64,000 bases of DNA from Fimbriiglobus ruber. GTDB taxonomy: Bacteria > Planctomycetota > Planctomycetia > Gemmatales > Gemmataceae. Each line of letters starts with the position of its first letter. The first letter of the stretch is position 1. The notes under the pieces are model-generated. The model made no database searches, was not told where the DNA came from, and was given only the letters and a program-made list of their open reading frames with translations. Shown here in pieces: positions 1 through 64,000 of this stretch. The DNA lies in assembly GCF_002197845.1 (NCBI RefSeq), contig NZ_NIDE01000008.1:434001-498000 (forward strand), read 5' to 3'. Made by a program: the position numbers and the translations under genes.

Positions 1-52
1 CCCGTGACCCTTCCTTAATTCGCAAATCCGCGTTCAACGCGCGGACATTTTA

Positions 53-94
53 ACCCGGTCGGGGCGCGGACAGTCGTCCGCGCCCCGACCGGGT
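53..94. terminator. 19-bp perfect hairpin, probable terminator
   Basis: Arms at 53-71 and 76-94 are perfect complements with a 4-base loop (AGTC). The stem is GC-rich. On the minus strand it is followed by a short T/A-rich stretch (TTAAAATGT), so it could end a transcript in that direction. It may also insulate the lipoprotein gene that starts at 125. Confidence 0.45.
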
Positions 95-124
95 ATTTCG
101 ACCCAACAACTCTCCGGGGGGCGC

Positions 125-529
125 ATGATACCGATTCGTGGGTTGGGTAGGTGTGCTTGTTTTGTGCTGATTCTGGGCGGCTTTGTTGGGTGCGGCGGCG
201 GCCAAACAGTTAAAACCTTCCCCGTTGAGGGCACGGTGACTCTGGACAAGAAGCCGCTGGAAAAGGGTACGATCTATTTCAAGACCGTCGAGACCGGTGC
301 GCTCGACACACTCGACATACGCGACGGGAAGTTCCACGGTCAGGCCAGCGAGGGCCAGCGCCGCGTGGAAATCGTGTCGTACGAGACGAAGATAATGGGC
401 ACGGGTGCGATGAAAGGGGAGGTTCAATTCAACCTGATCCCGCCGAAGTACAATTCGGAGAGCAAACTGACCGAGACGGTCAAGCCCGGCGGCCCCAACC
501 AGTTCACGTTTGACCTCGCCTCGAAGTGA
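125..529 (+). CDS. Small exported lipoprotein, planctomycete type
   Basis: This 134-residue protein begins with a short basic stretch, a hydrophobic segment and a lipobox ending at Cys23 (GGFVGC), so it is probably a lipoprotein. After the lipobox comes [21 protein letters not shown], cut here to its key part [12 protein letters not shown], which resembles the start of the carboxypeptidase-regulatory-like beta-sandwich common in small planctomycete lipoproteins. The ATG at 125 is preceded by a G-rich stretch (GGGGGGCGC) that can serve as ribosome binding site. Function is unknown. It lies upstream of uvrB on the same strand, but the 139-base gap gives no strong sign of an operon. Confidence 0.75.
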
Positions 530-668
530 CATCCCGGCCGGCGACCTCGCGATGGCGGCAACACCATCGCGGGGCCGACATTTCGTTACGCACCTCGCCC
601 CCTTCGCGCCGCTGCCGATACAATTGTCTAGTAGGGCGACCGACCGCGGGGCACGGTGGGAGGGAGCG

Positions 669-2708
669 ATGTCTTCCAAGTTTCAACTCGTCAGCGAATA
701 CGAACCTGCCGGAGATCAACCCAAGGCAATCGCACAACTCCGCGAGGGCTTTGACGCTGGTAAGAAGATGCAGGTTTTGCTCGGGGCTACCGGAACCGGG
801 AAGACGTTCACCGCCTCGAACATCATCGCCTCGGTGAACAAGCCGACCCTCGTCCTCGCGCACAATAAGACCCTGGCAGCCCAGCTCTACAAGGAGTTCA
901 AGAACTTCTTCCCGCACAACGCGGTCAGTTACTTCGTCAGCTATTACGACTACTACCAGCCGGAAGCGTACATCCCGCAGCGCGACATCTACATCGAAAA
1001 AGATTCGAGCATCAACGAGAACATCGACCGCCTCCGCCTCGCGGCCACGTCCGCCCTCGTCAGCCGGGAGGACGTCATCATTGTGGCGTCCGTGTCGTGC
1101 ATTTACGGCCTCGGCTCGCCGAGCGACTACAAGCGGATGGTGATCCGGCTCGTCAAGGGCGAGATCATCGACCGCGATAACCTGCTCCTCCGCCTCGTGG
1201 ACGTCCAGTACCAGCGGAACGACGTTACCTTCGAGCGGGGCAAGTTCCGCGTCCGTGGGGACACGATCGAGATCTGGCCGTCCACCGAGGAAGTCGGGTA
1301 CCGGGTCGAGTTATTCGGCGACGAGATCGACGCGCTCTCGATCATCCACCCAGTCAGCGGCGAGACCATCAAGACGCTGGAGGAAGTCTACATCTACCCG
1401 GCCAAGCACTTCGTCACCTCCGAGGAGCGGGTGCGGGAGGCGGTGAAGGGGATCGAAGAGGAACTCGGCCAACGGCTCGAACAGTTCAAGACCGAGGGGA
1501 AGCTACTCGAAGCCGAGCGGCTGAAAGCCCGCTGCCGGTACGACCTCGACATGCTCCGCGAGGTCGGCTATTGCTCGGGGATCGAGAACTATTCGCGCTG
1601 GTTCACAGGCCGCAAGCCGGGTGAGCCGCCGTACACGCTGCTCGACTTCTTCCCGGACGATTATCTGCTCGTGGTGGACGAGTCGCACGTCTCGCTGCCG
1701 CAGGTCCGCGGTATGTACCACGGCGACGCGGCCCGGAAGGCCACGCTCGTCGAACATGGCTTCCGCCTGCCGAGCGCGATGGACAACCGCCCGCTCAAGT
1801 TCGACGAGTTCGAGAAGCGGCTCACCCGCTGTCTCTGCCTCTCCGCGACTCCCGGGCCTTACGAACTGGAGAAGACCGGGGGCGAGGTGGTCGAGCAGGT
1901 CATCCGCCCGACGGGCCTAGTCGACCCGATCATTCACCTGAAGCCGGCCCGCGGTCAGGTGCAAGATCTCATCAAGGAAATCGAGAAGCGAACGGTCAAG
2001 AAAGAGCGGACGCTCGTGACCGTGCTGACCAAGCGGATGGCCGAGGATCTGACGAACTACTTCCGCGACGGCGGCGTCCGCTGCAAGTGGTTGCACTCGG
2101 AACTCGACGCGATCGAGCGGGTGACGGTCCTCCGCGAGTTGCGCGAGGGGGCGTTCGACGTGCTGATCGGCGTGAACCTCCTCCGCGAAGGGCTCGACCT
2201 GCCGGAAGTGGCTCTCGTGGCCATTCTGGATGCGGACAAGGAAGGCTTCCTCCGGAGCGACAAGTCGCTCATCCAGACGATGGGCCGCGCCGCCCGGAAC
2301 GTCAACGCGGAAGTGATCCTCTACGCCGACACGATGACCGACTCCATGCAGCGGGCGATCAACGAGACGAACCGCCGGCGGGAAATCCAGCTCGCTTACA
2401 ACGTCGAGCATGGGATCACGCCGCGGACGGTGACGAGCGCGATCAAGAACACGATCGAGGAAGAGGTCGAGGCCCACAAACTGGCCCAGGAGGCAGCCGG
2501 CGTCGCCGAAAGCGACTACGTGACGGCCGAGTACCTGGAAGAGCTGCAAAAGGAAATGCTGGAAGCGGCCCAAAATCTGGAGTTCGAGAGGGCCGCCCTG
2601 CTGCGGGACAAGATCGCGCAACTCAAGGGCGAAAAGGTCGCCGCGCCGCAGACCAAGAAGTCCCGCGGCGGCCGACGTGGGGCGAAGAAGGGCGCGGGCG
2701 ACAAGTAG
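669..2708 (+). CDS. uvrB: UvrABC system protein B (excinuclease helicase subunit)
   Basis: UvrB is the damage-verifying helicase-like subunit of nucleotide excision repair; it is loaded by UvrA and recruits UvrC. The 679-residue product has Walker A (GATGTGKT), the beta-hairpin region ([12 protein letters not shown]), the DESH box, helicase motif VI region (QTMGRAARN) and a C-terminal UVR domain ([16 protein letters not shown]) that contacts UvrC. A short Lys/Arg/Gly-rich tail follows. The reading frame is open back to 510, but the ATG at 669 fits the family N-terminus ([17 protein letters not shown]) and has AGGGAG just upstream. Length is normal for the family and no key motif is missing. 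Confidence 0.97.
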
Positions 2709-2809
2709 GACAGGGCTCACCGGTTCCACCTGCAACCGCTCCACCGCCGCTCGGGTCAGTCTGCATCTTACCGCGAACGGGGAAGAGGAGAAAGTGAATA
2801 GGTCGGTGT

Positions 2810-3610
2810 TCAGGCTTTTACCTTCAGCTTCACCAGCAAGTCGTCAACGCTTTCCCAGCTTTGGTTCCTGGGATGGTCTTTCAAGAACAGCGTCGGCGTA
2901 TGCCAGAGGAAGGTAAATTCCGGTTTTGCGACAAGGTAAACGGAGTGCCGCTTGAGCAAGCTGTTGAAGAACTCGATGTCGTTCTTCCAGGTGTCGTCCG
3001 TAGCCGTCATGTGGTGGCTGTGCTTGACCATCGGTGTGTGATAGTGGGCAGCGTCAAAGGGGTCGGCGCACGACGAAGCGATGTTCGGTTGGAACGCATC
3101 GCCCAACCGGTTGCGTCGGGTGGTCTTCGCCTGTCGGAGATTGGCGGGGAGCGCTGCCCAATGGCTGGCAGCCGTCGGATAGACCCGTTCGACTTGAGCA
3201 AGGTAAAACAACCACGTCCGACCACAAAGCCGGGGGCTGGTGAAGCCCGCCAGCCAGGAACCTTCCCATTCGTCCGTGAACTTTTTCTCCGCACGGATTT
3301 GGTGGGCACAGGTGCAGAGTGTCAGGCAACCGCCCTGGAAGTTCGGCCCCGACCCCCGTTGTTCAAACTGGCCCTGGTCGTCCGGGTAGACCGAAATCAT
3401 CTTGTAGGAACGAACCGTTCCCGGAAGCCCGCTGATTTGGTCTTCCAGCTCGGGCTTCCGAAGGTCCAAGTTGTCGAACAACACACCGTTGGCCGGGAAC
3501 GGCTGGACGACCTGTGTGGCGTCCGGGACGCACGACCGGCGTTCGCCGCAAACCACGGATTCTGGCTTCCTGGTCGGGGGACAAACTCGCTTCGGAGCAG
3601 TCCCAGTCAT
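2810..3610 (-). CDS. Nmad2-like protein (possible nucleotide-modification associated)
   Basis: This 266-residue protein has no close familiar name. The frame opens at 3784, but the ATG at 3610 has AAGGGGAA upstream and is preferred. The central part has an arrangement I associate with the nucleotide-modification-associated domain 2 (Nmad2, EVE/PUA-like fold): CLTLCTCAHQIR, then GSWLAGF, a beta-strand rich WLFYLAQVERVYP, later GDAFQPN, an HSHH cluster, and SVYLVAKPEFTFLW. If right, it could relate to hypermodified DNA bases, but no modification enzyme or phage genes lie nearby. The match is from memory of the family pattern. It is transcribed opposite to uvrB and ends about 100 bases from its end. 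Confidence 0.6.
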   Translation of the reverse strand: MTGTAPKRVCPPTRKPESVVCGERRSCVPDATQVVQPFPANGVLFDNLDLRKPELEDQISGLPGTVRSYKMISVYPDDQGQFEQRGSGPNFQGGCLTLCTCAHQIRAEKKFTDEWEGSWLAGFTSPRLCGRTWLFYLAQVERVYPTAASHWAALPANLRQAKTTRRNRLGDAFQPNIASSCADPFDAAHYHTPMVKHSHHMTATDDTWKNDIEFFNSLLKRHSVYLVAKPEFTFLWHTPTLFLKDHPRNQSWESVDDLLVKLKVKA

Positions 3611-3671
3611 CGGGTTCCCCTTTCGCCGGGCTATCATTTCTTCAGACCGCATCATACCAGAAACGGGGTCG

Positions 3672-3887
3672 TTACGGCACAACCGGCGACCTTTTTTCGG
3701 CCCTTCGCCTTGCCGGTCTAATTGCGATTCCTCGAACCATCGGTCCGTGCCGCTCGACGATGGCCGCGAACGCGGCTTCGTCACGGCACCGGACGAACAA
3801 AGCCAGCACGTCGGTGTCGGTCCGCGGTTCGGCGTCGCGGGTGAATTCCCGGAGGAGGGATGTGAGTGCGCTGTGCGAGGTCGACAT
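3672..3887 (-). pseudogene. Truncated ECF sigma factor, N-terminal fragment
   Basis: The 71-residue reading frame starts with a plausible ATG at 3887 (upstream GAGGA) and contains TDTDVLALFVRCRDEAAFAA followed by IVERHGPMV, which matches the start of planctomycete ECF sigma-70 factors (region 2.1). The homology stops right after GPMVRGI, where intact members continue through regions 2.2-4. The rest is a short Arg-rich tail before the stop. No further sigma regions are visible in any frame between this fragment and the Nmad2-like gene at 3610, so it looks like a remnant left by deletion. Confidence 0.5.
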
Positions 3888-4193
3888 CAGATGTCCTCGG
3901 GGTGCCCCGGTCGGCTACGTCCGCCACTCTGTAGTACCCGGCCGGGCTCGAACCGCACAGATTTTTCGCGGCGGGGTCTCGGTTTCAGCCGGTTGGCCGG
4001 CTTCGCAGGTCGTATGGCCGCAGTTCCGGTACAACGGGGCCGCCATCGGGGAGCATGGCATTCGCAACAAATTCGGTTTGCGTTGTACGAACAATGTGTT
4101 TACCGTCTGGTCAGTCTCGCAGTTCACCGGTACGAAAGCCACTCGCGGGCCACGGACGGTACGGGTAGCCCACCCCGGAGCCAATGTGCGCGC
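3888..4193. other. Intergenic region, no gene seen
   Basis: These 306 bases separate the sigma-factor remnant from the broken membrane-protein gene. I found no open frame with recognisable protein content, no long inverted repeat and no convincing promoter. Confidence 0.4.
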
Positions 4194-5474
4194 ATGACGA
4201 GCGATGCCAAGTCGAACTGGCTGTCGATGGTCCCGAACCTCGGCGTCTTCGCGGTGGTCCTTGCGGTGCTCGCGTCTTTCGTCGGGGGCACGACGCGGCC
4301 GACGAAATCGAACGGTAAGCCGGAGTCGGCCCCCGTCGCCGCCCCCCAGCCCGCGGCCGAAAAAACGCCCATTGCCAACGCCCACATCGCGTTTTTGACC
4401 AACCACGGTTATATTTCTGACACTAACAAGGAGGCCAATCCCGACATTCTGATCGTGTCCGCCCCCGACCCCGTCGCCACGCAATTCGGGTTCTGGTTCG
4501 ATCAAGTCGTTGAAGCCGTTTCCCGGGCTTTAGCAGACGACGGGTACACACTGGAGAACAAGTGGTATCCTTGGGCTCTCGGCGGTCTGCCGAAAGATGA
4601 ACCTGTCGGAGATCCCAAAACCCAACCCGGTCTTCTCGTTTTCCGCTTGATACCGGGTAAGGCACCCTCCCGGTCGAAGGCACCCGCGGAGCGCGTGGTC
4701 GTCGCCCTTGTGGGCGAAAACCCCGTCAACGGGGCTTCCAGGAAAGTGTGGCACGAGGCGCTTTCGCTCGCCACCGGGTACAAAGACCCAAAGAACGTGA
4801 AGCTCGTCGCCCCATTCTTCACGGGTGGTCAACAAGCACTGCAAGACGCCATTGCCAGTTGGCCGCACCCCCCGGCCCCCAAGTTCGATATCGTTTCGGG
4901 GGCGGCAACCGAACTCGTCGTCCCTTCCAATCCCGACATCAGGCTCCGAACGACCCAAACGCCGGCGGCGATCACCGGCCGACTGGTCTTCGACTACCTG
5001 GCCAACTTCGGAGAGCCTGCCCACAGAGACAGCCCCTGGCCCAAACGGCCGGACCCCAAAGCCTTCGCGTACTTGGTCGAGATGAACAGCGGGTTCGGGG
5101 CGGCGAAAGCGCACGAAAAGCACACGCTGGGTGACGAAGCAGCTCCTCCCGACCCGACGTCACCAGCGTCGCCGTGCCGTACTCGCGACGTTCCGCCTCT
5201 ACGCCCTCTGGCGGCGGACCGAGGCCGTTCTCCGGGCCATCGCTGCGGTCCCGATGGTCCGCGCGTTCGACCGCCTGCCGGCCAAACTCGCGCGGGTCTT
5301 CGCCGGCTACCTGATCACGGGTCGGCGGCGGGAAACCGACCTGATGATCCCGGTCCACCTGCTTCGTCAGCTGTCGGGCGTGGGGATACCACCCGACCCA
5401 CACGGTCAGACCGTCCAATTCCCGCCCGCGGTCGTGGGCGCGGACCTGACTGCCGCAACGCGGGCTCTGGTTGA
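4194..5474 (+). pseudogene. N-terminal part of a broken planctomycete membrane protein
   Basis: The frame from ATG 4194 encodes one N-terminal hydrophobic segment (GVFAVVLAVLASFVGG), a short Pro/Ala linker, and a soluble part running through PDPVATQFGFWFDQVVEAVS, VALVGENPVNGASRKVWHEA, APFFTGGQQALQDAIASW and AYLVEMNSGFGAA. After about position 5130 the same frame reads as unnatural Arg/Pro-rich sequence to a stop at 5474, while a good protein frame continues one base over (5131-5970). I read this as one ancestral gene. From memory, related planctomycete proteins are much longer and have a large segment between these two parts, so a middle portion is probably missing as well. Function of the family is unknown. 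Confidence 0.55.
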
Positions 5475-5970
5475 GCGGTTGGTACTGACGTGGTCCGAAC
5501 GGAACGCCGTTGACGCGTTCGGGGCCGAGGCGACGGGCGACGACGGCAAGGAGCGGGCCGCGACCGCGTGGCAGGACATCGCGGAGCAGTTCGTCGCGGT
5601 GCAAGCGGTCATCTTTCTGGCCCCGCTCTTCACCCAGATGCGCTACCTCGCGCTCATGGCCGCGGCGGCCGTGGGAGCCTTGCTCGTGGCCGCGACCGAG
5701 TACCCGTTCCAGCCCGAAAAACTGATCATGTACGCGACCGTGGGGCTCGTCGCCGCGGTGCTGGCCGTCATCGTTTGGGTGCTGTACCGGATCAACAAAA
5801 GCGAGATCGTGAGCCGGGTCACGCGGACCACCCCGGGGCAGTTCTCCCTGACATCCGGGTTCGTGGTCAACTTCGTCCAACTGGCTTTGCCACTCGTTTT
5901 CGTCGCGGCGGCCCAAATGTCCGGCTGGTTGCGGACGATCGTCGAGCCGTTCTTGGCCGTGCTGAAGTGA
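5131..5970 (+). pseudogene. C-terminal membrane part of the same broken protein
   Basis: This frame (formally from a GTG at 5131, 279 residues) carries the likely continuation of the gene at 4194. It holds an amphipathic start (WRRTEAVLRAIAAVPMVRAF), a soluble middle (QLSGVGIPPDPHGQTVQFPP) and three hydrophobic helices near the end (RYLALMAAAAVGALLVAA, LIMYATVGLVAAVLAVIVWV, FVQLALPLVFVAAAQM). No good ribosome binding site precedes the GTG, which supports reading it as a downstream fragment rather than its own gene. If it is expressed independently it would be a small inner-membrane protein of unknown role. Confidence 0.5.
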
Positions 5971-6018
5971 GTGGCCGGCGACTTCGAGCCTTGCAGAAAC
6001 TGGAGATTGGAGCCATTC

Positions 6019-6112
6019 CGCAAATTTGGAGTGCGGCGCTTTACCGCCGCTTTTGCTTTTTAAGCATTTTAAAAACCAAAGCGGCGGTAAAGCGCCGCAC
6101 TCCAAATTTGCG
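6019..6112. repeat. 35-bp perfect inverted repeat between convergent genes
   Basis: Arms at 6019-6053 and 6078-6112 are perfect complements around a 24-base A/T-rich loop. The core reads TGGAGTGCGGCGCTTTACCG. It lies between the 3' ends of a plus-strand and a minus-strand gene, so it may act as a bidirectional terminator or be a dispersed palindromic element. Confidence 0.75.
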
Positions 6113-6145
6113 CAAAAAGCCTGCGGAATGCTTGTCGAAATCGTA

Positions 6146-6784
6146 TCAGATCAACCAGGCGACTTGTTCCAGCCGTTCTTCATGGGTGAGTTTATGCATG
6201 TAGCATTCCAGAATGACCGGCGTTCCGGTCGCGAGTCGCGACCGGGCCCACTCGATTCCCCAGGTGGAGGCGGTCAACTTCGCGTGCGAGTCGCGGGCGT
6301 CCTGGCTCGTGGAGACGTGGACCTCGGCGACCCGCTCGTAAGCCAAAAGCCGGTTCAGTACGGCGTCCGCGAGAACGCCGTGATATTTTTGGATATCGAG
6401 GTGCGCGACATCGACGGCAATCCAACGCCCCTCGTCCATCGCGGCGGCAATCTGGTCGCCGTTGGCTAACGCGGCGTACCCGGGATACATGGTTTCGAGG
6501 ACAACGCCTTCTGGCGGCTGCCAGTCTGTAGGGACGTGACGTTCGAGAGGCGGGTGAAGACTATCCCCATGCCACACCAGCGTGCCGCCGTCCCAAACCT
6601 GGGCTCGCAAAGCCTTGGAGGTGAAGCCGTGGTGGGTGCGAGTGGGACAGGAGACGGTGATCGGGTCGGGAGCGCACCCGGGGGTTAACTGCAACCCGAC
6701 CCGCCCGGGGACCAAAGCCAACAGCGTCTCGGCAGCCTCGCTCATGCGGCGGCCTTGAAAGCAGCTCAGGGCCAAGTAAAGCAC
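6146..6784 (-). CDS. TIM-barrel-like protein, possibly sugar isomerase/epimerase-like
   Basis: The 212-residue product starts at a GTG (6784) that has a strong AGGAGG 9 bases upstream; an ATG at 6745 is a weaker alternative. The sequence shows alternating beta/alpha elements with PGRVGLQLTPGC near the N-terminus, VVLETMYPGY, WIAVDVAHLDIQ and EVHVSTSQDARDSHAKL. This pattern of acidic and His residues at strand ends is reminiscent of xylose-isomerase-like TIM barrels, but I cannot assign a family firmly. It converges with the broken membrane-protein gene, with a 35-bp palindrome between them. Confidence 0.65.
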   Translation of the reverse strand: MLYLALSCFQGRRMSEAAETLLALVPGRVGLQLTPGCAPDPITVSCPTRTHHGFTSKALRAQVWDGGTLVWHGDSLHPPLERHVPTDWQPPEGVVLETMYPGYAALANGDQIAAAMDEGRWIAVDVAHLDIQKYHGVLADAVLNRLLAYERVAEVHVSTSQDARDSHAKLTASTWGIEWARSRLATGTPVILECYMHKLTHEERLEQVAWLI

Positions 6785-6842
6785 GTCACCGTTCCTCCTA
6801 CACGAATTCTTCTATCATGTCTGGTCGGCTCTTCAAACCCGG

Positions 6843-7994
6843 CTATCCGTCGTTCCACCGCAAGGGGCGGATGCCGTCGAGTTGGGGGCGCAGGATCGGT
6901 AGAACCGTGTAGCCTCCATGCCTGTAAAACATCACCGCGGGCGAATAGGCGTCGCCGAATTTTTCGTACTCCTGGTTGCCTCCCTCGGGGGCAAAAGCTG
7001 CCCACAAAGGAATGGCATCAGTGTTTTCGAGCCATTGGATCTCACTGAAATCGAGATCGATGGTCGATCTCGACCCTCCGCCATACGTACGTCCGCTTTG
7101 GATTTGTGTATTCGGTATGTTTGGATCATTGCCGGGGACGAAGTTAAAACGCGCCACTCCTTCCAGAGTGGGCTCGACTAATTCGCTAACGACCAGAATC
7201 CCGTGTACGGCATCGCTTGCCTGGTCGTCCCAGTATTGGGCCACACACAGCATGGCGGATCGCAGCCGTTCATGGGCGTTGAAGTATCCCCGTACCGTGG
7301 GAAGTAGATGATTGCGGAGGTAATGCCGTCGTGCCATGTCGGCCTCGCCTGGGCTCATGCAGTACCCGTCGGCCCGCTCGCCCAGATCCAAATCACCCAG
7401 GCAAAAACACGAACTGGATTCGAGAGTATAGTAGGCGGTCGGGCCGATCGGGTTTTGGAAGAGATAAAGGCTATCGAGCCTTGGCAAGCCTTTCGCCTCG
7501 ACCAATGCCAGCACGCCGACGTCGGTGATACCGTTGTCACTGAGGATGAGTCGGCGCAGCCCAGGCAGACGGGCCCGATCCGCGAGTGCCGCCACCCCGT
7601 CGTCCCCCATCCGGAGCCCAGATAGATCCAACTCCGTGAGCGGGGCGAGTTGTTGCATGGCAAAAGAATCGAGTATTCTGCTACCCTGCCATTTCAAAAG
7701 CCGTATCCCGGAAATCAGACCGCGTTCAAAATAGATGTCTTCAACCGGCAGACCTAAAGCCTGACACCACTTGTCTCGGTGGGCGTTCAGTAAATCCCGC
7801 TCGCGCATGCGCAGGGCATGGCGAGCGTCCGCACTCAATTGGGGTGATACCAGCTCGCACTGGACGCGGATGAACTCCGCACGCGAGGCTTCCCCATGTT
7901 CTTCGAGCCAGTCGGCCAGAACAAATCGCGGGGTGTTGTCGTCGCCCCGTTCGGCAACTGATCGGAGAAGCGCGGCGTGAGTCGGATCGAGCAT
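6843..7994 (-). CDS. Leucine-rich repeat protein with TIGR02996 N-terminal domain
   Basis: The ATG at 7994 gives MLDPTHAALLRSV, the usual start of the repeat-companion domain TIGR02996 that is expanded in Gemmata relatives; its signature is RFVLADWLEEHGEASRAEFI followed by RVQCELV (residues about 20-48). GAGAGG lies upstream. Residues about 110-210 hold LRR-like units (LTELDLSGLRMGDDGVAALA; LRRLILSDNGITDVGVLALV; LDSLYLFQNPIG). The last 170 residues look globular and are unrecognised. LRR/TIGR02996 proteins are usually taken to mediate protein-protein contacts, but the partner here is unknown. The frame is open upstream to 8060, but that extension lacks family similarity. Confidence 0.85.
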   Translation of the reverse strand: MLDPTHAALLRSVAERGDDNTPRFVLADWLEEHGEASRAEFIRVQCELVSPQLSADARHALRMRERDLLNAHRDKWCQALGLPVEDIYFERGLISGIRLLKWQGSRILDSFAMQQLAPLTELDLSGLRMGDDGVAALADRARLPGLRRLILSDNGITDVGVLALVEAKGLPRLDSLYLFQNPIGPTAYYTLESSSCFCLGDLDLGERADGYCMSPGEADMARRHYLRNHLLPTVRGYFNAHERLRSAMLCVAQYWDDQASDAVHGILVVSELVEPTLEGVARFNFVPGNDPNIPNTQIQSGRTYGGGSRSTIDLDFSEIQWLENTDAIPLWAAFAPEGGNQEYEKFGDAYSPAVMFYRHGGYTVLPILRPQLDGIRPLRWNDG

Positions 7995-8230
7995 CGGCCG
8001 CCTCTCGTGGGCTTCGCCGCGGTTAACTTTCGCACTTGCTATGACAGAAGGGACCCGCACAACTTCCCTGTATTTTCGACACTTCGACTCGAGCCCGGGT
8101 TCGGGCTCGTTGAGTCAAATAGATAGATAGAAGTTACATTAGATTAAAGAACCAGAAATGAGTGGGAAGTGCCAGAGGACGCTGACCTCATGTCGCGATG
8201 CTCAGTTTCCCACCAGCGATTCAATCACAC

Positions 8231-9429
8231 CTACCACGCCGCCCGGTACAGTCCCAGGATATCCGCTTCGGTGACCGTGCGGGGGTTGAATCGTGCCGTC
8301 CACTGCTGGTTGGCTTCCTCGGCCAACAGCGGCAGGATGCTCTCGCTGACGCCGCACTCGCGAAGTGTTGTCGGCAGACCCGCGACGCGGACGAGGGCGG
8401 TGATGCGCTCGGCCAGGGCGTCCGCGGCGGGCCGCCCGCTCTTGGCACCGGTTTCGGCCATCAGTTCCGCGTACCACACGCCCGCCGCCGGGGCGTTGAA
8501 CCGGACCACGTGCGGCAGCATCAGGCCGATCGCGGTGCCGTGAGTGAGGCCGTAGTGGGCGGTCAGCGGGTTCGAGCAGCTGTGGCAGACGCCGAGCATC
8601 GCGCTCTCGATCGCCGTTCCCGCGAAGTGAGCCCCGAGCAGCATGGAACTCCGGGCGGCAAGGTCGTCCGGGGTGGCGAGAATCCGCTCGAAATTCGGTT
8701 CCAGATACGCCCACGCGGTCCGCGCGAACATCGCGGAGACGGCGTTCCGACGGGTGCAGACGTACGACTCGACCGCGTGGGCGATCGCGTCGATGCCGGT
8801 GACGGCCGCCACCGACCGCGGCTGCGAGAGCGTCACCTCGGGGTCGAGGATGGCGACGCGGAACGCGGCCTTCTTGTCCCCGCAGGCCATCTTCAGGTGG
8901 GACGAGGCGTCGGTGATGAGCGCGTAGCTCTGGGCTTCGCTGCCGGTGCCGGAAGTGGTCGGTACGCCGATCGAGGGGAGCATCGGCTTGGTCGCCTTGC
9001 CGTGCCCCTTGTAATCGGACATCCGGCCGCCGTTGGTCAGAATAAAGTTGATGCCCTTGGCGCAGTCCATTGAACTGCCGCCACCGACCGCGACGATGAG
9101 GTCGATGGCGTGCGTGCGCGCGGTCGCGACGCCGGCCGTCACTTCGTGGTCGGTGGGGTTTTCTTTAACACCATCGAAGGTGAAGACCGCGAGGCCGGCT
9201 TCGGTCATCGATTGGGCGGCCCGGGTCGGGTGTCCCGTGTGTTGGAGGCCGGGGTCGGTGACGAGGAGAACCCGCGTTCCCCCAGCCCCCGGGCTAACTC
9301 CCCCAGGCGGTTGAGCTCGCCCGGCCCGAACACCACCCGCCCCGCCGGCTGGACGTCAAACGGCGGCGGGTTGCCGCGCGTGCTGCAGGGCCCGCTGTTT
9401 GTAGAGGTGGGTGAAGAGATTTCCTTCAT
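8231..9429 (-). CDS. Iron-containing alcohol dehydrogenase (frameshifted)
   Basis: Family III alcohol dehydrogenases reduce or oxidise alcohol/aldehyde pairs with NAD(P)H and a bound metal. The main frame (8231-9208) has the nucleotide loop VAVGGGSSMDCAKG, GVPTTSGTGSEAQS, and metal-site regions IAHAVESYVC and LTAHYGLTHGTAIGL. The N-terminal residues FDVQPAGRVVFGPGELNRLG are in another frame (up to ATG 9429). Between them, losing one base in the C run at 9279-9283 explains the break: restoring it gives GTRVLLVTDPGL, typical of the family. The gene starts inside the 3' end of the aldehyde dehydrogenase gene, suggesting translational coupling. It could be a sequence error or a true inactivation. 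The exact start is uncertain. Confidence 0.8.
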
Positions 9430-10792
9430 GCGGCTGGTCCCAGGTCAAGCGGTTCGTCGGCACCGGTCCGATGTTCAACCGCTCAATGTGCGGACAAGCC
9501 ATCACGTCGGCGATGAACCGGGGGTCGTCCGTCACGGCGGTCGCGGCCAGGGTGTACCCGATCCGCTTCAACACGTCGGCCTGCGGACATTCTATGACGC
9601 TGGCGTACGGGAAAAGGAACTCCTTGTTCGCCAGCGGGTGGTCCGGGGTGGCGCACCGGACGATAGTAGGTAATAGCCACGCACACCGGCCGTCTTTCAC
9701 CAACCGCGGCGTCCCCCGCAGTTTCAGTGTCACGTCTTCAGCCCCGGGCGTCTCCAACCCCTGGGTGATCATATTGTCGATCGCCTCGGCCACCTCGGGC
9801 TTGGCGAACGCGCTAACTTCGCACGTCGGGTCGTCCCACGGCTTGGCTTTGACCCCGGCGAGTCGCTTGGCCAGGCCGGCCGCGATCGCGTCCCCGTTCC
9901 TCGGCGTCCAGACGGCGGACGCGTTGACGCACGCCCGGCCGCCGTTGGCCGCGATCGCCTCGATCATCATGTCGAGGTACTTTTCCCAGTGGTCCGCCTG
10001 GTCTTCGCCGAAGATGATTTTGCTGTACCCGGTCCCGTGGATCTCGACCCGGTGATCGTTCTTGTACGGGGCCATCGTCCGGTCGTCCCCGAACGCCATG
10101 CTGCGGCCGCAGAGCCGGAGGATGTCGCCGGCCCCGGCGTGATCGGCCGGCAGGAACCCGAGGACGCTCGCGGGGACGCCCGCCTTGATGAACGCCTGGA
10201 GGATGCGGTAGGGCGTCCACGGCTCCTCCCGCCCGGGCTTGAGCAGCAGCGGTACCTTGAACGCGATCGTCGGCACCCAGAGCGAGTGGACGCCGGGCGA
10301 GTTGGACGGGAGGACGGCCCCGAACACGTCGGTCGTCGGGTAGAAGGCTTGCGTCCGCCCGCCCTTGATCGAGTACCCCTTGTCGAGAACTTCGAGGTCG
10401 AGGCCGCGGGTCAGCCCGCCGATCACTTCCTCGATGTTTTCGAGGACGTAATGCACTTTGAGGGCGTTCCGCTTGCAAAAAACCTGGGGCGACCCGGTGG
10501 TGGCGGACAGGTTCCGCACGTAATCGTCGAACGTGAGTTCGGCGTCGCCGCAGGGCAGGGTGCCGTTCACGAAGTAGTCGGCCGCCTTCTTGTACATCGC
10601 GAGGATGTCGCGGATCGGGATGGCCGCGAGTTCCTTGTGGGCGCGTTCCATGTTGCTCAGGTCGCGGGCGATCATGCTGCCCGTGACCTGGCTGACCTCG
10701 GCGACGGGTTCGCCGGTGACGTGGTGGACCAGCGTCGCCTTTTCCAGGCTGGTGTACGACCGGCCGAACCGGAGGGCGGGGATATGGATCAT
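9356..10792 (-). CDS. Aldehyde dehydrogenase family protein
   Basis: This 478-residue NAD(P)-dependent oxidoreductase contains the catalytic Cys in NGGRACVNAS and an upstream cofactor-binding half with VFGAVLPSNSPGVHSLWVP and IAFKVPLLLKPGREEPWTP. The usual catalytic Glu region is divergent and I could not place it with certainty. It overlaps the following alcohol dehydrogenase gene by about 70 bases, so the two probably work on the same alcohol/aldehyde pair, with the dehydrogenase oxidising or acylating the aldehyde. The natural substrate cannot be read from the sequence. No microcompartment shell genes are nearby. The start ATG at 10792 gives MIHIPALRFGRSY. Confidence 0.85.
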   Translation of the reverse strand: MIHIPALRFGRSYTSLEKATLVHHVTGEPVAEVSQVTGSMIARDLSNMERAHKELAAIPIRDILAMYKKAADYFVNGTLPCGDAELTFDDYVRNLSATTGSPQVFCKRNALKVHYVLENIEEVIGGLTRGLDLEVLDKGYSIKGGRTQAFYPTTDVFGAVLPSNSPGVHSLWVPTIAFKVPLLLKPGREEPWTPYRILQAFIKAGVPASVLGFLPADHAGAGDILRLCGRSMAFGDDRTMAPYKNDHRVEIHGTGYSKIIFGEDQADHWEKYLDMMIEAIAANGGRACVNASAVWTPRNGDAIAAGLAKRLAGVKAKPWDDPTCEVSAFAKPEVAEAIDNMITQGLETPGAEDVTLKLRGTPRLVKDGRCAWLLPTIVRCATPDHPLANKEFLFPYASVIECPQADVLKRIGYTLAATAVTDDPRFIADVMACPHIERLNIGPVPTNRLTWDQPHEGNLFTHLYKQRALQHARQPAAV

Positions 10793-10811
10793 GGGAGGTC
10801 CTTATTTTTTG

Positions 10812-11600
10812 CTATCTCTGGGACGCCTGCAAAAGCTTGGCTGCCCATTTGGCCATGGGTGACCGGAGGGGCGGATCGGTAGGGACAGAATAGTCAATTT
10901 GTGGGCCGTAATTCGCCTCATCGTAGGCCCGGTCCAGGCACGGCCTCAGCGCCAACACAGCAGGCGCGTGGTGACGTGTCAGTGGCACCGGAACAGCGGG
11001 AAATGAATCTTTGACGGTAAATATCCAGACATTAACCCGGTTGTAGTACGCCGCGTCAGTGACATAGATATAGTAGTCGCCATTCTGAACGGGCTCGATC
11101 GGGAGACGAAAGCCAGAACGCAGCAAATCAATTTCGACTGCGTGTGACCCGTTGGCGATGAGTTCATTTCTCTTCGCAAGATATCGGTCGCGGTCTACCC
11201 CCGGTTTTTTGTATGACGGACTCAGCAACTCAATGGTTGTTACTATTTTCCGACTCCTGCCGTCGCGAATTCGGATGGTGTGTTGCCCGACCTCTCTAAC
11301 AATGTTCGGCATTACGACGGCAACCGGCCGAATAGTATCAGTCGTTTCGTTATCCGTATCTCGTTTTTTGCGTTTCACATCACGTCTGCCGATCGTCGGC
11401 TCATCCAATTTATGTACCCGTACCTCGTCTTCGATTTCCTCACTCTGATACCACACGTGTTGCTCGATGTCGGCGAAGAAACCTGGCGGAAGTTGCGGAG
11501 TGAGGGACGCTCGTATTGCGGTCAGGAGCGTCGTATGAAAACCTGGCCAAACCTCCGGGGCTTCGAGGTACGGGTCCATTCCCGGAAACGGCGACGGCAC
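10812..11600 (-). CDS. DUF4058 family protein
   Basis: The 262-residue product begins with a GTG at 11600 that reads PSPFPGMDPYLEAPEVWPGF after the start, the hallmark N-terminus of DUF4058. Further family features are GFFADIEQHVWY, a central IELLSPSYKKPG and a C-terminal VPLTRHHAPAVLALRPCLDRAY. The family is common in cyanobacteria and Gemmataceae. Its function is unknown. GAGGTGCC lies just upstream of the start. It follows the aldehyde dehydrogenase gene on the same strand but is transcribed before it, with a gap of only 19 bases, so the two may share a transcript. Confidence 0.88.
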   Translation of the reverse strand: MPSPFPGMDPYLEAPEVWPGFHTTLLTAIRASLTPQLPPGFFADIEQHVWYQSEEIEDEVRVHKLDEPTIGRRDVKRKKRDTDNETTDTIRPVAVVMPNIVREVGQHTIRIRDGRSRKIVTTIELLSPSYKKPGVDRDRYLAKRNELIANGSHAVEIDLLRSGFRLPIEPVQNGDYYIYVTDAAYYNRVNVWIFTVKDSFPAVPVPLTRHHAPAVLALRPCLDRAYDEANYGPQIDYSVPTDPPLRSPMAKWAAKLLQASQR

Positions 11601-11659
11601 GTTGGCACCTCGTCACACGATGGGCCGCGGGAACGAATCTCGCCCGCGGCCCCGTGTCT

Positions 11660-12843
11660 TTAGTATACCCCCACGACCGTCGAGGCCGCGAACTCGCTGA
11701 ACGGCCGGACGCCGCTCACGCCATCCCAGGGGTACTTCTCGAACGGCTTCTCGCGCTCGCCTTCATCCCGCTCGGGGAACCGGGGACGAAAAACTCCTTT
11801 GTGAGCGTGGTCAATAGCACCCGGCCGGTCGACCCGTAGGGGACGATCTCGTCGTAGTTCTTCGGGTTCACGACCTGGATCACGGCCCGGGGCTGCGGGG
11901 CGTAGTAGCTGATCTTGAACCCGTCGTCCGGGCCGATCGGTTTGCTGCACGCCAGGCCCATGAGGGTGTTGCCGTAGGTCGGGGTCATGTAGACCTCGCC
12001 GTTGTCGAGCATTTCCTCGTAGGCTTCGCGGGTGAACTGTGGGGTGAACTCGGTGCCGCCGGAGAAGATGCCGGTGAGGCCGGCCGACTTGATGCTCCGC
12101 AGCCCGCCAGCCGGGACGGATTTGCCGAGCGCGCGGAACTTGTCCTCCAGCTTGCCGGCCCGCAGCGCCTCGTCCAACGCGGCCAGGAGCTTCGGCGTCG
12201 TGAACATGCACTTGATTTCGTGCCCGCCGGCCAGCACCGTCAGCGCCTGATCGATGCAGTGTTCTTTGTACGAGTTCGCCTCGGCGATCTTCCGCTCCTT
12301 GATGCACTTCACCACGTACCGCGGGTCAAGGTCGACGCAGAAGCAAATGCCGCCGCGGTACTGGGCGAGGTGTTCGATCGCCAGCCGTAGCCGTCGCGGA
12401 CCAGACGGCCCGAGCATCAGCCAGTTCGATCCCTTCGGAAAGAACTTCTCGGGCAGCGTGTCGGACATCATCTCGTAGTCGATTTTGAAGTCGTCGATGA
12501 CGATCCGCGACTTCGGCAGGCCGGTCGTGCCGCCGGTTTCAAACACGTACACGCCGCGGTCCGCGTAAGCCTTGGGCACCCACCGGCGGACCGGCCCGCC
12601 GCGGAGCCAGTCGTCCTCGAAGATCGGGAACTTCTTGATGTCGTCGAAGGTCTGAACGTCTTTCAGCGGGTCGAAGTTAAACGTCTTGGCTTTGTCCAGC
12701 CAGAACGGCGTCCCGGTCTCCGGGCTGAAGTGCCACTTCACGATCTCGCGGAACTGCGCGTCGAGCTGGATCTTGGCGTTCTTGATGCGCTCGTCGAGCG
12801 TCGCGCCGGTAACGGGCGTCGGCTTGCCGGGGGTATCACGCAT
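11660..12843 (-). CDS. AMP-forming acyl-CoA synthetase-like ligase (frameshifted near C-terminus)
   Basis: From ATG 12843 the product carries the adenylate-forming P-loop FETGGTTGLPKSRIV, a later FSGGTEFTP and MTPTYGNTLMGLACSKP, and GSTGRVLLTTLTKEFF, so it belongs to the AMP-binding ligase superfamily (phenylacetate-CoA-ligase-like, about 394 residues). After EFFVP the frame goes wrong; a second frame continues RFPERDEGEREKPFEKYPWD to a stop at 11660. Restoring one base in the G run at 11782-11785 joins them as VPRFPERDE. The substrate acid is unknown. It sits downstream of a PQQ-propeller gene in a row of minus-strand genes. No clear ribosome binding site is visible. Confidence 0.8.
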
Positions 12844-12893
12844 AAATGATCTCGGGTTGGGTGCGGGTGATCGCCGCGTAGAGTATTCGCATT

Positions 12894-13007
12894 TTTTCGC
12901 CGCAGATGGACGCAGATCAACGCGGATCAGAACAGAGATCAGACAAAAATCTTGTTTTTGAATCTCTGTTCTGATCCGCGTTGATCTGCGTCCATCTGCG
13001 GCGAAAA
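12894..13007. repeat. 46-bp perfect inverted repeat
   Basis: Arms at 12894-12939 and 12962-13007 are perfect complements, with a 22-base loop. The core reads CAGATGGACGCAGATCAACG. It starts 4 bases past the stop of the PQQ-propeller gene at 13011 and could end its transcript; it also separates it from the ligase start at 12843. Confidence 0.85.
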
Positions 13008-13010
13008 GTC

Positions 13011-14804
13011 TTATTTGCCTTTCGGTGCGATCGCGTACAGGTTCTTCTCGGTCATCACGTACAGCACGCCGTTGGCGACGACCGGGGTGCTGCGGACCGG
13101 GGCGTCGAACTCGGCCTTCGAGAGCAGGTACAGTTTTTCGATCTGGGCCCGCTTGGCTTTCCGCTTGACGTCGAAATCCTTGCGGTCCTTGGCGTCCGGG
13201 TTGTCGAGTTCGTCGATCACTTGCGGGTTCTTGTCGTGCTTGAAGACGAACACGTCGCCGTTCTCGGCGGCGATGAAGATCTTCCCGTCCACGTAGTACG
13301 TCGAGCCCCAGACCGAACTCTTGAGGTCGTACTGCCAGAACTTCTTGCCGGTCTTGGCGTCCAGGCAGTGGACGTACCCGGCCAGTTCGGAGATGTACAG
13401 GATGCCGTCTACGATAGTGGCGGTACTCATTGTCCGGCCGAAGTGGAACTCGCGGGGAACGAACTTGCGGTCGTCCGACCCGCCGTAGTGCCACACCATC
13501 CCGGACGCCGGGTTCGGCTTGCCGGTCACCTTGTCCTTGCCGTCCTCACCCTTCTCGACCTTGTCGACCAGTTCGGGCGAGATGTCCCCGGTCTTGCCGG
13601 CCGGGTTAATGCACCAGAAGTGGCCGATCCCGGTGAAGTGTTCTGGGTCCTGGCCGACGCCGATGTACACCTTGCCGTCGTGGACGACCGGGGTGCCGAT
13701 GAAGTCGCTCTTGGTGCCCGACCCGCCGAGTTCGTACACGGCGTTCTTCGGGTTGGCGTCGAACTGCCAGATCGGCTCGCCGGTCTCGGGCTTGAACGCG
13801 TGCAGCCACCCGTCGCCGCCCGGGAAGATCACCTGCCGGACCCCGCCGATCTCGGCGTACACCGGGTTCGACCACTGGCCGTGCATGATCTTCTTGCCCG
13901 GGTCGTTCCGCTTCCAGACGACCTTGCCGGTGTTCTTGTTGACGGCGATGAAACTTGGGGCCTGGGGGGCCGGGATGTTGATGTGCCCCTCGTCCACGCC
14001 GTTCGCGGTCGTCAGGAAAATGATGTCGCCGACCACCATCGGGCTGGACGCGGTCATGTTGTGCGGGAACACGCCGAGGTCTTTGATCATGTCCAGTTCC
14101 CAGATGATCGCGGCGTCGGTCGGACCCTTGTACTTCTTCTCGATCCCCTGTTTCCCGCCGGCCCGGCCGTTCACGTCCGCGCAGACCAGGGTGCAGCGGT
14201 TGGTCACGAAGTAGACCCGATCGCCCTCGGTCAGCGGGGTCGCACAGATGCCCTCCTTGGGCCAGTCGTTGACCTGGCCGGACGGGAGCTTGTCGAAGAC
14301 GCCTTGCCACAGGAAGCTGCCGGTGCCGGCGTTGAACGCCATCAGGATGCCCATGTCGACCGGCTCCTCGTCGCCGTCGGCGTTCTTCTTCACGTCCCGC
14401 TTGTTCCGCGGGTACTCGTTGTTCGTCCCGACGAATACCTTCCCGCCCGCGACGATCGGGCCGCCGTACGCGCGGGAGCCGAGGTCGGCCCGCCATTTGA
14501 TGACGACATCGCCCTCGTCCTTGAACTTGCCGTCCTCGATGCTCGGGATCTTCGAGGCTGGGAACTTGTCTCGAAAGTTGACCATGTTCCGATCGGGCGT
14601 GCCGCCGAACATGGTGTGGTCGCCGGGCTCGCCGTCCTTGGCGGCGGGGGCCGGCGCATCACCCGACTGGGTTTTGACTTTAACGACTGGTTCGTCGGCC
14701 GCGGCCGGGCGGTTGGCGACGACCGCGACAACCGCGGCGGCCGCCACGAGCGTCAGAATCGCTCCGCCGTAGAGAAGCCGGCGGGGCCGAATGTGAGTCT
14801 TCAT
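13011..14804 (-). CDS. Exported PQQ-like beta-propeller protein (597 residues)
   Basis: The product starts with a basic N-terminus and one membrane segment (LLYGGAILTLVAAAAVVAVV), then a linker and a long run of PQQ/Kelch-like propeller blades. Typical blade phrases are YGGPIVAGGKVFVGTNNE, LVCADVNG, FIAVNKNTGKVVWKR, DGWLHAFKPETGEPIWQF, and VHCLDAKTGKKFWQY. The blades repeat the AxxxxTGxxxW theme that builds an eight-bladed propeller. Nothing in the sequence proves that it binds PQQ; many planctomycete members are thought to be structural or binding proteins. It probably sits on the outside of the cytoplasmic membrane. Its 3' end is followed directly by a 46-bp palindrome. It is one of three such proteins in this cluster. 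Confidence 0.85.
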   Translation of the reverse strand: MKTHIRPRRLLYGGAILTLVAAAAVVAVVANRPAAADEPVVKVKTQSGDAPAPAAKDGEPGDHTMFGGTPDRNMVNFRDKFPASKIPSIEDGKFKDEGDVVIKWRADLGSRAYGGPIVAGGKVFVGTNNEYPRNKRDVKKNADGDEEPVDMGILMAFNAGTGSFLWQGVFDKLPSGQVNDWPKEGICATPLTEGDRVYFVTNRCTLVCADVNGRAGGKQGIEKKYKGPTDAAIIWELDMIKDLGVFPHNMTASSPMVVGDIIFLTTANGVDEGHINIPAPQAPSFIAVNKNTGKVVWKRNDPGKKIMHGQWSNPVYAEIGGVRQVIFPGGDGWLHAFKPETGEPIWQFDANPKNAVYELGGSGTKSDFIGTPVVHDGKVYIGVGQDPEHFTGIGHFWCINPAGKTGDISPELVDKVEKGEDGKDKVTGKPNPASGMVWHYGGSDDRKFVPREFHFGRTMSTATIVDGILYISELAGYVHCLDAKTGKKFWQYDLKSSVWGSTYYVDGKIFIAAENGDVFVFKHDKNPQVIDELDNPDAKDRKDFDVKRKAKRAQIEKLYLLSKAEFDAPVRSTPVVANGVLYVMTEKNLYAIAPKGK

Positions 14805-14853
14805 CAGTGTCTATCCCTCGCGGGCTGGTGGATTGATGGTGTTTCTGTTCCCG

Positions 14854-14944
14854 GGCGAGCGGGGGACGTGAGTCCCCTGATTCTTCGGACTATGATTCTT
14901 CGGACCGCGACTAAGAATCAGGGGACTCACGTCCCCCGCTCGCC
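14854..14944. repeat. 32-bp perfect inverted repeat, GACGTGAGTCCCCTGATTCT family
   Basis: Arms at 14854-14885 and 14913-14944 are perfect complements around a 27-base spacer. It lies 3 bases beyond the stop of the PQQ-propeller gene at 14948. A diverged copy of the same element is at 17485-17576, so this is a dispersed family. Confidence 0.85.
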
Positions 14945-14947
14945 TAT

Positions 14948-17314
14948 TTACTTCTTCTCGTTCGGAGTGATGACCACGTTGTCGTAGTAAATCGCCGACC
15001 CGGGGGCGTTGTTCTCGCCGACGTTGGAAACGTACCCGTACAGGGCGGCCGCCCCCTCGCGGTTCGGGCTGGGATCTTCGTAGCTCACGGTCCAGTCGGT
15101 CGGTTCGGCCTCGCCACGCTTCCACACCTTGGCCGAGACCACGGCCGTCTTCTCCTTCTGCACGACGGTGAACTTGACCCGGTACCAGACGCCCGATTGC
15201 CAGTCGAGTTCGGCCGCCTGGTTGACCCGCGGGCGGGCTTCCCAGGAGACGATCCGGGCTTGCCGCTTGCCCGCGGCGGAATCCGACTTGCCGTCGAGAA
15301 TCAGGGTGTACCGGCAGTTCACGACGCCCATGTCGGCCAGCTTGCCGCCGACCTCGGTGCCCATGAGGTCGGCTTCGATCGTGTAGTTCGAGGCCCACGG
15401 GCTCGTGATGTACGCGTTCGCGCGGGCGAGTGGCGGCCGGCTATCGGTGTTGACCTTCGACAACACCTTGGTCGACTTGTCCCCCTCTTTCAGTTCGACG
15501 ACCGTGTACTTGCCCTGGGTGTTGATCCACCCGCTCGGGACGCCGCCGAGTGGAACCTTCTCGAAGTCTTCCTTGTAAGGAATTTGCGGGATCACGCGGA
15601 CGCGGCTCCGCGCCGTCAGTTTGTCGAACTTGGCGGCGACCATCCCCTGCTGCCGCGGGAGTTTCCCGATCACCACATCGGCACTTGCGCCGTTCGCTTT
15701 GATCTCGGCGTTTAACGCCGGGGGCGGGGTCGCGCCTTTGGGGGCGGTCGGCGGGAGCGGGGGTGCCGGTAGCGCCCAATCGACCGCGGCGTCCGCCGGC
15801 GCTTTGACCTCGCGGCCGTTGTTATCGAGGAACTTGACGGCGAGCTTCACGTCCGCGGCGGTCTTCGTTTCCACGTCCGCCGGGAAGACGCGAATCGCGG
15901 TGGGAGCAGCGTCGTCCTTAAAAGTCGTTTCGGGCGCGAGCAGCTTGTACTGCGCCGGCGGGCCGGCCCAGTCCTTGTTCCCGACACAGTAGAGTTGCTC
16001 CTGTGTCAAGAAATAGAGCTTACCGTTGACGGCGATCGGGGTGCCGTGGGTTTCCACGAACCCTGCCCCGGCCAGCCGACGGAAGGTGATCTCTTGAACC
16101 TTCTCGGGCTCCTTGTCCCCGTTGAGGGTCATGGCCGTCAGTTTCGCGCTCACGTCGAAAATGTACAACTTCCCGTCCACGACCAGCGGAGCGCCGCGGG
16201 AGACCGTCCCGTACTTGGCTTTCCACAGCACTTTGCCGTCTTTGGCGTTAAAGCAAACGAGTTCGGCGGCGTCGTCCGGGACGTAGAGTTTGCCGTCCGC
16301 GAGTGCCGGCGATGCGAGCCCGAACCGCTTGGCGAGCTTCTTGTTCTCCCATACAAGGGCCGGCTTCTTGGTCTTCGGGTCGACCTTGCTAGCGTCCAGG
16401 CAGATCACCCGGCCGATGTTGCCGCCCTCGGGGTTTTCTTCGCCGTGCGAGATGTAGACCAAATTCCCGTCGACGACCGGCGACGGGTTGACGACCCCGG
16501 CGCTGAAGAGGTAACTCCAGACCTGCTCGCCAGTCCGCACCTTCATGGCGTGGATTGCCCCGTCCGCACAGCCCGAGATCAACAGCCGCTGGCCGTTGAT
16601 GACGGCGATCACCGGGTTCGAGTAATACGTCCCGCGGAGGTTGAACGGCGGCTTCACGGCTTCGGACGGCGACGCCCACCAAACGATCTCGCCAGTCTTC
16701 CCGTCGAACGCGGCGAAGCGGTTCCGGCCGATCGCCTGGTCGCCCCAGCTCCCGTTCACGAACCCGAGGATGACCAGCCCGCTGTCGAAGATCGGCGACG
16801 CGCTGCGACCGCCGTAGCCGGTGACGCGGCCGAATTCTTCCGTGAGCTGCCGCTTCCAAACTTCCTTGCCGTCCTTGTCGATGCAGAACAGGAAGCCGCC
16901 GGTCGTGTGGGCGAAGATGTGTTCGGCTTCCGGGTCGGCGGTCAGCGACGTCCACCCGAGCCGGCTCGACACGACGTCCGTGTGGAACACGTTGAACCGC
17001 TTCTCCCACTTCTTCGCGCCGGTCTCGGCGTCGAAGCACATAATCCGCTCGCCCTCGGTGGGCAGGGACATGTCGTACCCGCTGATGGTGTACAGGTTCC
17101 CCTTCAAAATCAGCGGGGCGGACCGGCCGCCGTAGGGTTGCCGCCAGAGCAAGCCGCCCTTGCCGACTTCGTCCACCTGGAATTCGTCCGGCAGCCCCGT
17201 TTCCCGGGACTGGCCGGTTTGCTCGGGCCCGCGCCAGTGAACCCAGTCGGCGGCCGGAGCGGGCGACACCACCCCGGCTATCAAGAGGAGAGCGAACCCG
17301 AGCCAACGTGTCAT
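14948..17314 (-). CDS. Exported PQQ-like beta-propeller protein with C-terminal extension (788 residues)
   Basis: A signal peptide (LGFALLLIAGVVSPAPAADW) leads into DWVHWRGPEQTGQSRE, the usual opening of planctomycete PQQ-propeller proteins. Blades follow to about residue 440 (CFDAETGAKKWEKRF, AFDGKTGEIVWWASP, AMKVRTGEQVWSYLF, CFNAKDGKVLWKAKYG). The last 330 residues are different: a Pro/Ala-rich linker, then a beta-rich domain (YKEDFEKVPLGGVPSGWI, YTIEADLMGTEVGGK, RYTLILDGKSDSAAGK) that resembles a LamG/concanavalin-like sandwich. The domain order suggests a secreted propeller joined to a carbohydrate- or surface-binding module. It neighbours two more propellers and two ligases on the same strand. 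Confidence 0.87.
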   Translation of the reverse strand: MTRWLGFALLLIAGVVSPAPAADWVHWRGPEQTGQSRETGLPDEFQVDEVGKGGLLWRQPYGGRSAPLILKGNLYTISGYDMSLPTEGERIMCFDAETGAKKWEKRFNVFHTDVVSSRLGWTSLTADPEAEHIFAHTTGGFLFCIDKDGKEVWKRQLTEEFGRVTGYGGRSASPIFDSGLVILGFVNGSWGDQAIGRNRFAAFDGKTGEIVWWASPSEAVKPPFNLRGTYYSNPVIAVINGQRLLISGCADGAIHAMKVRTGEQVWSYLFSAGVVNPSPVVDGNLVYISHGEENPEGGNIGRVICLDASKVDPKTKKPALVWENKKLAKRFGLASPALADGKLYVPDDAAELVCFNAKDGKVLWKAKYGTVSRGAPLVVDGKLYIFDVSAKLTAMTLNGDKEPEKVQEITFRRLAGAGFVETHGTPIAVNGKLYFLTQEQLYCVGNKDWAGPPAQYKLLAPETTFKDDAAPTAIRVFPADVETKTAADVKLAVKFLDNNGREVKAPADAAVDWALPAPPLPPTAPKGATPPPALNAEIKANGASADVVIGKLPRQQGMVAAKFDKLTARSRVRVIPQIPYKEDFEKVPLGGVPSGWINTQGKYTVVELKEGDKSTKVLSKVNTDSRPPLARANAYITSPWASNYTIEADLMGTEVGGKLADMGVVNCRYTLILDGKSDSAAGKRQARIVSWEARPRVNQAAELDWQSGVWYRVKFTVVQKEKTAVVSAKVWKRGEAEPTDWTVSYEDPSPNREGAAALYGYVSNVGENNAPGSAIYYDNVVITPNEKK

Positions 17315-17484
17315 GTGCGTCTCCGAATTCGAGTGAAGCGAGCGTATGCGGGGTGGGCGGGGCGAGAAATCTTGCCGTCGACAGCTTGTTTGCGGCTCCC
17401 GTGGTGTTCAACATATCCGGCGCGGCGAGATCAAAAAGCGGGGGGCCACCATTGTTTCCAGTCACCGTGGTCGGGATCGGATCC

Positions 17485-17576
17485 GCTGAGCGGGGGACGT
17501 GAGCCCTCCGATTCTGGGAATAATCACCCTAAAGTTCACTACTCCCAGAATCAGGGGACGGACGTCCCCCGCTCGC
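17485..17576. repeat. Diverged second copy of the 14854 inverted repeat
   Basis: Arms at about 17485-17519 and 17543-17576 pair imperfectly. Both share GCGGGGGACGT and the GATTCT box with the copy at 14854. The right arm overlaps the end of the ligase gene at 17551 and encodes its last residues and stop. Confidence 0.75.
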
Positions 17577-18855
17577 CGGGTGTCCGCACCACGCGCCGGG
17601 CCTTCATCTCGAACCGCGGCAGGGTTCCGGGCGGAACCGCGGTCACGGCCGCCCGGAACAGCAGCACGTCGCGGACCGCGCGGGCGACGGCGTCGGCCGT
17701 CCGGGGGCCGTCCGCGGCGTCGGCCGGTTCGACCTCGATACGCAAATCCGAAAGCGGGCCGGTCTGGTCGATGATGACGCGGAATTCGCGGACCTCGGGG
17801 AACCGGCGGACGACGGCCTCGATCGCGGTCGGGTAAACGTTATTCCCGCGAACGTGAATCATATCATCCGTCCGCCCGCGAACGCCACCGGCGAGCCGCG
17901 TCCAGATCCGCCCACAGGGGCACGGTTCGGTGTCGACGCGGACGATGTCGCCCGTCCGGTAACGAATGAGCGGGCTCCCAGTCCGGCCCAGGTTGGTGAC
18001 GACGAGTTCGCCGTCCGTCCCCGGGGCCACCGGTTGTCCGGTCGCGGGGTCGACGACTTCGGCGATGTAGTCCTCTTCGAGGACGTGCATGCCGTCGGGG
18101 TTCTCCGCGCATTCGGTGGCGACCGGGCCGACCTCGGTCATTCCGTAGTGATCGAACACCCGAGCGCACCACGCGGTCTCGATCCGCTCGCGCGTTCCCG
18201 GCACACTCCCGCCCGGCTCGCCGGCCACGACGATCGCCCGCACCGACGACGAAGTCAGGTCGATCCCCTCGTCCGCGGCGACTTCCGCGAGGTGTTGGGC
18301 ATACGTCGGCGTCGCGCAGACGACGGTCGCCTCGTGATCGAGGAGGAACCGCAGGCGGGCGGTCGTGGGCATGCCGCCGCCGGGAAGAGTCAGCATCCCG
18401 ACCCGGGAGGCCGCCTCGAACGCCGTCCAGAACCCGAGGAACGGCCCGAACGAGAATGGGAAGAAGACCCGGTCCTCCCGGGCCAATTTCATCAGGCTGA
18501 AGTTCGTCTCCCAACACGTCAGCAAGCAGTTCCAGCTGGCCGGCGTATCGAGCCACCGAAGTGGGCGGCCCGTGGTCGTGCCGGAGGTCTGATGTAAGCG
18601 GGAATACGATTCCGGCGGGTTGGTCAGGTTGGTGCCGTAGGGCGGGTGGTCGGCCTGGTCGGCCGCGAGTTCGGCTTTGGTGGTAAACGGTAGGCAGGTT
18701 AAATCGGTAGGAGTCCGTACGTCGAGTGCAACGGGGGGAAGGTCGGCGTACTTACGGGCGTAAAACCCGTTCGCGGGAACCACGTCACTGAGGAGTTGCC
18801 GGAGGCGGGCGAACTGACGTTGCTGCACCGCACCGTGGTCCGCGTGGGCCTGCAC
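17551..18855 (-). CDS. Phenylacetate-CoA ligase-like adenylate-forming enzyme
   Basis: The 434-residue product is a PaaK-like ligase that should activate a carboxylic acid with ATP and transfer it to CoA. It has the P-loop HQTSGTTTGRPLRW, GEPGGSVPGTRERI, the aromatic-box region HYGMTEVGPVATEC, YRTGDIVRVD and a CxCG pair (EPCPCGRIW), then the mobile C-terminal domain with GRTDDMIHVRGNNVYP. A GTG start at 18855 is supported by GGGAGG a few bases upstream. The last residues (PGERGTSVP) and the stop are encoded by a dispersed inverted repeat, so the natural C-terminus may have been replaced. The acid substrate is unknown. Confidence 0.9.
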   Translation of the reverse strand: MQAHADHGAVQQRQFARLRQLLSDVVPANGFYARKYADLPPVALDVRTPTDLTCLPFTTKAELAADQADHPPYGTNLTNPPESYSRLHQTSGTTTGRPLRWLDTPASWNCLLTCWETNFSLMKLAREDRVFFPFSFGPFLGFWTAFEAASRVGMLTLPGGGMPTTARLRFLLDHEATVVCATPTYAQHLAEVAADEGIDLTSSSVRAIVVAGEPGGSVPGTRERIETAWCARVFDHYGMTEVGPVATECAENPDGMHVLEEDYIAEVVDPATGQPVAPGTDGELVVTNLGRTGSPLIRYRTGDIVRVDTEPCPCGRIWTRLAGGVRGRTDDMIHVRGNNVYPTAIEAVVRRFPEVREFRVIIDQTGPLSDLRIEVEPADAADGPRTADAVARAVRDVLLFRAAVTAVPPGTLPRFEMKARRVVRTPGERGTSVP

Positions 18856-18936
18856 CGGCGCCTCCCGATTAACACCCGCCCGACCGATAACCCGGCCGGG
18901 CTCGTTTAAAAAGATACCCCGCCCATCGAACCGGCC

Positions 18937-20229
18937 TTACGCGCCGGGTTGGCTCACGTCGTAGCAGTAAAGCATTTCATAATCGCGGAGATAGAGCTTG
19001 CCGTTCGCGATCACGGGGTGGGCCCAGACTTTGCCCTGGTTCGGCCGGGTCGGGCTCAGCTTCGGGATTGAGAAGCGGGCCACCTCTTCCCACCCCTTGT
19101 CGGTCGCCTTGATGACCGCGAGGACGCCTTTGTTTTCACCGTAACAGAAGAAATAACCGTCGGCAAAACTGATCGACCCTTTGTCGAGCTTGCTGCTGTT
19201 CCACACCGGGTCTTCGGAATCATTTAGGTAATCGAGGCAGAGCCACTGTTTTGAATCGCTGTGGCCGTAGATCTTGCCCCCGAACTCGATCACGCCGCCG
19301 TGGTGGTTGGCCATGACGGGGTTTTTGCTGTACACCTTGGTGGCCTTGGTGCCTTCGCCGTCCACTTCCAGTCTGTAAAGCTCGCACCCAGCCCGATATC
19401 CGGACGTGAAAAAGACGTGTCCGTCTTTCACCACTGGGGTCGGGATCACAGCCACGCTTCGGTTGATCTCGCCGACCTTCCAGAGCAACTTCCCGTCTTT
19501 CGCCCGAACACCGACGCCGGAACTCATCGTCTGCTGAACGTACTGGCGGACACCGCCGATGTCGGTCGGGATGATCGACGAGTAGCCGGCACCGTCGCCG
19601 AACTCCTTGCACTCCCAGACCGTCTTGCCCGTCTTCTTGTCCAGAGCGATCATTCCGGTCTTTTTGCCGGGGGTGCAAATAACGTGGTCGCCGTCGACCA
19701 GCACGGATTCGCTGTAGCCCCAGAGCGGGATCGCCCCGCCGAAATCCGTAACCAGGTTCTTTTGCCAAACGACTTTGCCGTCGGCTTTGGTCAGGCAGAC
19801 CAGATTCCCGGTCGCCCCCAGGACGTACACGTCGTCGCCGATCACGGTCGGCGTCGCCCGCGGCCCGGCGCCCCATCCGTCCAGGAACTTGCCCGGCGTG
19901 GTGTTCAGCGGGGTTTGCCAGACCTTCGACCCGTCCTTGACGTTGAGACAGGTGCAGAACTCACCGGCGTCCTGCTTCGGTCCGTTCGCCCCGAGGATAA
20001 ACAGGTGATTGCCCACGACGGCCGGGCTACCGTAGCCGGTCCCGATGGCGTCGGGGTTCTGCAAGGACCAGAGCAACTTCGGGCCGTCCTCCGGCCATTT
20101 GACGTTGATCCCTTTTTCCGCCGACTTGCCGTCCCGGTTCGGGCCGCGCCACTGGGGCCAGTCGTCGGCCCGCACAGTACCCACGATCCCGACCACAAGG
20201 GCGGAAAGCAAAAATGAGCGACTGAGCAT
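18937..20229 (-). CDS. Exported PQQ-like beta-propeller protein (430 residues)
   Basis: A signal peptide (SFLLSALVVGIVGTVRADDW) is followed by WPQWRGPNRDGKSAEKGI, the standard opening of this family, and by seven or eight propeller blades: YVLGATGNLVCLTKADGK, MIALDKKTGKTVWECKEF, VRAKDGKLLWKVGE and VIANGKLYLRDYEMLYCYDV at the end. It lacks the extra C-terminal domain of the 14948 gene. The protein is probably periplasmic or surface-located. Cofactor binding is not shown. Its gene is divergent from the LptA-like gene at 20634, with a 400-base gap that holds an inverted repeat. Confidence 0.88.
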   Translation of the reverse strand: MLSRSFLLSALVVGIVGTVRADDWPQWRGPNRDGKSAEKGINVKWPEDGPKLLWSLQNPDAIGTGYGSPAVVGNHLFILGANGPKQDAGEFCTCLNVKDGSKVWQTPLNTTPGKFLDGWGAGPRATPTVIGDDVYVLGATGNLVCLTKADGKVVWQKNLVTDFGGAIPLWGYSESVLVDGDHVICTPGKKTGMIALDKKTGKTVWECKEFGDGAGYSSIIPTDIGGVRQYVQQTMSSGVGVRAKDGKLLWKVGEINRSVAVIPTPVVKDGHVFFTSGYRAGCELYRLEVDGEGTKATKVYSKNPVMANHHGGVIEFGGKIYGHSDSKQWLCLDYLNDSEDPVWNSSKLDKGSISFADGYFFCYGENKGVLAVIKATDKGWEEVARFSIPKLSPTRPNQGKVWAHPVIANGKLYLRDYEMLYCYDVSQPGA

Positions 20230-20633
20230 CTTCTGCCTCGGTGGGATCGGCGCGAGGGAATGTTACGAGCGGTGGGAGGGCTTTAATTGGCAGTATACAA
20301 GTGACAAATAGCCGATCAAGTCACCCCCTCCGCCGGTCGGTGTCCCTTATTGGAGTCCCGGCTTCAGCCGGTGCTTTCCCCGAAACGGGCGGTCTATCGC
20401 GAACCGACTGGTGTTCTCGCGAGCCGGACGGCACTTTTCCGAACCGGCTGAAGCCCGGACTCCAACAAGGAACCCGATCGGCGCGCTTGGGAAATCGGCG
20501 CAGACACGGGAAATCGGGGATGCTACTGTCCCGCCCCGTGGCGGAAAAGGATGCCGCCTTGCGGGGGTGTGGGACGTCGGTAAGCGTGCCGCACCACTCG
20601 GACACGGGAGACCCCCCGATCGGGAGACCAGCA
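20230..20633. other. Divergent intergenic region
   Basis: This 404-base gap separates two divergent genes and should hold their promoters. I see an inverted repeat at 20350-20465 but no clear -35/-10 pair. Confidence 0.4.
20350..20465. repeat. 23-bp near-perfect inverted repeat, GGCTTCAGCCGG family
   Basis: Arms at 20350-20372 and 20443-20465 pair with one mismatch across a 70-base spacer. The arm reads TTGGAGTCCCGGCTTCAGCC and on. The same left arm recurs at 24218-24240. Confidence 0.75.
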
Positions 20634-21869
20634 ATGAATCGTACCCGTTGGAAAATCATGGCCGGGGGCCTCGCGCTGTCCCTCGGCGGGTTGGCCGCCG
20701 TCGCCAGCGGGCCGACCAGGAACGGCAATGTGTCGAACACCGCCTCGCCCCGGCAAGCGAACCGCGCGCCGCTCGAGCCGCCGGTGATCATTCCGCCCCC
20801 GAAACCGAGCGACTTGCCCCGCGCGGTCCCCGCGACCGTCCCCGGGCCGCTGCAAATCCCGACGCTGCAAGAGCCCGCGGTTCCGACGCCCGCCGTCCCC
20901 CCGGCCACGATCGCGTCCCCGGCCGACCTGTCGGCTCCGGTTGCCGGCCTGGCGTTGCCGTTGCCCGCTCCGGTCGCCGGCCCCGAAACCGCGCCGGCTC
21001 CCCGCGTGAAAGCCGAACGGGTGACCGAACTCACCCTGCCGGTCACGCTGAGCGATCCGATCGCGCCCGCGACCCCGAAGGTCATCCCGACCGGTGGCGA
21101 GATCGTGCCGGTGGTGGCGCCGGAGCCGCAAGCCACTCCTGCGGTGGTCCCTGTGCCCCAACCGGTGGCCCCGAAACCTCTGACCCCGCAGCCCGTGGAA
21201 GTCCGCCCGACGCCGGCCGTGGACCTCCTGGCCCCGCCTGTCGCCACCGCCCTGCCTCCGCAACAAGCCGTTGCCCCGCCCGTCCCGACTCCCGCGGCCA
21301 CCCAACCGGTCCCGGTGGCCCCGCCGGCGCCGGCCGTGCCCCCGGCCCCCGCACTGGCCGTCCCCAGCCCGCGCGTCGAGGCCCAGCCCCAATTGACGCC
21401 CCCCGCGCCGAGCCAACCGGTTCAAGCGGCCGACACGCAACCGTCGCTCGCATCGCAGCCGGTCGTGACGGAAAAGAAGTTGAAGGTCATGCTGCACATG
21501 GGCGACGAACAGCCGCGGTTCGAAGTCCGCGACGGCGAAGACGTCCTCCTCAAAGTCACCTGCGAAAAGGTCGACGTGAAGTCTCCCTCCGAGCGCGGCG
21601 AAACCATGTCCGTGCTGAAGGCGACTGGGAAGGTGACGTTCATGACCCCCGGCGGCGAGGGCATCTGCGACGAGTTGACGGTCGCCCCGGGCACCGGCCA
21701 GGTGTGCGTGAGCGGTAAGGTGAACTTCAAGTACAACTGGGGCAAGGTCGAAACGACCGTAAGCGGGGACAAGATGACGTTCCGCCTGGGCTCCGCGCCT
21801 GGCACGGTCGTCGGCCCAGGATCGGCTCGGACCGAAGGCATCCCCGCCTCGTACCAGCGGGTTCGGTAA
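20634..21869 (+). CDS. Exported Pro/Ala-rich protein with LptA/OstA-like C-terminal domain
   Basis: ATG 20634 gives a 411-residue protein: an N-terminal signal-like segment (IMAGGLALSLGGLAAVASGP), about 240 residues very rich in Pro, Ala and Val with no recognisable fold, and a conserved C-terminal domain from about residue 280 (KKLKVMLHMGDEQPRFEVRD; VLLKVTCEKVDVKSP; VLKATGKVTFMTPGGEGICD; LTVAPGTGQVCVSGKVNFKY). The C-terminal pattern of short beta-strands resembles the OstA/LptA fold, used for lipid or glycolipid transfer across the envelope in other bacteria; here that is inference. The frame is open upstream to 20241, but ATG 20634 gives the signal segment. Its stop lies at the edge of a 54-bp palindrome. 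Confidence 0.78.
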   Translation: MNRTRWKIMAGGLALSLGGLAAVASGPTRNGNVSNTASPRQANRAPLEPPVIIPPPKPSDLPRAVPATVPGPLQIPTLQEPAVPTPAVPPATIASPADLSAPVAGLALPLPAPVAGPETAPAPRVKAERVTELTLPVTLSDPIAPATPKVIPTGGEIVPVVAPEPQATPAVVPVPQPVAPKPLTPQPVEVRPTPAVDLLAPPVATALPPQQAVAPPVPTPAATQPVPVAPPAPAVPPAPALAVPSPRVEAQPQLTPPAPSQPVQAADTQPSLASQPVVTEKKLKVMLHMGDEQPRFEVRDGEDVLLKVTCEKVDVKSPSERGETMSVLKATGKVTFMTPGGEGICDELTVAPGTGQVCVSGKVNFKYNWGKVETTVSGDKMTFRLGSAPGTVVGPGSARTEGIPASYQRVR

Positions 21870-21985
21870 AACCAAGTCATCAAGTCGTCAGGTCGTCAAG
21901 TCTTCAAGTCAAAAGCCACTGGCATCTGTCACCAGTGGCTTTTGACTTGAAGACTTGACGACCTGACGACTTGATGACTTGGTTT
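21869..21985. repeat. 54-bp perfect palindrome between convergent genes
   Basis: Arms at 21869-21922 and 21932-21985 are perfect complements around the 9-base loop CATCTGTCA. Each arm contains about five tandem 8-base units of the type AAGTCGTC. The stop codon of the plus-strand gene (21867-21869) and that of the minus-strand phosphofructokinase gene (21984-21986) sit at the two outer edges. It is a likely bidirectional terminator. Confidence 0.88.
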
Positions 21986-23405
21986 AGTCTTGCAGGTACC
22001 GGATGCGCTTGTGGATGTCGGTGTTGATCGAGTGGTAGGCGATCCGGAGACTGGCCGGATCGAACAGGTTGCCGAGCAGGGCTTCCATGTCGTCCGCGCC
22101 GAGGGCGTTGGTGAAGATCGGGGTCAGGTAGTCGATGCCGACCTGGGACGGCCGCAGGCCCACGGGGTCGAAGAACGAGGGGTGGATCTGCCGGGCGTGG
22201 ATCAACCCCCAGCGGTCCCGCAGGTCGTTGGCCATGACTTGGCCGAGGTGGAACCCGCGGTCGCGGTTCCACTGGAGCGCCGCGACCGCGTTAATTTGGC
22301 CTTCCAGTAACAGGTCGACCGCGTGGCCGCCCAGCTGAGCCGCGTAGAAACGGTCGAACAGGATCGGCCGCCCGCCCCGCTGGGTGTGCCCGATCTTCCG
22401 GGTGAAGATCGCCGCCCGGGCCGACTCGTTCCGCCGGCGGTCGACGAAGTACGAGTCGCCGAGCCGCTGGATCAGGATCGCTCGCAGCGCCTCGGACGCC
22501 CCCGACAGGATCTTGTTCCCGGCCGGGTCGGTCGACCCGTACTCGGCCCCCAACTCGTTCCCGTGTTCGTCAGTCGCGCCCTCGCCGCAGACGATGACCG
22601 CGTGCTTTTGCAGGTCGTACACCTCGCGGACGCGGTGGACCAGCGTGTCGATGTCGAGCCGGTACTCGGGCACGAGTAGCAGGTCCGGGCGGCCGTACAT
22701 GGCCCCCATCGCGATATACCCCGAGTGGCGGCCCATACACTCGACGATGGCGATCCGCCGGTGGCTCTCGGCCGTCGTGCGAATCCGCTGCACCCCGCTG
22801 GCCGCCACGAACACGGCCGTGGCGTACCCCGGGGTGACGTAGTTCACCATCTGGTCGAGGTCGAACCGCGCCCGGGACGGGCTGCGCGTGTACCAGTGCC
22901 CGCCGATTTCGGTCGCCCCCGCGGGCACGGTCCGCGAGTCGGCGCCCCCGACCGGGCCGTGCCGGACCCACTCGTCCGGTTCGACCGGGGTATTCAAGCC
23001 GAGGTCGTTGTCGATCGTCTTGGGCGCCAGGACCGTGGGCAGGCTGTTACTCAGAGCCTGCATCCCGTTCAAGGTGCCGTCCCCGCCGACGCAGATCAGG
23101 CCGTCGATCTGGAGCCGCTTGAGCCGGTCGGCAATTCCGTTGATGGCCTCGGTGTCCTCGCCGTCCACGTAATCCCGGCTCGCGCCGAGGATGGTCCCGC
23201 CCCGCGCGGGATCGAGTTCGGGGATCGTGCTAAAAAGCGGGTTCAGGTGGACGTGTGGAACCCGGGGGTTGGCCAGGCTGCTGAACCCCTTGATGAACCC
23301 GATCATCTCGACGCGGTGTTTGTTCGCGCGAGTGACCGCGCCGTACAGGGTCGCGTTCAGGGCGGGCGTATCCCCGCCAGCGGTCAAAATGCCGATCCGG
23401 CGCAT
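21984..23405 (-). CDS. pfkA: 6-phosphofructokinase
   Basis: This cytoplasmic enzyme phosphorylates fructose 6-phosphate at the committed step of glycolysis. The 473-residue product is longer than bacterial ATP-PFKs of about 320 residues and resembles the larger planctomycete/actinobacterial-type forms. It has GILTAGGDTPALNATLYGAV, the phosphate-binding GGDGT (residues 107-111), PKTIDND (128-134) with the catalytic Asp, and ECMGRHSGYIAMGA. GGDGT favours ATP as donor, whereas the Lys in PKTIDND is found in PPi-dependent enzymes, so the phosphoryl donor is not certain. The start at 23405 gives MRRIGILTAGG. The gene converges with the LptA-like gene across a 54-bp palindrome. Confidence 0.92.
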   Translation of the reverse strand: MRRIGILTAGGDTPALNATLYGAVTRANKHRVEMIGFIKGFSSLANPRVPHVHLNPLFSTIPELDPARGGTILGASRDYVDGEDTEAINGIADRLKRLQIDGLICVGGDGTLNGMQALSNSLPTVLAPKTIDNDLGLNTPVEPDEWVRHGPVGGADSRTVPAGATEIGGHWYTRSPSRARFDLDQMVNYVTPGYATAVFVAASGVQRIRTTAESHRRIAIVECMGRHSGYIAMGAMYGRPDLLLVPEYRLDIDTLVHRVREVYDLQKHAVIVCGEGATDEHGNELGAEYGSTDPAGNKILSGASEALRAILIQRLGDSYFVDRRRNESARAAIFTRKIGHTQRGGRPILFDRFYAAQLGGHAVDLLLEGQINAVAALQWNRDRGFHLGQVMANDLRDRWGLIHARQIHPSFFDPVGLRPSQVGIDYLTPIFTNALGADDMEALLGNLFDPASLRIAYHSINTDIHKRIRYLQD

Positions 23406-23530
23406 CGCTCCTCCGGTATGGTGGTTTCAGAAAACCCCCCGGGCGGTTTCGATGACTAGGATACGAACTGTGGACGGGTCGTTCGCTCTACTCGGATGGA
23501 TCAAGTTGGGCGGGGAGGAGTTGGGCCGAA

Positions 23531-24127
23531 ATGGATTGGTACGAATACGAAGTCCGCGACCTCGAACAAATCACCCGGGCGAACGCGCCTCTACCGGACG
23601 CGATCGCCTTCTACGGCAGTTCGTCGATCCGCCTGTGGACGACGCTGGGCGACGACTTCCCGGACCTGCCGGTCGTCAACCTCGGCTTCGGCGGATCGAC
23701 CCTGGAGGCGTGCGCTTATTTCTTCGACCGGCTCATCCCCCCGTGCCGCCCGCGGGCGATCGTCTTCTACGCCGGGGACAACGATCTGGGCGACGGCCGG
23801 TCCCCCGAGCAGGTACTCGACTCCTTCCGGTCACTGCGGAGCAAGGTCGTCGCGATCCCGGGCGGGGTCCGGTTCCTGTTCGTGTCGATCAAGCCGAGCC
23901 CGGCCCGGTGGCACCTCCGCGACCGGATCGTGAAAACCAACGACCTCGTCCGGGCCGAACTGGCGACGTGGCCCGAGGCCGGCTACGCGGACGTGTATCA
24001 CCCGATGCTCGGCCCGGACGGGCGGCCGCGGCCGGAGTTGTTCGAGCCCGACATGCTTCACCTCAATCCCGCGGGGTATCGCCTCTGGACCGAGCGACTG
24101 TCCGCCGAGCGGGCAAAATTCACCTGA
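23531..24127 (+). CDS. SGNH/GDSL-family hydrolase
   Basis: The 198-residue product has the four SGNH blocks: FYGSSSIRLW with the likely nucleophile Ser31 (block I, G-S-S instead of G-D-S), NLGFGGST (block II Gly), YAGDNDLGDG (block III Asn), and EPDMLHLNPAGY with the Asp-x-x-His pair near the C-terminus. Members act as esterases, lipases or acetylhydrolases on polysaccharides or lipids. No signal peptide is visible, so it is probably cytoplasmic. GGGGAGGAG ends 10 bases before the ATG. It is divergent from pfkA, with a 125-base gap that must hold both promoters. Confidence 0.9.
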   Translation: MDWYEYEVRDLEQITRANAPLPDAIAFYGSSSIRLWTTLGDDFPDLPVVNLGFGGSTLEACAYFFDRLIPPCRPRAIVFYAGDNDLGDGRSPEQVLDSFRSLRSKVVAIPGGVRFLFVSIKPSPARWHLRDRIVKTNDLVRAELATWPEAGYADVYHPMLGPDGRPRPELFEPDMLHLNPAGYRLWTERLSAERAKFT

Positions 24128-24217
24128 CTTTCATCGATTTCGCTCTGGTACACGTCGTCCCGCCGGATACCTCTCACTTTGCACACAACAACGGCTGAGT
24201 CGGCGCGGGGCTCGCGG

Positions 24218-24265
24218 TTGGAGTCCCGGCTTCAGCCGGTTCGAGAAAACGCCGGCTGAAGCTCC
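24218..24265. repeat. Partial copy of the GGCTTCAGCCGG inverted repeat
   Basis: Left arm 24218-24240 is identical to the left arm at 20350. The right arm is shortened (about 24251-24265, GCCGGCTGAAGCTCC), giving a compact hairpin. Confidence 0.65.
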
Positions 24266-24294
24266 TGAAACAGGGATTTCAGCGCAAAAAATGC

Positions 24295-24460
24295 CCCACG
24301 TCGGCCACAGCTCGGCAGTCGCGGAAACGCGCCCGACCCAAAACGGGGGTTCCAGCGCAATAAATGCAAAAAATGCTCCCTTGCGCCACGGCTCGACGGC
24401 CTCGTGGTAAGGCCTTCCACAGGCTGGTTGGAGTGGGTCAACTACCAACTGCCGAACGCC
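24295..24460. repeat. Dispersed intergenic element, copy A
   Basis: This stretch aligns with 40950-41165. Shared segments in the same order are CGGCAGTCGCGGAAAC-like, CCCAAAAC, the nearly identical CGCAATAAATGCAAAAAATG, TCGACGGCCTCGTGGT and a GGTTGGAGTGGGTCA-like tail. Confidence 0.65.
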
Positions 24461-24540
24461 AAAAGCATGGGCTGTGGCCCCGTCCGAGAAGTTGGTAATA
24501 GACAGGACCGAAGCCGGGATTCTAACTGCGAGCCTCCGGG

Positions 24541-25269
24541 ATGCACCGCGAATACCACCGTTGGTACAGCCCGTGGTTGCACCGGGACATGGAACTGCTC
24601 GTCCTGGGCCACGCCGGCGCCCGCGTTTTGGTGTTCCCGACGCGGGCCGGGCGGTTCTTCGATTACGAGAATTGGGGGTTGGCCGAGACCCTCCGCCCGA
24701 AGCTGGCCGGGGGCGAGTACCAACTCTTTTGCGTGGACAGCGTGGACGCGGAAAGTTTCTACGCCGAACACGCGGCCCCGGCCGACCGGATTCGGCGGCA
24801 CGCCCGGTACGAAGAGTACCTGCTCCACGAAGTCGTCCCGTTCACTCTGAGTCGGAATCCGGACCCGCGTTTCGTCACGCACGGCTGCAGTATGGGGGCA
24901 TACCACGCCGTCAATTTCGCGTTCCGCCACCCGCACCAGGTGAGCAAGGTCATCGCGCTAAGCGGGCGGTACGACCTGACCACCCCCGTCGGCGACTTCC
25001 GGGACTTGCTGGACGGGTATTACGACGAAACCGTCTACTACCACACGCCGAGCCACTTTGTCCCGAACCTGTGCGACGAACACATTCTCGGGCATCTGCG
25101 GCTGATGGAAGTGGTTTTGGCCGTCGGCGAGGCCGACCCGTTCGCCGAGAATAATCGTTGTCTGAGTGGGGCGCTGTGGGGGCGCGGCGTCTGGCACGCC
25201 CTCCGATTATGGCCCGGTCGCTCGCACAAACCGGCCGCGTGGACGCGGATGGTACGCGAATACTTTTGA
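24541..25269 (+). CDS. Putative esterase (alpha/beta hydrolase, PF00756-like)
   Basis: The 242-residue product begins HREYHRWYSPWLHRDMELLV and has the nucleophile elbow THGCSMGAYHA with Ser117. Other landmarks are RVLVFPTRAGRFFDYEN, the acid region after VVLAVGEADPFAENN, and a C-terminal WPGRSHKPAAW with the likely catalytic His. This is the pattern of the putative-esterase family (esterase D / antigen 85-like). The enzyme probably hydrolyses ester bonds of small acyl substrates. No signal peptide is visible. The ATG at 24541 follows a repeat-rich gap; the ribosome binding site is weak (GCCTCCGGG). Confidence 0.88.
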   Translation: MHREYHRWYSPWLHRDMELLVLGHAGARVLVFPTRAGRFFDYENWGLAETLRPKLAGGEYQLFCVDSVDAESFYAEHAAPADRIRRHARYEEYLLHEVVPFTLSRNPDPRFVTHGCSMGAYHAVNFAFRHPHQVSKVIALSGRYDLTTPVGDFRDLLDGYYDETVYYHTPSHFVPNLCDEHILGHLRLMEVVLAVGEADPFAENNRCLSGALWGRGVWHALRLWPGRSHKPAAWTRMVREYF

Positions 25270-25286
25270 GACCGCCCGACGAATAC

Positions 25287-25340
25287 CGTCCCGATTTCCG
25301 AAGGGAAGCGATCGTACCGTTCCCCCCTGAAATCGGGACG
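25287..25340. terminator. 12-bp hairpin after the esterase gene
   Basis: Arms at 25287-25298 (CGTCCCGATTTC) and 25329-25340 (GAAATCGGGACG) are perfect complements with a 30-base loop that can itself fold. It starts 18 bases past the esterase stop. There is no T-run. Confidence 0.35.
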
Positions 25341-25474
25341 CTCAGTCAGCTGCAAGATTGATGCGACTCGATACCTCCCGTCGGGCCGCCAGTCGAGGGT
25401 ACGGGTGGTTCAACCAGACGGCACGTCCGTTCAACAGACGGCCGCCTTGTTCCCCCGTACCCTCTCTTCCCGAC

Positions 25475-27232
25475 TCAGGCGACGGTCACCGCCTCCTGGT
25501 CAGAGCCTTGGTTCCCGGCCACGTCCGTCGCCCGGACGTTCACCTGGAAGCTGCCGGTGACGGCGGGCGGCAGGGAATACGACCACGTGGACCAGTCGCC
25601 CCCGGCCGAGGTGTCCGTCACCGCGAAGAACAACTCCGTGGCACTGGTGAAGTCTTGCGTCCCCTCGTCCCAGTACAGGCCGGTGCCGTTCACGTCTTGA
25701 ATACTCACTTCGACCAGCGAGACACCCGACCCGCCGGCGTCATCGGCGGTCCCGTTGAGTCCGCCGGTCGAGGTGACATCCACCGCGACGACCGGGGCGG
25801 TGGTGTCGATCTCGATCGCCACATTCGTCGCCAGTGAGGCGGCCGACGAAATGGTCGGGTCGGCATCGTTCCCGGCGGCATCCCGAAGGGTTCCCGCGGT
25901 CACCGACAGGGAGACCGAGTCCAGGTCCGGGCTATTCTCCCCGGCGGCCACCGTGTACGTGCCGGTGAACACCGCGGCGTCCCCCGGGTCTTGCGTCAGG
26001 CTGACCGTCGCCCCCGTGTCCAACGTCAGGGTCAGTGTCGCGCCGGGAGACAGGTCGACGGTCTCGCTGAACGTGACCGTGATGTCGACCGAGTCGCCCG
26101 CTTTGAGGACCCCCGACGACGGGTTGGCCGTCACCGACACCACGCCCGGAGCGGTGGTATCGATGGCGATGTCCCGGCTCGCTGCCAGTGAACCGGGGCT
26201 GCCTGGGGCTGCCAGAGTCAGGTCGGCGGCGTTCCCGGCCGCGTCGGCGATTACGCCCCCGTTGAGGTCGAGAGCGGCCGCCGAGGCGTAGTCCAGTTTG
26301 GCCACATTTTCTCCGGCCTGAACCGTATACCGGAACGTCAGGGTGTCGGTCCCGCTGCCGCCGGTGTATTCCGCGGTCCCGCCGGAGTTCAGCGCCAGGG
26401 TCGGCGTGCCGCCGGAGGTATCGACCGTGACCGGTTCGCCGAATGCGACCAGGATGTCGATCACCGTTCCGGCCGCGTAAGACCCGTCCGGCGTCGCCCC
26501 CGTATCGACCGTCGCCCCGGTGACGGCCGGAGCAGTTTGGTCCGAGGTGATGGTGAAACTGGCGGCGCTGCTCGGGTTGCCGGCGAGGTCCACCGCGGCC
26601 CCGGCCGCGATTCCGATCGTGACCGACCCGTCGGCGGTCGGCGTCAGATCGAAGGTGTACGTGCGGCCGTCGACCTGGACGAAGTTAGACACAATGCCGT
26701 TGGTCGCGTCGATTCCGGTTTCGTCGAAGCCGGTGACGTCTTCCCCGAAGTCGATCGCGATGGAGATGGGGCTGGCGTTCGTCGGGTCCGTCGCGGAGGT
26801 CGTGACGGTCGGGGTCGGCGCGGTGGTGTCGACAACCAGGGTCAACCCGGCGGACGGACCACTCGTGTTCCCGGCCGCGTCGGTGGCCGTGGCGGTCACC
26901 GCGTACGTCCCGTCCCCCAACGGGGTGGCCGGGGAGAGAGTCCAATCCCCGCTCCCGTCGGCCACAACCGTCCCGAGGGAGGTCGGACCGGACCCGTTGT
27001 CGGCGAAGACTTCGACCGTGGCCCCGATCTCGGCGGTTCCCACAATCGTTGGGGCCGGGTTGTTAGTCACCCCGTCCGTGCTGGAATCGCCGGTGTCGGT
27101 CGCCGGATCGAGCCCGGTAATCGTCGGGGGCGCGGGGGCCGTGACGTCGTAGGTGACGGTCAGGGGGGCCGAGGCCGGATTCGGCTTCCCGAAGGCGTCC
27201 TGCGCGGCGCCCGCCAAGACGGACACGGTCAC
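25475..27232 (-). CDS. Giant FG-GAP/Ig-like surface protein, C-terminal part (frameshifted)
   Basis: This frame continues the protein begun at 31026 after a one-base loss near 27301-27307. The frame is open up to that junction. It carries the end of one Ig-like unit, a different Ig-like unit (VTNNPAPTIVGTAEIGATVE), another unit of the main type (FGEDVTGFDETGIDATNGIV), two longer units with a calcium-type strand pattern (YAAGTVIDILVAFGEPV; LKAGDSVDITVTFSETV) and an unlike C-terminal unit ending in VRATDVAGNQGSDQEAVTVA. No sorting signal or membrane anchor is visible at the C-terminus. See the N-terminal part for overall function. Confidence 0.82.
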   Translation of the reverse strand: MTVSVLAGAAQDAFGKPNPASAPLTVTYDVTAPAPPTITGLDPATDTGDSSTDGVTNNPAPTIVGTAEIGATVEVFADNGSGPTSLGTVVADGSGDWTLSPATPLGDGTYAVTATATDAAGNTSGPSAGLTLVVDTTAPTPTVTTSATDPTNASPISIAIDFGEDVTGFDETGIDATNGIVSNFVQVDGRTYTFDLTPTADGSVTIGIAAGAAVDLAGNPSSAASFTITSDQTAPAVTGATVDTGATPDGSYAAGTVIDILVAFGEPVTVDTSGGTPTLALNSGGTAEYTGGSGTDTLTFRYTVQAGENVAKLDYASAAALDLNGGVIADAAGNAADLTLAAPGSPGSLAASRDIAIDTTAPGVVSVTANPSSGVLKAGDSVDITVTFSETVDLSPGATLTLTLDTGATVSLTQDPGDAAVFTGTYTVAAGENSPDLDSVSLSVTAGTLRDAAGNDADPTISSAASLATNVAIEIDTTAPVVAVDVTSTGGLNGTADDAGGSGVSLVEVSIQDVNGTGLYWDEGTQDFTSATELFFAVTDTSAGGDWSTWSYSLPPAVTGSFQVNVRATDVAGNQGSDQEAVTVA

Positions 27233-30200
27233 GTCGCCCTCGGCGCCCGGGGTGACATCGAACGTGTACGTCCGGGTGTCGACCGCGACGAAATTCGAGA
27301 CCGCCCGTTGGTCACGTCGAGTCCGGTCTCGTCGAACCCGGTCACGTCCTCACTGAAAGTGACGACGAACGGGATCGGGGAAGCGTTCGTGGCCAGCCCT
27401 GCCGGAGACGTAACCGTCGCGGACGGGGCGAACCGCTCGGAGGTAATGTCGAATGTGCCAGCCACGTTCTGGTTCCCCGCCACGTCTGTTGCCGCGCCGG
27501 CAGGTACCGACACGGTGACCAGTCCGTCCCCCACCGGGGCAACGTCGAACGTGTACGTCCGGGCGTCGACCGCAACGAAATTCGAGACCGTCCCGTTGGT
27601 CACGTCGAGTCCGGTCTCATCGAACCCGGTCACGTCCTCACTGAAAGTGACGGTGAACGGGACGAGGGCTGCCGCCGTCGGGTCGAGTTCGGTGGTCGTG
27701 ATCGCCACGGTCGGGGCCGTGGTGTCGGAAGTCACCGTGGCCGTGTTCGAGGCCAGGTTGTCGTTCCCCGCGGCGTCCGTGGCGGCGCCGGCCACGACCG
27801 TGACGGTCACGTCGCCGTCGGCGGCCGGGGCGACGTCGAACGTGTACGTCCGGGCGACGACCGCGACGAAATTCGAGACCGTCCCGTTGGTCACGTCGAG
27901 TCCGGTCTCGTCGAACCCGGTCACGTCCTCACTAAAGGTGACGGTGAACGGAATCGGGTTGGCGTTCGTCGGGCTCGCCGCCCCCGTGGCGACCGTGGCG
28001 GCCGGGGCCGTCCGGTCCGACGTGATGGTGAAGGTCGAAGCGGCCGTGGGATGTCCCCCGGAGTCGGTCGCCGCCCCGGCCGCGACGACGATCGCCACCG
28101 GGCCGTCGGCCGCCGGGGCGACGTTGAACGTGTACGTCCGGGCGTCGACCGCTGTGAAGTCCGACAGGTCGCCGTTGGTTACGGTGAGCCCGGTCTGGTC
28201 GAACCCGGTCACGTCGTCCGCGAACGTGACGGTGAACGGGATGAGCGAGAGGTTGGTCGGGTCCGTCGCCGGGGTGCTAATGACGGCCGTCGTCACGGTC
28301 CCGGTAAACGTCCGGGTGAGCGCGTTCGACGCCACGTTATCATTCCCGGCCGCGTCCGCCGCCACCCCGGCCGCGACCGATACGGTCACGTCGCCCGGTC
28401 CGGCGGGAACGACGTCGAACGTATACGTCCGGGCATCGACCGTGGCAAAGCCGATGACCGATCCGTTCGCCACCGTGACGCCGGCCGCCGTGAACCCGGT
28501 GACGGCCTCGTCGAACGTGACGGTGAACGGGATCGGGTTGGTACTCGTCGAGTCCGGCGCGGGCGAACTGACCGTCGGCGTCGGGGCCGTCCGGTCCGAC
28601 GTCACCGCGACCGCGTTCGAGGCCGCGTTGCCGTTCCCGGCCGCGTCCGTTGCCGCGTCGGCCGCGACGGAGACGGTGACCAACCCGTCTCCGTCCGGTG
28701 CGACGACGAACGTGTACGTCCGGGCGTCCACCGCCACGAAGTCCGACGCCGTCCCATTCTGGACCACCAGCCCCTCAAGGCCGAACCCGCTCACGTCCTT
28801 GTCGAACGCGACGGTGAACGGGATGAGGGCGGCGTTCGTCGGATCGGCCGCGGTGGTCGAAACCGTCGCCGTCGGGGCCGTGAGGTCGATCACCAACCCG
28901 CCGGCCAGGACCATCGCCCCGGTGTTCCCCGCGGCGTCGGAGGCGGCGACGTTTACGTCGTAGATTCCCTCGGGGAGGGGGGTCGGAATTGTGGCAGACC
29001 AGGTCGTACCCGTGACGACCGCCGCGACGGTCTGCCCGTCGACTGTGACGGTGACTGCGGCGGTCGGGTCGTCGACACTCCCCGTGAGAGTCGGAACAGT
29101 GTTGTTGGTCGTCAGCGGGTTGGCGGTCAGCCCGATCGTGCCGGTCGCGAACGTCCGGCTGAGCGTGTTCGAGGCGGTGTTGCCGTTCCCGGCCGCGTCC
29201 ACCGCCACCCCACCGGGGACGAACACCGTGACCTCCCCTTGGCCGGTCGGTGCCACGTCGAAGGTGTACGTCCGGGGGGACACCGAGGTAAAGGCCGTGA
29301 CCACGCCGTTGGTGACCGTCAGGCCCGCGGCCGAAAATCCGGTCACGTCCTCACTGAAGCTGACGCTGAACGGGATCGGGGAGACGTTCGTCGAGTCCGG
29401 GGCGGTGCTGCTGACGGTCGCGTCCGGGGCGGTGGTGTCGATGACCAGCGTGCCGTTCGCGGTTCCGACATTTCCGGCCCCGTCGGTCGCGGCGACCTGG
29501 ACCGCATACGTCCCTTCGGCCAGATTGGCCGGCACGACGGCCGCCCAGGTCGTCCCGGTCACCGATGCGGCGAACGTCGACCCGTTTACGGACACACTCA
29601 CCGACGCGGTCGGGTCGTCCACGGTCCCGGTCAGGGTCGGGGCGACGTCGTTGGTCGTCAGCGAGTCGACCGTTAGTTCTGGGGCGATCGAATCGAACAC
29701 CACCGCCACGCTGTTGGACGCGGTGTTGGGCTTTCCGGCGGACCCCGTTGCCGCGCCGGCCGGGACCGACACCGAAACAGTCCCTTGGCCCGCCGGGGTG
29801 ACGCCGAGCGTGTAGGTCGTGGCGCTCACCGGGGTGAAACTCGTCACGAACCCGTTCGTGACCGACACGCTCCCGGCCGTGAACCCGGTGACGGCTTCCG
29901 AGAACGTGACCGTGAACGGGATCGGGCTCGCGTTCGTCGGGTCCGCCGAAGCGGTGTTGACGGCCGCCGTCGGCCGGACCGTGTTCGTGGTGATGACGGC
30001 GGCCGTGCCGAACGGCAGGCCGGGGTATTGGGGGTCGGGCAGCCTGGCGAGCGTCTGGCCGTCGAACGCCCGCAACTGCGGGGACTGCCCCTGCCCGTTG
30101 GCGATAACGATGTCGTTGTGCCCGTCCTGGTTGACGTCGAGTACCGACACCTGCACCCCGTTGCGGATGCTGCTGTCGTCGTAGCCGAAAAAGTTGTGCA

Positions 30201-31026
30201 GGACCGCCCCGCCGTCGGGAGAGCCGCCCGAGATCGCGACCACGCGCGGCCCCCCGCCCGCGCCGGGTGCGGCAACGACCTCGACCTTCCCGTCCCCGTC
30301 CAAATCCCCGGCGGCCAACTGGATGCCGCCCCGGGCTGTGGACTCGAACACGAACGTGTTCAGCAGGACGGCCCCGCTCGCCCCGTCGAGTACGGTCACC
30401 CGCGGCGCGCCCCCGACGCCGGCCCCGACGATCACGTCCGGGGTCCCGTCGCCGTTGTAGTCGCCGGCGGCGACCGTCACCCCCTCGATCGCGGCGTCGA
30501 ACGGCCGGTACTGCTGCAGAACGGTGCCGTCCGTGCCGCGAAGGACCTGGACCAGTTCGCGGCCGTCCTGGATGGCCCCGACGACGATGTCGGCCGACCC
30601 GTCGCCGTCGAAGTCGGCGGCCGCGACGCTCACCCCGCCGCGGTTCGTCGCGTCCCCGGCGAGAAAGCTCCGGACGAGGTGCCCGTCGACGCCGCTGAAC
30701 ACATTCACGACCGCCCCGCCCGTCGGGCCGGCGCCGGTGATAAGGTCTTCGACGCCGTCCCCGTCGACGTCCCCGACGGCGACCCGGACCCCGCCGGTGA
30801 ACGACGCCTCGTACGCCCGGACGGCGAACTTCTCCAGACCGGTCGCCGCGTCGAACACGTGAACGATTGGGGCGCCCCCGGCACCGACCGAACTCGCGAT
30901 GATCTGTTGGGCCGCCGGCGTCGTGCGACTTTCGAGTGATTCGCAGGTCAGAAGCGCCCGCCTGTGCCGCTTCGCGGCCTCGGTCATCCGGGCCATTACG
31001 AGTTTCTTCCAGAAGAACAGAGACAT
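27229..31026 (-). CDS. Giant FG-GAP/Ig-like surface protein, N-terminal part (frameshifted)
   Basis: Start ATG 31026 gives MSLFFWKKLVMARM, then RRALLTCESLESRTTPAAQQ, an N-terminal motif typical of large exported planctomycete proteins. Residues about 45-340 hold FG-GAP/VCBS repeats with calcium-loop signatures (GDVDGDGVEDLITGAG, ADFDGDGSADIVVGA, GDYNGDGTPDVIVGAG, LDVNQDGHNDIVIANG). Then come about eight Ig-like units of 95 residues (PIPFTVTFSEDVTGFDETGL; ARTYTFDVAP; GAATDAAGN) and two of another type (VPTLTGSVDDPTAAVTVTV). The whole gene encodes about 1850 residues if the break near 27304 is repaired. Such proteins are likely cell-surface or adhesive. It is divergent from the sensor-kinase operon. 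CGAGGTG lies upstream of the start. Confidence 0.87.
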   Translation of the reverse strand: MSLFFWKKLVMARMTEAAKRHRRALLTCESLESRTTPAAQQIIASSVGAGGAPIVHVFDAATGLEKFAVRAYEASFTGGVRVAVGDVDGDGVEDLITGAGPTGGAVVNVFSGVDGHLVRSFLAGDATNRGGVSVAAADFDGDGSADIVVGAIQDGRELVQVLRGTDGTVLQQYRPFDAAIEGVTVAAGDYNGDGTPDVIVGAGVGGAPRVTVLDGASGAVLLNTFVFESTARGGIQLAAGDLDGDGKVEVVAAPGAGGGPRVVAISGGSPDGGAVLHNFFGYDDSSIRNGVQVSVLDVNQDGHNDIVIANGQGQSPQLRAFDGQTLARLPDPQYPGLPFGTAAVITTNTVRPTAAVNTASADPTNASPIPFTVTFSEAVTGFTAGSVSVTNGFVTSFTPVSATTYTLGVTPAGQGTVSVSVPAGAATGSAGKPNTASNSVAVVFDSIAPELTVDSLTTNDVAPTLTGTVDDPTASVSVSVNGSTFAASVTGTTWAAVVPANLAEGTYAVQVAATDGAGNVGTANGTLVIDTTAPDATVSSTAPDSTNVSPIPFSVSFSEDVTGFSAAGLTVTNGVVTAFTSVSPRTYTFDVAPTGQGEVTVFVPGGVAVDAAGNGNTASNTLSRTFATGTIGLTANPLTTNNTVPTLTGSVDDPTAAVTVTVDGQTVAAVVTGTTWSATIPTPLPEGIYDVNVAASDAAGNTGAMVLAGGLVIDLTAPTATVSTTAADPTNAALIPFTVAFDKDVSGFGLEGLVVQNGTASDFVAVDARTYTFVVAPDGDGLVTVSVAADAATDAAGNGNAASNAVAVTSDRTAPTPTVSSPAPDSTSTNPIPFTVTFDEAVTGFTAAGVTVANGSVIGFATVDARTYTFDVVPAGPGDVTVSVAAGVAADAAGNDNVASNALTRTFTGTVTTAVISTPATDPTNLSLIPFTVTFADDVTGFDQTGLTVTNGDLSDFTAVDARTYTFNVAPAADGPVAIVVAAGAATDSGGHPTAASTFTITSDRTAPAATVATGAASPTNANPIPFTVTFSEDVTGFDETGLDVTNGTVSNFVAVVARTYTFDVAPAADGDVTVTVVAGAATDAAGNDNLASNTATVTSDTTAPTVAITTTELDPTAAALVPFTVTFSEDVTGFDETGLDVTNGTVSNFVAVDARTYTFDVAPVGDGLVTVSVPAGAATDVAGNQNVAGTFDITSERFAPSATVTSPAGLATNASPIPFVVTFSEDVTGFDETGLDVTNGRSRISSRSTPGRTRSMSPRAPRAT

Positions 31027-31248
31027 GGACACCTCGTTGGGGAGGGGAACGCCACGAAGGGTCCGGGCGGCACGCGTCCCGAACCGAATCGTCCCGGACC
31101 GACCACGCTGGTCGGGCTCACAAATCCCGAGACTGATGACTCTTGATCCACCGAGATCGCCCCCCCGGTGTAGACAACGGAGTACTCCGCGGGGCGACGC
31201 CACCGGCCCGCCACCTTGTCCCGCCGATCGCGGGAACAAGTCGTAGCA

Positions 31249-31313
31249 AGTAAAATTTAATTAATGACAATTAATTATTATAATACTTAATTCCATAATT
31301 AATAATACCGATC
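31249..31313. promoter_or_regulatory. AT-rich island with TATAAT on both strands
   Basis: About 65 bases are almost pure A/T in an otherwise GC-rich window. ATTATAAT at 31277-31284 offers a TATAAT box on either strand. A suitable -35 is not clear. It could be a divergent promoter or a site for a nucleoid protein. Confidence 0.4.
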
Positions 31314-31356
31314 AGAAGGAACGATTTCTCGATCGAGTCTTTTGCTGATCTGTGTG

Positions 31357-31372
31357 AGGCACAGTTGTTGCG
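31357..31372 (+). promoter_or_regulatory. Candidate sigma-54 (-24/-12) promoter
   Basis: AGGCACAGTTGTTGCG matches the -24/-12 consensus (TGGCACG, four bases, TTGCW) at GG, CAC and TTGC with the required ten bases between GG and GC. It points toward the kinase/NtrC operon, 309 bases before the GTG at 31681. Confidence 0.5.
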
Positions 31373-31680
31373 AACGAAATGCAATCCCAATGCCATTGAA
31401 GTGACAATCGACCGAACGGCGGTATTAACGGTCACCAGCGGCGGCGCCCGCCGGCACCACATGTGGTCTGATTTTTCCACGAATTTAAGCGTTTTTTTTG
31501 GCGGCGCGTGCCGCGGAGAGGGGGCCCGGCTATGGTCGCGTAATCGGCACAGCCTGTTTCCGCCACCGGCCCGCTTCTCGCCGCTGTCGCACTCTCCGGC
31601 CGAGCCCGGTCGATGTCGGGCGGGTAAGCTGTATATCGGTTCAACACCGCTGTGCAACATCTGAACAGGCAGGGGATACT

Positions 31681-33171
31681 GTGGAACGCCGAAACGTCTC
31701 CGGCTTGCTCGCGCCGGTCGCCGTGCTGAGTTTCTTGCTCCTGGTCACGGCCGTGGGATCGGCGTGGTACACGCAGAGCATCCAACGCAGCCTGTCCTGG
31801 AGCCTGACGGAGAACGTGGCGAGCGTGGTGGCCGCCCAAGTGGTCGAAAGCAACATTCGGGAGGTGGACGCCTCGTTTTACCGCTTCCTGATCACCGGCG
31901 ACCGCGCGAATCTGGAGTCGATCCCGCGGCTCCAGCGGGAGACAGCCGACGCCCTCCACGAGGCCGAGCGGTGGGCTCTGAGTGAGGAAGAGAAGCGCCT
32001 GATGACGCAGGTCAGGCGGGGGTACGACCGGCTGTTCGATGAGTTCGGGCGGGCCGTCCGGGAGTCCTCCGGTCCGGTGCTCAAGGCGCGGATCGCGGTC
32101 CTCGCCGCCATCCCGGAGCGAGAGATCCTGGAACCGGCCCGGGAGTACCGCCGCCTCAACGAAGAGTCCCTGGCCGAGATCAGCCGCAAGACCGAGCAGC
32201 AGGCCAACGGTCTGACCGTCGGGCTGTTGGCCCTCGGCCTGTGCGGGGCCACCGGCGGCATGCTCGGCGGGTGGGTACTGATGACGGGCATTCGGCGGAC
32301 CATGGAGCAAACCGAGACCCGGCTGCGCGGCACGGCCGCCCGGCTCCGCGCCGTCGTCCCGGCCGCCGACCCGACGCGGGACCCCGCCGAGTGGGTGGAT
32401 GAGTCGGTCGCGGTCGTCCTAGACCGGCTGAGGCAGAGCGAGCGGGACGTCCTGCGCGCCGAGCAACTCGCGTTGGTCGGGCAAATGGCGGCGGGAATCG
32501 CGCACGAAGTCCGGAACCCGCTCGCGGCGATCAAGATTCTCGTCCAGACCGCCGCCGACCCGCTGCGGGAAACCCCGTTCGGGGCACGCGACCTGACGGT
32601 ATTGGAGCGGGAGATCGTTCGGCTGGAGCAAATCGTGAGTGGGTTTCTGGACTTCGCCCGGCCCCCCCAACCGGACAAAAAAGTCATCGAACTGCGCCCC
32701 GTCCTCGAACAGGCGGTGGCCGGCCTGCGGCCCCGGGCCGATATTCTGCGGGTGGCCCTCGAGATCGACCTGTCCGACGAGCCGATCACTGTGTGTCTCG
32801 ACCCGAATCAGTTTCGACAACTAGTGTACAATCTTTTGTGCAATGCGATCGACGCCCAACCCAAGGGCGGGTATGCCCGTATCACGGCCGCGACCGCGAC
32901 CGCGGGTGCCGAGCCGGGCGTGCTGCTCCGGGTCGAAGACGTGGGCGACGGCCTCCCGCAGGGGTTCGGGGACCGTATCTTCGAGCCGTTCGTCAGTACG
33001 AAAGCGACTGGGATGGGACTCGGACTGTCCATTTGCCGCCGGATCGTCGAGTCGCACGGCGGATCCATCCGGGCGGCGGACCGGCCGGACCGTGGCACCG
33101 TTTTTACCATCTACCTGCCTCTATCCCTCCCCGGCGGCGCCCGTGCGGCGGCGCCCGGCGGTCAGACATAG
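31681..33171 (+). CDS. Membrane sensor histidine kinase (NtrB-like)
   Basis: GTG 31681, after CAGGGG, yields 496 residues. Two membrane helices (about 10-30 and 178-200) enclose a 145-residue extracytoplasmic helical sensor region. A cytoplasmic linker leads to the dimerisation domain with H-box AGIAHEVRNPLAAIK (His275 as phosphoacceptor) and the ATPase domain with N-box NLLCNAIDAQ, DVGDGLP, IFEPFVSTKATGMGLGLS and a closing GTVFTIYLP. The stop is 9 bases before the NtrC-type regulator, so the two form an operon and almost certainly a two-component pair. The signal is unknown. The frame is open back to 31498, but that extension is unlike protein. Confidence 0.92.
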   Translation: MERRNVSGLLAPVAVLSFLLLVTAVGSAWYTQSIQRSLSWSLTENVASVVAAQVVESNIREVDASFYRFLITGDRANLESIPRLQRETADALHEAERWALSEEEKRLMTQVRRGYDRLFDEFGRAVRESSGPVLKARIAVLAAIPEREILEPAREYRRLNEESLAEISRKTEQQANGLTVGLLALGLCGATGGMLGGWVLMTGIRRTMEQTETRLRGTAARLRAVVPAADPTRDPAEWVDESVAVVLDRLRQSERDVLRAEQLALVGQMAAGIAHEVRNPLAAIKILVQTAADPLRETPFGARDLTVLEREIVRLEQIVSGFLDFARPPQPDKKVIELRPVLEQAVAGLRPRADILRVALEIDLSDEPITVCLDPNQFRQLVYNLLCNAIDAQPKGGYARITAATATAGAEPGVLLRVEDVGDGLPQGFGDRIFEPFVSTKATGMGLGLSICRRIVESHGGSIRAADRPDRGTVFTIYLPLSLPGGARAAAPGGQT

Positions 33172-33180
33172 GAGCCGTCC

Positions 33181-34602
33181 GTGCCCAAACTGCTCATCAT
33201 CGACGACGAGCCGAGTCTCCTCTACTCACTCCACTCCGGGCTCACGGCCAAGGACCTGGACGTCCTGACGGCGCCCACCGGGACCGAAGGCATTCGGGCC
33301 GTCCGGGACCACAAGCCGGACGCGGTCGTCCTGGACGTGCGGCTGCCGGACATGACCGGGCTCGAGGCGTTCGACCAGATCAAGGCGCTCGACCCGCGGG
33401 TGCCCGTCGTCATCCTGACCGCGTTCGCCGCCACCGATACGGCGATCCAGGCGGTGAAGCGCGGGGCGTTCGATTACCTGCTCAAGCCGGTGGACCTGCA
33501 CCACCTCCGGGACGTGGTCGCCCGGGCGGTGGAGTTGCGGCGGATGCAGAGCGTCCCGGCGGTCATCGACGGCGACCCGGTGACCCCGGACGCGGACGAG
33601 ATCGTCGGCCGGAGCCCGGCGATGCAGTCCGTGTACAAGGCGATCGGGATGCTGGCCCCGCAGGACGTGACGGTCTTAATCACCGGCGAGAGCGGGACCG
33701 GCAAGGAGCTGATCGCGCGGGCCGTGTACCAGCACTCCGGCCGGGCCGACAAGCCGTTCCTGGCCATTAACTGTGCCGCCATTCCCGAGACCCTGCTCGA
33801 ATCGGAGCTGTTCGGCCACGAGCGGGGGGCGTTCACCGGGGCCGACCGGCAGCGGGTCGGGAAGTTCGAGCAGGCCAACGGCGGCACCCTGTTCCTTGAC
33901 GAGATCGGGGACATGACCCCGGCCGCCCAGGCGAAATTCCTGCGCGTCCTCCAGAAGCAGCAGTTCGACCGCATCGGCGGGAACGTCGCGGTGGCGACCG
34001 ACGTCCGGGTGATCGCGGCGACGAACCAGGACCTCGACGGGATGGTCGCGACCGGCCGGTTCCGGCGGGACCTGCTCTACCGGCTGAACGGGTTCGTCAT
34101 CACCCTGCCGCCGCTCCGCGACCGCCGGGAGGACATCCCGCTGCTCGCCGAGCACGTCCTCCGGCAGTGCGGCCGGCGGCTCGGGAAGACGCTGCGGGCG
34201 GTGGCCCCGGACGCGCTGGACTTGCTCGAACGGCACCCCTGGCCGGGGAACATCCGGGAACTCCAGAACGTCATCCGGTTCGCCGCCATGAAGGCGGTCG
34301 GGGACGTGGTCACCCCGGATTGCCTTCCGGCGGCGTGCCGCGGGGAGGGCGGCCCCGGCGCGCCGGGACTCCGCCCGGACGATTTGTCACACGTTCGTCA
34401 ACTGGTACGCGACCTTCTGGCCACCGGGTCGGCGGACATCTACCGAAAGATTCTGGCCGAGGTCGATCGGGTGGTTGTCGGTGAAGTGCTTCAACACGTC
34501 GGCGGCAATCAGGTGCATGCCAGCGAGCTGCTCGGGATCTCGCGCAACACGCTCCGGTCGAAAATCCAGTCGTTCGATAGTCCGTCCTCGGCCCCGAGTT
34601 GA
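33181..34602 (+). CDS. Sigma-54-dependent response regulator, NtrC family
   Basis: GTG 33181, preceded by AGGAG, gives 473 residues. Receiver domain 1-120: acidic pair DDE (8-10), phosphoacceptor Asp52 in [10 protein letters not shown], and KP at 102-103. Central AAA+ domain: Walker A GESGTGKE (169-176), the sigma-54-contacting GAFTGA loop (216-221), Walker B LFLDEIGD, and [20 protein letters not shown] with the arginine fingers. C-terminal Fis-type helix-turn-helix: [18 protein letters not shown] and [12 protein letters not shown]. It is complete and should activate sigma-54 promoters when phosphorylated by the kinase encoded just upstream; the candidate -24/-12 site at 31357 suggests self-control. 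Confidence 0.96.
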
Positions 34603-34810
34603 TGTGACGGTAAACCGGGTGTCCGGACGCTCTGGCGGCGACACCAACGGTTGCAAGACCTTTTCATGGACTATCGGCTGCTCAACGATCCGGCAGAGAT
34701 GGCTCGCGTGCCTATTGGTAATCTGTCTGACATGGGGTATCAGTGATACCCGAGCCGGTACTATGGCAGTCTATATCACCACGATACGTCTCGCCGACAA
34801 ATGCTCGAAA

Positions 34811-34882
34811 TGGGCGCTACAGGGATCGAACCTGTGACCACTCCCGTGTAAAGGGAGTGCTCTACCGCTGAGCTAAGCGCCC
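34811..34882 (-). tRNA. tRNA-Val (anticodon UAC)
   Basis: The minus strand folds into a 72-nt cloverleaf. The acceptor starts GGGCGCT and ends AGCGCCC plus discriminator A. The D-arm contains TAGCTCAGCGGTAGAGC. The anticodon stem CTCCC/GGGAG closes the loop TTTACAC, giving TAC at 34-36. The T-arm is ACAGG-TTCGATC-CCTGT. CCA is not encoded. Confidence 0.95.
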
Positions 34883-34896
34883 GCCGGACACCACTG

Positions 34897-35196
34897 TTAT
34901 AAGACGTGGCAGGCGTGCGTGACAGCGCCCCCGGCCCGAATCGCGGCGGCCACCATCGCGACTTCGGACAACTCGGCGTCCGTCGCGCCAGCCGCGCGAG
35001 CCTTCTTCCCATGAATTTCCAGGCAATACGCGCACTGGGTCGTCAGCGCGACCGCGACTGCGAGTAGTTCCTTCGTCTTGACCGACAACGCCCCTTCCTT
35101 GAACGCCGCCGCGTCGAACGCGTGGAACGCCTTCATCGCGTCCGGGGCGCCGGCGCTCAGTGTCTTCAACTTCGACAGGTTGGCCATGTCGAACAT
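34897..35196 (-). CDS. Carboxymuconolactone decarboxylase / AhpD-like protein
   Basis: The 99-residue all-helical protein has the CxxC redox motif with downstream His: TTQCAYCLEIHGKKARAAG. KTKELLAVAVA precedes it, as in the AhpD/CMD family. Such proteins reduce peroxiredoxin partners or decarboxylate gamma-carboxymuconolactone; the CxxC-x-x-H motif favours the thiol-redox role. It lies 43 bases after hscB on the same strand and may be the last gene of the isc transcript, which would link iron-sulphur assembly with oxidative defence (inference). tRNA-Val follows within 15 bases. Confidence 0.88.
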   Translation of the reverse strand: MFDMANLSKLKTLSAGAPDAMKAFHAFDAAAFKEGALSVKTKELLAVAVALTTQCAYCLEIHGKKARAAGATDAELSEVAMVAAAIRAGGAVTHACHVL

Positions 35197-35239
35197 GACT
35201 CGGTCCTCGGAAGAGCTTTGAGGAATGGGTTTGTGACGG

Positions 35240-35758
35240 TCAGTCGTCGCGGAAGTCGCGAAGCAAACTGCGGATCGTTTTGAGGGCGTTGAGCATCCGC
35301 CGAACGTCGGTCACAAGCGCTGGCTTGCTGGCATCGCCTTCGGGTAGTTTTTCGTACCGGTCGAAAATGTCGGCGATTTGCTTCAGGAACACCGCCTCGC
35401 GGTCGGTCAACTCTGTTTCCAGTATTGCCGTTTCATTTTCGCACCTGGCACTCTCCATCCGCTCGCGGAGGTCCATCATCTCCATCAGGAACGCTTGATC
35501 CAGGCTTTTCTCGTCCCGCGAGGACGGGCCGCCTAGCAGCTGGACCAGGTATTCCGCGCGGCGTGTCGGGTCGCGCAACGCCGTGTAAGCCTCGTTCAAC
35601 GCGGCAGTGAGTTCGAGGCTCGCCTGTTGCTCCGCGCCGGAGCCGAGTTGGTGAAAGTCCGGGTGGATGTGCCGCGACCGGGCGAGATATTCTCGCTCAA
35701 CAGTGGCAAGGTCAACGGAAAAGCGCCTCGGTAACCCGAGGCGCTCGAAATGGTCCAT
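35240..35758 (-). CDS. hscB: Fe-S assembly co-chaperone HscB
   Basis: HscB delivers IscU to its Hsp70 partner during iron-sulphur cluster transfer. The 172-residue product has an N-terminal J-domain with HPD (residues 32-34, in SRHIHPDFHQLG) and ALNEAYTALRDPTRRAEYLV, then a C-terminal three-helix domain (DQAFLMEMMDLRERMESARC; IADIFDRYEKL) that binds IscU. The start at 35758 gives MDHFERLGLPRRF, typical of the family. A hairpin lies between it and iscA upstream. The specialised Hsp70 gene hscA and a ferredoxin gene, often next to it, are not seen here. Confidence 0.93.
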   Translation of the reverse strand: MDHFERLGLPRRFSVDLATVEREYLARSRHIHPDFHQLGSGAEQQASLELTAALNEAYTALRDPTRRAEYLVQLLGGPSSRDEKSLDQAFLMEMMDLRERMESARCENETAILETELTDREAVFLKQIADIFDRYEKLPEGDASKPALVTDVRRMLNALKTIRSLLRDFRDD

Positions 35759-35811
35759 TGCACGATCCGTACTGACGGGACATCGGCATTCACACCACCA
35801 TCGTCTGGTCT

Positions 35812-35877
35812 GAATAACCGGCCCGCACAGCGGACCCTACAAGACTCTGTAGGGTCCGCTGTGCGGACCGGTTATTC
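35812..35877. repeat. 30-bp hairpin inside the isc operon
   Basis: Arms at 35812-35841 and 35848-35877 pair with one mismatch around the 6-base loop AGACTC. The core GTAGGGTCCGCTGTGCGGAC recalls a dispersed planctomycete repeat. It sits 25 bases after the iscA stop and 53 bases before the hscB start. Confidence 0.8.
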
Positions 35878-35902
35878 GAACCACGTCCCCCCGTTTACCG
35901 AA

Positions 35903-36307
35903 TTACATCGAGAACGAGCTGCCGCAGCCGCAGGTGCTCTTGGCGTTCGGGTTCTTGATGCTGAAGCCGCGCTTGTTCAGGTCGTCCAGGAAGTCGACCG
36001 TGGCGCCGTTGAGGTACAACATGCTGCGCTTGTCGATCACGACCGGAATGCCGGTGAGTTCGTACACTTCGTCCAGCTTTTCGTTCAGGGTGGGGTCGAG
36101 GTCGAGCTTGTGCTCCATCCCGCTGCACCCGCCGCCGACGACGCGGACGCGGAGGCGGAGGGTTTCTTTAACCCCTTCGGCTTCCTGGCTGGCGATGATC
36201 CGCAGGACTTCGGCCGCGGCCTTCGGCGTGATGATGACGTTCGGCGTGGTCTTCGGGGCTTCGGTCTTCAGGCCGAGGGTGGGTTGTTCGGTGGTCGCGG
36301 TGGACAT
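35903..36307 (-). CDS. iscA: Iron-sulphur assembly protein IscA/ErpA family
   Basis: A-type carriers hold iron or Fe-S clusters on three Cys and pass them to apo-proteins. The 134-residue product has Cys61 in GGGCSGMEHKLDLD and the C-terminal pair in STCGCGSSFSM (Cys126 and Cys128). A 25-residue Thr/Pro-rich N-terminal extension precedes the core (VIITPKAAAEVLRIIASQ). It follows iscU by 73 bases on the same strand. Separation of IscA, ErpA and SufA types from sequence alone is not reliable; the isc context favours IscA. Confidence 0.92.
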   Translation of the reverse strand: MSTATTEQPTLGLKTEAPKTTPNVIITPKAAAEVLRIIASQEAEGVKETLRLRVRVVGGGCSGMEHKLDLDPTLNEKLDEVYELTGIPVVIDKRSMLYLNGATVDFLDDLNKRGFSIKNPNAKSTCGCGSSFSM

Positions 36308-36380
36308 ATCAGACCTTCTTTCGTGGGTTCGGGGTCGGGAAGGTGATCCGTGAGATTATACGCGATTTCGCCGGGATTGC

Positions 36381-36797
36381 TCACCCGGCCGCGCCGACCG
36401 CCTCGGCGACGGCGGCGGGTTGCTTGTCCTGGAAGTTTTTGACGGCCGCCTTGATCGCGTCCTCGGCCAACACCGAGCAGTGGACTTTGACCGGCGGCAG
36501 TGCCAGTTCTTCGACGATCTGGGTGTTCTTGAGGGCGAGGGCCTCGTCGAGCGTCTTGCCCTTCAGCCACTCGGTCGCCAGGCTGCTGGAGGCGATCGCG
36601 CTGCCACACCCGAACGTTTTGAACTTGGCGTCTTCGATGACGCCGGTGTCCGGGTTGACCCGGATCTGGAGCCGCATCACGTCGCCGCACTCCGGGGCGC
36701 CGACGAGGCCGGTGCCGACGCTCGTGTCCTTGGCGTCGAAGCTGCCGACGTTGCGCGGGTTGTTGTAGTGGTCCAGAATGGCGTCGCTATAGGGCAT
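36381..36797 (-). CDS. iscU: Iron-sulphur cluster scaffold IscU
   Basis: IscU is the scaffold on which IscS-derived sulphur and iron form a [2Fe-2S] cluster. The 138-residue product has the three ligand Cys: Cys37 (APECGDVM), Cys64 (TFGCGSAIASSS) and Cys107 (PPVKVHCSVLAEDA); the HscA-recognition motif reads LPPVKV, as in the family (LPPVK). The N-terminus MPYSDAILDHYNNPRNVGSF is standard. A short Ala-rich tail follows. It lies 85 bases after iscS. Confidence 0.96.
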   Translation of the reverse strand: MPYSDAILDHYNNPRNVGSFDAKDTSVGTGLVGAPECGDVMRLQIRVNPDTGVIEDAKFKTFGCGSAIASSSLATEWLKGKTLDEALALKNTQIVEELALPPVKVHCSVLAEDAIKAAVKNFQDKQPAAVAEAVGAAG

Positions 36798-36882
36798 GAT
36801 GAGACTCCTCGATAAAGACCGTCGCGGGCGGCCGCGCTCTAGTTTGATAGCCTCGGGGCGATAACCGATTCTTATTTCCGGA

Positions 36883-38103
36883 TCAGTGGGCGGCCCACTG
36901 GATGCTCTTGAGGTCGATCCCCTGTTGGGCCATCTCGAACAGCGGCGACATTTCGCGGAGGCGGTTCACCTCCTTGGTCACCAGATCGACGACGAAATCA
37001 ACTTCTTCCTCGGTGTTGAACCGCCCGAGGCCGAACCGGATACTGCTGTGGGCGAGTTCGTCGCCCACACCCAGAGCCCGGAGGACGTAGCTCGGTTCGA
37101 GGCTCGCGCTCGTACAGGCGGACCCGGATGACACCGCCACGTCCTTAATACCCATCATCAGCCCCTCACCTTCCACGTAGGCGAAGCTGATGTTGGCGTT
37201 CCCGGGCAGTCGCTCGGTCGGGTGGCCGTTCAGGTACGACTCGGGCAGCGCGTCCATGATCCCGGCTCGCAACCGCTCGCGGAGAGCATACGTCCGCTTA
37301 CTCTCTTCCGGCATTTCCCGCAACGAGATTTCGGCCGCGGCGCCGTAGCCCACGATCAGCGGCACCGGTAGCGTACCCGACCGCATCCCCCGCTCGTGCC
37401 CGCCGCCGTCGATGATCGGCTCCAGGCGAACGCGCGGGTCTTTCTTGCGGACATAGAGTGCGCCGATCCCCTTGGGACCGTACATTTTGTGAGCGCTGAG
37501 GCTGAGCAGATCGACGCCCATGTCCAATACGTCGATCGTCACTTTCCCGGCAGCTTGGACGGCGTCCGTGTGAAACAACACGCCTTTTTCTTTGCAGACT
37601 TTGCCAATCGCCTTGATCGGCTGGATGGTCCCGATCTCGTTGTTCGCCATCATCACGGAGACGAGGATCGTCTTGTCCGTGATGGCTTCCCGCACCTGAT
37701 CTGCGGACACCTGGCCGAACTTGTCCACCGGCAGGTACGTGACCTGGAAGCCATCGCGTTCGAGCCGCTTGGATGTGTCGAGTACGCACTTGTGTTCGGT
37801 GGACGTCGTGACGACGTGGTTGCCCTTCTTCTTGTACATCGCCGCCACGCCCTTGAGGGCGAGGTTGTTGCTCTCGGTGGCGCCGCTAGTGAAGATGATT
37901 TCCTTGCCGGTCGCCCCGACGAGTTTGGCGATCTGGCTGCGGGCGTCTTCCACGGCCGCCTCGGCCTCCCACCCGAACGGGTGGTTGCGGCTGGCGGAGT
38001 TGCCGAACTTCTCGGTGAAGTACGGCAGCATCGCCTCGACCACCCGCGGGTCGGTCCGCGTCGTGGCGTTGTTGTCCATGTAAATTGGCAGCTTTACGCC
38101 CAT
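36883..38103 (-). CDS. iscS: Cysteine desulphurase IscS
   Basis: PLP-dependent enzyme that takes sulphur from cysteine for Fe-S clusters and thio-modifications. The 406-residue product has [18 protein letters not shown], the PLP Lys206 in [12 protein letters not shown], His105 in STEHKC, and the persulphide-forming Cys330 in [15 protein letters not shown], on the long flexible loop of group I enzymes. It ends [17 protein letters not shown], close to the E. coli IscS C-terminus that contacts IscU. The ATG at 38103 gives [10 protein letters not shown]. It follows the Rrf2 regulator by 69 bases. Confidence 0.97.
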
Positions 38104-38172
38104 GATCGTCTCTGACTCCTCGGTGTCGGCCGTGATCGCTTATTCGTTCGCAAAGAAAACCCGGGATTTAAT

Positions 38173-38706
38173 TTAAATCGTGGCCGGTTCGTGACAGGCC
38201 TGGCGAACACTTCCACAGCAACCGGGCGAATCGACGACTGGAAGCATGGGAAGCAGGCCGGACCCGACCGTTGCCCCGGTCACTACGCCGGAAAAGAGTT
38301 CACCCAGAGTCACCCCGCGGAGGACGCTCATGATCCGGCGATGAATTTCCGTGAGCGGCCCCTTGATGGAACAGCCGGATTCCAGCGAACAGATGTCGTC
38401 TTCCGCCCGGGGACTGGGGGGCGAGTGTTCCGTGCAAACGGTCAGCCGGAAGCCCTCCTGAATCGAATCCAGGAGGGTCGCCAGGGTGGTTTCGGAGGCG
38501 TTTTTGCGGAGAACGTACCCGCCGTTCACACCTCGACTACTCGACACAAACCCAGCCTGGCAGAGCAGCTTGAGAATGTTCGCGACGAACGGTCGGCTTA
38601 AGTTAAATTGTTCGGCAATCGTCCTCGCGTTCCCACCGTCCGGGTGCGAGTGGAGGTACGAAAGAATCAGGAGCGCGTAATCCGCCTTACGACTGAGCAT
38701 CGTCAT
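38173..38706 (-). CDS. iscR: Rrf2-family regulator, IscR-like
   Basis: The 177-residue product starts MTMLSRKADYALLILSYL and has the winged helix-turn-helix of the Rrf2 family (NARTIAEQFNLSRPFVANIL; GVNGGYVLRK). Three Cys lie where IscR binds its [2Fe-2S] cluster: Cys91, Cys106 and Cys112. The spacing (14 then 5 residues) differs from the 5 and 5 of E. coli IscR because of a Pro-rich insertion. It is the first gene of the isc operon and probably represses it when holding a cluster. A Gly/Cys-containing tail (SPGCCGSVRQACHEPATI) is unusual. GGAG lies 6 bases before the ATG. Confidence 0.92.
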   Translation of the reverse strand: MTMLSRKADYALLILSYLHSHPDGGNARTIAEQFNLSRPFVANILKLLCQAGFVSSSRGVNGGYVLRKNASETTLATLLDSIQEGFRLTVCTEHSPPSPRAEDDICSLESGCSIKGPLTEIHRRIMSVLRGVTLGELFSGVVTGATVGSGLLPMLPVVDSPGCCGSVRQACHEPATI

Positions 38707-39194
38707 GTGGCGCTCCTATAAACGAACCAACGGAAAGTACGGGAAACCCGTTCAACCCAATCCGTACTTATCTACTTCTATTTCTAGCCGGCTTGGAAAG
38801 CCAGACAAGTAGGAAATCCGAGACGGACGTCCAACACTGGCGCAATCGGAGCATTTGCAGAGGGTTACGCATTTCACTTCAAATTCACTTCGGCAACGAA
38901 TCGTGCCCGAATTTGCATAGGACTTCTCGTTTCCGAGCCAATCAACGACTCTTTGACACCACCCGATTTTCGCGGCCAGTGCTGTTGAGGATTGCGGTCG
39001 TCATCGGTTGAGACAGCAGACCCGATACGGTGAGACGATCCGCCTCACGAAACAACACTCCCAAAGAGTTTTTTCCGCACGAACGGTTCTCCCTATTCTG
39101 AATCCGGAACGGGTCGCCCGGGACCGAACGTCGCGGTTTGCCGCGCTCGTGTTCTCGGTGATTGTTGCGGCCGTCCGATTTTCCGAGGCTCCCC
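38707..39194. other. Divergent intergenic region between iscR and mqnD
   Basis: This 488-base gap must hold promoters for both genes. It contains a nested palindrome at 38735-38769 and otherwise no gene or strong motif that I can support. Confidence 0.45.
38735..38769. promoter_or_regulatory. Nested palindrome upstream of iscR, candidate operator
   Basis: Outer arms AAGTACGG (38735-38742) and CCGTACTT (38762-38769) enclose CGGGAAACCCG (38740-38750). It lies 29-63 bases before the iscR start, a usual place for autoregulation. Confidence 0.35.
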
Positions 39195-40049
<855 letters not shown>

Positions 40050-40209
40050 TCCGCCCGGTTGAGGCTTTGCTGGGCTGATTCTCGCCCCGTGAGCCGAAGT
40101 CGACGGGTGGCTTTTCACCCGTTCACTTCGCGGCCGTGCGCGGGTATGATCGGTTTCGTCGCCGTGCTTCTCCCCGCGGGTGCGACGCCCTCACCAGAGT
40201 AGGGTCGTC

Positions 40210-40923
40210 ATGCAATCACTGTTCACCTACATTTCCCCGCCGGGTCAGTGCGGCTACTTGCCCGATCAACAGTGGCAGCTCCGGTACGAAGTGGCCGGGC
40301 AAATGGAACGGGGCGACTACGCCGCCCGCCTCCAAGCCGGGTGGCGGCGGTTCGGGTTCTCCCTCTTCCGGCCCGAGTGCCCGACCTGTCGGCGGTGCAT
40401 GTCGCTGCGGGTAGACGTCGCCCGATTTCGCCCGAATGACAGCCAGAAACGAGCGCGGAAAGCGAACGCCCGAGACATTCAGCTCGTGGTCGGGCCGCCG
40501 GGCGTGACTCCCGAGAAGCTGGCGCTCTACGACAAGTTTCACGCGTCCCAGACCGAGCGAAAGGGTTGGCCCGAACACGGTCCCGAATCGGCCACGAGTT
40601 ACATCGAAACGTTCGTGAATAACCCGTTCGTCACGGAAGAATGGTGTTACTATCTTGGCCCCCATCTGGTCGGCGTCGGATACGTCGACAATTTGCGGGT
40701 AGGACTGTCGGCGATTTACTTTTACCACGACCCGGCCGAGCGGAACCGGTCGCTCGGCACGTTCAACGTCCTGTCCGTCATTGCGGCAGCCGCGGCCCGT
40801 GGCCTGCCGCACGTCTACCTTGGGTTCTTCGTCGCTGGGTGTTCGTCGCTCGAATACAAGGCGAAGTTCCGCCCCAACGAAACGCTCCAGCCGAACGGCG
40901 AGTGGCGGCCGTTTGTGGAGTAA
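40210..40923 (+). CDS. bpt: Aspartate/glutamate leucyltransferase (arginyltransferase family)
   Basis: Bpt adds Leu from leucyl-tRNA to the N-terminus of proteins that begin with Asp or Glu, marking them for the N-end-rule protease. The 237-residue product has the N-terminal Cys cluster CPTCRRCMSLRVDVARFRP, TSYIETFVNNPFV, a central GHLVGVGYVDN-type strand (GPHLVGVGYVDNLRVGLSAI) and YFYHDPAERNRSLGTFNVLS, then HVYLGFFVAGCSSLEYKAKF. These are shared with Bpt and with eukaryotic Ate1. ATG 40210 fits the family; the frame is open from 40180. No clpS or clpA gene is near. Confidence 0.9.
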   Translation: MQSLFTYISPPGQCGYLPDQQWQLRYEVAGQMERGDYAARLQAGWRRFGFSLFRPECPTCRRCMSLRVDVARFRPNDSQKRARKANARDIQLVVGPPGVTPEKLALYDKFHASQTERKGWPEHGPESATSYIETFVNNPFVTEEWCYYLGPHLVGVGYVDNLRVGLSAIYFYHDPAERNRSLGTFNVLSVIAAAAARGLPHVYLGFFVAGCSSLEYKAKFRPNETLQPNGEWRPFVE

Positions 40924-41321
40924 AACGCCCGAAAATACGCGTGCGGATCTTCCGCTTGCCCAGGCGCCATGACTTGGCAGTCGTGGAAACCTGCTGGTCC
41001 CAAAACAGGGGTTTCCGCGCAATAAATGCAAAAAATGCTCCCCAGTTCGACGGCCTCGTGGTCAAGCTTTCCCAGACGTGTTTGGAATTCACGGCCGGAA
41101 GGTCTGACCACGAGGGGGGGCGACGGGTTGGTAGGAGTAGGTCAGCTATCAACAGTCGAACGGCTAACGATCCGGTGTCGAGCCACTGCCCGGGGTCCAG
41201 TTTCTCGCGAACATCTCCTCGAAGATGCACAAGCTGGCAGCTGGTACCAAATTCGGGACAGGAGGTGGCACCAGTATCTACCGCGCAGTAACCTGGGGTT
41301 AATTCGGTCGCCCTCATACCG
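40924..41321. other. Intergenic region with dispersed element
   Basis: Nearly 400 bases without a gene. It contains the second copy of the dispersed element (40950-41165). Nothing else is recognisable. Confidence 0.5.
40950..41165. repeat. Dispersed intergenic element, copy B
   Basis: Aligns with copy A at 24295-24460 over the same ordered blocks, including CGCAATAAATGCAAAAAATG and TCGACGGCCTCGTGGT. Copy B also has an inverted pair CCTCGTGGTCA / TGACCACGAGG, at about 41053-41063 and 41105-41115. Confidence 0.65.
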
Positions 41322-41693
41322 ATGAGATCTGTCATGGTTGTCGTCACGACCGAGCGCAGGATCGCTACCCGCCACAAACCTGCGTACGGAACCGTCTGTC
41401 GCCTCGGTCCCGGCCGTCAGGTGATCGGACTGGTCTGGAACATCTCCGAGACCGGGGTGAGCATGCTGCTCGGGAACCCACCCGAACCGGGTGAGGTACG
41501 ACCGGCCGTACTTGCTCACGAGGATGCGGACGATGGCCTCCCCGTCTGGCTCCGTGTGGTCCACGTCCGCCAGATGTCGACCGGGGATTACCAAATCGGG
41601 GCGGAGTTCGATAAGCGGCTCACCGAAGACGAGGTGAACCAGTTCCTGATTCCACCCGCGAAAGAAGACCGGCCGCTTCCCGAGAAGGGGTAA
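41322..41693 (+). CDS. PilZ-domain protein, possible c-di-GMP receptor
   Basis: The 123-residue product is a single small beta-barrel domain with the two c-di-GMP-binding motifs of PilZ: an N-terminal RxxxR (RRIATR) and a later N-x-S-x-x-G (WNISETGVSMLLGN). It should bind c-di-GMP and act on an unknown partner. The start is either ATG 41322 or ATG 41334 (MVVVTTERR); neither has a strong ribosome binding site. An HD-GYP protein, which degrades c-di-GMP, is encoded at the window's end. Confidence 0.82.
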   Translation: MRSVMVVVTTERRIATRHKPAYGTVCRLGPGRQVIGLVWNISETGVSMLLGNPPEPGEVRPAVLAHEDADDGLPVWLRVVHVRQMSTGDYQIGAEFDKRLTEDEVNQFLIPPAKEDRPLPEKG

Positions 41694-41725
41694 CACTAAA
41701 GCTGGTCACGCCAAGAGTCGAGAAA

Positions 41726-42179
41726 ATGGCGAAGCCTTCCGAGCAAATTGAACATCCCATCCTTGGGACACTCGGCTGGTTATCTGAGTATTCCCACTGG
41801 TATGCTAAACTGTCACTCTCGTCCGGCGGGCAAATTGACCTGATCGTTGACCCGAGCGATGGCGATCGCTACGAGTTCTTACCCCGTGCCGCCGAGTTGT
41901 TTCGCTGGGCGATCGAAAACGAGCGCCGGATCTTGGCCGACGCCATGTAAGGCCGAACTCCTGGAGCTTTACAACGATGTTTGGCGAATTGACGACGGGC
42001 CGGAATTGTCCGCCGCTGAATTGACCGAGCGGTTAAAGTGGGAGTTACTGACCGTAAACGCGAGTGACATCGTGCCGGTCGAGTTCAGTTACGGGGCGGG
42101 AGAATTATTCGGACACCACAGTGTCGCGATTGAGGTGGACGAAGAACTTCAGTTCCGCGATATCGACCTGTGCGGTTGA
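41726..42179 (+). pseudogene. DUF2262 family protein, frameshifted
   Basis: The first frame (ATG 41726) reads HPILGTLGWLSEYSHWYAKL and ends at a TAA at 41950 after RRILADAM. One base over, the protein continues KAELLELYNDVWRIDDGPEL, FSYGAGELFGHHSVAIEVDE and a stop at 42179. Together they match DUF2262 in both halves. Removing one extra base (the T in ATGTAAGG near 41949) gives ADAMKAELLEL and restores a 150-residue protein. The family has no known function. Whether the break is real or a sequence error cannot be told here. Confidence 0.7.
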
Positions 42180-42228
42180 TTATGCCGGCCCCATTCGCCA
42201 ATTCGAGCCGGCGCTTTTTCCCCGGCCT

Positions 42229-43143
42229 CTACCACTTCTCGGCTTCGGTTGCGAAAACCAGCGGGGCGGCGTTCGTCGCCCGATACGCAGCGATCAAGAC
42301 CGGGACCAACACGAACAAAATCTTGGTTGGCGTGGCCGTGGGCCGAGTACAGAAGTCTTTGGCGCTGGGCAGCAGGAAGAAGCTCAGCGTGAGTGGGGCC
42401 GCCGCGACCAGGTAAAAGCTCGACGCCGGGATTTTGGAATCGACCAGCGCGCGGCCCATCGCCAACAAAAGGATGATCGGTACCACCGCCACCGCCCCGG
42501 CCGCCCCGCAATCGGTCCCGGTCACCCACGCAGCAACGGCGAGAGTCATAAGGGCGGTAAACAGGCAGACCGAGATGTCCGTGAACCCGGGCGACGTGTT
42601 GTGGATCAAGACGACCGACGCCCCCCCGGCGACGACCGCCAGGGCCGCCGTCGTCGACCCGCCGGGGCCACAGCGGCCGACCGCGTCCACGACCGCCCAG
42701 ACCGCCGCCAACGATACCGCCATCAGCGGCACCCACCACAGCGCTTCCTTCTGCCACTCGGGTGGGGTCACAAAGGCGGCGATTACGCCGGCCGCCGTCC
42801 CGCGGAACAGATACCCCACGTTCAGGGGCACGCCGGGAATACGGGCGATCGCCTCAGTTGCGAACGCCACTCCGATGGCCCACCACGCCCAATGCCACCA
42901 TTTGCCGTCCGGCTCCCAGGGGAACGGGTTGCCGCGGAAATAATTGCCCGCCATGACGCCCACCGCGGCGGCCAGCACCGAAATCAACGGCACCGCCGTC
43001 CGCCAGTCGAACGAGAGCGCGTGAGAAGCGGCCCGGACTGTCAGAGTCAGGACCGTGAACACGATCAGCGCCCCGGCGGCAGCTGGCACGATCGCGTATC
43101 GAAGTGCGCCGACAATTTCTTCTGTGGGTGGGAGTTCTGACAT
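42229..43143 (-). CDS. Polytopic membrane protein, unknown function
   Basis: The preferred start is ATG 43143 (MSELPPTEEIVGALRYA); the frame opens earlier at 43215. The 304-residue product has about eight to nine hydrophobic helices, for example AIVPAAAGALIVFTVLTLTV, AVPLISVLAAAVGVMAGNYF, ALMTLAVAAWVTGTDCGAAG and VPIILLLAMGRALV. Conserved-looking charged residues sit in a loop near RGNPFPWEPDGKWWHWAWW. I do not recognise a transporter family. It is downstream of the yceI-like gene on the same strand, with a hairpin between them, and converges with the DUF2262 gene. Confidence 0.75.
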   Translation of the reverse strand: MSELPPTEEIVGALRYAIVPAAAGALIVFTVLTLTVRAASHALSFDWRTAVPLISVLAAAVGVMAGNYFRGNPFPWEPDGKWWHWAWWAIGVAFATEAIARIPGVPLNVGYLFRGTAAGVIAAFVTPPEWQKEALWWVPLMAVSLAAVWAVVDAVGRCGPGGSTTAALAVVAGGASVVLIHNTSPGFTDISVCLFTALMTLAVAAWVTGTDCGAAGAVAVVPIILLLAMGRALVDSKIPASSFYLVAAAPLTLSFFLLPSAKDFCTRPTATPTKILFVLVPVLIAAYRATNAAPLVFATEAEKW

Positions 43144-43201
43144 GGCTCGGGGTGGCTGAGGAAGAGTCGGCAGAATTGGCGAAATGCCGTCCGACGGAAC
43201 G

Positions 43202-43230
43202 TGTTCCCCCCTCAAAATGAGGGGGGAACA
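43202..43230. terminator. 13-bp perfect hairpin after the YceI gene
   Basis: Arms at 43202-43214 and 43218-43230 (TGTTCCCCCCTCA / TGAGGGGGGAACA) are perfect complements with loop AAA. It lies 7 bases past the YceI stop on the minus strand. There is no T-run. Confidence 0.55.
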
Positions 43231-43236
43231 ACCTGT

Positions 43237-43776
43237 TTACTTCGCGTCGACCTTGATGCGGAGGGCGACGTCGTCGTCGATCTTGCCCGCGCCGTAGGTG
43301 ATGCCGAAGTCGTTGCGGTTAATCTTAAACTCGCTCGCCAGGGTCAGCTTGCCGTCGGCGACCGTCACGGAAGCCGGAAACGAGATGGCTTTCGTTTTGC
43401 CGTTGATCGTCAGGTCACCGCTCACTTTGTACACTTCGCCGTCTTTTTCGACTTTTGTGCTGGTGAACTTGGCGGTCGGGTTCGTTTTGACGTCGAAGAA
43501 GTCCGGAGCCTTGAGGTGTTCGGTCAGTTTCGCGTTGTCCGAGTAGAGCGACCCGGTCTCGATGGTCACGTCGATTTTCAGCGTCGTGGGGTCCGTCCCT
43601 TCCGCCGTCGCCGTCCCGGTCAGCTTCTTGAAGCCCCCGTCGTGCTTTCCTTCTTTTTTGGTCCCGGTAAACTCGATTTTGGTGTTTTCCCCGGTGAGGG
43701 CGACCTTGCTCTCGGCCGCGATCGCCAGAGCCCCGCACAGCGCCGCCACCGTCAAGCCGCAAAGGAACCGCATCAC
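43237..43776 (-). CDS. YceI family exported protein
   Basis: The 179-residue product has a signal peptide (MRFLCGLTVAALCGALAIAA) and the YceI lipocalin-like beta-barrel: NTKIEFTGTKKEGKHDGGF, KIDVTIETGSLYSDNAKLTE, HLKAPDFFDVKTNPTAKFTS and YKVSGDLTINGKTKAISFPA. YceI proteins bind isoprenoid or lipid-like molecules in the periplasm, and some are linked to quinone carriers or acid stress. The ligand here is not evident. A 13-bp hairpin follows the stop. Confidence 0.92.
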   Translation of the reverse strand: MMRFLCGLTVAALCGALAIAAESKVALTGENTKIEFTGTKKEGKHDGGFKKLTGTATAEGTDPTTLKIDVTIETGSLYSDNAKLTEHLKAPDFFDVKTNPTAKFTSTKVEKDGEVYKVSGDLTINGKTKAISFPASVTVADGKLTLASEFKINRNDFGITYGAGKIDDDVALRIKVDAK

Positions 43777-44008
43777 TCGACCTCCTGGATAGTGAAGACA
43801 CGATAGACGTGACGCCGGGTATTCTCCTGTTCGGTATACCGCGGCTAACTACCATTAGTAGTGACTCGGCTCGCCCTTAACACAAAAAGATCGCGCGAAG
43901 TTCGTCCGCCCCCGCGCGAACCGGCCCGGGGCGGCGGTCGTATGACCGGATACAGTGTTCCCGCTCCCGGCCGCCGGTCACCCGGTCCGGCCGCCTCGGA
44001 GACCCAGC

Positions 44009-44902
44009 ATGGCCCAGAATCTCGTCGTCGAAACGCGCAACCTGACCAAGGTGTACCGCGACTTCTGGGGCCGGAAGAAGAAAACCGCCCTCAACGCCCT
44101 GGACCTCCAGATCAACAAGGGCGAAATCTTCGGCCTGCTCGGGCCGAACGGGTCCGGGAAGACGACCACCATCAAGTTGTTGCTCGGCCTGCTCTTCCCG
44201 AGCGGCGGCGACGCCTTCGTGTTCGGCGAGCCGGCCGCCAAGGTCGAGAAGAACGAGCGGGTCGGGTACCTGCCCGAAGAATCCTACTTGTACCGCTTCC
44301 TGAACGCCGAGGAAACGCTCGATTTCTACGGCCGCCTCTTCGACATCCCGGCCGCCGTCCGCCGCAAGCGGGCCGCCGAGTTGATCGACATCGTCGGCCT
44401 GTCCGGCGACAAGAAGCGGATTCTCCGCGAGTATTCAAAGGGGATGCGGCAGCGGATCGGCCTCGCCCAGGCTCTCATCAACGAGCCCGAACTCGTGATC
44501 CTGGACGAGCCGACGTCCGGCCTCGACCCGCTCGGGACGCGGTGGATGAAAGACTTGATCCTGGACCTGAAGAAGCGCGGCAAGACCGTGCTGATGTGCA
44601 GCCACCGCCTCGACGACGTGCAAGACGTCTGTGACCGCATCGCGATCCTCTACGGCGGCGACCTCCAGGAACTGGGCGACGTCTCCAAGCTCGTCCAGGA
44701 CCAGAAGCGCCTCGAAATCCGCGCGACCGGCGTGCAGCTGACCGACGCCCTGAAACGCGACCTGGCCGCGGCGATCGAAAAGCACGGCGGCAAACTCGAA
44801 ACATTCGGCCACCCGACGACGACGCTGGAAGACCTCTTCCTCCGCATCGTCGAGGAATCGAAGGCGCGGCCCGGCCGGCGGTACCTGCCGCCGTCGCTGT
44901 AA
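44009..44902 (+). CDS. ABC transporter ATP-binding protein
   Basis: ATG 44009 gives 297 residues. Walker A GPNGSGKT (45-52), Q-loop GYLPEES, signature [14 protein letters not shown], Walker [14 protein letters not shown] and H-loop CSHRL are all present, so the ATPase should be active. The order resembles ABC-2-type (CcmA/Nod-like) exporters. The C-terminal 80 residues ([40 protein letters not shown]) form an accessory domain. It is followed by a large permease gene (gap 115 bases) and a membrane-anchored protein, most likely an operon. The substrate is unknown. The frame is open from 43955. Confidence 0.92.
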
Positions 44903-45017
44903 CGACCCGGTAGCAGCCGGCCAAGGACGCCCGCGGCGCGCCTTTACCCGGCCGGCGGATCAAGACGTTTCACTTGTTGGACAGCGAACCGATCACTCTC
45001 ACGGGGTTGTCTTGCCC

Positions 45018-47066
45018 ATGTCGGATCCGACCCTGTTCGGGCTACTGATCCTGGACCGCGACCCGTTCGGCGTCGCGAACTTCTGGGGTCTGTCTCAGGC
45101 GTGGCTGCAAGACGCCGGCGGGTTCGCCGCGCTCGGTCTGGCGGCCTACTTGCTGTACGCCCTGCGCGTCCCCGCGGAGCAAGCCGAGTCGGCCAAATCC
45201 CGCGCCGGGGTGAGCGCGTGGATGTTGATTATGGCCGTCCTGACGATGCTGGCGTACGCGGTGTACGGTGTGCTGATCTTCACGGGCAAGGGGTTCGATC
45301 AAATCAACGGCCTCAGGCCCGCCGATCCCAACGCGTTCGTGAAATACGAGGCGCCGAAGTTTTCTTACGACTATCAGCCGTTGGTATTGATGGCCGGCGG
45401 GTTGTTCGCCCTGCTCGGGATCGGCCAGCCGTTCGTCGCCAGCCTGAGTAAGATCCGGTTCCGCCGGATCGGGGCGCTCGCCAAGCTCGGGGTTCTCGAA
45501 GTCATCCGGTCCCGCGCGCTGTTCGTGTACGTCATCTTCCTGATCCCGATGCTCTTCCCGATCACCTGGTTCATTCAGCCCAAACCCGAAGACGAACTCC
45601 GCGACATCATCGATTGGATGTCGTACATGACGCAACTGCTGGCAATCCTCCCAGCTCTTTTGCTCGGGGCGTTCGCGATCCCCAACGACGTGAAGAACCA
45701 GAACATTTACACGATCGTGACTAAGCCGGTCGAGCGGTTCGAGATCGTCTTCGGGCGCTATCTCGGCTACTTGATCGTACTGACGCTCGCGCTGGTGGTG
45801 ATGACGACCGGGAGCTGGCTGTTCATTCGACTCACCGGGGTGAATCAGGCCGCCAAGGACGAAACGCTCAAAGCCCGCGTGCCGCTCCGCGGGAAACTGG
45901 CCTTCCAGTCCCGCCGTGGTTCGATCGAGGGCACGAACGTCGGCCGCGAATTCGACTACCGGAAATACATCGCGGGCGACCCGAGCAGCTCGCAGCGGGC
46001 CATCTGGTCGTTCGCGAGTTTGCCGGGCCGGTTGGCCTCCGACCGCGATTACGTCCCCTGCGAATTCACGTTCGACATTTTCCGGATGACCAAGGGCGAG
46101 GAAAATCGCGGGGTCAACCTGGCGATCCGCATCACCACGTTCAAGTGTCCGCAAGTTCCGCCGGCCGAAGCCCGCGAGGGCAACTGGCGGTGGGAAAACG
46201 CGGCGCGGTATCAGGAGTACGAGCAGGAATCCCGGCAGCTCGTGGCGGAACTGCAAGGCATCAAGCCGGGCGAGGTACAAAACCCGGCCACGGTCCTCGC
46301 CCTGGCGAGGCCCGGAACGCCGGCCTGGCGCGTGGTGAACCAGCTCGCCGAGAAATACGGGTTTTACGAAGTCACGGGCAAGGAAGTGTACGACTACCAC
46401 CCGGCGGACATCACCGTCCCGGTCGGCATTTTCAAGAACGCGCTCTCGGAAACTCCGGCCAAGGGCGCCGACGGAATCGCGCCGCCGATCCTGCAAGTCG
46501 CCGTCAAGTGCGACACCAAGGGCCAACTCCTCGGCATGGCCGAGGGCGACTTGTACGTGTTGGAAGGCAATCGGACGTTCGACGAAAACTACTTCAAGGC
46601 GGCCGTCGGCCTCTGGTGTCGGATCGCCCTCGTACTCGGGCTGGCGGTCACGATCAGCACGTACCTGGCCGGGGTGATCAGCTTCCTGGTCGCGCTGATC
46701 CTCTTCATCGCGGGCTACGCGTCCGATCACTTGACGGACATGGCGAGCGGGCGGAGTAACGTGGGCGGGCCGTTCCGGGCGGTAAACCAGCTCCTGAAGG
46801 CCGAACAGCCCACCGCGATCGTGGACAGCGGCAACCCGCTCACCCGGGCGGCCGAAGGCGGGGACGTCGTGTTCAGCTGGTTGGTCCGCCGGTTCATCAA
46901 CCTGGTGCCCGACGTGTACGCCTACAGTTGGACGGACTTCGTTTCCGAGGGGTTCAACATCCCGCTCGAAAACCTGGTGATGAACCTCGTCGTCCTGGTC
47001 GCGTACCTGCTCCCCTGGTTTATTCTCGGGTACTTCCTGATCCGGTCCCGCGAAGTGGCGGCGTAA
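45018..47066 (+). CDS. ABC-2-type permease, large extracytoplasmic loop
   Basis: The 682-residue product (ATG 45018; a TTG at 45012 is an alternative) has about eight membrane helices. Six lie in the first 280 residues (for example MLIMAVLTMLAYAVYGVLIF, LFVYVIFLIPMLFPITWFI, LLAILPALLLGAFAIPND), then comes a soluble region of about 260 residues rich in beta-structure, then two helical hairpins (LVLGLAVTISTYLAGVISF; LVVLVAYLLPWFILGYFLI). VKNQNIYTIVTKPVERFEIV is the conserved segment of ABC-2 permeases. With the upstream ATPase it should form an exporter or a machine acting on the envelope. Such large permeases with a periplasmic domain are common in planctomycetes but uncharacterised. Confidence 0.85.
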   Translation: MSDPTLFGLLILDRDPFGVANFWGLSQAWLQDAGGFAALGLAAYLLYALRVPAEQAESAKSRAGVSAWMLIMAVLTMLAYAVYGVLIFTGKGFDQINGLRPADPNAFVKYEAPKFSYDYQPLVLMAGGLFALLGIGQPFVASLSKIRFRRIGALAKLGVLEVIRSRALFVYVIFLIPMLFPITWFIQPKPEDELRDIIDWMSYMTQLLAILPALLLGAFAIPNDVKNQNIYTIVTKPVERFEIVFGRYLGYLIVLTLALVVMTTGSWLFIRLTGVNQAAKDETLKARVPLRGKLAFQSRRGSIEGTNVGREFDYRKYIAGDPSSSQRAIWSFASLPGRLASDRDYVPCEFTFDIFRMTKGEENRGVNLAIRITTFKCPQVPPAEAREGNWRWENAARYQEYEQESRQLVAELQGIKPGEVQNPATVLALARPGTPAWRVVNQLAEKYGFYEVTGKEVYDYHPADITVPVGIFKNALSETPAKGADGIAPPILQVAVKCDTKGQLLGMAEGDLYVLEGNRTFDENYFKAAVGLWCRIALVLGLAVTISTYLAGVISFLVALILFIAGYASDHLTDMASGRSNVGGPFRAVNQLLKAEQPTAIVDSGNPLTRAAEGGDVVFSWLVRRFINLVPDVYAYSWTDFVSEGFNIPLENLVMNLVVLVAYLLPWFILGYFLIRSREVAA

Positions 47067-47129
47067 CCCTTACAACGTGCGTTCCCTCGCGCCGCCCGCG
47101 GGCGCGAGGTCCGCCCCGGAATACCACTC

Positions 47130-49472
47130 ATGGCGAACCCGCTGCAACAAGCCGCGATCCGACGAAAAGGTCTGTACATCGGCGTGATTCTGGCGCTGTT
47201 CACGCTGAGCATTTTCTGGCGGGGCAAGCTCGCGCTGCCGTTCGCCGCGGCCAGCAACCTGCCACACAAACTGTCGCAGTACGCGATCCTGAACCAGTCC
47301 GAACACCTGGAGCTCCGCGAACTCGACCAGGGCGAGCCGGAGATCGCCGGGTCCGTGGCCAAGCTCAGTCTCCTCGGGTCCCGCGGGATCGTGGTGACGG
47401 GGTTGTGGTGGGCGGCGATCGAAAAGCAGAAGCGGAACGAGTTTCACAAGTTCGAGGTACTCGTCCGGCTCGTCACCCGCTTGCAGCCGAACTTCGTGAG
47501 CCCGTGGATATTCCAGAGCTGGAACATCGCGTACAACGTGTCGGTCGAGAACGACAAGCTGGGCGACATGTACTTCTACATCGCCCGCGGCATCGAACTG
47601 CTCGCCCAGGGCGACCGGTACAACACCAAGATCGCCCGCCGCGCGGCCGACGGTCAGCCGGTAGAAGGTCGCAAAGTCGGCTCCCCGGACATCCGCTACC
47701 AGATCGGGTTTTACTACCAGAACAAGTTCGGCGTGTCCGACAAGGTGAGTACGCTCCGGTCGCTCGCCCAACTGAGCTGCGTCCCGCCCAGTGAACGGAA
47801 GGTCATCCGCGACCAGAACGGCAACATCGTCGGTCTCCCGCTCAGCACGGACAAGGGCATCGACCGCGAGGCGTTCGCGAAATTCTGCGAAAAGAATCCC
47901 CAGCTCGTGCGCCGGTTGCGCAACAAACTGAACTGCGAACGCCCGGAAGACGTCGTTCAATTCCTGGCCGACAACGAGCGGATTCCCAGCCTGTTCAAGA
48001 ACGGCACGGACGAACTCGCGGACGCGGAGTCCCAGTTCCCGGTCCTCCCGCAGCGGTTCAGGGAAGGGCCGGACGAAGCTTACCCGGGGCCTAAGGACGA
48101 CACGTTCGACGCGTTCAACGCGGCCCGCGCCTGGTTCGCGTACTCCCAGATCGTGATCCCGCCGGCCAAGACCGACCGGCAGGACGACCGGGGGAACGAA
48201 ATCGGCAACCCGCTCCCGTGGGCGTCGCCGAAACCGAACGAGTACGACCAGTTCCTGTACCGCATGCCGCGGGCACCGGCCCTGATCATCTTCCGCCAGC
48301 AGCAACCTCGCGCCCAATCGTACCTGGCCGAGCGGCTGATGAAGGAAGGGTGGTTCGACTCGACTTCCGCCTGGAATCCGGACGAACGTTCGGAGACCGA
48401 TAAACTCTGGTTCCCCGGGCGGAGCGGGGACACGTCGCTCCGCACCCCGGCCAACGCCAAAACGGAATGGGCGCGGGCGTTCGACCTGTGGAACCAGCAC
48501 GGCAAAGACCACGGCCTCGAACTCACCCCGGAGCGCCGCCGCCAGATCGAAGACACCGCCGGGGTCAAGGGCACGCCGTCCGGTATCCCGCTGGAGATGT
48601 CGGCAGAAGAACTGGAAGCCCGCGGGTGGTCGAAGGAGAAGTTCGAGGCCCTGCGAGCGCTCATTTACTACGAACAAAACCGGGCGATGACGAATTTCCC
48701 GTTCTTCCTGGAACAAAGCCGGGCCGAGAAGGACACCGTGACGGTCGAAGCCCGGAAGACCCTCTGGGAAGCCGACCAGGCCCGGTCGAACGCCCAGAAC
48801 ATCAAGGCCGCCCGGTTGTACGTGGCCGCCCTCGCCAAATGGCGGGAGGCCCTGACCGCCTACCCGCAGTACCACCGGATCGGCAGCAACATGGCGGCCA
48901 CCCGGGCGGAGGAAGAAACGTTCGAGAACGAGATCGAACTGTTCCGGTTGCTCAAAGAAGACGCCGAGGTTCGTGCCCGCGCGGAAGTCGCGGTCGAAGT
49001 CTTCCGGGCGCTCGTGCCGTCCGCCGGGGAAGTGGCCAAAGCGGACCTGCTCCAGGCGATCGCCCAGGACGAGGCCGTGACCCGGATCACGGCCGAATCG
49101 GTGACGCAGATTTACCCGAACCTCCCGATCGATTCGGCCGACCCCAAGAAGGTCGTCGTTCGGCGCGTCGAGGACGTTGCGACCGCGACCGCGGCCGCGT
49201 TCGGGCCGGCCGTGGCCGAAGCCGCCCGTCCGCTCATCGTCCGCGGGGTGATCAACTCCGAGTTCGCGTGGATGAAGGAGTTCAAATACGAGCCCAAGAC
49301 GCGGGACGTCAGCGGGCGCCTCGACCGCAGCGCGTACTGGGTCAGCCCCGAGGTTCGTGAAAGCGTCCTCAACCGGCTGGGTTTGATCCGCAAAGCCCCG
49401 CCACCGGCGCCCGCATCTCCCGGACCGGGCGAGGGTGCTCCCCCTCCGCCGCCGGGCGGGCCGGGTAGCTGA
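47130..49472 (+). CDS. Membrane-anchored protein of the ABC cluster, unknown function
   Basis: The 780-residue product has one N-terminal membrane helix (GLYIGVILALFTLSIFW) and a long soluble part, mostly helical with TPR-like stretches (LVRLVTRLQPNFVSPWIFQS; AARLYVAALAKWREALTAYP). It ends in a Pro/Gly-rich tail (PPPAPASPGPGEGAPPPPP). The soluble part should lie outside the cytoplasm. It follows the permease by 63 bases, so it is likely a partner of the exporter. I do not recognise any enzyme motif. The family appears confined to planctomycetes as far as I recall. Confidence 0.82.
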   Translation: MANPLQQAAIRRKGLYIGVILALFTLSIFWRGKLALPFAAASNLPHKLSQYAILNQSEHLELRELDQGEPEIAGSVAKLSLLGSRGIVVTGLWWAAIEKQKRNEFHKFEVLVRLVTRLQPNFVSPWIFQSWNIAYNVSVENDKLGDMYFYIARGIELLAQGDRYNTKIARRAADGQPVEGRKVGSPDIRYQIGFYYQNKFGVSDKVSTLRSLAQLSCVPPSERKVIRDQNGNIVGLPLSTDKGIDREAFAKFCEKNPQLVRRLRNKLNCERPEDVVQFLADNERIPSLFKNGTDELADAESQFPVLPQRFREGPDEAYPGPKDDTFDAFNAARAWFAYSQIVIPPAKTDRQDDRGNEIGNPLPWASPKPNEYDQFLYRMPRAPALIIFRQQQPRAQSYLAERLMKEGWFDSTSAWNPDERSETDKLWFPGRSGDTSLRTPANAKTEWARAFDLWNQHGKDHGLELTPERRRQIEDTAGVKGTPSGIPLEMSAEELEARGWSKEKFEALRALIYYEQNRAMTNFPFFLEQSRAEKDTVTVEARKTLWEADQARSNAQNIKAARLYVAALAKWREALTAYPQYHRIGSNMAATRAEEETFENEIELFRLLKEDAEVRARAEVAVEVFRALVPSAGEVAKADLLQAIAQDEAVTRITAESVTQIYPNLPIDSADPKKVVVRRVEDVATATAAAFGPAVAEAARPLIVRGVINSEFAWMKEFKYEPKTRDVSGRLDRSAYWVSPEVRESVLNRLGLIRKAPPPAPASPGPGEGAPPPPPGGPGS

Positions 49473-49492
49473 CCATACTCCAGTGCGAATCA

Positions 49493-49519
49493 GCGGGCCG
49501 CGGGATTTCCGCGGCCCGC
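49493..49519. terminator. 11-bp hairpin after the ABC operon
   Basis: Arms at 49493-49503 (GCGGGCCGCGG) and 49509-49519 are perfect complements with loop GATTT. It lies 20 bases past the end of the third gene. The following sequence CGGTCTTAAT has only a weak T-run. Confidence 0.5.
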
Positions 49520-49573
49520 GGTCTTAATACCCTAGCCGACAGGGAGACGCAGTTCGGCCTACCCGAGGCGATC

Positions 49574-50326
49574 ATGGCGAACGTGGTTTTGGCGGCGCTG
49601 GCCCACCCGGACGACGCGGAATTTCTTTGCGCGGGCGTACTCCTCCGCTTGAAGCGAGAACACGGCTGGGAGATCCACGTCGCCACGATGACGCCGGGCG
49701 ACTGCGGGTCGGCCGAGCATTCGCCGGAGGAGATCGCCCGCATCCGCCGCGCCGAAGGGGCCGCCGCCGCGGCCGCCATCGGGGCGACCTACCACTGCCT
49801 CGAAGAGCGCGACTTGCGGGTGATTTACAACGAGCCCGCACTGGAAAAGGCCGTCCGTCTCATCAACCAGGTCAAGGCGTCGGTCGTCATCACGCACAGC
49901 CCGGACGACTACCACCTGGACCACGAGCAGACGAGCAAGATCGTCCGCGCCGCGACCTTCGCCGCACCGATTCCGAACTTCCTCCACGGCCGGCACACCC
50001 ACCCGCCGATCGACCACATCCCGCACGTCTACTACTGCGACCCGCTCGAAGGGAAGGATGCGTTCGGCCAACCGATCAAGCCGGCGTTCCGGATCGACGT
50101 GACGAAGGTGATGGACGGCAAAGCGGCCATGCTCGCGTGCCACGAGAGCCAGCGGGCCTGGCTCCGCAAGCACCACGGGGTCGACAACCTCGTCGACTCG
50201 ATGAAAGAATGGTCGACGACTCAGGGCAAGGCGGCCGGCGTGCCGTTCGCCGAAGGCTACCGCCAGCACCTCGGCCACAGCTACCCGCAGGACAACCTGC
50301 TCGGGAAACTGCTCGGCACGGTCTGA
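49574..50326 (+). CDS. PIG-L family deacetylase
   Basis: PIG-L/LmbE enzymes remove N-acetyl groups from sugars such as GlcNAc conjugates, using zinc. The 250-residue product has the N-terminal metal motif AHPDDAE (residues 10-16), TMTPGDCGSAEHSPEEI, and the second zinc His in SPDDYHLDHEQTSKIV. The acceptor substrate (bacillithiol-like, lipid or antibiotic intermediates) cannot be deduced. No signal peptide is visible. The ATG at 49574 fits the family start MANVVLAALAHPDDAE. A small unknown gene follows 63 bases later. Confidence 0.92.
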   Translation: MANVVLAALAHPDDAEFLCAGVLLRLKREHGWEIHVATMTPGDCGSAEHSPEEIARIRRAEGAAAAAAIGATYHCLEERDLRVIYNEPALEKAVRLINQVKASVVITHSPDDYHLDHEQTSKIVRAATFAAPIPNFLHGRHTHPPIDHIPHVYYCDPLEGKDAFGQPIKPAFRIDVTKVMDGKAAMLACHESQRAWLRKHHGVDNLVDSMKEWSTTQGKAAGVPFAEGYRQHLGHSYPQDNLLGKLLGTV

Positions 50327-50389
50327 AGGCCCGCCAGCCGACTGCAACGCAAGGCGACGGGCATCTCTCGGTAAGCGAGGGAGGCGAAG

Positions 50390-50746
50390 TTGTCGATCAC
50401 GCTCGCGGTAAAGCACCTGCTTCCCACAAGCGGCCGCCCGGGTCCGTTCTTTGTCGGCGGTCGGTTATGGCTGGACGGGGGCAGTGCGCGGCTTTTTGAC
50501 TGGGACAGCGAGTGTTCTGTGCCGCTGGTCGACACTGAAGCCTGCGCAGCGGTTCGGGCCACACTCCCGCCGCCGGGCGAATACCTCGGCGGGGCGGTCA
50601 TGCAGGTGTGGGTAAGGGATGGGGCCGGTGGGCCGGAACTGCACGACGTGTATTGGGTTCAGCTCGGGGAAGAAAACGAGCCGATGTCGCGATGGGGACC
50701 GCAAATTTTTGTTCGACCCGTTCCCTCGCAATACGACATTTATTGA
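50390..50746 (+). CDS. Small protein, unknown function
   Basis: The 118-residue frame starts at TTG 50390, which has GGGAGG 6 bases upstream, so the unusual start is plausible. The sequence has Gly-rich turns and aromatic strands (RPGPFFVGGRLWLDGGSARL; GEYLGGAVMQVWVRDG; ELHDVYWVQLGEE) suggesting a small beta-rich protein. I do not recognise a family. It shares strand with the PIG-L gene and converges with the glycoside hydrolase gene. Confidence 0.55.
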   Translation: MSITLAVKHLLPTSGRPGPFFVGGRLWLDGGSARLFDWDSECSVPLVDTEACAAVRATLPPPGEYLGGAVMQVWVRDGAGGPELHDVYWVQLGEENEPMSRWGPQIFVRPVPSQYDIY

Positions 50747-50818
50747 CAGTTTGCGCAAGTCTTTTGAACTGTACACCGGCTCGCCCGTGATCCGGACGAG
50801 CAGATGTGGTGATCTGGC

Positions 50819-53086
50819 CTACTTCGCCGGTACGAGTTCCACCAACCCCACGTCGATGTACTGCCCGCCGCCGGTCTGCTTGCAGTGGACGGCGATTGTG
50901 TTCTTGCCGGCTTTCAGGGCCGCCCGACCTTCCGGGGTCAGCGGCACGGAATAGTAACTCGACACGTACCCCGGCCGCTTCGCGGCGAGGACGCCGTTGA
51001 TGTAAACGGCGGCGTCCTCGTCGTGGTGAATCCGCAGGAAGATTTCGCCCGTCGGCACGTCCTTCAGCTCGAACGACCGGCGAATCCAGATGTCGTCCGT
51101 TTTCCACTCGGTCCGCACGACGGACCCCGGCGTCATTCGTGTGCCGAACCCGCCTGGCCCTTCGGCCCATTTCCCGGCATCGAAGTCGGCTTTCTCCCAC
51201 CCGGCGGCGGGCTTGTCGGTGGTGTACCGCCAGGTCTGGGCCTCGGTCTCGGACGTGGCGACCAAGGTCTTTTCCTCCGGGGCCGGGCCGAACAGCGCCT
51301 TGTGCCACGCCATTGTCTCTTTCGGGTCGAGCTTAATGATCTCGCGGTCGTAGGTCATCAGCCCGTTCACCTCGACCTCGACATCCGTGGTCTGCGTGTA
51401 GACCGCTGCTGACAGGCCTTTGCCGATCAGCGGGTGCATGCGGAGCATCAGGGTGTGGTAGGCGGTGCGCAGTTCGGGGATCGTTTTGAACGACTGGTAG
51501 CCCCAGTTGTCCTTGTCTTTCCAGAGGTGCCCCTTAATGGGCAGCCCGAGGCCGCCGAACTCGCCGAGGACGGAGACGCGGTCGGGCATCGGCGGGAACA
51601 TGCCGGGGCCGGGGTAATTGTGCATGTCCTTCATGTCGCCGAACCCGCGGTCCTGCCACCCGCTCGGGCCGTCAACGAGCCGGGTCTTGTCGTAGTCCTT
51701 GACCCACTTCAGCACGTCGTTCGTGTCGTGCTGGCCCCACCCTTCGTTGAACGGCACCCAGACGACGATCGACTGGAAGAACGACAGGTGGTCGATCATG
51801 GCCTTGAGTTCCACGAGGAATTGTTTTTTCTCCTCGGTCGTGAACTCGGCATCGTCCTTCGCCCCCGGCCCGACGAAGTGCTTCCGCCCGGCTCCCATCG
51901 CGCTCGGCATGTCCTGCCAGACGAGCAGGCCGAGCTTGTCGCAGTGGTAGTAGAGCCGGGCGGGTTCGACCTTGATGTGCTTCCGGAGCATGTTCATGCC
52001 GACGCTCTTCAGCACCTTGAGGTCGTAGGCCATCGCCTCGTCGGACGGGGGCGTGAGTAACCCGTCCGGCCACCACCCCTGGTCGAGCGGCCCGACCTGG
52101 AACAGCGGCTTGTCGTTCAGCAGCATCCGCATCAGGCCCTTCTCGTCCTTCCCGACCGAGATCTTCCGCATGGCGAAGTAGCTCTCGGCCGAGTCGTAGT
52201 TCGACCCGGCCTGCATACCCACGACGTTGAGACGCAGCGTGTACAGGTGGGGCGTGTCGGGCGTCCAGAGTTTCGCGTCTGGTATCTTGATCGTGCAGCC
52301 GAAGTCCGTGCTGGACTCCTCGCCTACGGCCTTGTCGCCGTCCAGAACCTGAACCTGGAACGCGGCCCCGAATTCGCGGCTCATCTTCGCGCGGACGGTC
52401 ACTTCGCCGCGGGAAATGTCGGTCGTGATCGCGAGCGATTCGATCGAGCCCACCTTGCTCACCGGCTCCATCCAGACCGTCTGCCAGATCCCGGTGACGG
52501 GCGTGTACCAGATGCCCTCCGGCTTGAGCTTCTGCTTGCCGCGCGGCTGGGCGCCTTCGTCGGTCGGGTCCCACACGCGGACGATCAGTTCGTTCGCCCC
52601 GGGTTTCAGGGCGTCGGTCATGTCGAGCGTGAACGGGACGAACCCGCCCTTGTGCGAGCCGATTTCCTTGCCGTTCACGAAAACGGCCGTCTCGTAATCG
52701 ACCGCCCCGAAGTTGAGCAGCACCCGCTGGTCCTTCCACCCGGCCGGCACCTCGACGGCTCGGTGGTACCAGAGGTACTGGTCTTTCGTGACCGTTTTCC
52801 CGACGCCGGAGAGGGAGGATTCGACGCAGAACGGCACGAGGATCTGGCCGTCCCACTTGTCCGGCTTGTCGCCGCTCTTCGGCGTGATCGCGTAATCCCA
52901 GAGGCCGTTGAGGTTCTGCCACTCCTTCCGCACGAGTTGCGGCCGGGGGTATTCCTTCCAGACGTTGTCCGGCGTAACCTGCTTGCCCCACTTGGTCGTC
53001 AGTGGGGTCGGGGCGGGCTTCCAATCGGCAGAGCGCACGTTCGGCGAGAGCGCCAGAACGGCCGCGCCGATCAACAGGAACCGCAT
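50819..53086 (-). CDS. Exported glycoside hydrolase family 2 protein
   Basis: From ATG 53086 (GGAG 9 bases upstream) the 755-residue product has a signal peptide (FLLIGAAVLALSPNVRSADW), a sugar-binding jelly-roll domain (about 45-200; WYHRAVEVPAGWKDQRVLLN), an Ig-like domain (about 205-300), and a TIM barrel with general acid Glu448 in WVPFNEGWGQHD and nucleophile Glu509 in SVLGEFGGLG. A C-terminal galactose-binding-like domain (IFLRIHHDEDAAVYINGVLA) completes it. Family members are beta-galactosidases, glucuronidases and mannosidases; the specificity is not readable. A longer start at 53125 is possible. It is divergent from the ThuA-like gene at 53222. Confidence 0.92.
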   Translation of the reverse strand: MRFLLIGAAVLALSPNVRSADWKPAPTPLTTKWGKQVTPDNVWKEYPRPQLVRKEWQNLNGLWDYAITPKSGDKPDKWDGQILVPFCVESSLSGVGKTVTKDQYLWYHRAVEVPAGWKDQRVLLNFGAVDYETAVFVNGKEIGSHKGGFVPFTLDMTDALKPGANELIVRVWDPTDEGAQPRGKQKLKPEGIWYTPVTGIWQTVWMEPVSKVGSIESLAITTDISRGEVTVRAKMSREFGAAFQVQVLDGDKAVGEESSTDFGCTIKIPDAKLWTPDTPHLYTLRLNVVGMQAGSNYDSAESYFAMRKISVGKDEKGLMRMLLNDKPLFQVGPLDQGWWPDGLLTPPSDEAMAYDLKVLKSVGMNMLRKHIKVEPARLYYHCDKLGLLVWQDMPSAMGAGRKHFVGPGAKDDAEFTTEEKKQFLVELKAMIDHLSFFQSIVVWVPFNEGWGQHDTNDVLKWVKDYDKTRLVDGPSGWQDRGFGDMKDMHNYPGPGMFPPMPDRVSVLGEFGGLGLPIKGHLWKDKDNWGYQSFKTIPELRTAYHTLMLRMHPLIGKGLSAAVYTQTTDVEVEVNGLMTYDREIIKLDPKETMAWHKALFGPAPEEKTLVATSETEAQTWRYTTDKPAAGWEKADFDAGKWAEGPGGFGTRMTPGSVVRTEWKTDDIWIRRSFELKDVPTGEIFLRIHHDEDAAVYINGVLAAKRPGYVSSYYSVPLTPEGRAALKAGKNTIAVHCKQTGGGQYIDVGLVELVPAK

Positions 53087-53221
53087 GATTCGTACTCCGG
53101 AGAGGGCCGACAGAAATGAACTCATCGCGAGTTGTAGCCCGAACGGGTAGAAACGCGAACCCCCATTTCCCACAATTCCCTTAACACCCGGCCCGCTCCC
53201 CGACTCGAACGAGGGCTCGAC

Positions 53222-54130
53222 ATGACTCTCTCCCGCCGCGCGTTCCTCCACACGTCCGCCGCCGCGACCGCGGCTCTGGCGTCCACCCAGCGACTCGGGG
53301 CCGCCCAGGACAAGCAGCGGAAGCTCGTTATGATCGCAGGCACTGTGAGCCACGGCCCCGGCGATCACGAGTTCAACGCCGGTGTCCAACTCCTGGCGAA
53401 GTGCCTCAAGGAGACCAAGGGTCTCGAAACCGTCGTCCACCTGAACGGCTACCCGAAAGACGATTCGAGCCTCGACACCGCGGACGGCATCCTGCTCTAC
53501 GCCGACGGCGGGGCCGGACACCCGTTCCTCCGCGACCACCGGCTCAAGCGGATCGGCGACCTCATGGCCAAGGGTGTCGGCCTGATGTGCGGGCACTTCG
53601 CGGTCGAGGTGCCGAAGGACATCGGGGCGAACGAGATGCGGGCCTGGATCGGCGGCTGTTACGAGCACATGTACTCGTGCAACCCGATGTGGTCGCCGGA
53701 ATTCCGGTCGTTCCTGGACCACCCGGTCGCCCGGGGCGTGAAGCCGTTTACGATCAAGGACGAGTGGTATTTCAACATGCGGTTCCGCGACGGGATGAAG
53801 GGGATCACGCCCATCCTGACGGCCGTCCCGTCGGACGCGGTCCGGAACGGCCCGTACGTTTACCCTCAGGGTCCGTACAAACACATTCAGGAAGCGGCCG
53901 GCCGCCCCGAACACATGATGTGGGCGGCCGAGCGTGAGGACGGCGGCCGCGGCATCGGCTTCACCGGCGGCCACGTCCACAGGAACTGGCTCGAACCGAA
54001 CTTCCGCAAGGTCGTGCTGAACGGGCTGCTCTGGATCTGCAAGGTCGACGTTCCCAAGGACGGCGTGGGATCGACCGTGACCGAGGACGACATCAAGCAG
54101 AACCTCGACCCGAAAGGGAAGAAGAAATAG
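53222..54130 (+). CDS. Exported ThuA-like domain protein (Tat substrate)
   Basis: The 302-residue product has a Tat signal (SRRAFLHTSAAATAALAS) and the ThuA-like flavodoxin-type fold: KLVMIAGTVSHGPGDHEFNA, ILLYADGGAGHPFLRDHR, GVGLMCGHFAVEVP, and a C-terminal GFTGGHVHRNWLEPNFRKVV. ThuA proteins are linked to trehalose and other sugar use. It neighbours a glycoside hydrolase gene in the opposite direction; the two probably share a 135-base regulatory gap and act on related extracellular sugars (inference). Confidence 0.88.
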   Translation: MTLSRRAFLHTSAAATAALASTQRLGAAQDKQRKLVMIAGTVSHGPGDHEFNAGVQLLAKCLKETKGLETVVHLNGYPKDDSSLDTADGILLYADGGAGHPFLRDHRLKRIGDLMAKGVGLMCGHFAVEVPKDIGANEMRAWIGGCYEHMYSCNPMWSPEFRSFLDHPVARGVKPFTIKDEWYFNMRFRDGMKGITPILTAVPSDAVRNGPYVYPQGPYKHIQEAAGRPEHMMWAAEREDGGRGIGFTGGHVHRNWLEPNFRKVVLNGLLWICKVDVPKDGVGSTVTEDDIKQNLDPKGKKK

Positions 54131-54438
54131 CGCGAACGGGGGACGGTGTGTTCTGAGAGTGGGAACGAATGCGGGGATAAGGGGGCCGAGACCTCACCCC
54201 CGGCCCTCTCCGACGCGGAGAGGGGAACCGAACCGGCCCACTATCCGCGACGGGACGCCCGGGTTCCCCTCTCCGCGTCGGAGAGGGGCCGGGGGTGAGG
54301 TCACGACTCCACCCTGTATCTCAACCGCATCCGCCGCTCGCCTCGATCGATAGCGACACCCGACCCCCAAACGGGGTTTTCTCCAACGCAACCCGTGGTT
54401 CCCGCCGCGGGCGCGTTTTTCACAGGCAGGGAGTGTTC
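54131..54438. other. Intergenic region with a long inverted repeat
   Basis: These 308 bases hold the inverted repeat at 54191-54301. No gene is seen. Confidence 0.5.
54191..54301. repeat. 38-bp inverted repeat with one-base indel
   Basis: Arms at 54191-54228 and 54263-54301 pair fully except for one extra G on the right arm. The core reads CTCTCCGACGCGGAGAGGGG. It lies 60 bases after the ThuA gene. Confidence 0.8.
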
Positions 54439-55524
54439 ATGAGCGGGCTGAATATTCGCAAAGATAACGCCGAATTCGACTTCCTCGCGCTCGGCGCGTT
54501 AGTCCACCGGCTCGACCCCGGCATCATCCCGTTCCGCAAGGCGCGGACGCTGGAGATCCACGTCTCCGGCGGCGAGTACAACGTCGCGGCCAACCTGTCG
54601 GACTGCTTCGGGCTGAAGACGGCCGTCGCGTCCGCGATGGTCAACTACGGCATCGGCGAACTCGTCCAGTCGAAGGTCCGCGAGACCGGCGTGACGCCGT
54701 TCTACAAGTGGTTTGAACACGACGGCGTCCGCGGGCCGAACATCGCCACGGTCTACAGCGACCGCGGGGCCGGGGTCCGGCCGCCGGTCGTCTTCTACAA
54801 CCGATCAAACGAGGCCGGGGCGCTGCTCAAGCCGGGCGACTTCGACTGGGCCAAGATCTTCGCCCGCGGCGTCCGCTGGTTCCACTCGGGCGGCATCTTC
54901 GCCGCGCTCTCCGAGACCACGTCCGAACTCATCATCGAGGGGATGAAGGCGGCCAAGGCGACCGGGGCCGTCATCTCGCTCGACCTGAACTACCGGGCTA
55001 AACTGTGGGCCCCGCTCGGCGGCACGAAGAAGGCCCAGGAAACGCTCCGCAAGATCGTCGCGAACGTCGACGTGCTGGTCGGGAACGAGGAAGACTTGCA
55101 AAAGGGCCTCGGCCTGACCGGTCCGGAAGTGACGACCCACAAGTCCGCGCTCGACCCGGACACGTTCTTCGGCATGATCGACAAGGCCGTGCAGCTGTTC
55201 CCGAACATCAAGATGGTGGCCACCACGCTCCGCGAGGTCCACACGACCAACCGCCACGATTGGGCGGCCGTCCTGTGGCTGGACGGCAAACGCTACGTCA
55301 GCCCGACGTGCCAGCTCGACGTGGTCGACCGAATCGGTGGTGGCGACGGCTTCGCGGCCGGCGCGTTCTACGGCCTTCTGGCAGGTCGCACGCCCGACGA
55401 AGCACTTCGCCTCGGCTGGGCCCACGGCGCGCTGCTGACCACCTTCCCCGGCGACACGACGATGGCCAAGCTGGACGAAGTCGAGGCGTTCGCCAAGGGC
55501 GGTTCGGCGCGGGTTCAGCGATAA
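54439..55524 (+). CDS. PfkB-family sugar kinase (2-keto-3-deoxygluconate kinase-like)
   Basis: ATG 54439, with AGGGAG upstream, gives 361 residues of the ribokinase fold. Substrate region: HVSGGEYNVAANLSDCFGLK. ATP region: VVDRIGGGDGFAAGAFYGLL with the catalytic Asp in the G-G-G-D motif, followed by HGALLTTFPGDTT. VISLDLNYRAKLW and NVDVLVGNEEDLQ are also typical. Members phosphorylate fructose, ribose, 2-keto-3-deoxygluconate and related sugars. HGALLTTFPGD-type ends occur in KDG kinases, so that is the best guess. The frame opens from 54295, but the upstream part lies in a repeat. An ArsR-type regulator follows 326 bases downstream. Confidence 0.88.
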   Translation: MSGLNIRKDNAEFDFLALGALVHRLDPGIIPFRKARTLEIHVSGGEYNVAANLSDCFGLKTAVASAMVNYGIGELVQSKVRETGVTPFYKWFEHDGVRGPNIATVYSDRGAGVRPPVVFYNRSNEAGALLKPGDFDWAKIFARGVRWFHSGGIFAALSETTSELIIEGMKAAKATGAVISLDLNYRAKLWAPLGGTKKAQETLRKIVANVDVLVGNEEDLQKGLGLTGPEVTTHKSALDPDTFFGMIDKAVQLFPNIKMVATTLREVHTTNRHDWAAVLWLDGKRYVSPTCQLDVVDRIGGGDGFAAGAFYGLLAGRTPDEALRLGWAHGALLTTFPGDTTMAKLDEVEAFAKGGSARVQR

Positions 55525-55850
55525 ATAATCTGGTGGTTCCGGGCGGTCGAGCTGTCGGCCGCCTGGTCCGAACGGGGAATTGGCAAATCCAGTGGACCCA
55601 ATTCGACAAATAATCGGCGATTTCCCGACGCAGGCTCGTCAAACAAGCCCCCGCTGACGTCTTGCCGTCGAGAAAGCCCGCACGATCTTCCCCATTCAGG
55701 ACCAGGCGTTGGGCAAATCTGCTCTCCAGCGAAGTACCATAAACTCCGGAAATTCAAGATGTACGATGCTTAGATATCGGTATACTGTAACAATATGTCG
55801 GGCGTCAGAGAGGCTGACGCTCGCAACCCATTCCCCAGGATTCCCTACTC
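55525..55850. other. Intergenic region upstream of the ArsR gene
   Basis: A 326-base gap with no gene. A TATACT box at 55782-55787 and a palindrome at 55803-55821 are the only features that I can support. Confidence 0.45.
55803..55821. promoter_or_regulatory. Palindrome between TATACT box and ArsR gene, candidate operator
   Basis: GCGTCAG-AGAGG-CTGACGC, 16 bases after a TATACT -10-like box and 29 bases before the GTG at 55851. The position fits autorepression by the winged-helix protein. Confidence 0.35.
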
Positions 55851-56144
55851 GTGACTGATTACAACAGCGCCAAACAATGCGCCGGGCTCCTTTCAGCGAT
55901 GGCGGAAACCACCCGCATTCTCATCATCGAAGAGCTCCGAGCGAGCAAAAAGAACGTGACCGAACTGGCCAAACTGCTGAACACCGAGATCGTCAACATC
56001 TCCCACCACCTGGGCGTGCTGCGGCAGGCGGGTCTGGTCAAGGACGAGAAGTTCGGCCGGTTCGTCGAATACTCCTTGAACCCGGAATACTTCGGGGATG
56101 ATGGGAGTCTCGAATTCGGCTGGTGTCGTGTCGAGCTGAAATAA
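55851..56144 (+). CDS. ArsR-family winged-helix regulator
   Basis: The 97-residue product (GTG start at 55851) reads CAGLLSAMAETTRILIIEEL, a helix-turn-helix NVTELAKLLNTEIVNISHHL and the wing GVLRQAGLVKDEKFGRFVEY. This is the ArsR/SmtB fold. The CxCxxC-type metal site (ELCVCDL) is missing, so it is probably not a classic metal sensor. Its target may be its own promoter (palindrome at 55803) or the upstream sugar-kinase gene. A hairpin follows it at 56160. Confidence 0.88.
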   Translation: MTDYNSAKQCAGLLSAMAETTRILIIEELRASKKNVTELAKLLNTEIVNISHHLGVLRQAGLVKDEKFGRFVEYSLNPEYFGDDGSLEFGWCRVELK

Positions 56145-56159
56145 GAAGTGAAAGTCGAT

Positions 56160-56179
56160 GCCCCGGGCTCACCCGGGGC
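56160..56179. terminator. 7-bp GC hairpin after the ArsR gene
   Basis: GCCCCGG-GCTCAC-CCGGGGC, 15 bases past the stop. No T-run. Confidence 0.4.
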
Positions 56180-56224
56180 TATCCAAGGGGGGTCTCGGGC
56201 GCCCGAGACCTCTCGCTGGGTTGC

Positions 56225-56444
56225 GTGTCACCTCCCCGCTGCTCGTGTTCCTGAGTGTGTGCGATCCCCATCGACTCGGTGGCCGACTCCCGACCGCGCT
56301 CCCTCTGTTGGCGATCGACGCACGCACGCTGAGCGTCCCCGAAAACACCTCGTAAATTTCCTCGGCGGAAGGATGCTGGTGCAGAGGGGGACCGGCGAAG
56401 TCCGGCGCGAGCCCGTTGATCGCCTCGAAAGTCTCAATTATTCG
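56225..56444 (-). pseudogene. Degenerate cupin-domain fragment
   Basis: One frame reads APDFAGPPLHQHPSAEEIYE followed by VFSGTLSV, the first half of a cupin metal site (H-x-H-...-E). Beyond it the frame looks damaged, with a partial second motif SHTLRNTSSGEV in the same frame but no clean link. A short frame including it runs 56169-56510. It looks like the remains of a small cupin gene, downstream of ftsH on the same strand. Confidence 0.4.
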
Positions 56445-56460
56445 GCCAATTCCCCAACGG

Positions 56461-58512
56461 TCACATGCCACCAAACGCGAGCCGAGGCGGTTTCGCGGGA
56501 ACCGGAGCATCCTCTTCGATTGCGGCGGGTTGGCCCGGCGGCGGTACCGGGTGGGGTGTGGGAGCGGGCTCGGGTGGCGTACTCACGACCGGTGTCTTCC
56601 GGAGCAGCCGGTCGACGGCTTCGCGGTCCAATTCTTCGTTTTGGAGCAGCGCGTTCGTGAGGAGATCGAGGTCGGCGCGGTTCTTTTCCAGGAGGTCGCT
56701 ACTGCGTTTTTCGGCTTCGTTCAGGATGCGCTGGATTTCCTCGTCGATGACTCGGGCCGTTCCCTCACTGAAATCCCGGCTCTCGACGATTTCCTTACCG
56801 AGGAAGACGTGTTCCTCACCGGCTCGATAAGAAACCGGGCCGAGGCGGTCGCTCATGCCGAACTGGGTGACCATGAGCCTCGCGATTCGCGTCGCTTGCT
56901 TCAAGTCCTGGATCGCGCCGGACATCGGCTCGCCGAAGATCATGCGGTCCGCAGCCCGTCCGCCCAGCGCGACGACCAGTTTAGCCATGAGTTCGCTGCG
57001 CGAGTGGTCGATTCGGTCCTCGTTCGCCTCAAACATCGTCACCCCGCCCGTCCGCCCGCGGGGGATGATGCTCACCCGCGTCAGCAGGTCGGCCTTGGGC
57101 TCCAGCCACGCGCACAGGGCGTGTCCGGCCTCGTGGTACGCGGTCCGCTTCTTTTCCTCGTCGGAGACCACTTCCTCGCGCTTGAGTCCCAGGCGCACGC
57201 GGTCCGCGGCCGCGTCGAAGTCGGATTGTTCGATCTTGTTTTTGCCGTGCCTCGTGGCGACCAGTGCGGCTTCGTTGCAGAGATTCCGCAGGTCGGCCCC
57301 GCTCATCCCGATCATGCCGCGGGCGACCCGCTCCAGGTCCACGGCGTCGGACAGCGGCTTGTTCCGGGTGTGGACCTTGAGGATCGCGAGCCGCCCCTGC
57401 CACGTCGGCCGGTCGACCGTCACGTGCCGGTCGAACCGCCCGGGCCGCAGGAGGGCGGCGTCGAGTACGTCCGGGCGGTTGGTCGCCGCGAGGACGATCA
57501 CCGTCTCGTTCGGCTGGAAGCCGTCCATCTCGCTCAGGATCTGATTGAGCGTCTGTTCCCGCTCGTCCGAGCCGCCCCCGACTCCGGCCCCCCGCATCCG
57601 GCCGACGGCGTCGATCTCGTCGATGAAGATCACGCACGGGGCGCTGTCCTTCGCCGTTTTGAACAAGTCGCGGACCCGGCTCGCACCGACGCCGACGAAC
57701 ATCTGGATGAACTCGGACCCGTTGATGCTGAAGAACGGCACGTTCGCTTCCCCGGCGACGGCCTTGGCCAGCAACGTCTTCCCGGTCCCCGGGGGGCCGA
57801 CGAGGAGCACCCCTTTGGGAACCTGAGCGCCCAGGCGGGTGAACTTGTCCGGGTTCCGCAGGAACTCGACGATCTCGGTTAGCTCGCGCTTGGCTCCCTC
57901 CATCCCGGCCACGTCTTCGAACGTGATCCGGCCCCGCGTCTTTTCATACCGCCGGGCCGGGCTGCGAATGTAGTTGTTCAGGAACCCACCTCCGACCGGG
58001 TCGCGGAGCCGTGGGAGGACGAAAAAGACAATGAACGCCACCAGCACGAGGACCGGGAAGATGGTCCAAACGAGGGGCGCGAGGAGCGGGAACTGCTCGT
58101 CCTGAAGGTCAATGACGACCGGCTCGGTCCGGTCCTCTGGGTTCTTATTCTTGAGGCGGGCCCGGTATTCGTCGTCCTTGGCTTCGAGGAATTTGATCTG
58201 GTCAAATTGATTGTCCGAAAGCTTGACATCAAACTTGGTCCCGCCGGACAGGCGGAGGGGCTTGACGATTTCGGCGTTCGCGTCGCGGACTTCGCCACTC
58301 GCCTTGTCCTTGCCGAAGACGGTGAGCTTCTTGATCTGACCGGCTTCCGCGAGTCGCTTGAACTCGGTGTAGGTCAGCGACCGCTTCTGGTCGAGCATGA
58401 AAAGTACGACCACCACCAACACGAGAAGGCCCAAAGCGAGCCACCCGCCGGGGATCAGCGGGTTCGCGCGGCGGGGAGCCACGGGGGGGCGGTCGGTCGG
58501 AGTCGGGGCCAT
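56461..58512 (-). CDS. ftsH: ATP-dependent zinc metalloprotease FtsH
   Basis: FtsH is a hexameric membrane AAA+ protease that degrades membrane and regulatory proteins. The 683-residue product has two membrane helices (about 22-40 and 147-166) around a periplasmic domain, Walker A GPPGTGKT (239-246), pore loop [14 protein letters not shown], Walker [16 protein letters not shown] region [20 protein letters not shown], and zinc motif HEAGH (460-464). The N-terminus is Pro/Arg-rich ([15 protein letters not shown]) and the C-terminus has a Pro-rich tail ([14 protein letters not shown]), both common in planctomycetes. All catalytic motifs are intact. Confidence 0.96.
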
Positions 58513-58733
58513 TCAACGTCCTTTTTCACTGCGCGGGCGCCTGAACCGACCCGTTCGGCGGTCGGGGGAGTGTCCAGAACAACTGTATTTTAGGCAGGGT
58601 TCGGGCCGAATCCGAGTGAGAAAAATCAAACCGCGTTCACAAGTACGAAAGACGCGAACCGTGGCTACTGATGTCGCTATCACCCTACTCGTTGCGGAGT
58701 GGGAAGAAACCAAACAGGATTTCGACAAGGGAC

Positions 58734-58768
58734 GTTTTGCCCCGCCCGTTTCCCGGGCGGGGCAAAAC
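58734..58768. terminator. 15-bp hairpin downstream of tex
   Basis: Arms at 58734-58748 (GTTTTGCCCCGCCCG) and 58754-58768 are perfect complements with loop TTTCC. It lies 12 bases past the tex stop on the minus strand and about 220 bases upstream of the ftsH start. Confidence 0.55.
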
Positions 58769-58779
58769 AAATCCTCGTA

Positions 58780-61700
58780 TCAACTACCTTGTTGCCCGGA
58801 GGGCGGTTCCGACGGCGAGATAACGTCCGCAGGTGGGGCACTCGTTTCGGCAGACGCGGCCTTGGCCTCCGGCGCCGGTTCGACCGGCGTGGCGGGAGGT
58901 GGTTCGTCCTTTGCCTTCAGCAAGGCAGCGAGTTGCGCGAAGGAGTACACCGGCTCTTTGCCGGTCTTCTGCTGGTCGCTGATCTTGGGCGTCGCCCGGG
59001 AGCGGGGCGGTTTCTTACCCGGGAGCGGTGCGGGTGGCGTCGTTCCCGGGGCAGGGCTCGCCTGGTCCCCTCCGACCGCCGGGGTACCCGGGGGTGCGGC
59101 CGGGGTCGGCGGGGGCTTCGGGCCGGTCCGCCACCCGGGAGCGCCCGGGCCGCGTTGTTGCGGGCGACCGCCCCCGCCGCCGGGCCGCTGTCCACCAAAT
59201 TGCCGCTGTGGCGGGCGGTCGCCCTGTGGCGGACGATCGCCTTGAGGAGCCCCTTCAGGTCGCGGCTGGAATCCGGGTCGTTGACCCGGCCCTTGTCCTG
59301 GTCCCTGCGGCGGGCGAGGACCCTGTTGGCGTGGACCTTGCGGTGCGCGGTCGCCTTGCGGCGGGCGGTCGCCTTGCTGTTGGGGCGGTCGTTCCCCACG
59401 GGGCCGCTCGCCACCCTGACGTTCGCCGCGCTCACCGCCTTGTCGCTCGCCCTGCGGGCGGCGCTCCGGCGGCCGGCGTTCCTGGCCCGGGGCGATCATG
59501 CTCAGCGACACGCGGCGGCGGTCCGGGTCGACGTTCATGACCCACACCGACACCACGTCCCCGACGGCGATGACGTCATACGGGCTCTTGATGTACCGGT
59601 TGGCCATCTGGCTGATGTGGACGAGACCGCTGTCCTTCAGGCCGACGTCCACGAACGCGCCGAAGTCGACGACGTTCAGGACTTCGCCTTTGAGTTCCAT
59701 CCCCGCCTTCAGGTCTTCGAGCTTGAGTACGCCTTTACGGAAGATCGGCTGCGGGCGGTCTTCCCGCGGGTCGCGGCCCGGGCGGGCGATGGCGTCGAAG
59801 ATGTCGCGGACGGTCGGGGCTCCGGCGTCCAGCTTGGCCGCGATCTCGTCCGGGTTGGTCGTCTTCAGTTTCTCGCGGAGTTGCGAGAGCTTTTCCTTGT
59901 CGCCGAGGTCGGCGGAGGTGAAGCCGAGGTCGGCGAGGATCTGTCGGGCCTGGGGGTAGCTTTCCGGGTGAACCCAGGTGGCGTCGAGCGGGTCGGCGCC
60001 GTCGCGGATCTTGAGGAACCCGGCCGCCTGGGTGAACCGCGTGTCACCCATCTGGGGAACTTTGCGGAGGTCTTCCCGGGCGGTAAACGGGCCGTGCTGT
60101 TTGCGGTACTCGACCAGTTCCCGGGCGACGAGCTGGTTCAGCCCCGACACGTGCCGGAGCAGCGGGACGCTCGCCGTGTTCAGGTCGACCCCGACCCCGT
60201 TCACGCACGACTCGATCACCGTCTCGACCGATTCCTTGAGGTACTTCACGCGGACGTCGTGCTGGTACAGGCCGACGCCGACGTGCTGCGGGTCGATCTT
60301 GACGAGTTCGGCCAGCGGGTCCTGGAGCCGGCGGCCGATCGAGATCGTCCCGCGGGTGGTCGCGTCCAGGGTGGGGAATTCGTCCTTGGCGACCGGGCTG
60401 GCCGAGTAGTCGCTGGCCCCGGCCTCGTTCACGATCACGTAGGCGATGTCCGCCGGCGGCTCGGGCAACCCTTCGAGGGAAATCGCGGGCGCGGGCGGCG
60501 CCTTGGCCGGCGCCTCGACCGCGGGCGAGTGGACGACGGAGGATTCGACCGTATCGCCCGAGGGGGCCACGACGACGGCCGTCTCACCCGCACCGAGGCC
60601 CGGAGACACGACCGTCGCCTCGGCCGTCCCGATGTGTACGGTCCCGGCCATCTCGACGCCGCCGGTGTGGACGGGCGTCTCGGTGGAGAGGTGTTCGACC
60701 GGGGAAACGGGTAGCGACGTGTGGCCGGCCGATTCGACGGCGGGCAGGGTGCTGACGGCCGTGTGAGCCGGGGCGTCGGTGTGGGCTGTACCGGCCGCGT
60801 GCGTGTCGGCGGTCACCGGTTCGATCGGGGACGCGGCCGGCGCCGGGTTCAGCCGCCGGGCCTCGAACTCGGCGATCAGGTCCGACACGATCTGTTCGGT
60901 TTCCCGGCACGCGGTCCCGTTCCCGATCGCGATGACGGCCGTGCCGTACTTCCGGATCAACTGTTCGAGCTTCAGCTTCGCCTCGGCGACCTTCTTCTGC
61001 GGGGCGTGCGGGTAGACGACGCCGTCTTCGATGAGCGTGCCGGTTTCGTCCAGCACGGCCACCTTGCAGCCGGTCCGGACGCCCGGGTCGATGGCCAGCA
61101 CTTTCCGGCCGCCGAGGGGAGCCCGCATGAGCAGGCTCCGCAGGTTCCGGGCGAAAATATCGACGGCATGATCCTGGGCGTGTTCCGTCATCTCGCGGCG
61201 GACTTCCCGCTCCAGGCTCGGCATCAGCAGCCGGTCGAGCGCGTCCCCCACGACCGGGATCAGCAGTTCGCGGTGCGGGTGGTCGGCGAGGGGCAGGTGG
61301 TACAGTGCGATGTCTTTGGCCTGGGTCGCGTCCCACTGAATGCGGATGCGGATGATCTGCTCGCGCTCCCCGCGGTTCACCGCGAGGATGCGGTGGGGGG
61401 GAATGTGATGGATCGGTTCCTTGAAGTCGAAGTAGTCGCGGTACTCGGCCCCCTTGCCCTCGGGGACGGTCTCGGTCTTCGTGGACACGAGCAGGGCGGT
61501 GTCCCAGGCGAACGCGCGGAGCGGCCCGCGGACTTCCGCCCGCTCGGCGACGATTTCGGCGAGGATGTGCCGCACGCCGGTCAGCACGTCGTCGACCGTG
61601 TGAAGTTGCTTCCACGGGTCGACCATCCCAGGCAGCACTTCCGACAGGTTGGCGACGGCCGGGTCGCGGGTCCAGATCGCCAGCGCGAGCGGTTCCAGCC

Positions 61701-62400
61701 CCTTTTCCCGGGCCTCGGAAGCGAGTGTCTTCTTCTTGGCCTTGAACGGCAGGTACAGGTCGTCGACCCGCTTCAGGTTCTCGGCCGTGAGGATGGCCTG
61801 AACCAGATCGTCCGTCAACTTGCCCTGGTTGGCGATGCTGCGGAGGACGGTCTGTTTTTTGTTCGCGAGTTCGCGGAGGTGGGTGATGCGGTCCTGGATG
61901 CGGCGGATTTGCACTTCGTCCAGGCCGCCGGTCCGTTCCTTCCGATACCGCGTCATGAACGGGACCGTGTTCCCGTCGTCGAGCAGTTGTACGACCGCTT
62001 CGACCTGCGCCTTTCGGATTTGCAAATCCTGGGCGAGGCGGGACAGGTCGTTCGGCTGCGGGGCCTGCGGCACTTGCGGCACCGGCTGGGGCGGCAGAGC
62101 CGGCGGCGCGGGCGGTGGGGGCGGCGGCAGGACGGACTCGATCGTCGGCGCCGCCGGTGCGGTGTGAGTGTCTGCCGCCGGCGTACTCGCGTGTTCCGTG
62201 GCCGGGGCTTCAGCCGTCACGGCGGGCGTGTCCGACGTTGTCACCTGCTCCGCCGGTGCGGTCTCAACCGGGGTGGGCGATTCCGGTGGCGGCGCGACCG
62301 CCTCGGAAACCGGCGCGGCCGGCGGCTCGCCTGCGGGGGCGTGGGCCGCGGGTTCGAGGTCCGGGTTGGTCGGCGTGGGCGTCGGGTCGGCGGAGTTCAT
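58780..62400 (-). CDS. tex: Tex-like RNA-binding protein with unusual low-complexity insertion and tail
   Basis: Tex proteins bind nucleic acid and relate to eukaryotic Spt6. From ATG 62400 (a TTG at 62424 is also possible) the 1206-residue product has: a Pro/Ala/Thr-rich leader (1-115); the helical N-terminal core (LAQDLQIRKAQVEAVVQLLD; FMTRYRKERTGGLDEVQIRR); a YqgF/RNase H-like domain (LAIDPGVRTGCKVAVLDETG; AVIAIGNGTACRETEQIVSD); a low-complexity insertion of about 125 residues (518-642); its continuation YVIVNEAGASDYSASPVAKD; helix-hairpin-helix region (VDLNTASVPLLRHVSGLNQL); an S1 domain (LKGEVLNVVDFGAFVDVGLK); and a 234-residue tail rich in Arg, Gly, Gln, Pro. Ordinary Tex proteins have about 770 residues. 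Confidence 0.93.
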   Translation of the reverse strand: MNSADPTPTPTNPDLEPAAHAPAGEPPAAPVSEAVAPPPESPTPVETAPAEQVTTSDTPAVTAEAPATEHASTPAADTHTAPAAPTIESVLPPPPPPAPPALPPQPVPQVPQAPQPNDLSRLAQDLQIRKAQVEAVVQLLDDGNTVPFMTRYRKERTGGLDEVQIRRIQDRITHLRELANKKQTVLRSIANQGKLTDDLVQAILTAENLKRVDDLYLPFKAKKKTLASEAREKGLEPLALAIWTRDPAVANLSEVLPGMVDPWKQLHTVDDVLTGVRHILAEIVAERAEVRGPLRAFAWDTALLVSTKTETVPEGKGAEYRDYFDFKEPIHHIPPHRILAVNRGEREQIIRIRIQWDATQAKDIALYHLPLADHPHRELLIPVVGDALDRLLMPSLEREVRREMTEHAQDHAVDIFARNLRSLLMRAPLGGRKVLAIDPGVRTGCKVAVLDETGTLIEDGVVYPHAPQKKVAEAKLKLEQLIRKYGTAVIAIGNGTACRETEQIVSDLIAEFEARRLNPAPAASPIEPVTADTHAAGTAHTDAPAHTAVSTLPAVESAGHTSLPVSPVEHLSTETPVHTGGVEMAGTVHIGTAEATVVSPGLGAGETAVVVAPSGDTVESSVVHSPAVEAPAKAPPAPAISLEGLPEPPADIAYVIVNEAGASDYSASPVAKDEFPTLDATTRGTISIGRRLQDPLAELVKIDPQHVGVGLYQHDVRVKYLKESVETVIESCVNGVGVDLNTASVPLLRHVSGLNQLVARELVEYRKQHGPFTAREDLRKVPQMGDTRFTQAAGFLKIRDGADPLDATWVHPESYPQARQILADLGFTSADLGDKEKLSQLREKLKTTNPDEIAAKLDAGAPTVRDIFDAIARPGRDPREDRPQPIFRKGVLKLEDLKAGMELKGEVLNVVDFGAFVDVGLKDSGLVHISQMANRYIKSPYDVIAVGDVVSVWVMNVDPDRRRVSLSMIAPGQERRPPERRPQGERQGGERGERQGGERPRGERPPQQQGDRPPQGDRAPQGPRQQGPRPPQGPGQGPGQRPGFQPRPEGAPQGDRPPQGDRPPQRQFGGQRPGGGGGRPQQRGPGAPGWRTGPKPPPTPAAPPGTPAVGGDQASPAPGTTPPAPLPGKKPPRSRATPKISDQQKTGKEPVYSFAQLAALLKAKDEPPPATPVEPAPEAKAASAETSAPPADVISPSEPPSGQQGS

Positions 62401-62967
62401 ACGGCTGACGTCCGTGAGGGACAACGTGGGTCCGGCTCTGGTCGAGAGCCGCGACGACCGGTCCGCGGGGCTGGTAAGCGGCCGGTGGGGACGAAACTTA
62501 CGGCAAATCCGAGAATAGACGTATTACGTGGGCCATCCGAACGTGTCAAGGATTCGCCGGCTATCTCGCGTCCGGCTTCACCCGGACTTCACGCAACGGA
62601 CGGGCCGCGGGCGACGCGGGTTCGGGGGCAGTTACCCGCACGAGAATCTTTTGGTGAAGTGTCGCGGGACAATCGGGCGAAGACGTCTGAGTTCGTCCTG
62701 GGTCGTTTTTTCGTTTGTATTATGGGGAAAACGCCGCAAGAAGTGATGACTTGGCGGCCCAATCGCGTTTCTTGAGGCGGGCCGTTTTGACATGTTTCGG
62801 GCGCGTGAGACGAGGCGGTCGTGGATGTTGTGGGCTCGTTGCGTGGCGACCCCGGCTGTCGTTTTCGCGCCACCGAATTCTCCGCGGCACGACTCGAACT
62901 ATTACTCCCGAACCGAGTGCGGGTGTGAGCCATCGCATTTCAAAGCGATCGGCCGAAGCCTCATTCT
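62401..62967. other. Intergenic region, no gene supported
   Basis: About 570 bases between tex and the HD-GYP gene. I see no credible open frame, no long palindrome and no clear promoter. A tRNA-like fragment near 62890-62960 does not fold properly. Confidence 0.45.
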
Positions 62968-64000
62968 TTACTCCGCGTCCTTCATCGCCGGCAATTTCAT
63001 CATCGACCCGTCCGTCAGGTTGTTGACGATGTGGTCGATCGCGTGATAGGCAGATTCGCCGATGCCTTGCTGGTAAATCGGGGGGTAGATTTGGGCGCGA
63101 ACGGCCATAAACGCGGCAACGATGTCGGGGTCGAACTGGCGGCCGACCTCGCGGGTGAACACCAGATCGATCTGGATGGGGGAGAGCCCCGGGCGGTATC
63201 GCCGCGGGGACATCATGGCGTCGCAGGAGTCGGCGACCGCCAGCACGCGGGCGAGGAGCGGGATCGCCTCGCCCGCCAGCCGGTCGGGGTAACCGGTCCC
63301 GTCGTACCGCTCGTGGTGCCCGCGGACCGCCGGCCGCAACCGGTCGAACGGCTTGATGCTGGCCACGATCCGGTCACTCAGGACCGGGTGCTGTTTAATC
63401 TCCTCGTACTCCTCGGCGGTCAGCTTGCCCGGTTTGTGCAGGACTTCGTCGCGGACGCCAATCTTCCCCAGATCGTGAATCAGGCCGGCGAGGAACACGT
63501 CGCCCTGAAGGGCGGGGGAGAGCCCGAGTTTTTTGGCTAAAAGAGCGGCGATCCGGGCGACCCGCTCGCTGTGCCCGGCCGTGTACGGGTCTTTGGCGTC
63601 GATCACCGCGGTCAGACTGTGGACGAGCCCGAGTAGAAGTTGCTTGACCCCGTTTTGGATTTGCGACCGCTGGGTCAAAAGCATCTTGTAGGCGACCCGC
63701 GCGATTTTCGCGTCGGCCTCGTCGAACTTTTTGTCGGTCCGGAACGTGACCGCGACGATATACCCCGACGTTTGGTCATTCCGGCACAGCAGGGCGGCAT
63801 GCGGTTGCGGTTCCGCGGCAGTTCCATTGGCCGGCTCCTGCGCCGAATTCGCGGCCGGAGTGGTCAGCAGAACCACTTCCCGGTCAGTCGGCGAGTGCGC
63901 CAGGGCGGCTCGGGCGAACCGGCCGCACCACGCCGGGGTCAGCGTCCGCGAGCCGGTCATGGCCGACACTTTTTCGGTCGACCGGGAAAACCAGAACGCG
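62968..64000 (-). CDS. HD-GYP domain protein, 5' end beyond the window
   Basis: HD-GYP enzymes hydrolyse c-di-GMP with a metal pair. The visible product has an N-terminal segment that may be the end of a GAF-like domain (AALLCRNDQTSGYIVAVTFR), a coiled stretch (DEADAKIARVAYKMLLTQRS) and the HD-GYP domain: DPYTAGHSERVARIAALLAK, AGLIHDLGKIGV, HHERYDGTGYPDRLAGEAIP, ARVLAVADSCDAM. All metal ligands appear present, including HD and HH, and the GYP motif is intact. The frame stays open to 64000 (AFWFSRSTEKV before the GTG at 63969), so the gene probably starts outside the window. The PilZ protein at 41322 could be a downstream c-di-GMP receptor, but the genes are far apart. Confidence 0.9.
   Translation of the reverse strand, partial: AFWFSRSTEKVSAMTGSRTLTPAWCGRFARAALAHSPTDREVVLLTTPAANSAQEPANGTAAEPQPHAALLCRNDQTSGYIVAVTFRTDKKFDEADAKIARVAYKMLLTQRSQIQNGVKQLLLGLVHSLTAVIDAKDPYTAGHSERVARIAALLAKKLGLSPALQGDVFLAGLIHDLGKIGVRDEVLHKPGKLTAEEYEEIKQHPVLSDRIVASIKPFDRLRPAVRGHHERYDGTGYPDRLAGEAIPLLARVLAVADSCDAMMSPRRYRPGLSPIQIDLVFTREVGRQFDPDIVAAFMAVRAQIYPPIYQQGIGESAYHAIDHIVNNLTDGSMMKLPAMKDAE

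Follow-up and report, generated by a model that had tools for sequence, protein, structure and literature searches.

In Salmonella and E. coli, ZraR drives both zraP and zraSR from divergent sigma-54 promoters, according to excerpts of PMC4987338. The locus described here lies in a 64-kb stretch of DNA, which we call the window, and its layout is best read as a variant of the zraP–zraSR layout, the nearest known system. As in the excerpted account of zraP/zraSR, an operon for a kinase and a sigma-54 activator diverges from its target. The window kinase resembles ZraS, with an NCBIfam score of 155.7 bits (below the cut-off), and the many kinase structures that its core matches include that of ZraS, 9jfj. 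In contrast to zraP/zraSR, however, the target of a window-type locus is otsA or an FG-GAP/Ig-like protein and not ZraP. The window promoters face each other and interlock, and the dyad lies to one side of them, inside the operon leader.

For PrsK/PrsR, sigma-54 sites before PEP-CTERM genes in long intergenic regions are described in excerpts of PMC1569441. As far as the excerpted text goes, both systems wire a membrane kinase and an NtrC-type regulator to surface-protein genes by sigma-54 sites, but the window system has one local target, and its proteins fall below the TIGR02915 and TIGR02916 cut-offs. The Orp operon of Desulfovibrio, judged by a cited title, is reportedly a divergent sigma-54 operon. 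Activator genes that adjoin or diverge from sigma-54 promoters with conserved binding motifs have been described for the Desulfovibrio T3SS and Ohc systems (excerpts of PMC4641369). The window shares with the excerpted cases an activator gene beside or divergent from sigma-54 promoters, whereas those cases are mainly one-component activators and the excerpts describe no face-to-face interlocked promoters. The window regulator has the domain order of NtrC, whereas the kinase reaches 72.2 of 240 bits for NtrB and has a hydrophobic N-terminal part. No description of a sigma-54 regulon in Gemmata-type planctomycetes was found among the papers listed from an open-access library, and a text search of PMC3162934 gave no mention of planctomycetes, Rhodopirellula or trehalose.

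The kinase–activator operon and its leader

The operon on the plus strand comprises a gene for a sensor histidine kinase of 496 aa with a GTG start (31681 to 33171) and a gene for a sigma-54 activator response regulator of 473 aa (33181 to 34602). Pfam assigned HisKA and HATPase_c domains to the kinase, and a receiver, an AAA+ domain with GAFTGA and a Fis HTH to the regulator. Domains and sequence agree with the initial annotation, which had proposed a sensor kinase and a sigma-54 activator with an intact GAFTGA loop. With PF00072, PF00158 and PF02954 over their cut-offs and GAFTGA present, the regulator falls into group I (NtrC-type) of the bacterial enhancer-binding proteins. The additional label of an NtrB/NtrC-like pair found no backing among the NCBI curated families: the kinase stayed below the equivalog cut-off for NtrB (GlnL; NF008293, 72.2 of 240 bits) and the regulator below that for NtrC (GlnG; TIGR01818, 500.7 of 558.6 bits). 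Three other identities were rejected on their cut-offs as well, namely AtoS/AtoC (NF008468, 189.4 of 646 bits; NF008469, 453.6 of 714 bits), ZraS/ZraR (NF007688, 155.7 of 479 bits; NF007689, 406.7 of 760 bits), and PrsK/PrsR of the PEP-CTERM system (TIGR02916, 109.2 of 300 bits; TIGR02915, 403.7 of 502.6 bits). The N-terminal part of the kinase is helical in a structure model that is weak overall (pLDDT 73.3, pTM 0.39), and two hydrophobic stretches were recognized in it by eye. Judged by title and aligned length, the 50 PDB matches listed for this model are to kinase cores.

The predicted leader of the operon comprises approximately 297 nt (31384 to 31680, plus strand) and matched no Rfam family. 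A leader riboswitch was considered and rejected, as the sub-threshold 14-base hit at 31032 to 31045 falls outside the leader. Self-activation from a site at 31357 had been proposed, along with a long leader on account of a 309-base gap. The gap between 31372 and the GTG start at 31681 was confirmed, and both proposals are plausible: among 48 homologous loci, 17 have a sigma-54-like plus-strand site at positions −228 to −379 relative to the kinase start, and the other paired loci imply leaders of 200–350 nt.

A facing pair of −24/−12 sites and its recurrence

A single promoter had been annotated ahead of the operon. This site, here termed P1 (AGGCACAGTTGTTGCG, 31357 to 31372, plus strand), points towards the kinase operon with a predicted start at ~31383. 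The sequence check agreed with the reported GG, CAC, TTGC and ten-base spacing (GG-N10-GC), and P1 differs at three positions from TGGCACGN4TTGCW, the sigma-54 consensus. While this site is real, a stronger facing partner had been overlooked. P2 (TGGCATTGGGATTGCA, 31395 to 31380, minus strand) points towards the divergent FG-GAP/Ig-like gene with a predicted start at ~31369, and it is the top-scoring −24/−12 site of the whole window. All site scores come from a hand-written weight matrix; by these scores, P1 is weaker than P2. Both window sites show GG-N10-GC with conserved flanking bases, as do 17 of the 48 loci (one plus site having GT at −12), and the genome contains one rpoN gene along with the GAFTGA activator. 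The two sites lie face-to-face, their starts 23 bp and their −12 elements ~10 bp apart. Transcripts from ~31383 (plus) and ~31369 (minus) would not overlap, whereas two polymerases would.

Motif counting was rejected as proof of the promoter. GGCACN5TTGC occurs once in the window (0.56 expected) and is rarer in the 12.4-Mb genome than its reversed control (108 versus 165). TGGCAYN5TTGCW, to which P2 belongs, occurs at 16 places in the genome, with 12 for the reversed pattern. By these counts, the P1 motif alone is no better than chance, and it is position and conservation that lift P1 above chance. Many equally good matches at random places had been named as grounds against the promoter. For the bare motif, such matches do exist. 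For the paired arrangement they do not: in the window and 581 kb of related DNA, a scan for facing pairs scoring at least 19 gave 33 rows, many of which repeat a locus in overlapping copies. Every row lay between a kinase and its target or just upstream of otsA, except for one place seen twice (L115/L230).

GGCACN5TTGC showed no clear avoidance of genes, as 13 of the first 30 of the 108 sites lie inside ORFs called with a codon-usage script. By the same simple script, 14 of the 16 TGGCAYN5TTGCW sites lie outside called genes and two inside, while 56% of the flanking bases are inside; the 14 intergenic sites provide a starting list for an RpoN regulon. The 14-mer GGCACAGTTGTTGC has an exact copy in the window's genome (C4:998849-998862, L030) whose flanks look unrelated; a pilin-like (FTLIELLVVIAIIAIL) gene follows ~410 bp downstream of this copy. 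Another GGCACN5TTGC site (L025) likewise precedes a pilin-like gene.

Homologous kinases were gathered in two rounds, the first covering 41 related genomes and the second 95 genomes of the family of soil and water bacteria to which, by the named records, Gemmata, Zavarzinella and Limnoglobus belong. A kinase match at 1e-80 was present in 34 of the 95 family genomes, with 41 matches in all. Six duplicates and one locus with too little upstream DNA were dropped before scoring, and 48 distinct loci were scored, comprising 37 of the 41 matches and 11 loci from named records; the four further kinase matches had neither pair nor target. A facing pair was defined by a summed score of at least 19 and starts 21–31 bp apart, within 600 bp. 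Such a pair was present in 17 of the 48 loci, spanning 14 genomes and 7 genera, and in each case 0 of 100 dinucleotide shuffles was as good. One more locus, L131, scored 16.6, with 1 of 100 shuffles as good. An internal spacer of 4/4 yielded the 17 loci, and 24 other spacer combinations yielded 0–2.

The pair coincided with the type of neighboring gene. Where otsA or the FG-GAP gene is the divergent neighbor, 17 of 20 loci have the pair; of the 28 others none does, 11 of these having at most 1.5 kb of upstream DNA. Three otsA loci lacked a pair inside the 600 bp: L082 has both sites back-to-back, L086 has a minus site but no plus site, and in L138 a pair scoring 20.2 lies beyond the searched region. 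High scores at other face-to-face distances were found in five loci at 0–17 bp (L085 scores 30.5 at 12 bp), in two at 33–47 bp and in one at 78–92 bp. Back-to-back pairs of high score gave eight entries over all distances, two of which were the window's own.

The core footprint of the pair is also more conserved than its surroundings. One genus contributed eight loci from seven genomes; across these, 21 of the 32 core columns were invariant versus 4 of 398 columns in the other upstream DNA. The corresponding numbers were 31/32 versus 221/398 for a closer trio and 28/32 versus 220/398 for two Zavarzinella copies.

Candidate enhancer and divergent target genes

Tandem palindromes bound by the regulator had been expected upstream of 31357. 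From 30901 up to that position, no palindrome matched more than 8 of the 12 consensus positions, a score common to 367 window positions. A tandem dyad does exist, but ~260–300 bp downstream of 31357, inside the leader. Copy 1 (TGTATATCGGTTCAACA, 31630 to 31646) matches 9 of 12 consensus positions and copy 2 (TGTGCAACATCTGAACA, 31651 to 31667), 21 bp from copy 1, matches 11 of 12. The tandem score, which relies on a consensus established by eye on part of the locus set, was reached by 0 of 200 shuffles. From its sequence, the dyad is the likely activator-binding site, and we take its 17-bp form to resemble the NtrC type. A position downstream of P1 would be an unusual place for an enhancer.

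Clearer versions of the dyad, TGTCCAGCGACTGGACC and TGTCCAGCGGCTGGACA, lie 20 bp apart in L135. Among the 17 paired loci, including the window, a dyad near the kinase start was matched by 0 of 200 shuffles in 10 loci and by at most 3 in 13, counts that are optimistic because several of the tested loci had themselves supplied the consensus by visual inspection. The dyad was weaker in the paired loci L126, L128 and L133 (6–11 of 200 shuffles), and none was found in the paired locus L122b (120 of 200 shuffles as good). Conversely, 7 of 31 unpaired loci (L086, L117, L119, L121, L123, L131, and L137) have a dyad with 0 of 200 shuffles. The link between dyad and pair is indirect, because the dyad is absent or weak in some paired loci and present in unpaired ones. 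The genome contains two matches to TGTNCAN5TGNACA and six to the reversed pattern, so the dyad is not enriched; a trans regulon via the dyad was rejected, since the sole other perfect match (C19:16758) looks coding by eye.

The divergent gene in the window encodes an FG-GAP and Ig-like (Big_12) protein. Its first part extends over 27229 to 31026 on the minus strand, with the likely ATG at 31026, and translations and a domain search show the Ig-like protein continuing on that strand in a different frame at 25475 to 27232. The first part ends in an apparent out-of-frame tail, and the frame split at 27229 to 27232 is either a frameshift or an assembly error. The predicted leader of this gene contains a single-copy, very A+T-rich stretch of 70 bp (31240 to 31310, TTAATTAA-like) in an otherwise GC-rich genome.

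An FG-GAP homologue is also divergent from a homologous kinase in L122. In L121 (Limnoglobus roseus), the FG-GAP gene is instead located downstream of the regulator, with a weak sigma-54-like site (CGGCATTGTGTTTGCG, score 8.9) ~200 bp upstream. This homologue (L121:11354-12490) scores just over the cut-off of PF12256 (TcdB_toxin_midN; 27.8 versus 24.8 bits), most likely a cross-match of FG-GAP propeller repeats and not a toxin.

Searches with tblastn identified a divergent target at most 2.5 kb upstream in 20 of the 48 loci, 18 with otsA (identified as PF00982) and two with the FG-GAP gene. OtsA serves trehalose synthesis. With otsA making up 18 of the 20 identified divergent targets, a stress response is the probable ancestral role, and its original output was probably trehalose synthesis. 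A search run with positive controls found no otsA in the three genomes of the window's genus (G000, G001, and G002), two of which are 86–87% complete drafts, and found the gene in all seven of the other genomes examined from the family. One genome (G105) has both versions ~11 kb apart, a kinase with the FG-GAP gene and a kinase with otsA. In G047, two otsA genes lie away from the kinases; one keeps a facing pair of lower score (8.1 + 9.0), whose partner site points at another membrane-protein gene ~310 bp off, and the other has one site. In G107, a pair precedes otsA at a contig end, its neighbor lying beyond the contig. In L225, with no kinase in the stretch seen, the partner site of an otsA promoter pair faces a membrane-protein gene, with a dyad in between, as if the whole control element had moved.

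Proposed two-way element and alternative readings

On the sequence evidence, the intergenic region from 31026 to 31681 is probably a two-way sigma-54 element, that is, an interlocked divergent promoter pair with one enhancer. The membrane kinase would sense an envelope or osmotic signal and phosphorylate the activator. The latter would bind the tandem dyad at 31630 to 31667, just ahead of the kinase gene, loop over ~270 bp, and open either promoter by means of its GAFTGA ATPase. P1 would drive the kinase–activator operon (autoregulation), and P2 the divergent gene. As the activator would open P1 as well as P2, the system would amplify itself while switching on its target. Only one promoter could be open at a time, judging from the geometry, because two polymerases would overlap. 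Room for the enhancer may be the reason for the long leader. The window's genome, in which no otsA was found, would have the FG-GAP/Ig-like protein as its target.

More tentatively, and with less confidence than the reading of the window itself, such loci may represent a conserved class. In this class, interlocked face-to-face sigma-54 promoters would share one enhancer and exclude each other, the output of the activator would be divided between them, and the layout would be kept when the target is exchanged (otsA for FG-GAP/Ig-like). If so, a single activator would split its output between its own operon and the target with built-in competition. The balance would be set by the position of the enhancer, downstream of one promoter and upstream of the other, and by the weaker plus site. 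The recurring combination of promoter pair, candidate enhancer, regulator and target is a testable module, and its geometry would be a natural case of how two sigma-54 holoenzymes, not both able to open, share one enhancer.

The main alternative, which we regard as unlikely, holds that only P2 works as a promoter. P1 would then be a non-productive holoenzyme site that tunes or blocks P2, the kinase operon would be transcribed from another promoter nearer its start, and the dyad would be a repressing operator. The lower score of P1 in the window fits this reading, as does its opening base. Across the 18 pairs that were aligned, plus sites begin with G (12), A (5) or C (1) and never with the consensus T, while minus sites begin with T (12) or C (6). 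Furthermore, L121, L123, L124, and L130 contain the kinase without a plus site scoring at least 8, and a dyad is found in L121 and L123; thus, the kinase does not depend on P1 in every locus. According to excerpts of PMC3844500, a sigma-54 site that adjoins or overlaps another promoter may repress or activate that promoter. The plus site nevertheless keeps GG-N10-GC in 16 of 17 pairs (L079 has GT for GC at −12), and in one genus it is at least as invariant as the minus site. Its counterpart in L225 faces another gene at ~310 bp, and no sigma-70-like promoter was found between 31000 and 31700, although such a scan may be poorly suited to this phylum. Against the two-way reading, a lone plus site without a target is present in L125 and L137.

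Far less probable is that the two sites form one palindromic operator for some other regulator. The pair does resemble an inverted repeat roughly (GGCA...TTGC/GCAA...TGCC), but a rigid operator would fix the distance between its halves. The observed offset varies from 21 to 31 bp across the pairs while the internal spacing of each site is kept, which favors two independent promoters over one palindrome. The least credible explanation is that P1 arose by chance in DNA with many near-matches: the motif is rarer than its reversed control and the window holds 50 hits with at most three mismatches to TGGCACGN4TTGCW versus 78 expected, but position and spacing recur across seven genera, and the shuffles (0 of 100 per locus), spacer controls and background controls speak against it.

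Other features were noted around the window locus and its relatives. In six paralogous kinase–activator pairs (L087, L088, L089, L090, L093, and L096), the regulator is followed by a good sigma-54 site, which in L093 and L096 precedes genes that read as an RND-type efflux operon. In the window itself, the minus strand from 35240 to 38706 carries iron-sulphur cluster genes, recognized by eye from the translations, with HscB-, IscA-, IscU-, and NifS/IscS-like genes and an Rrf2-like regulator.
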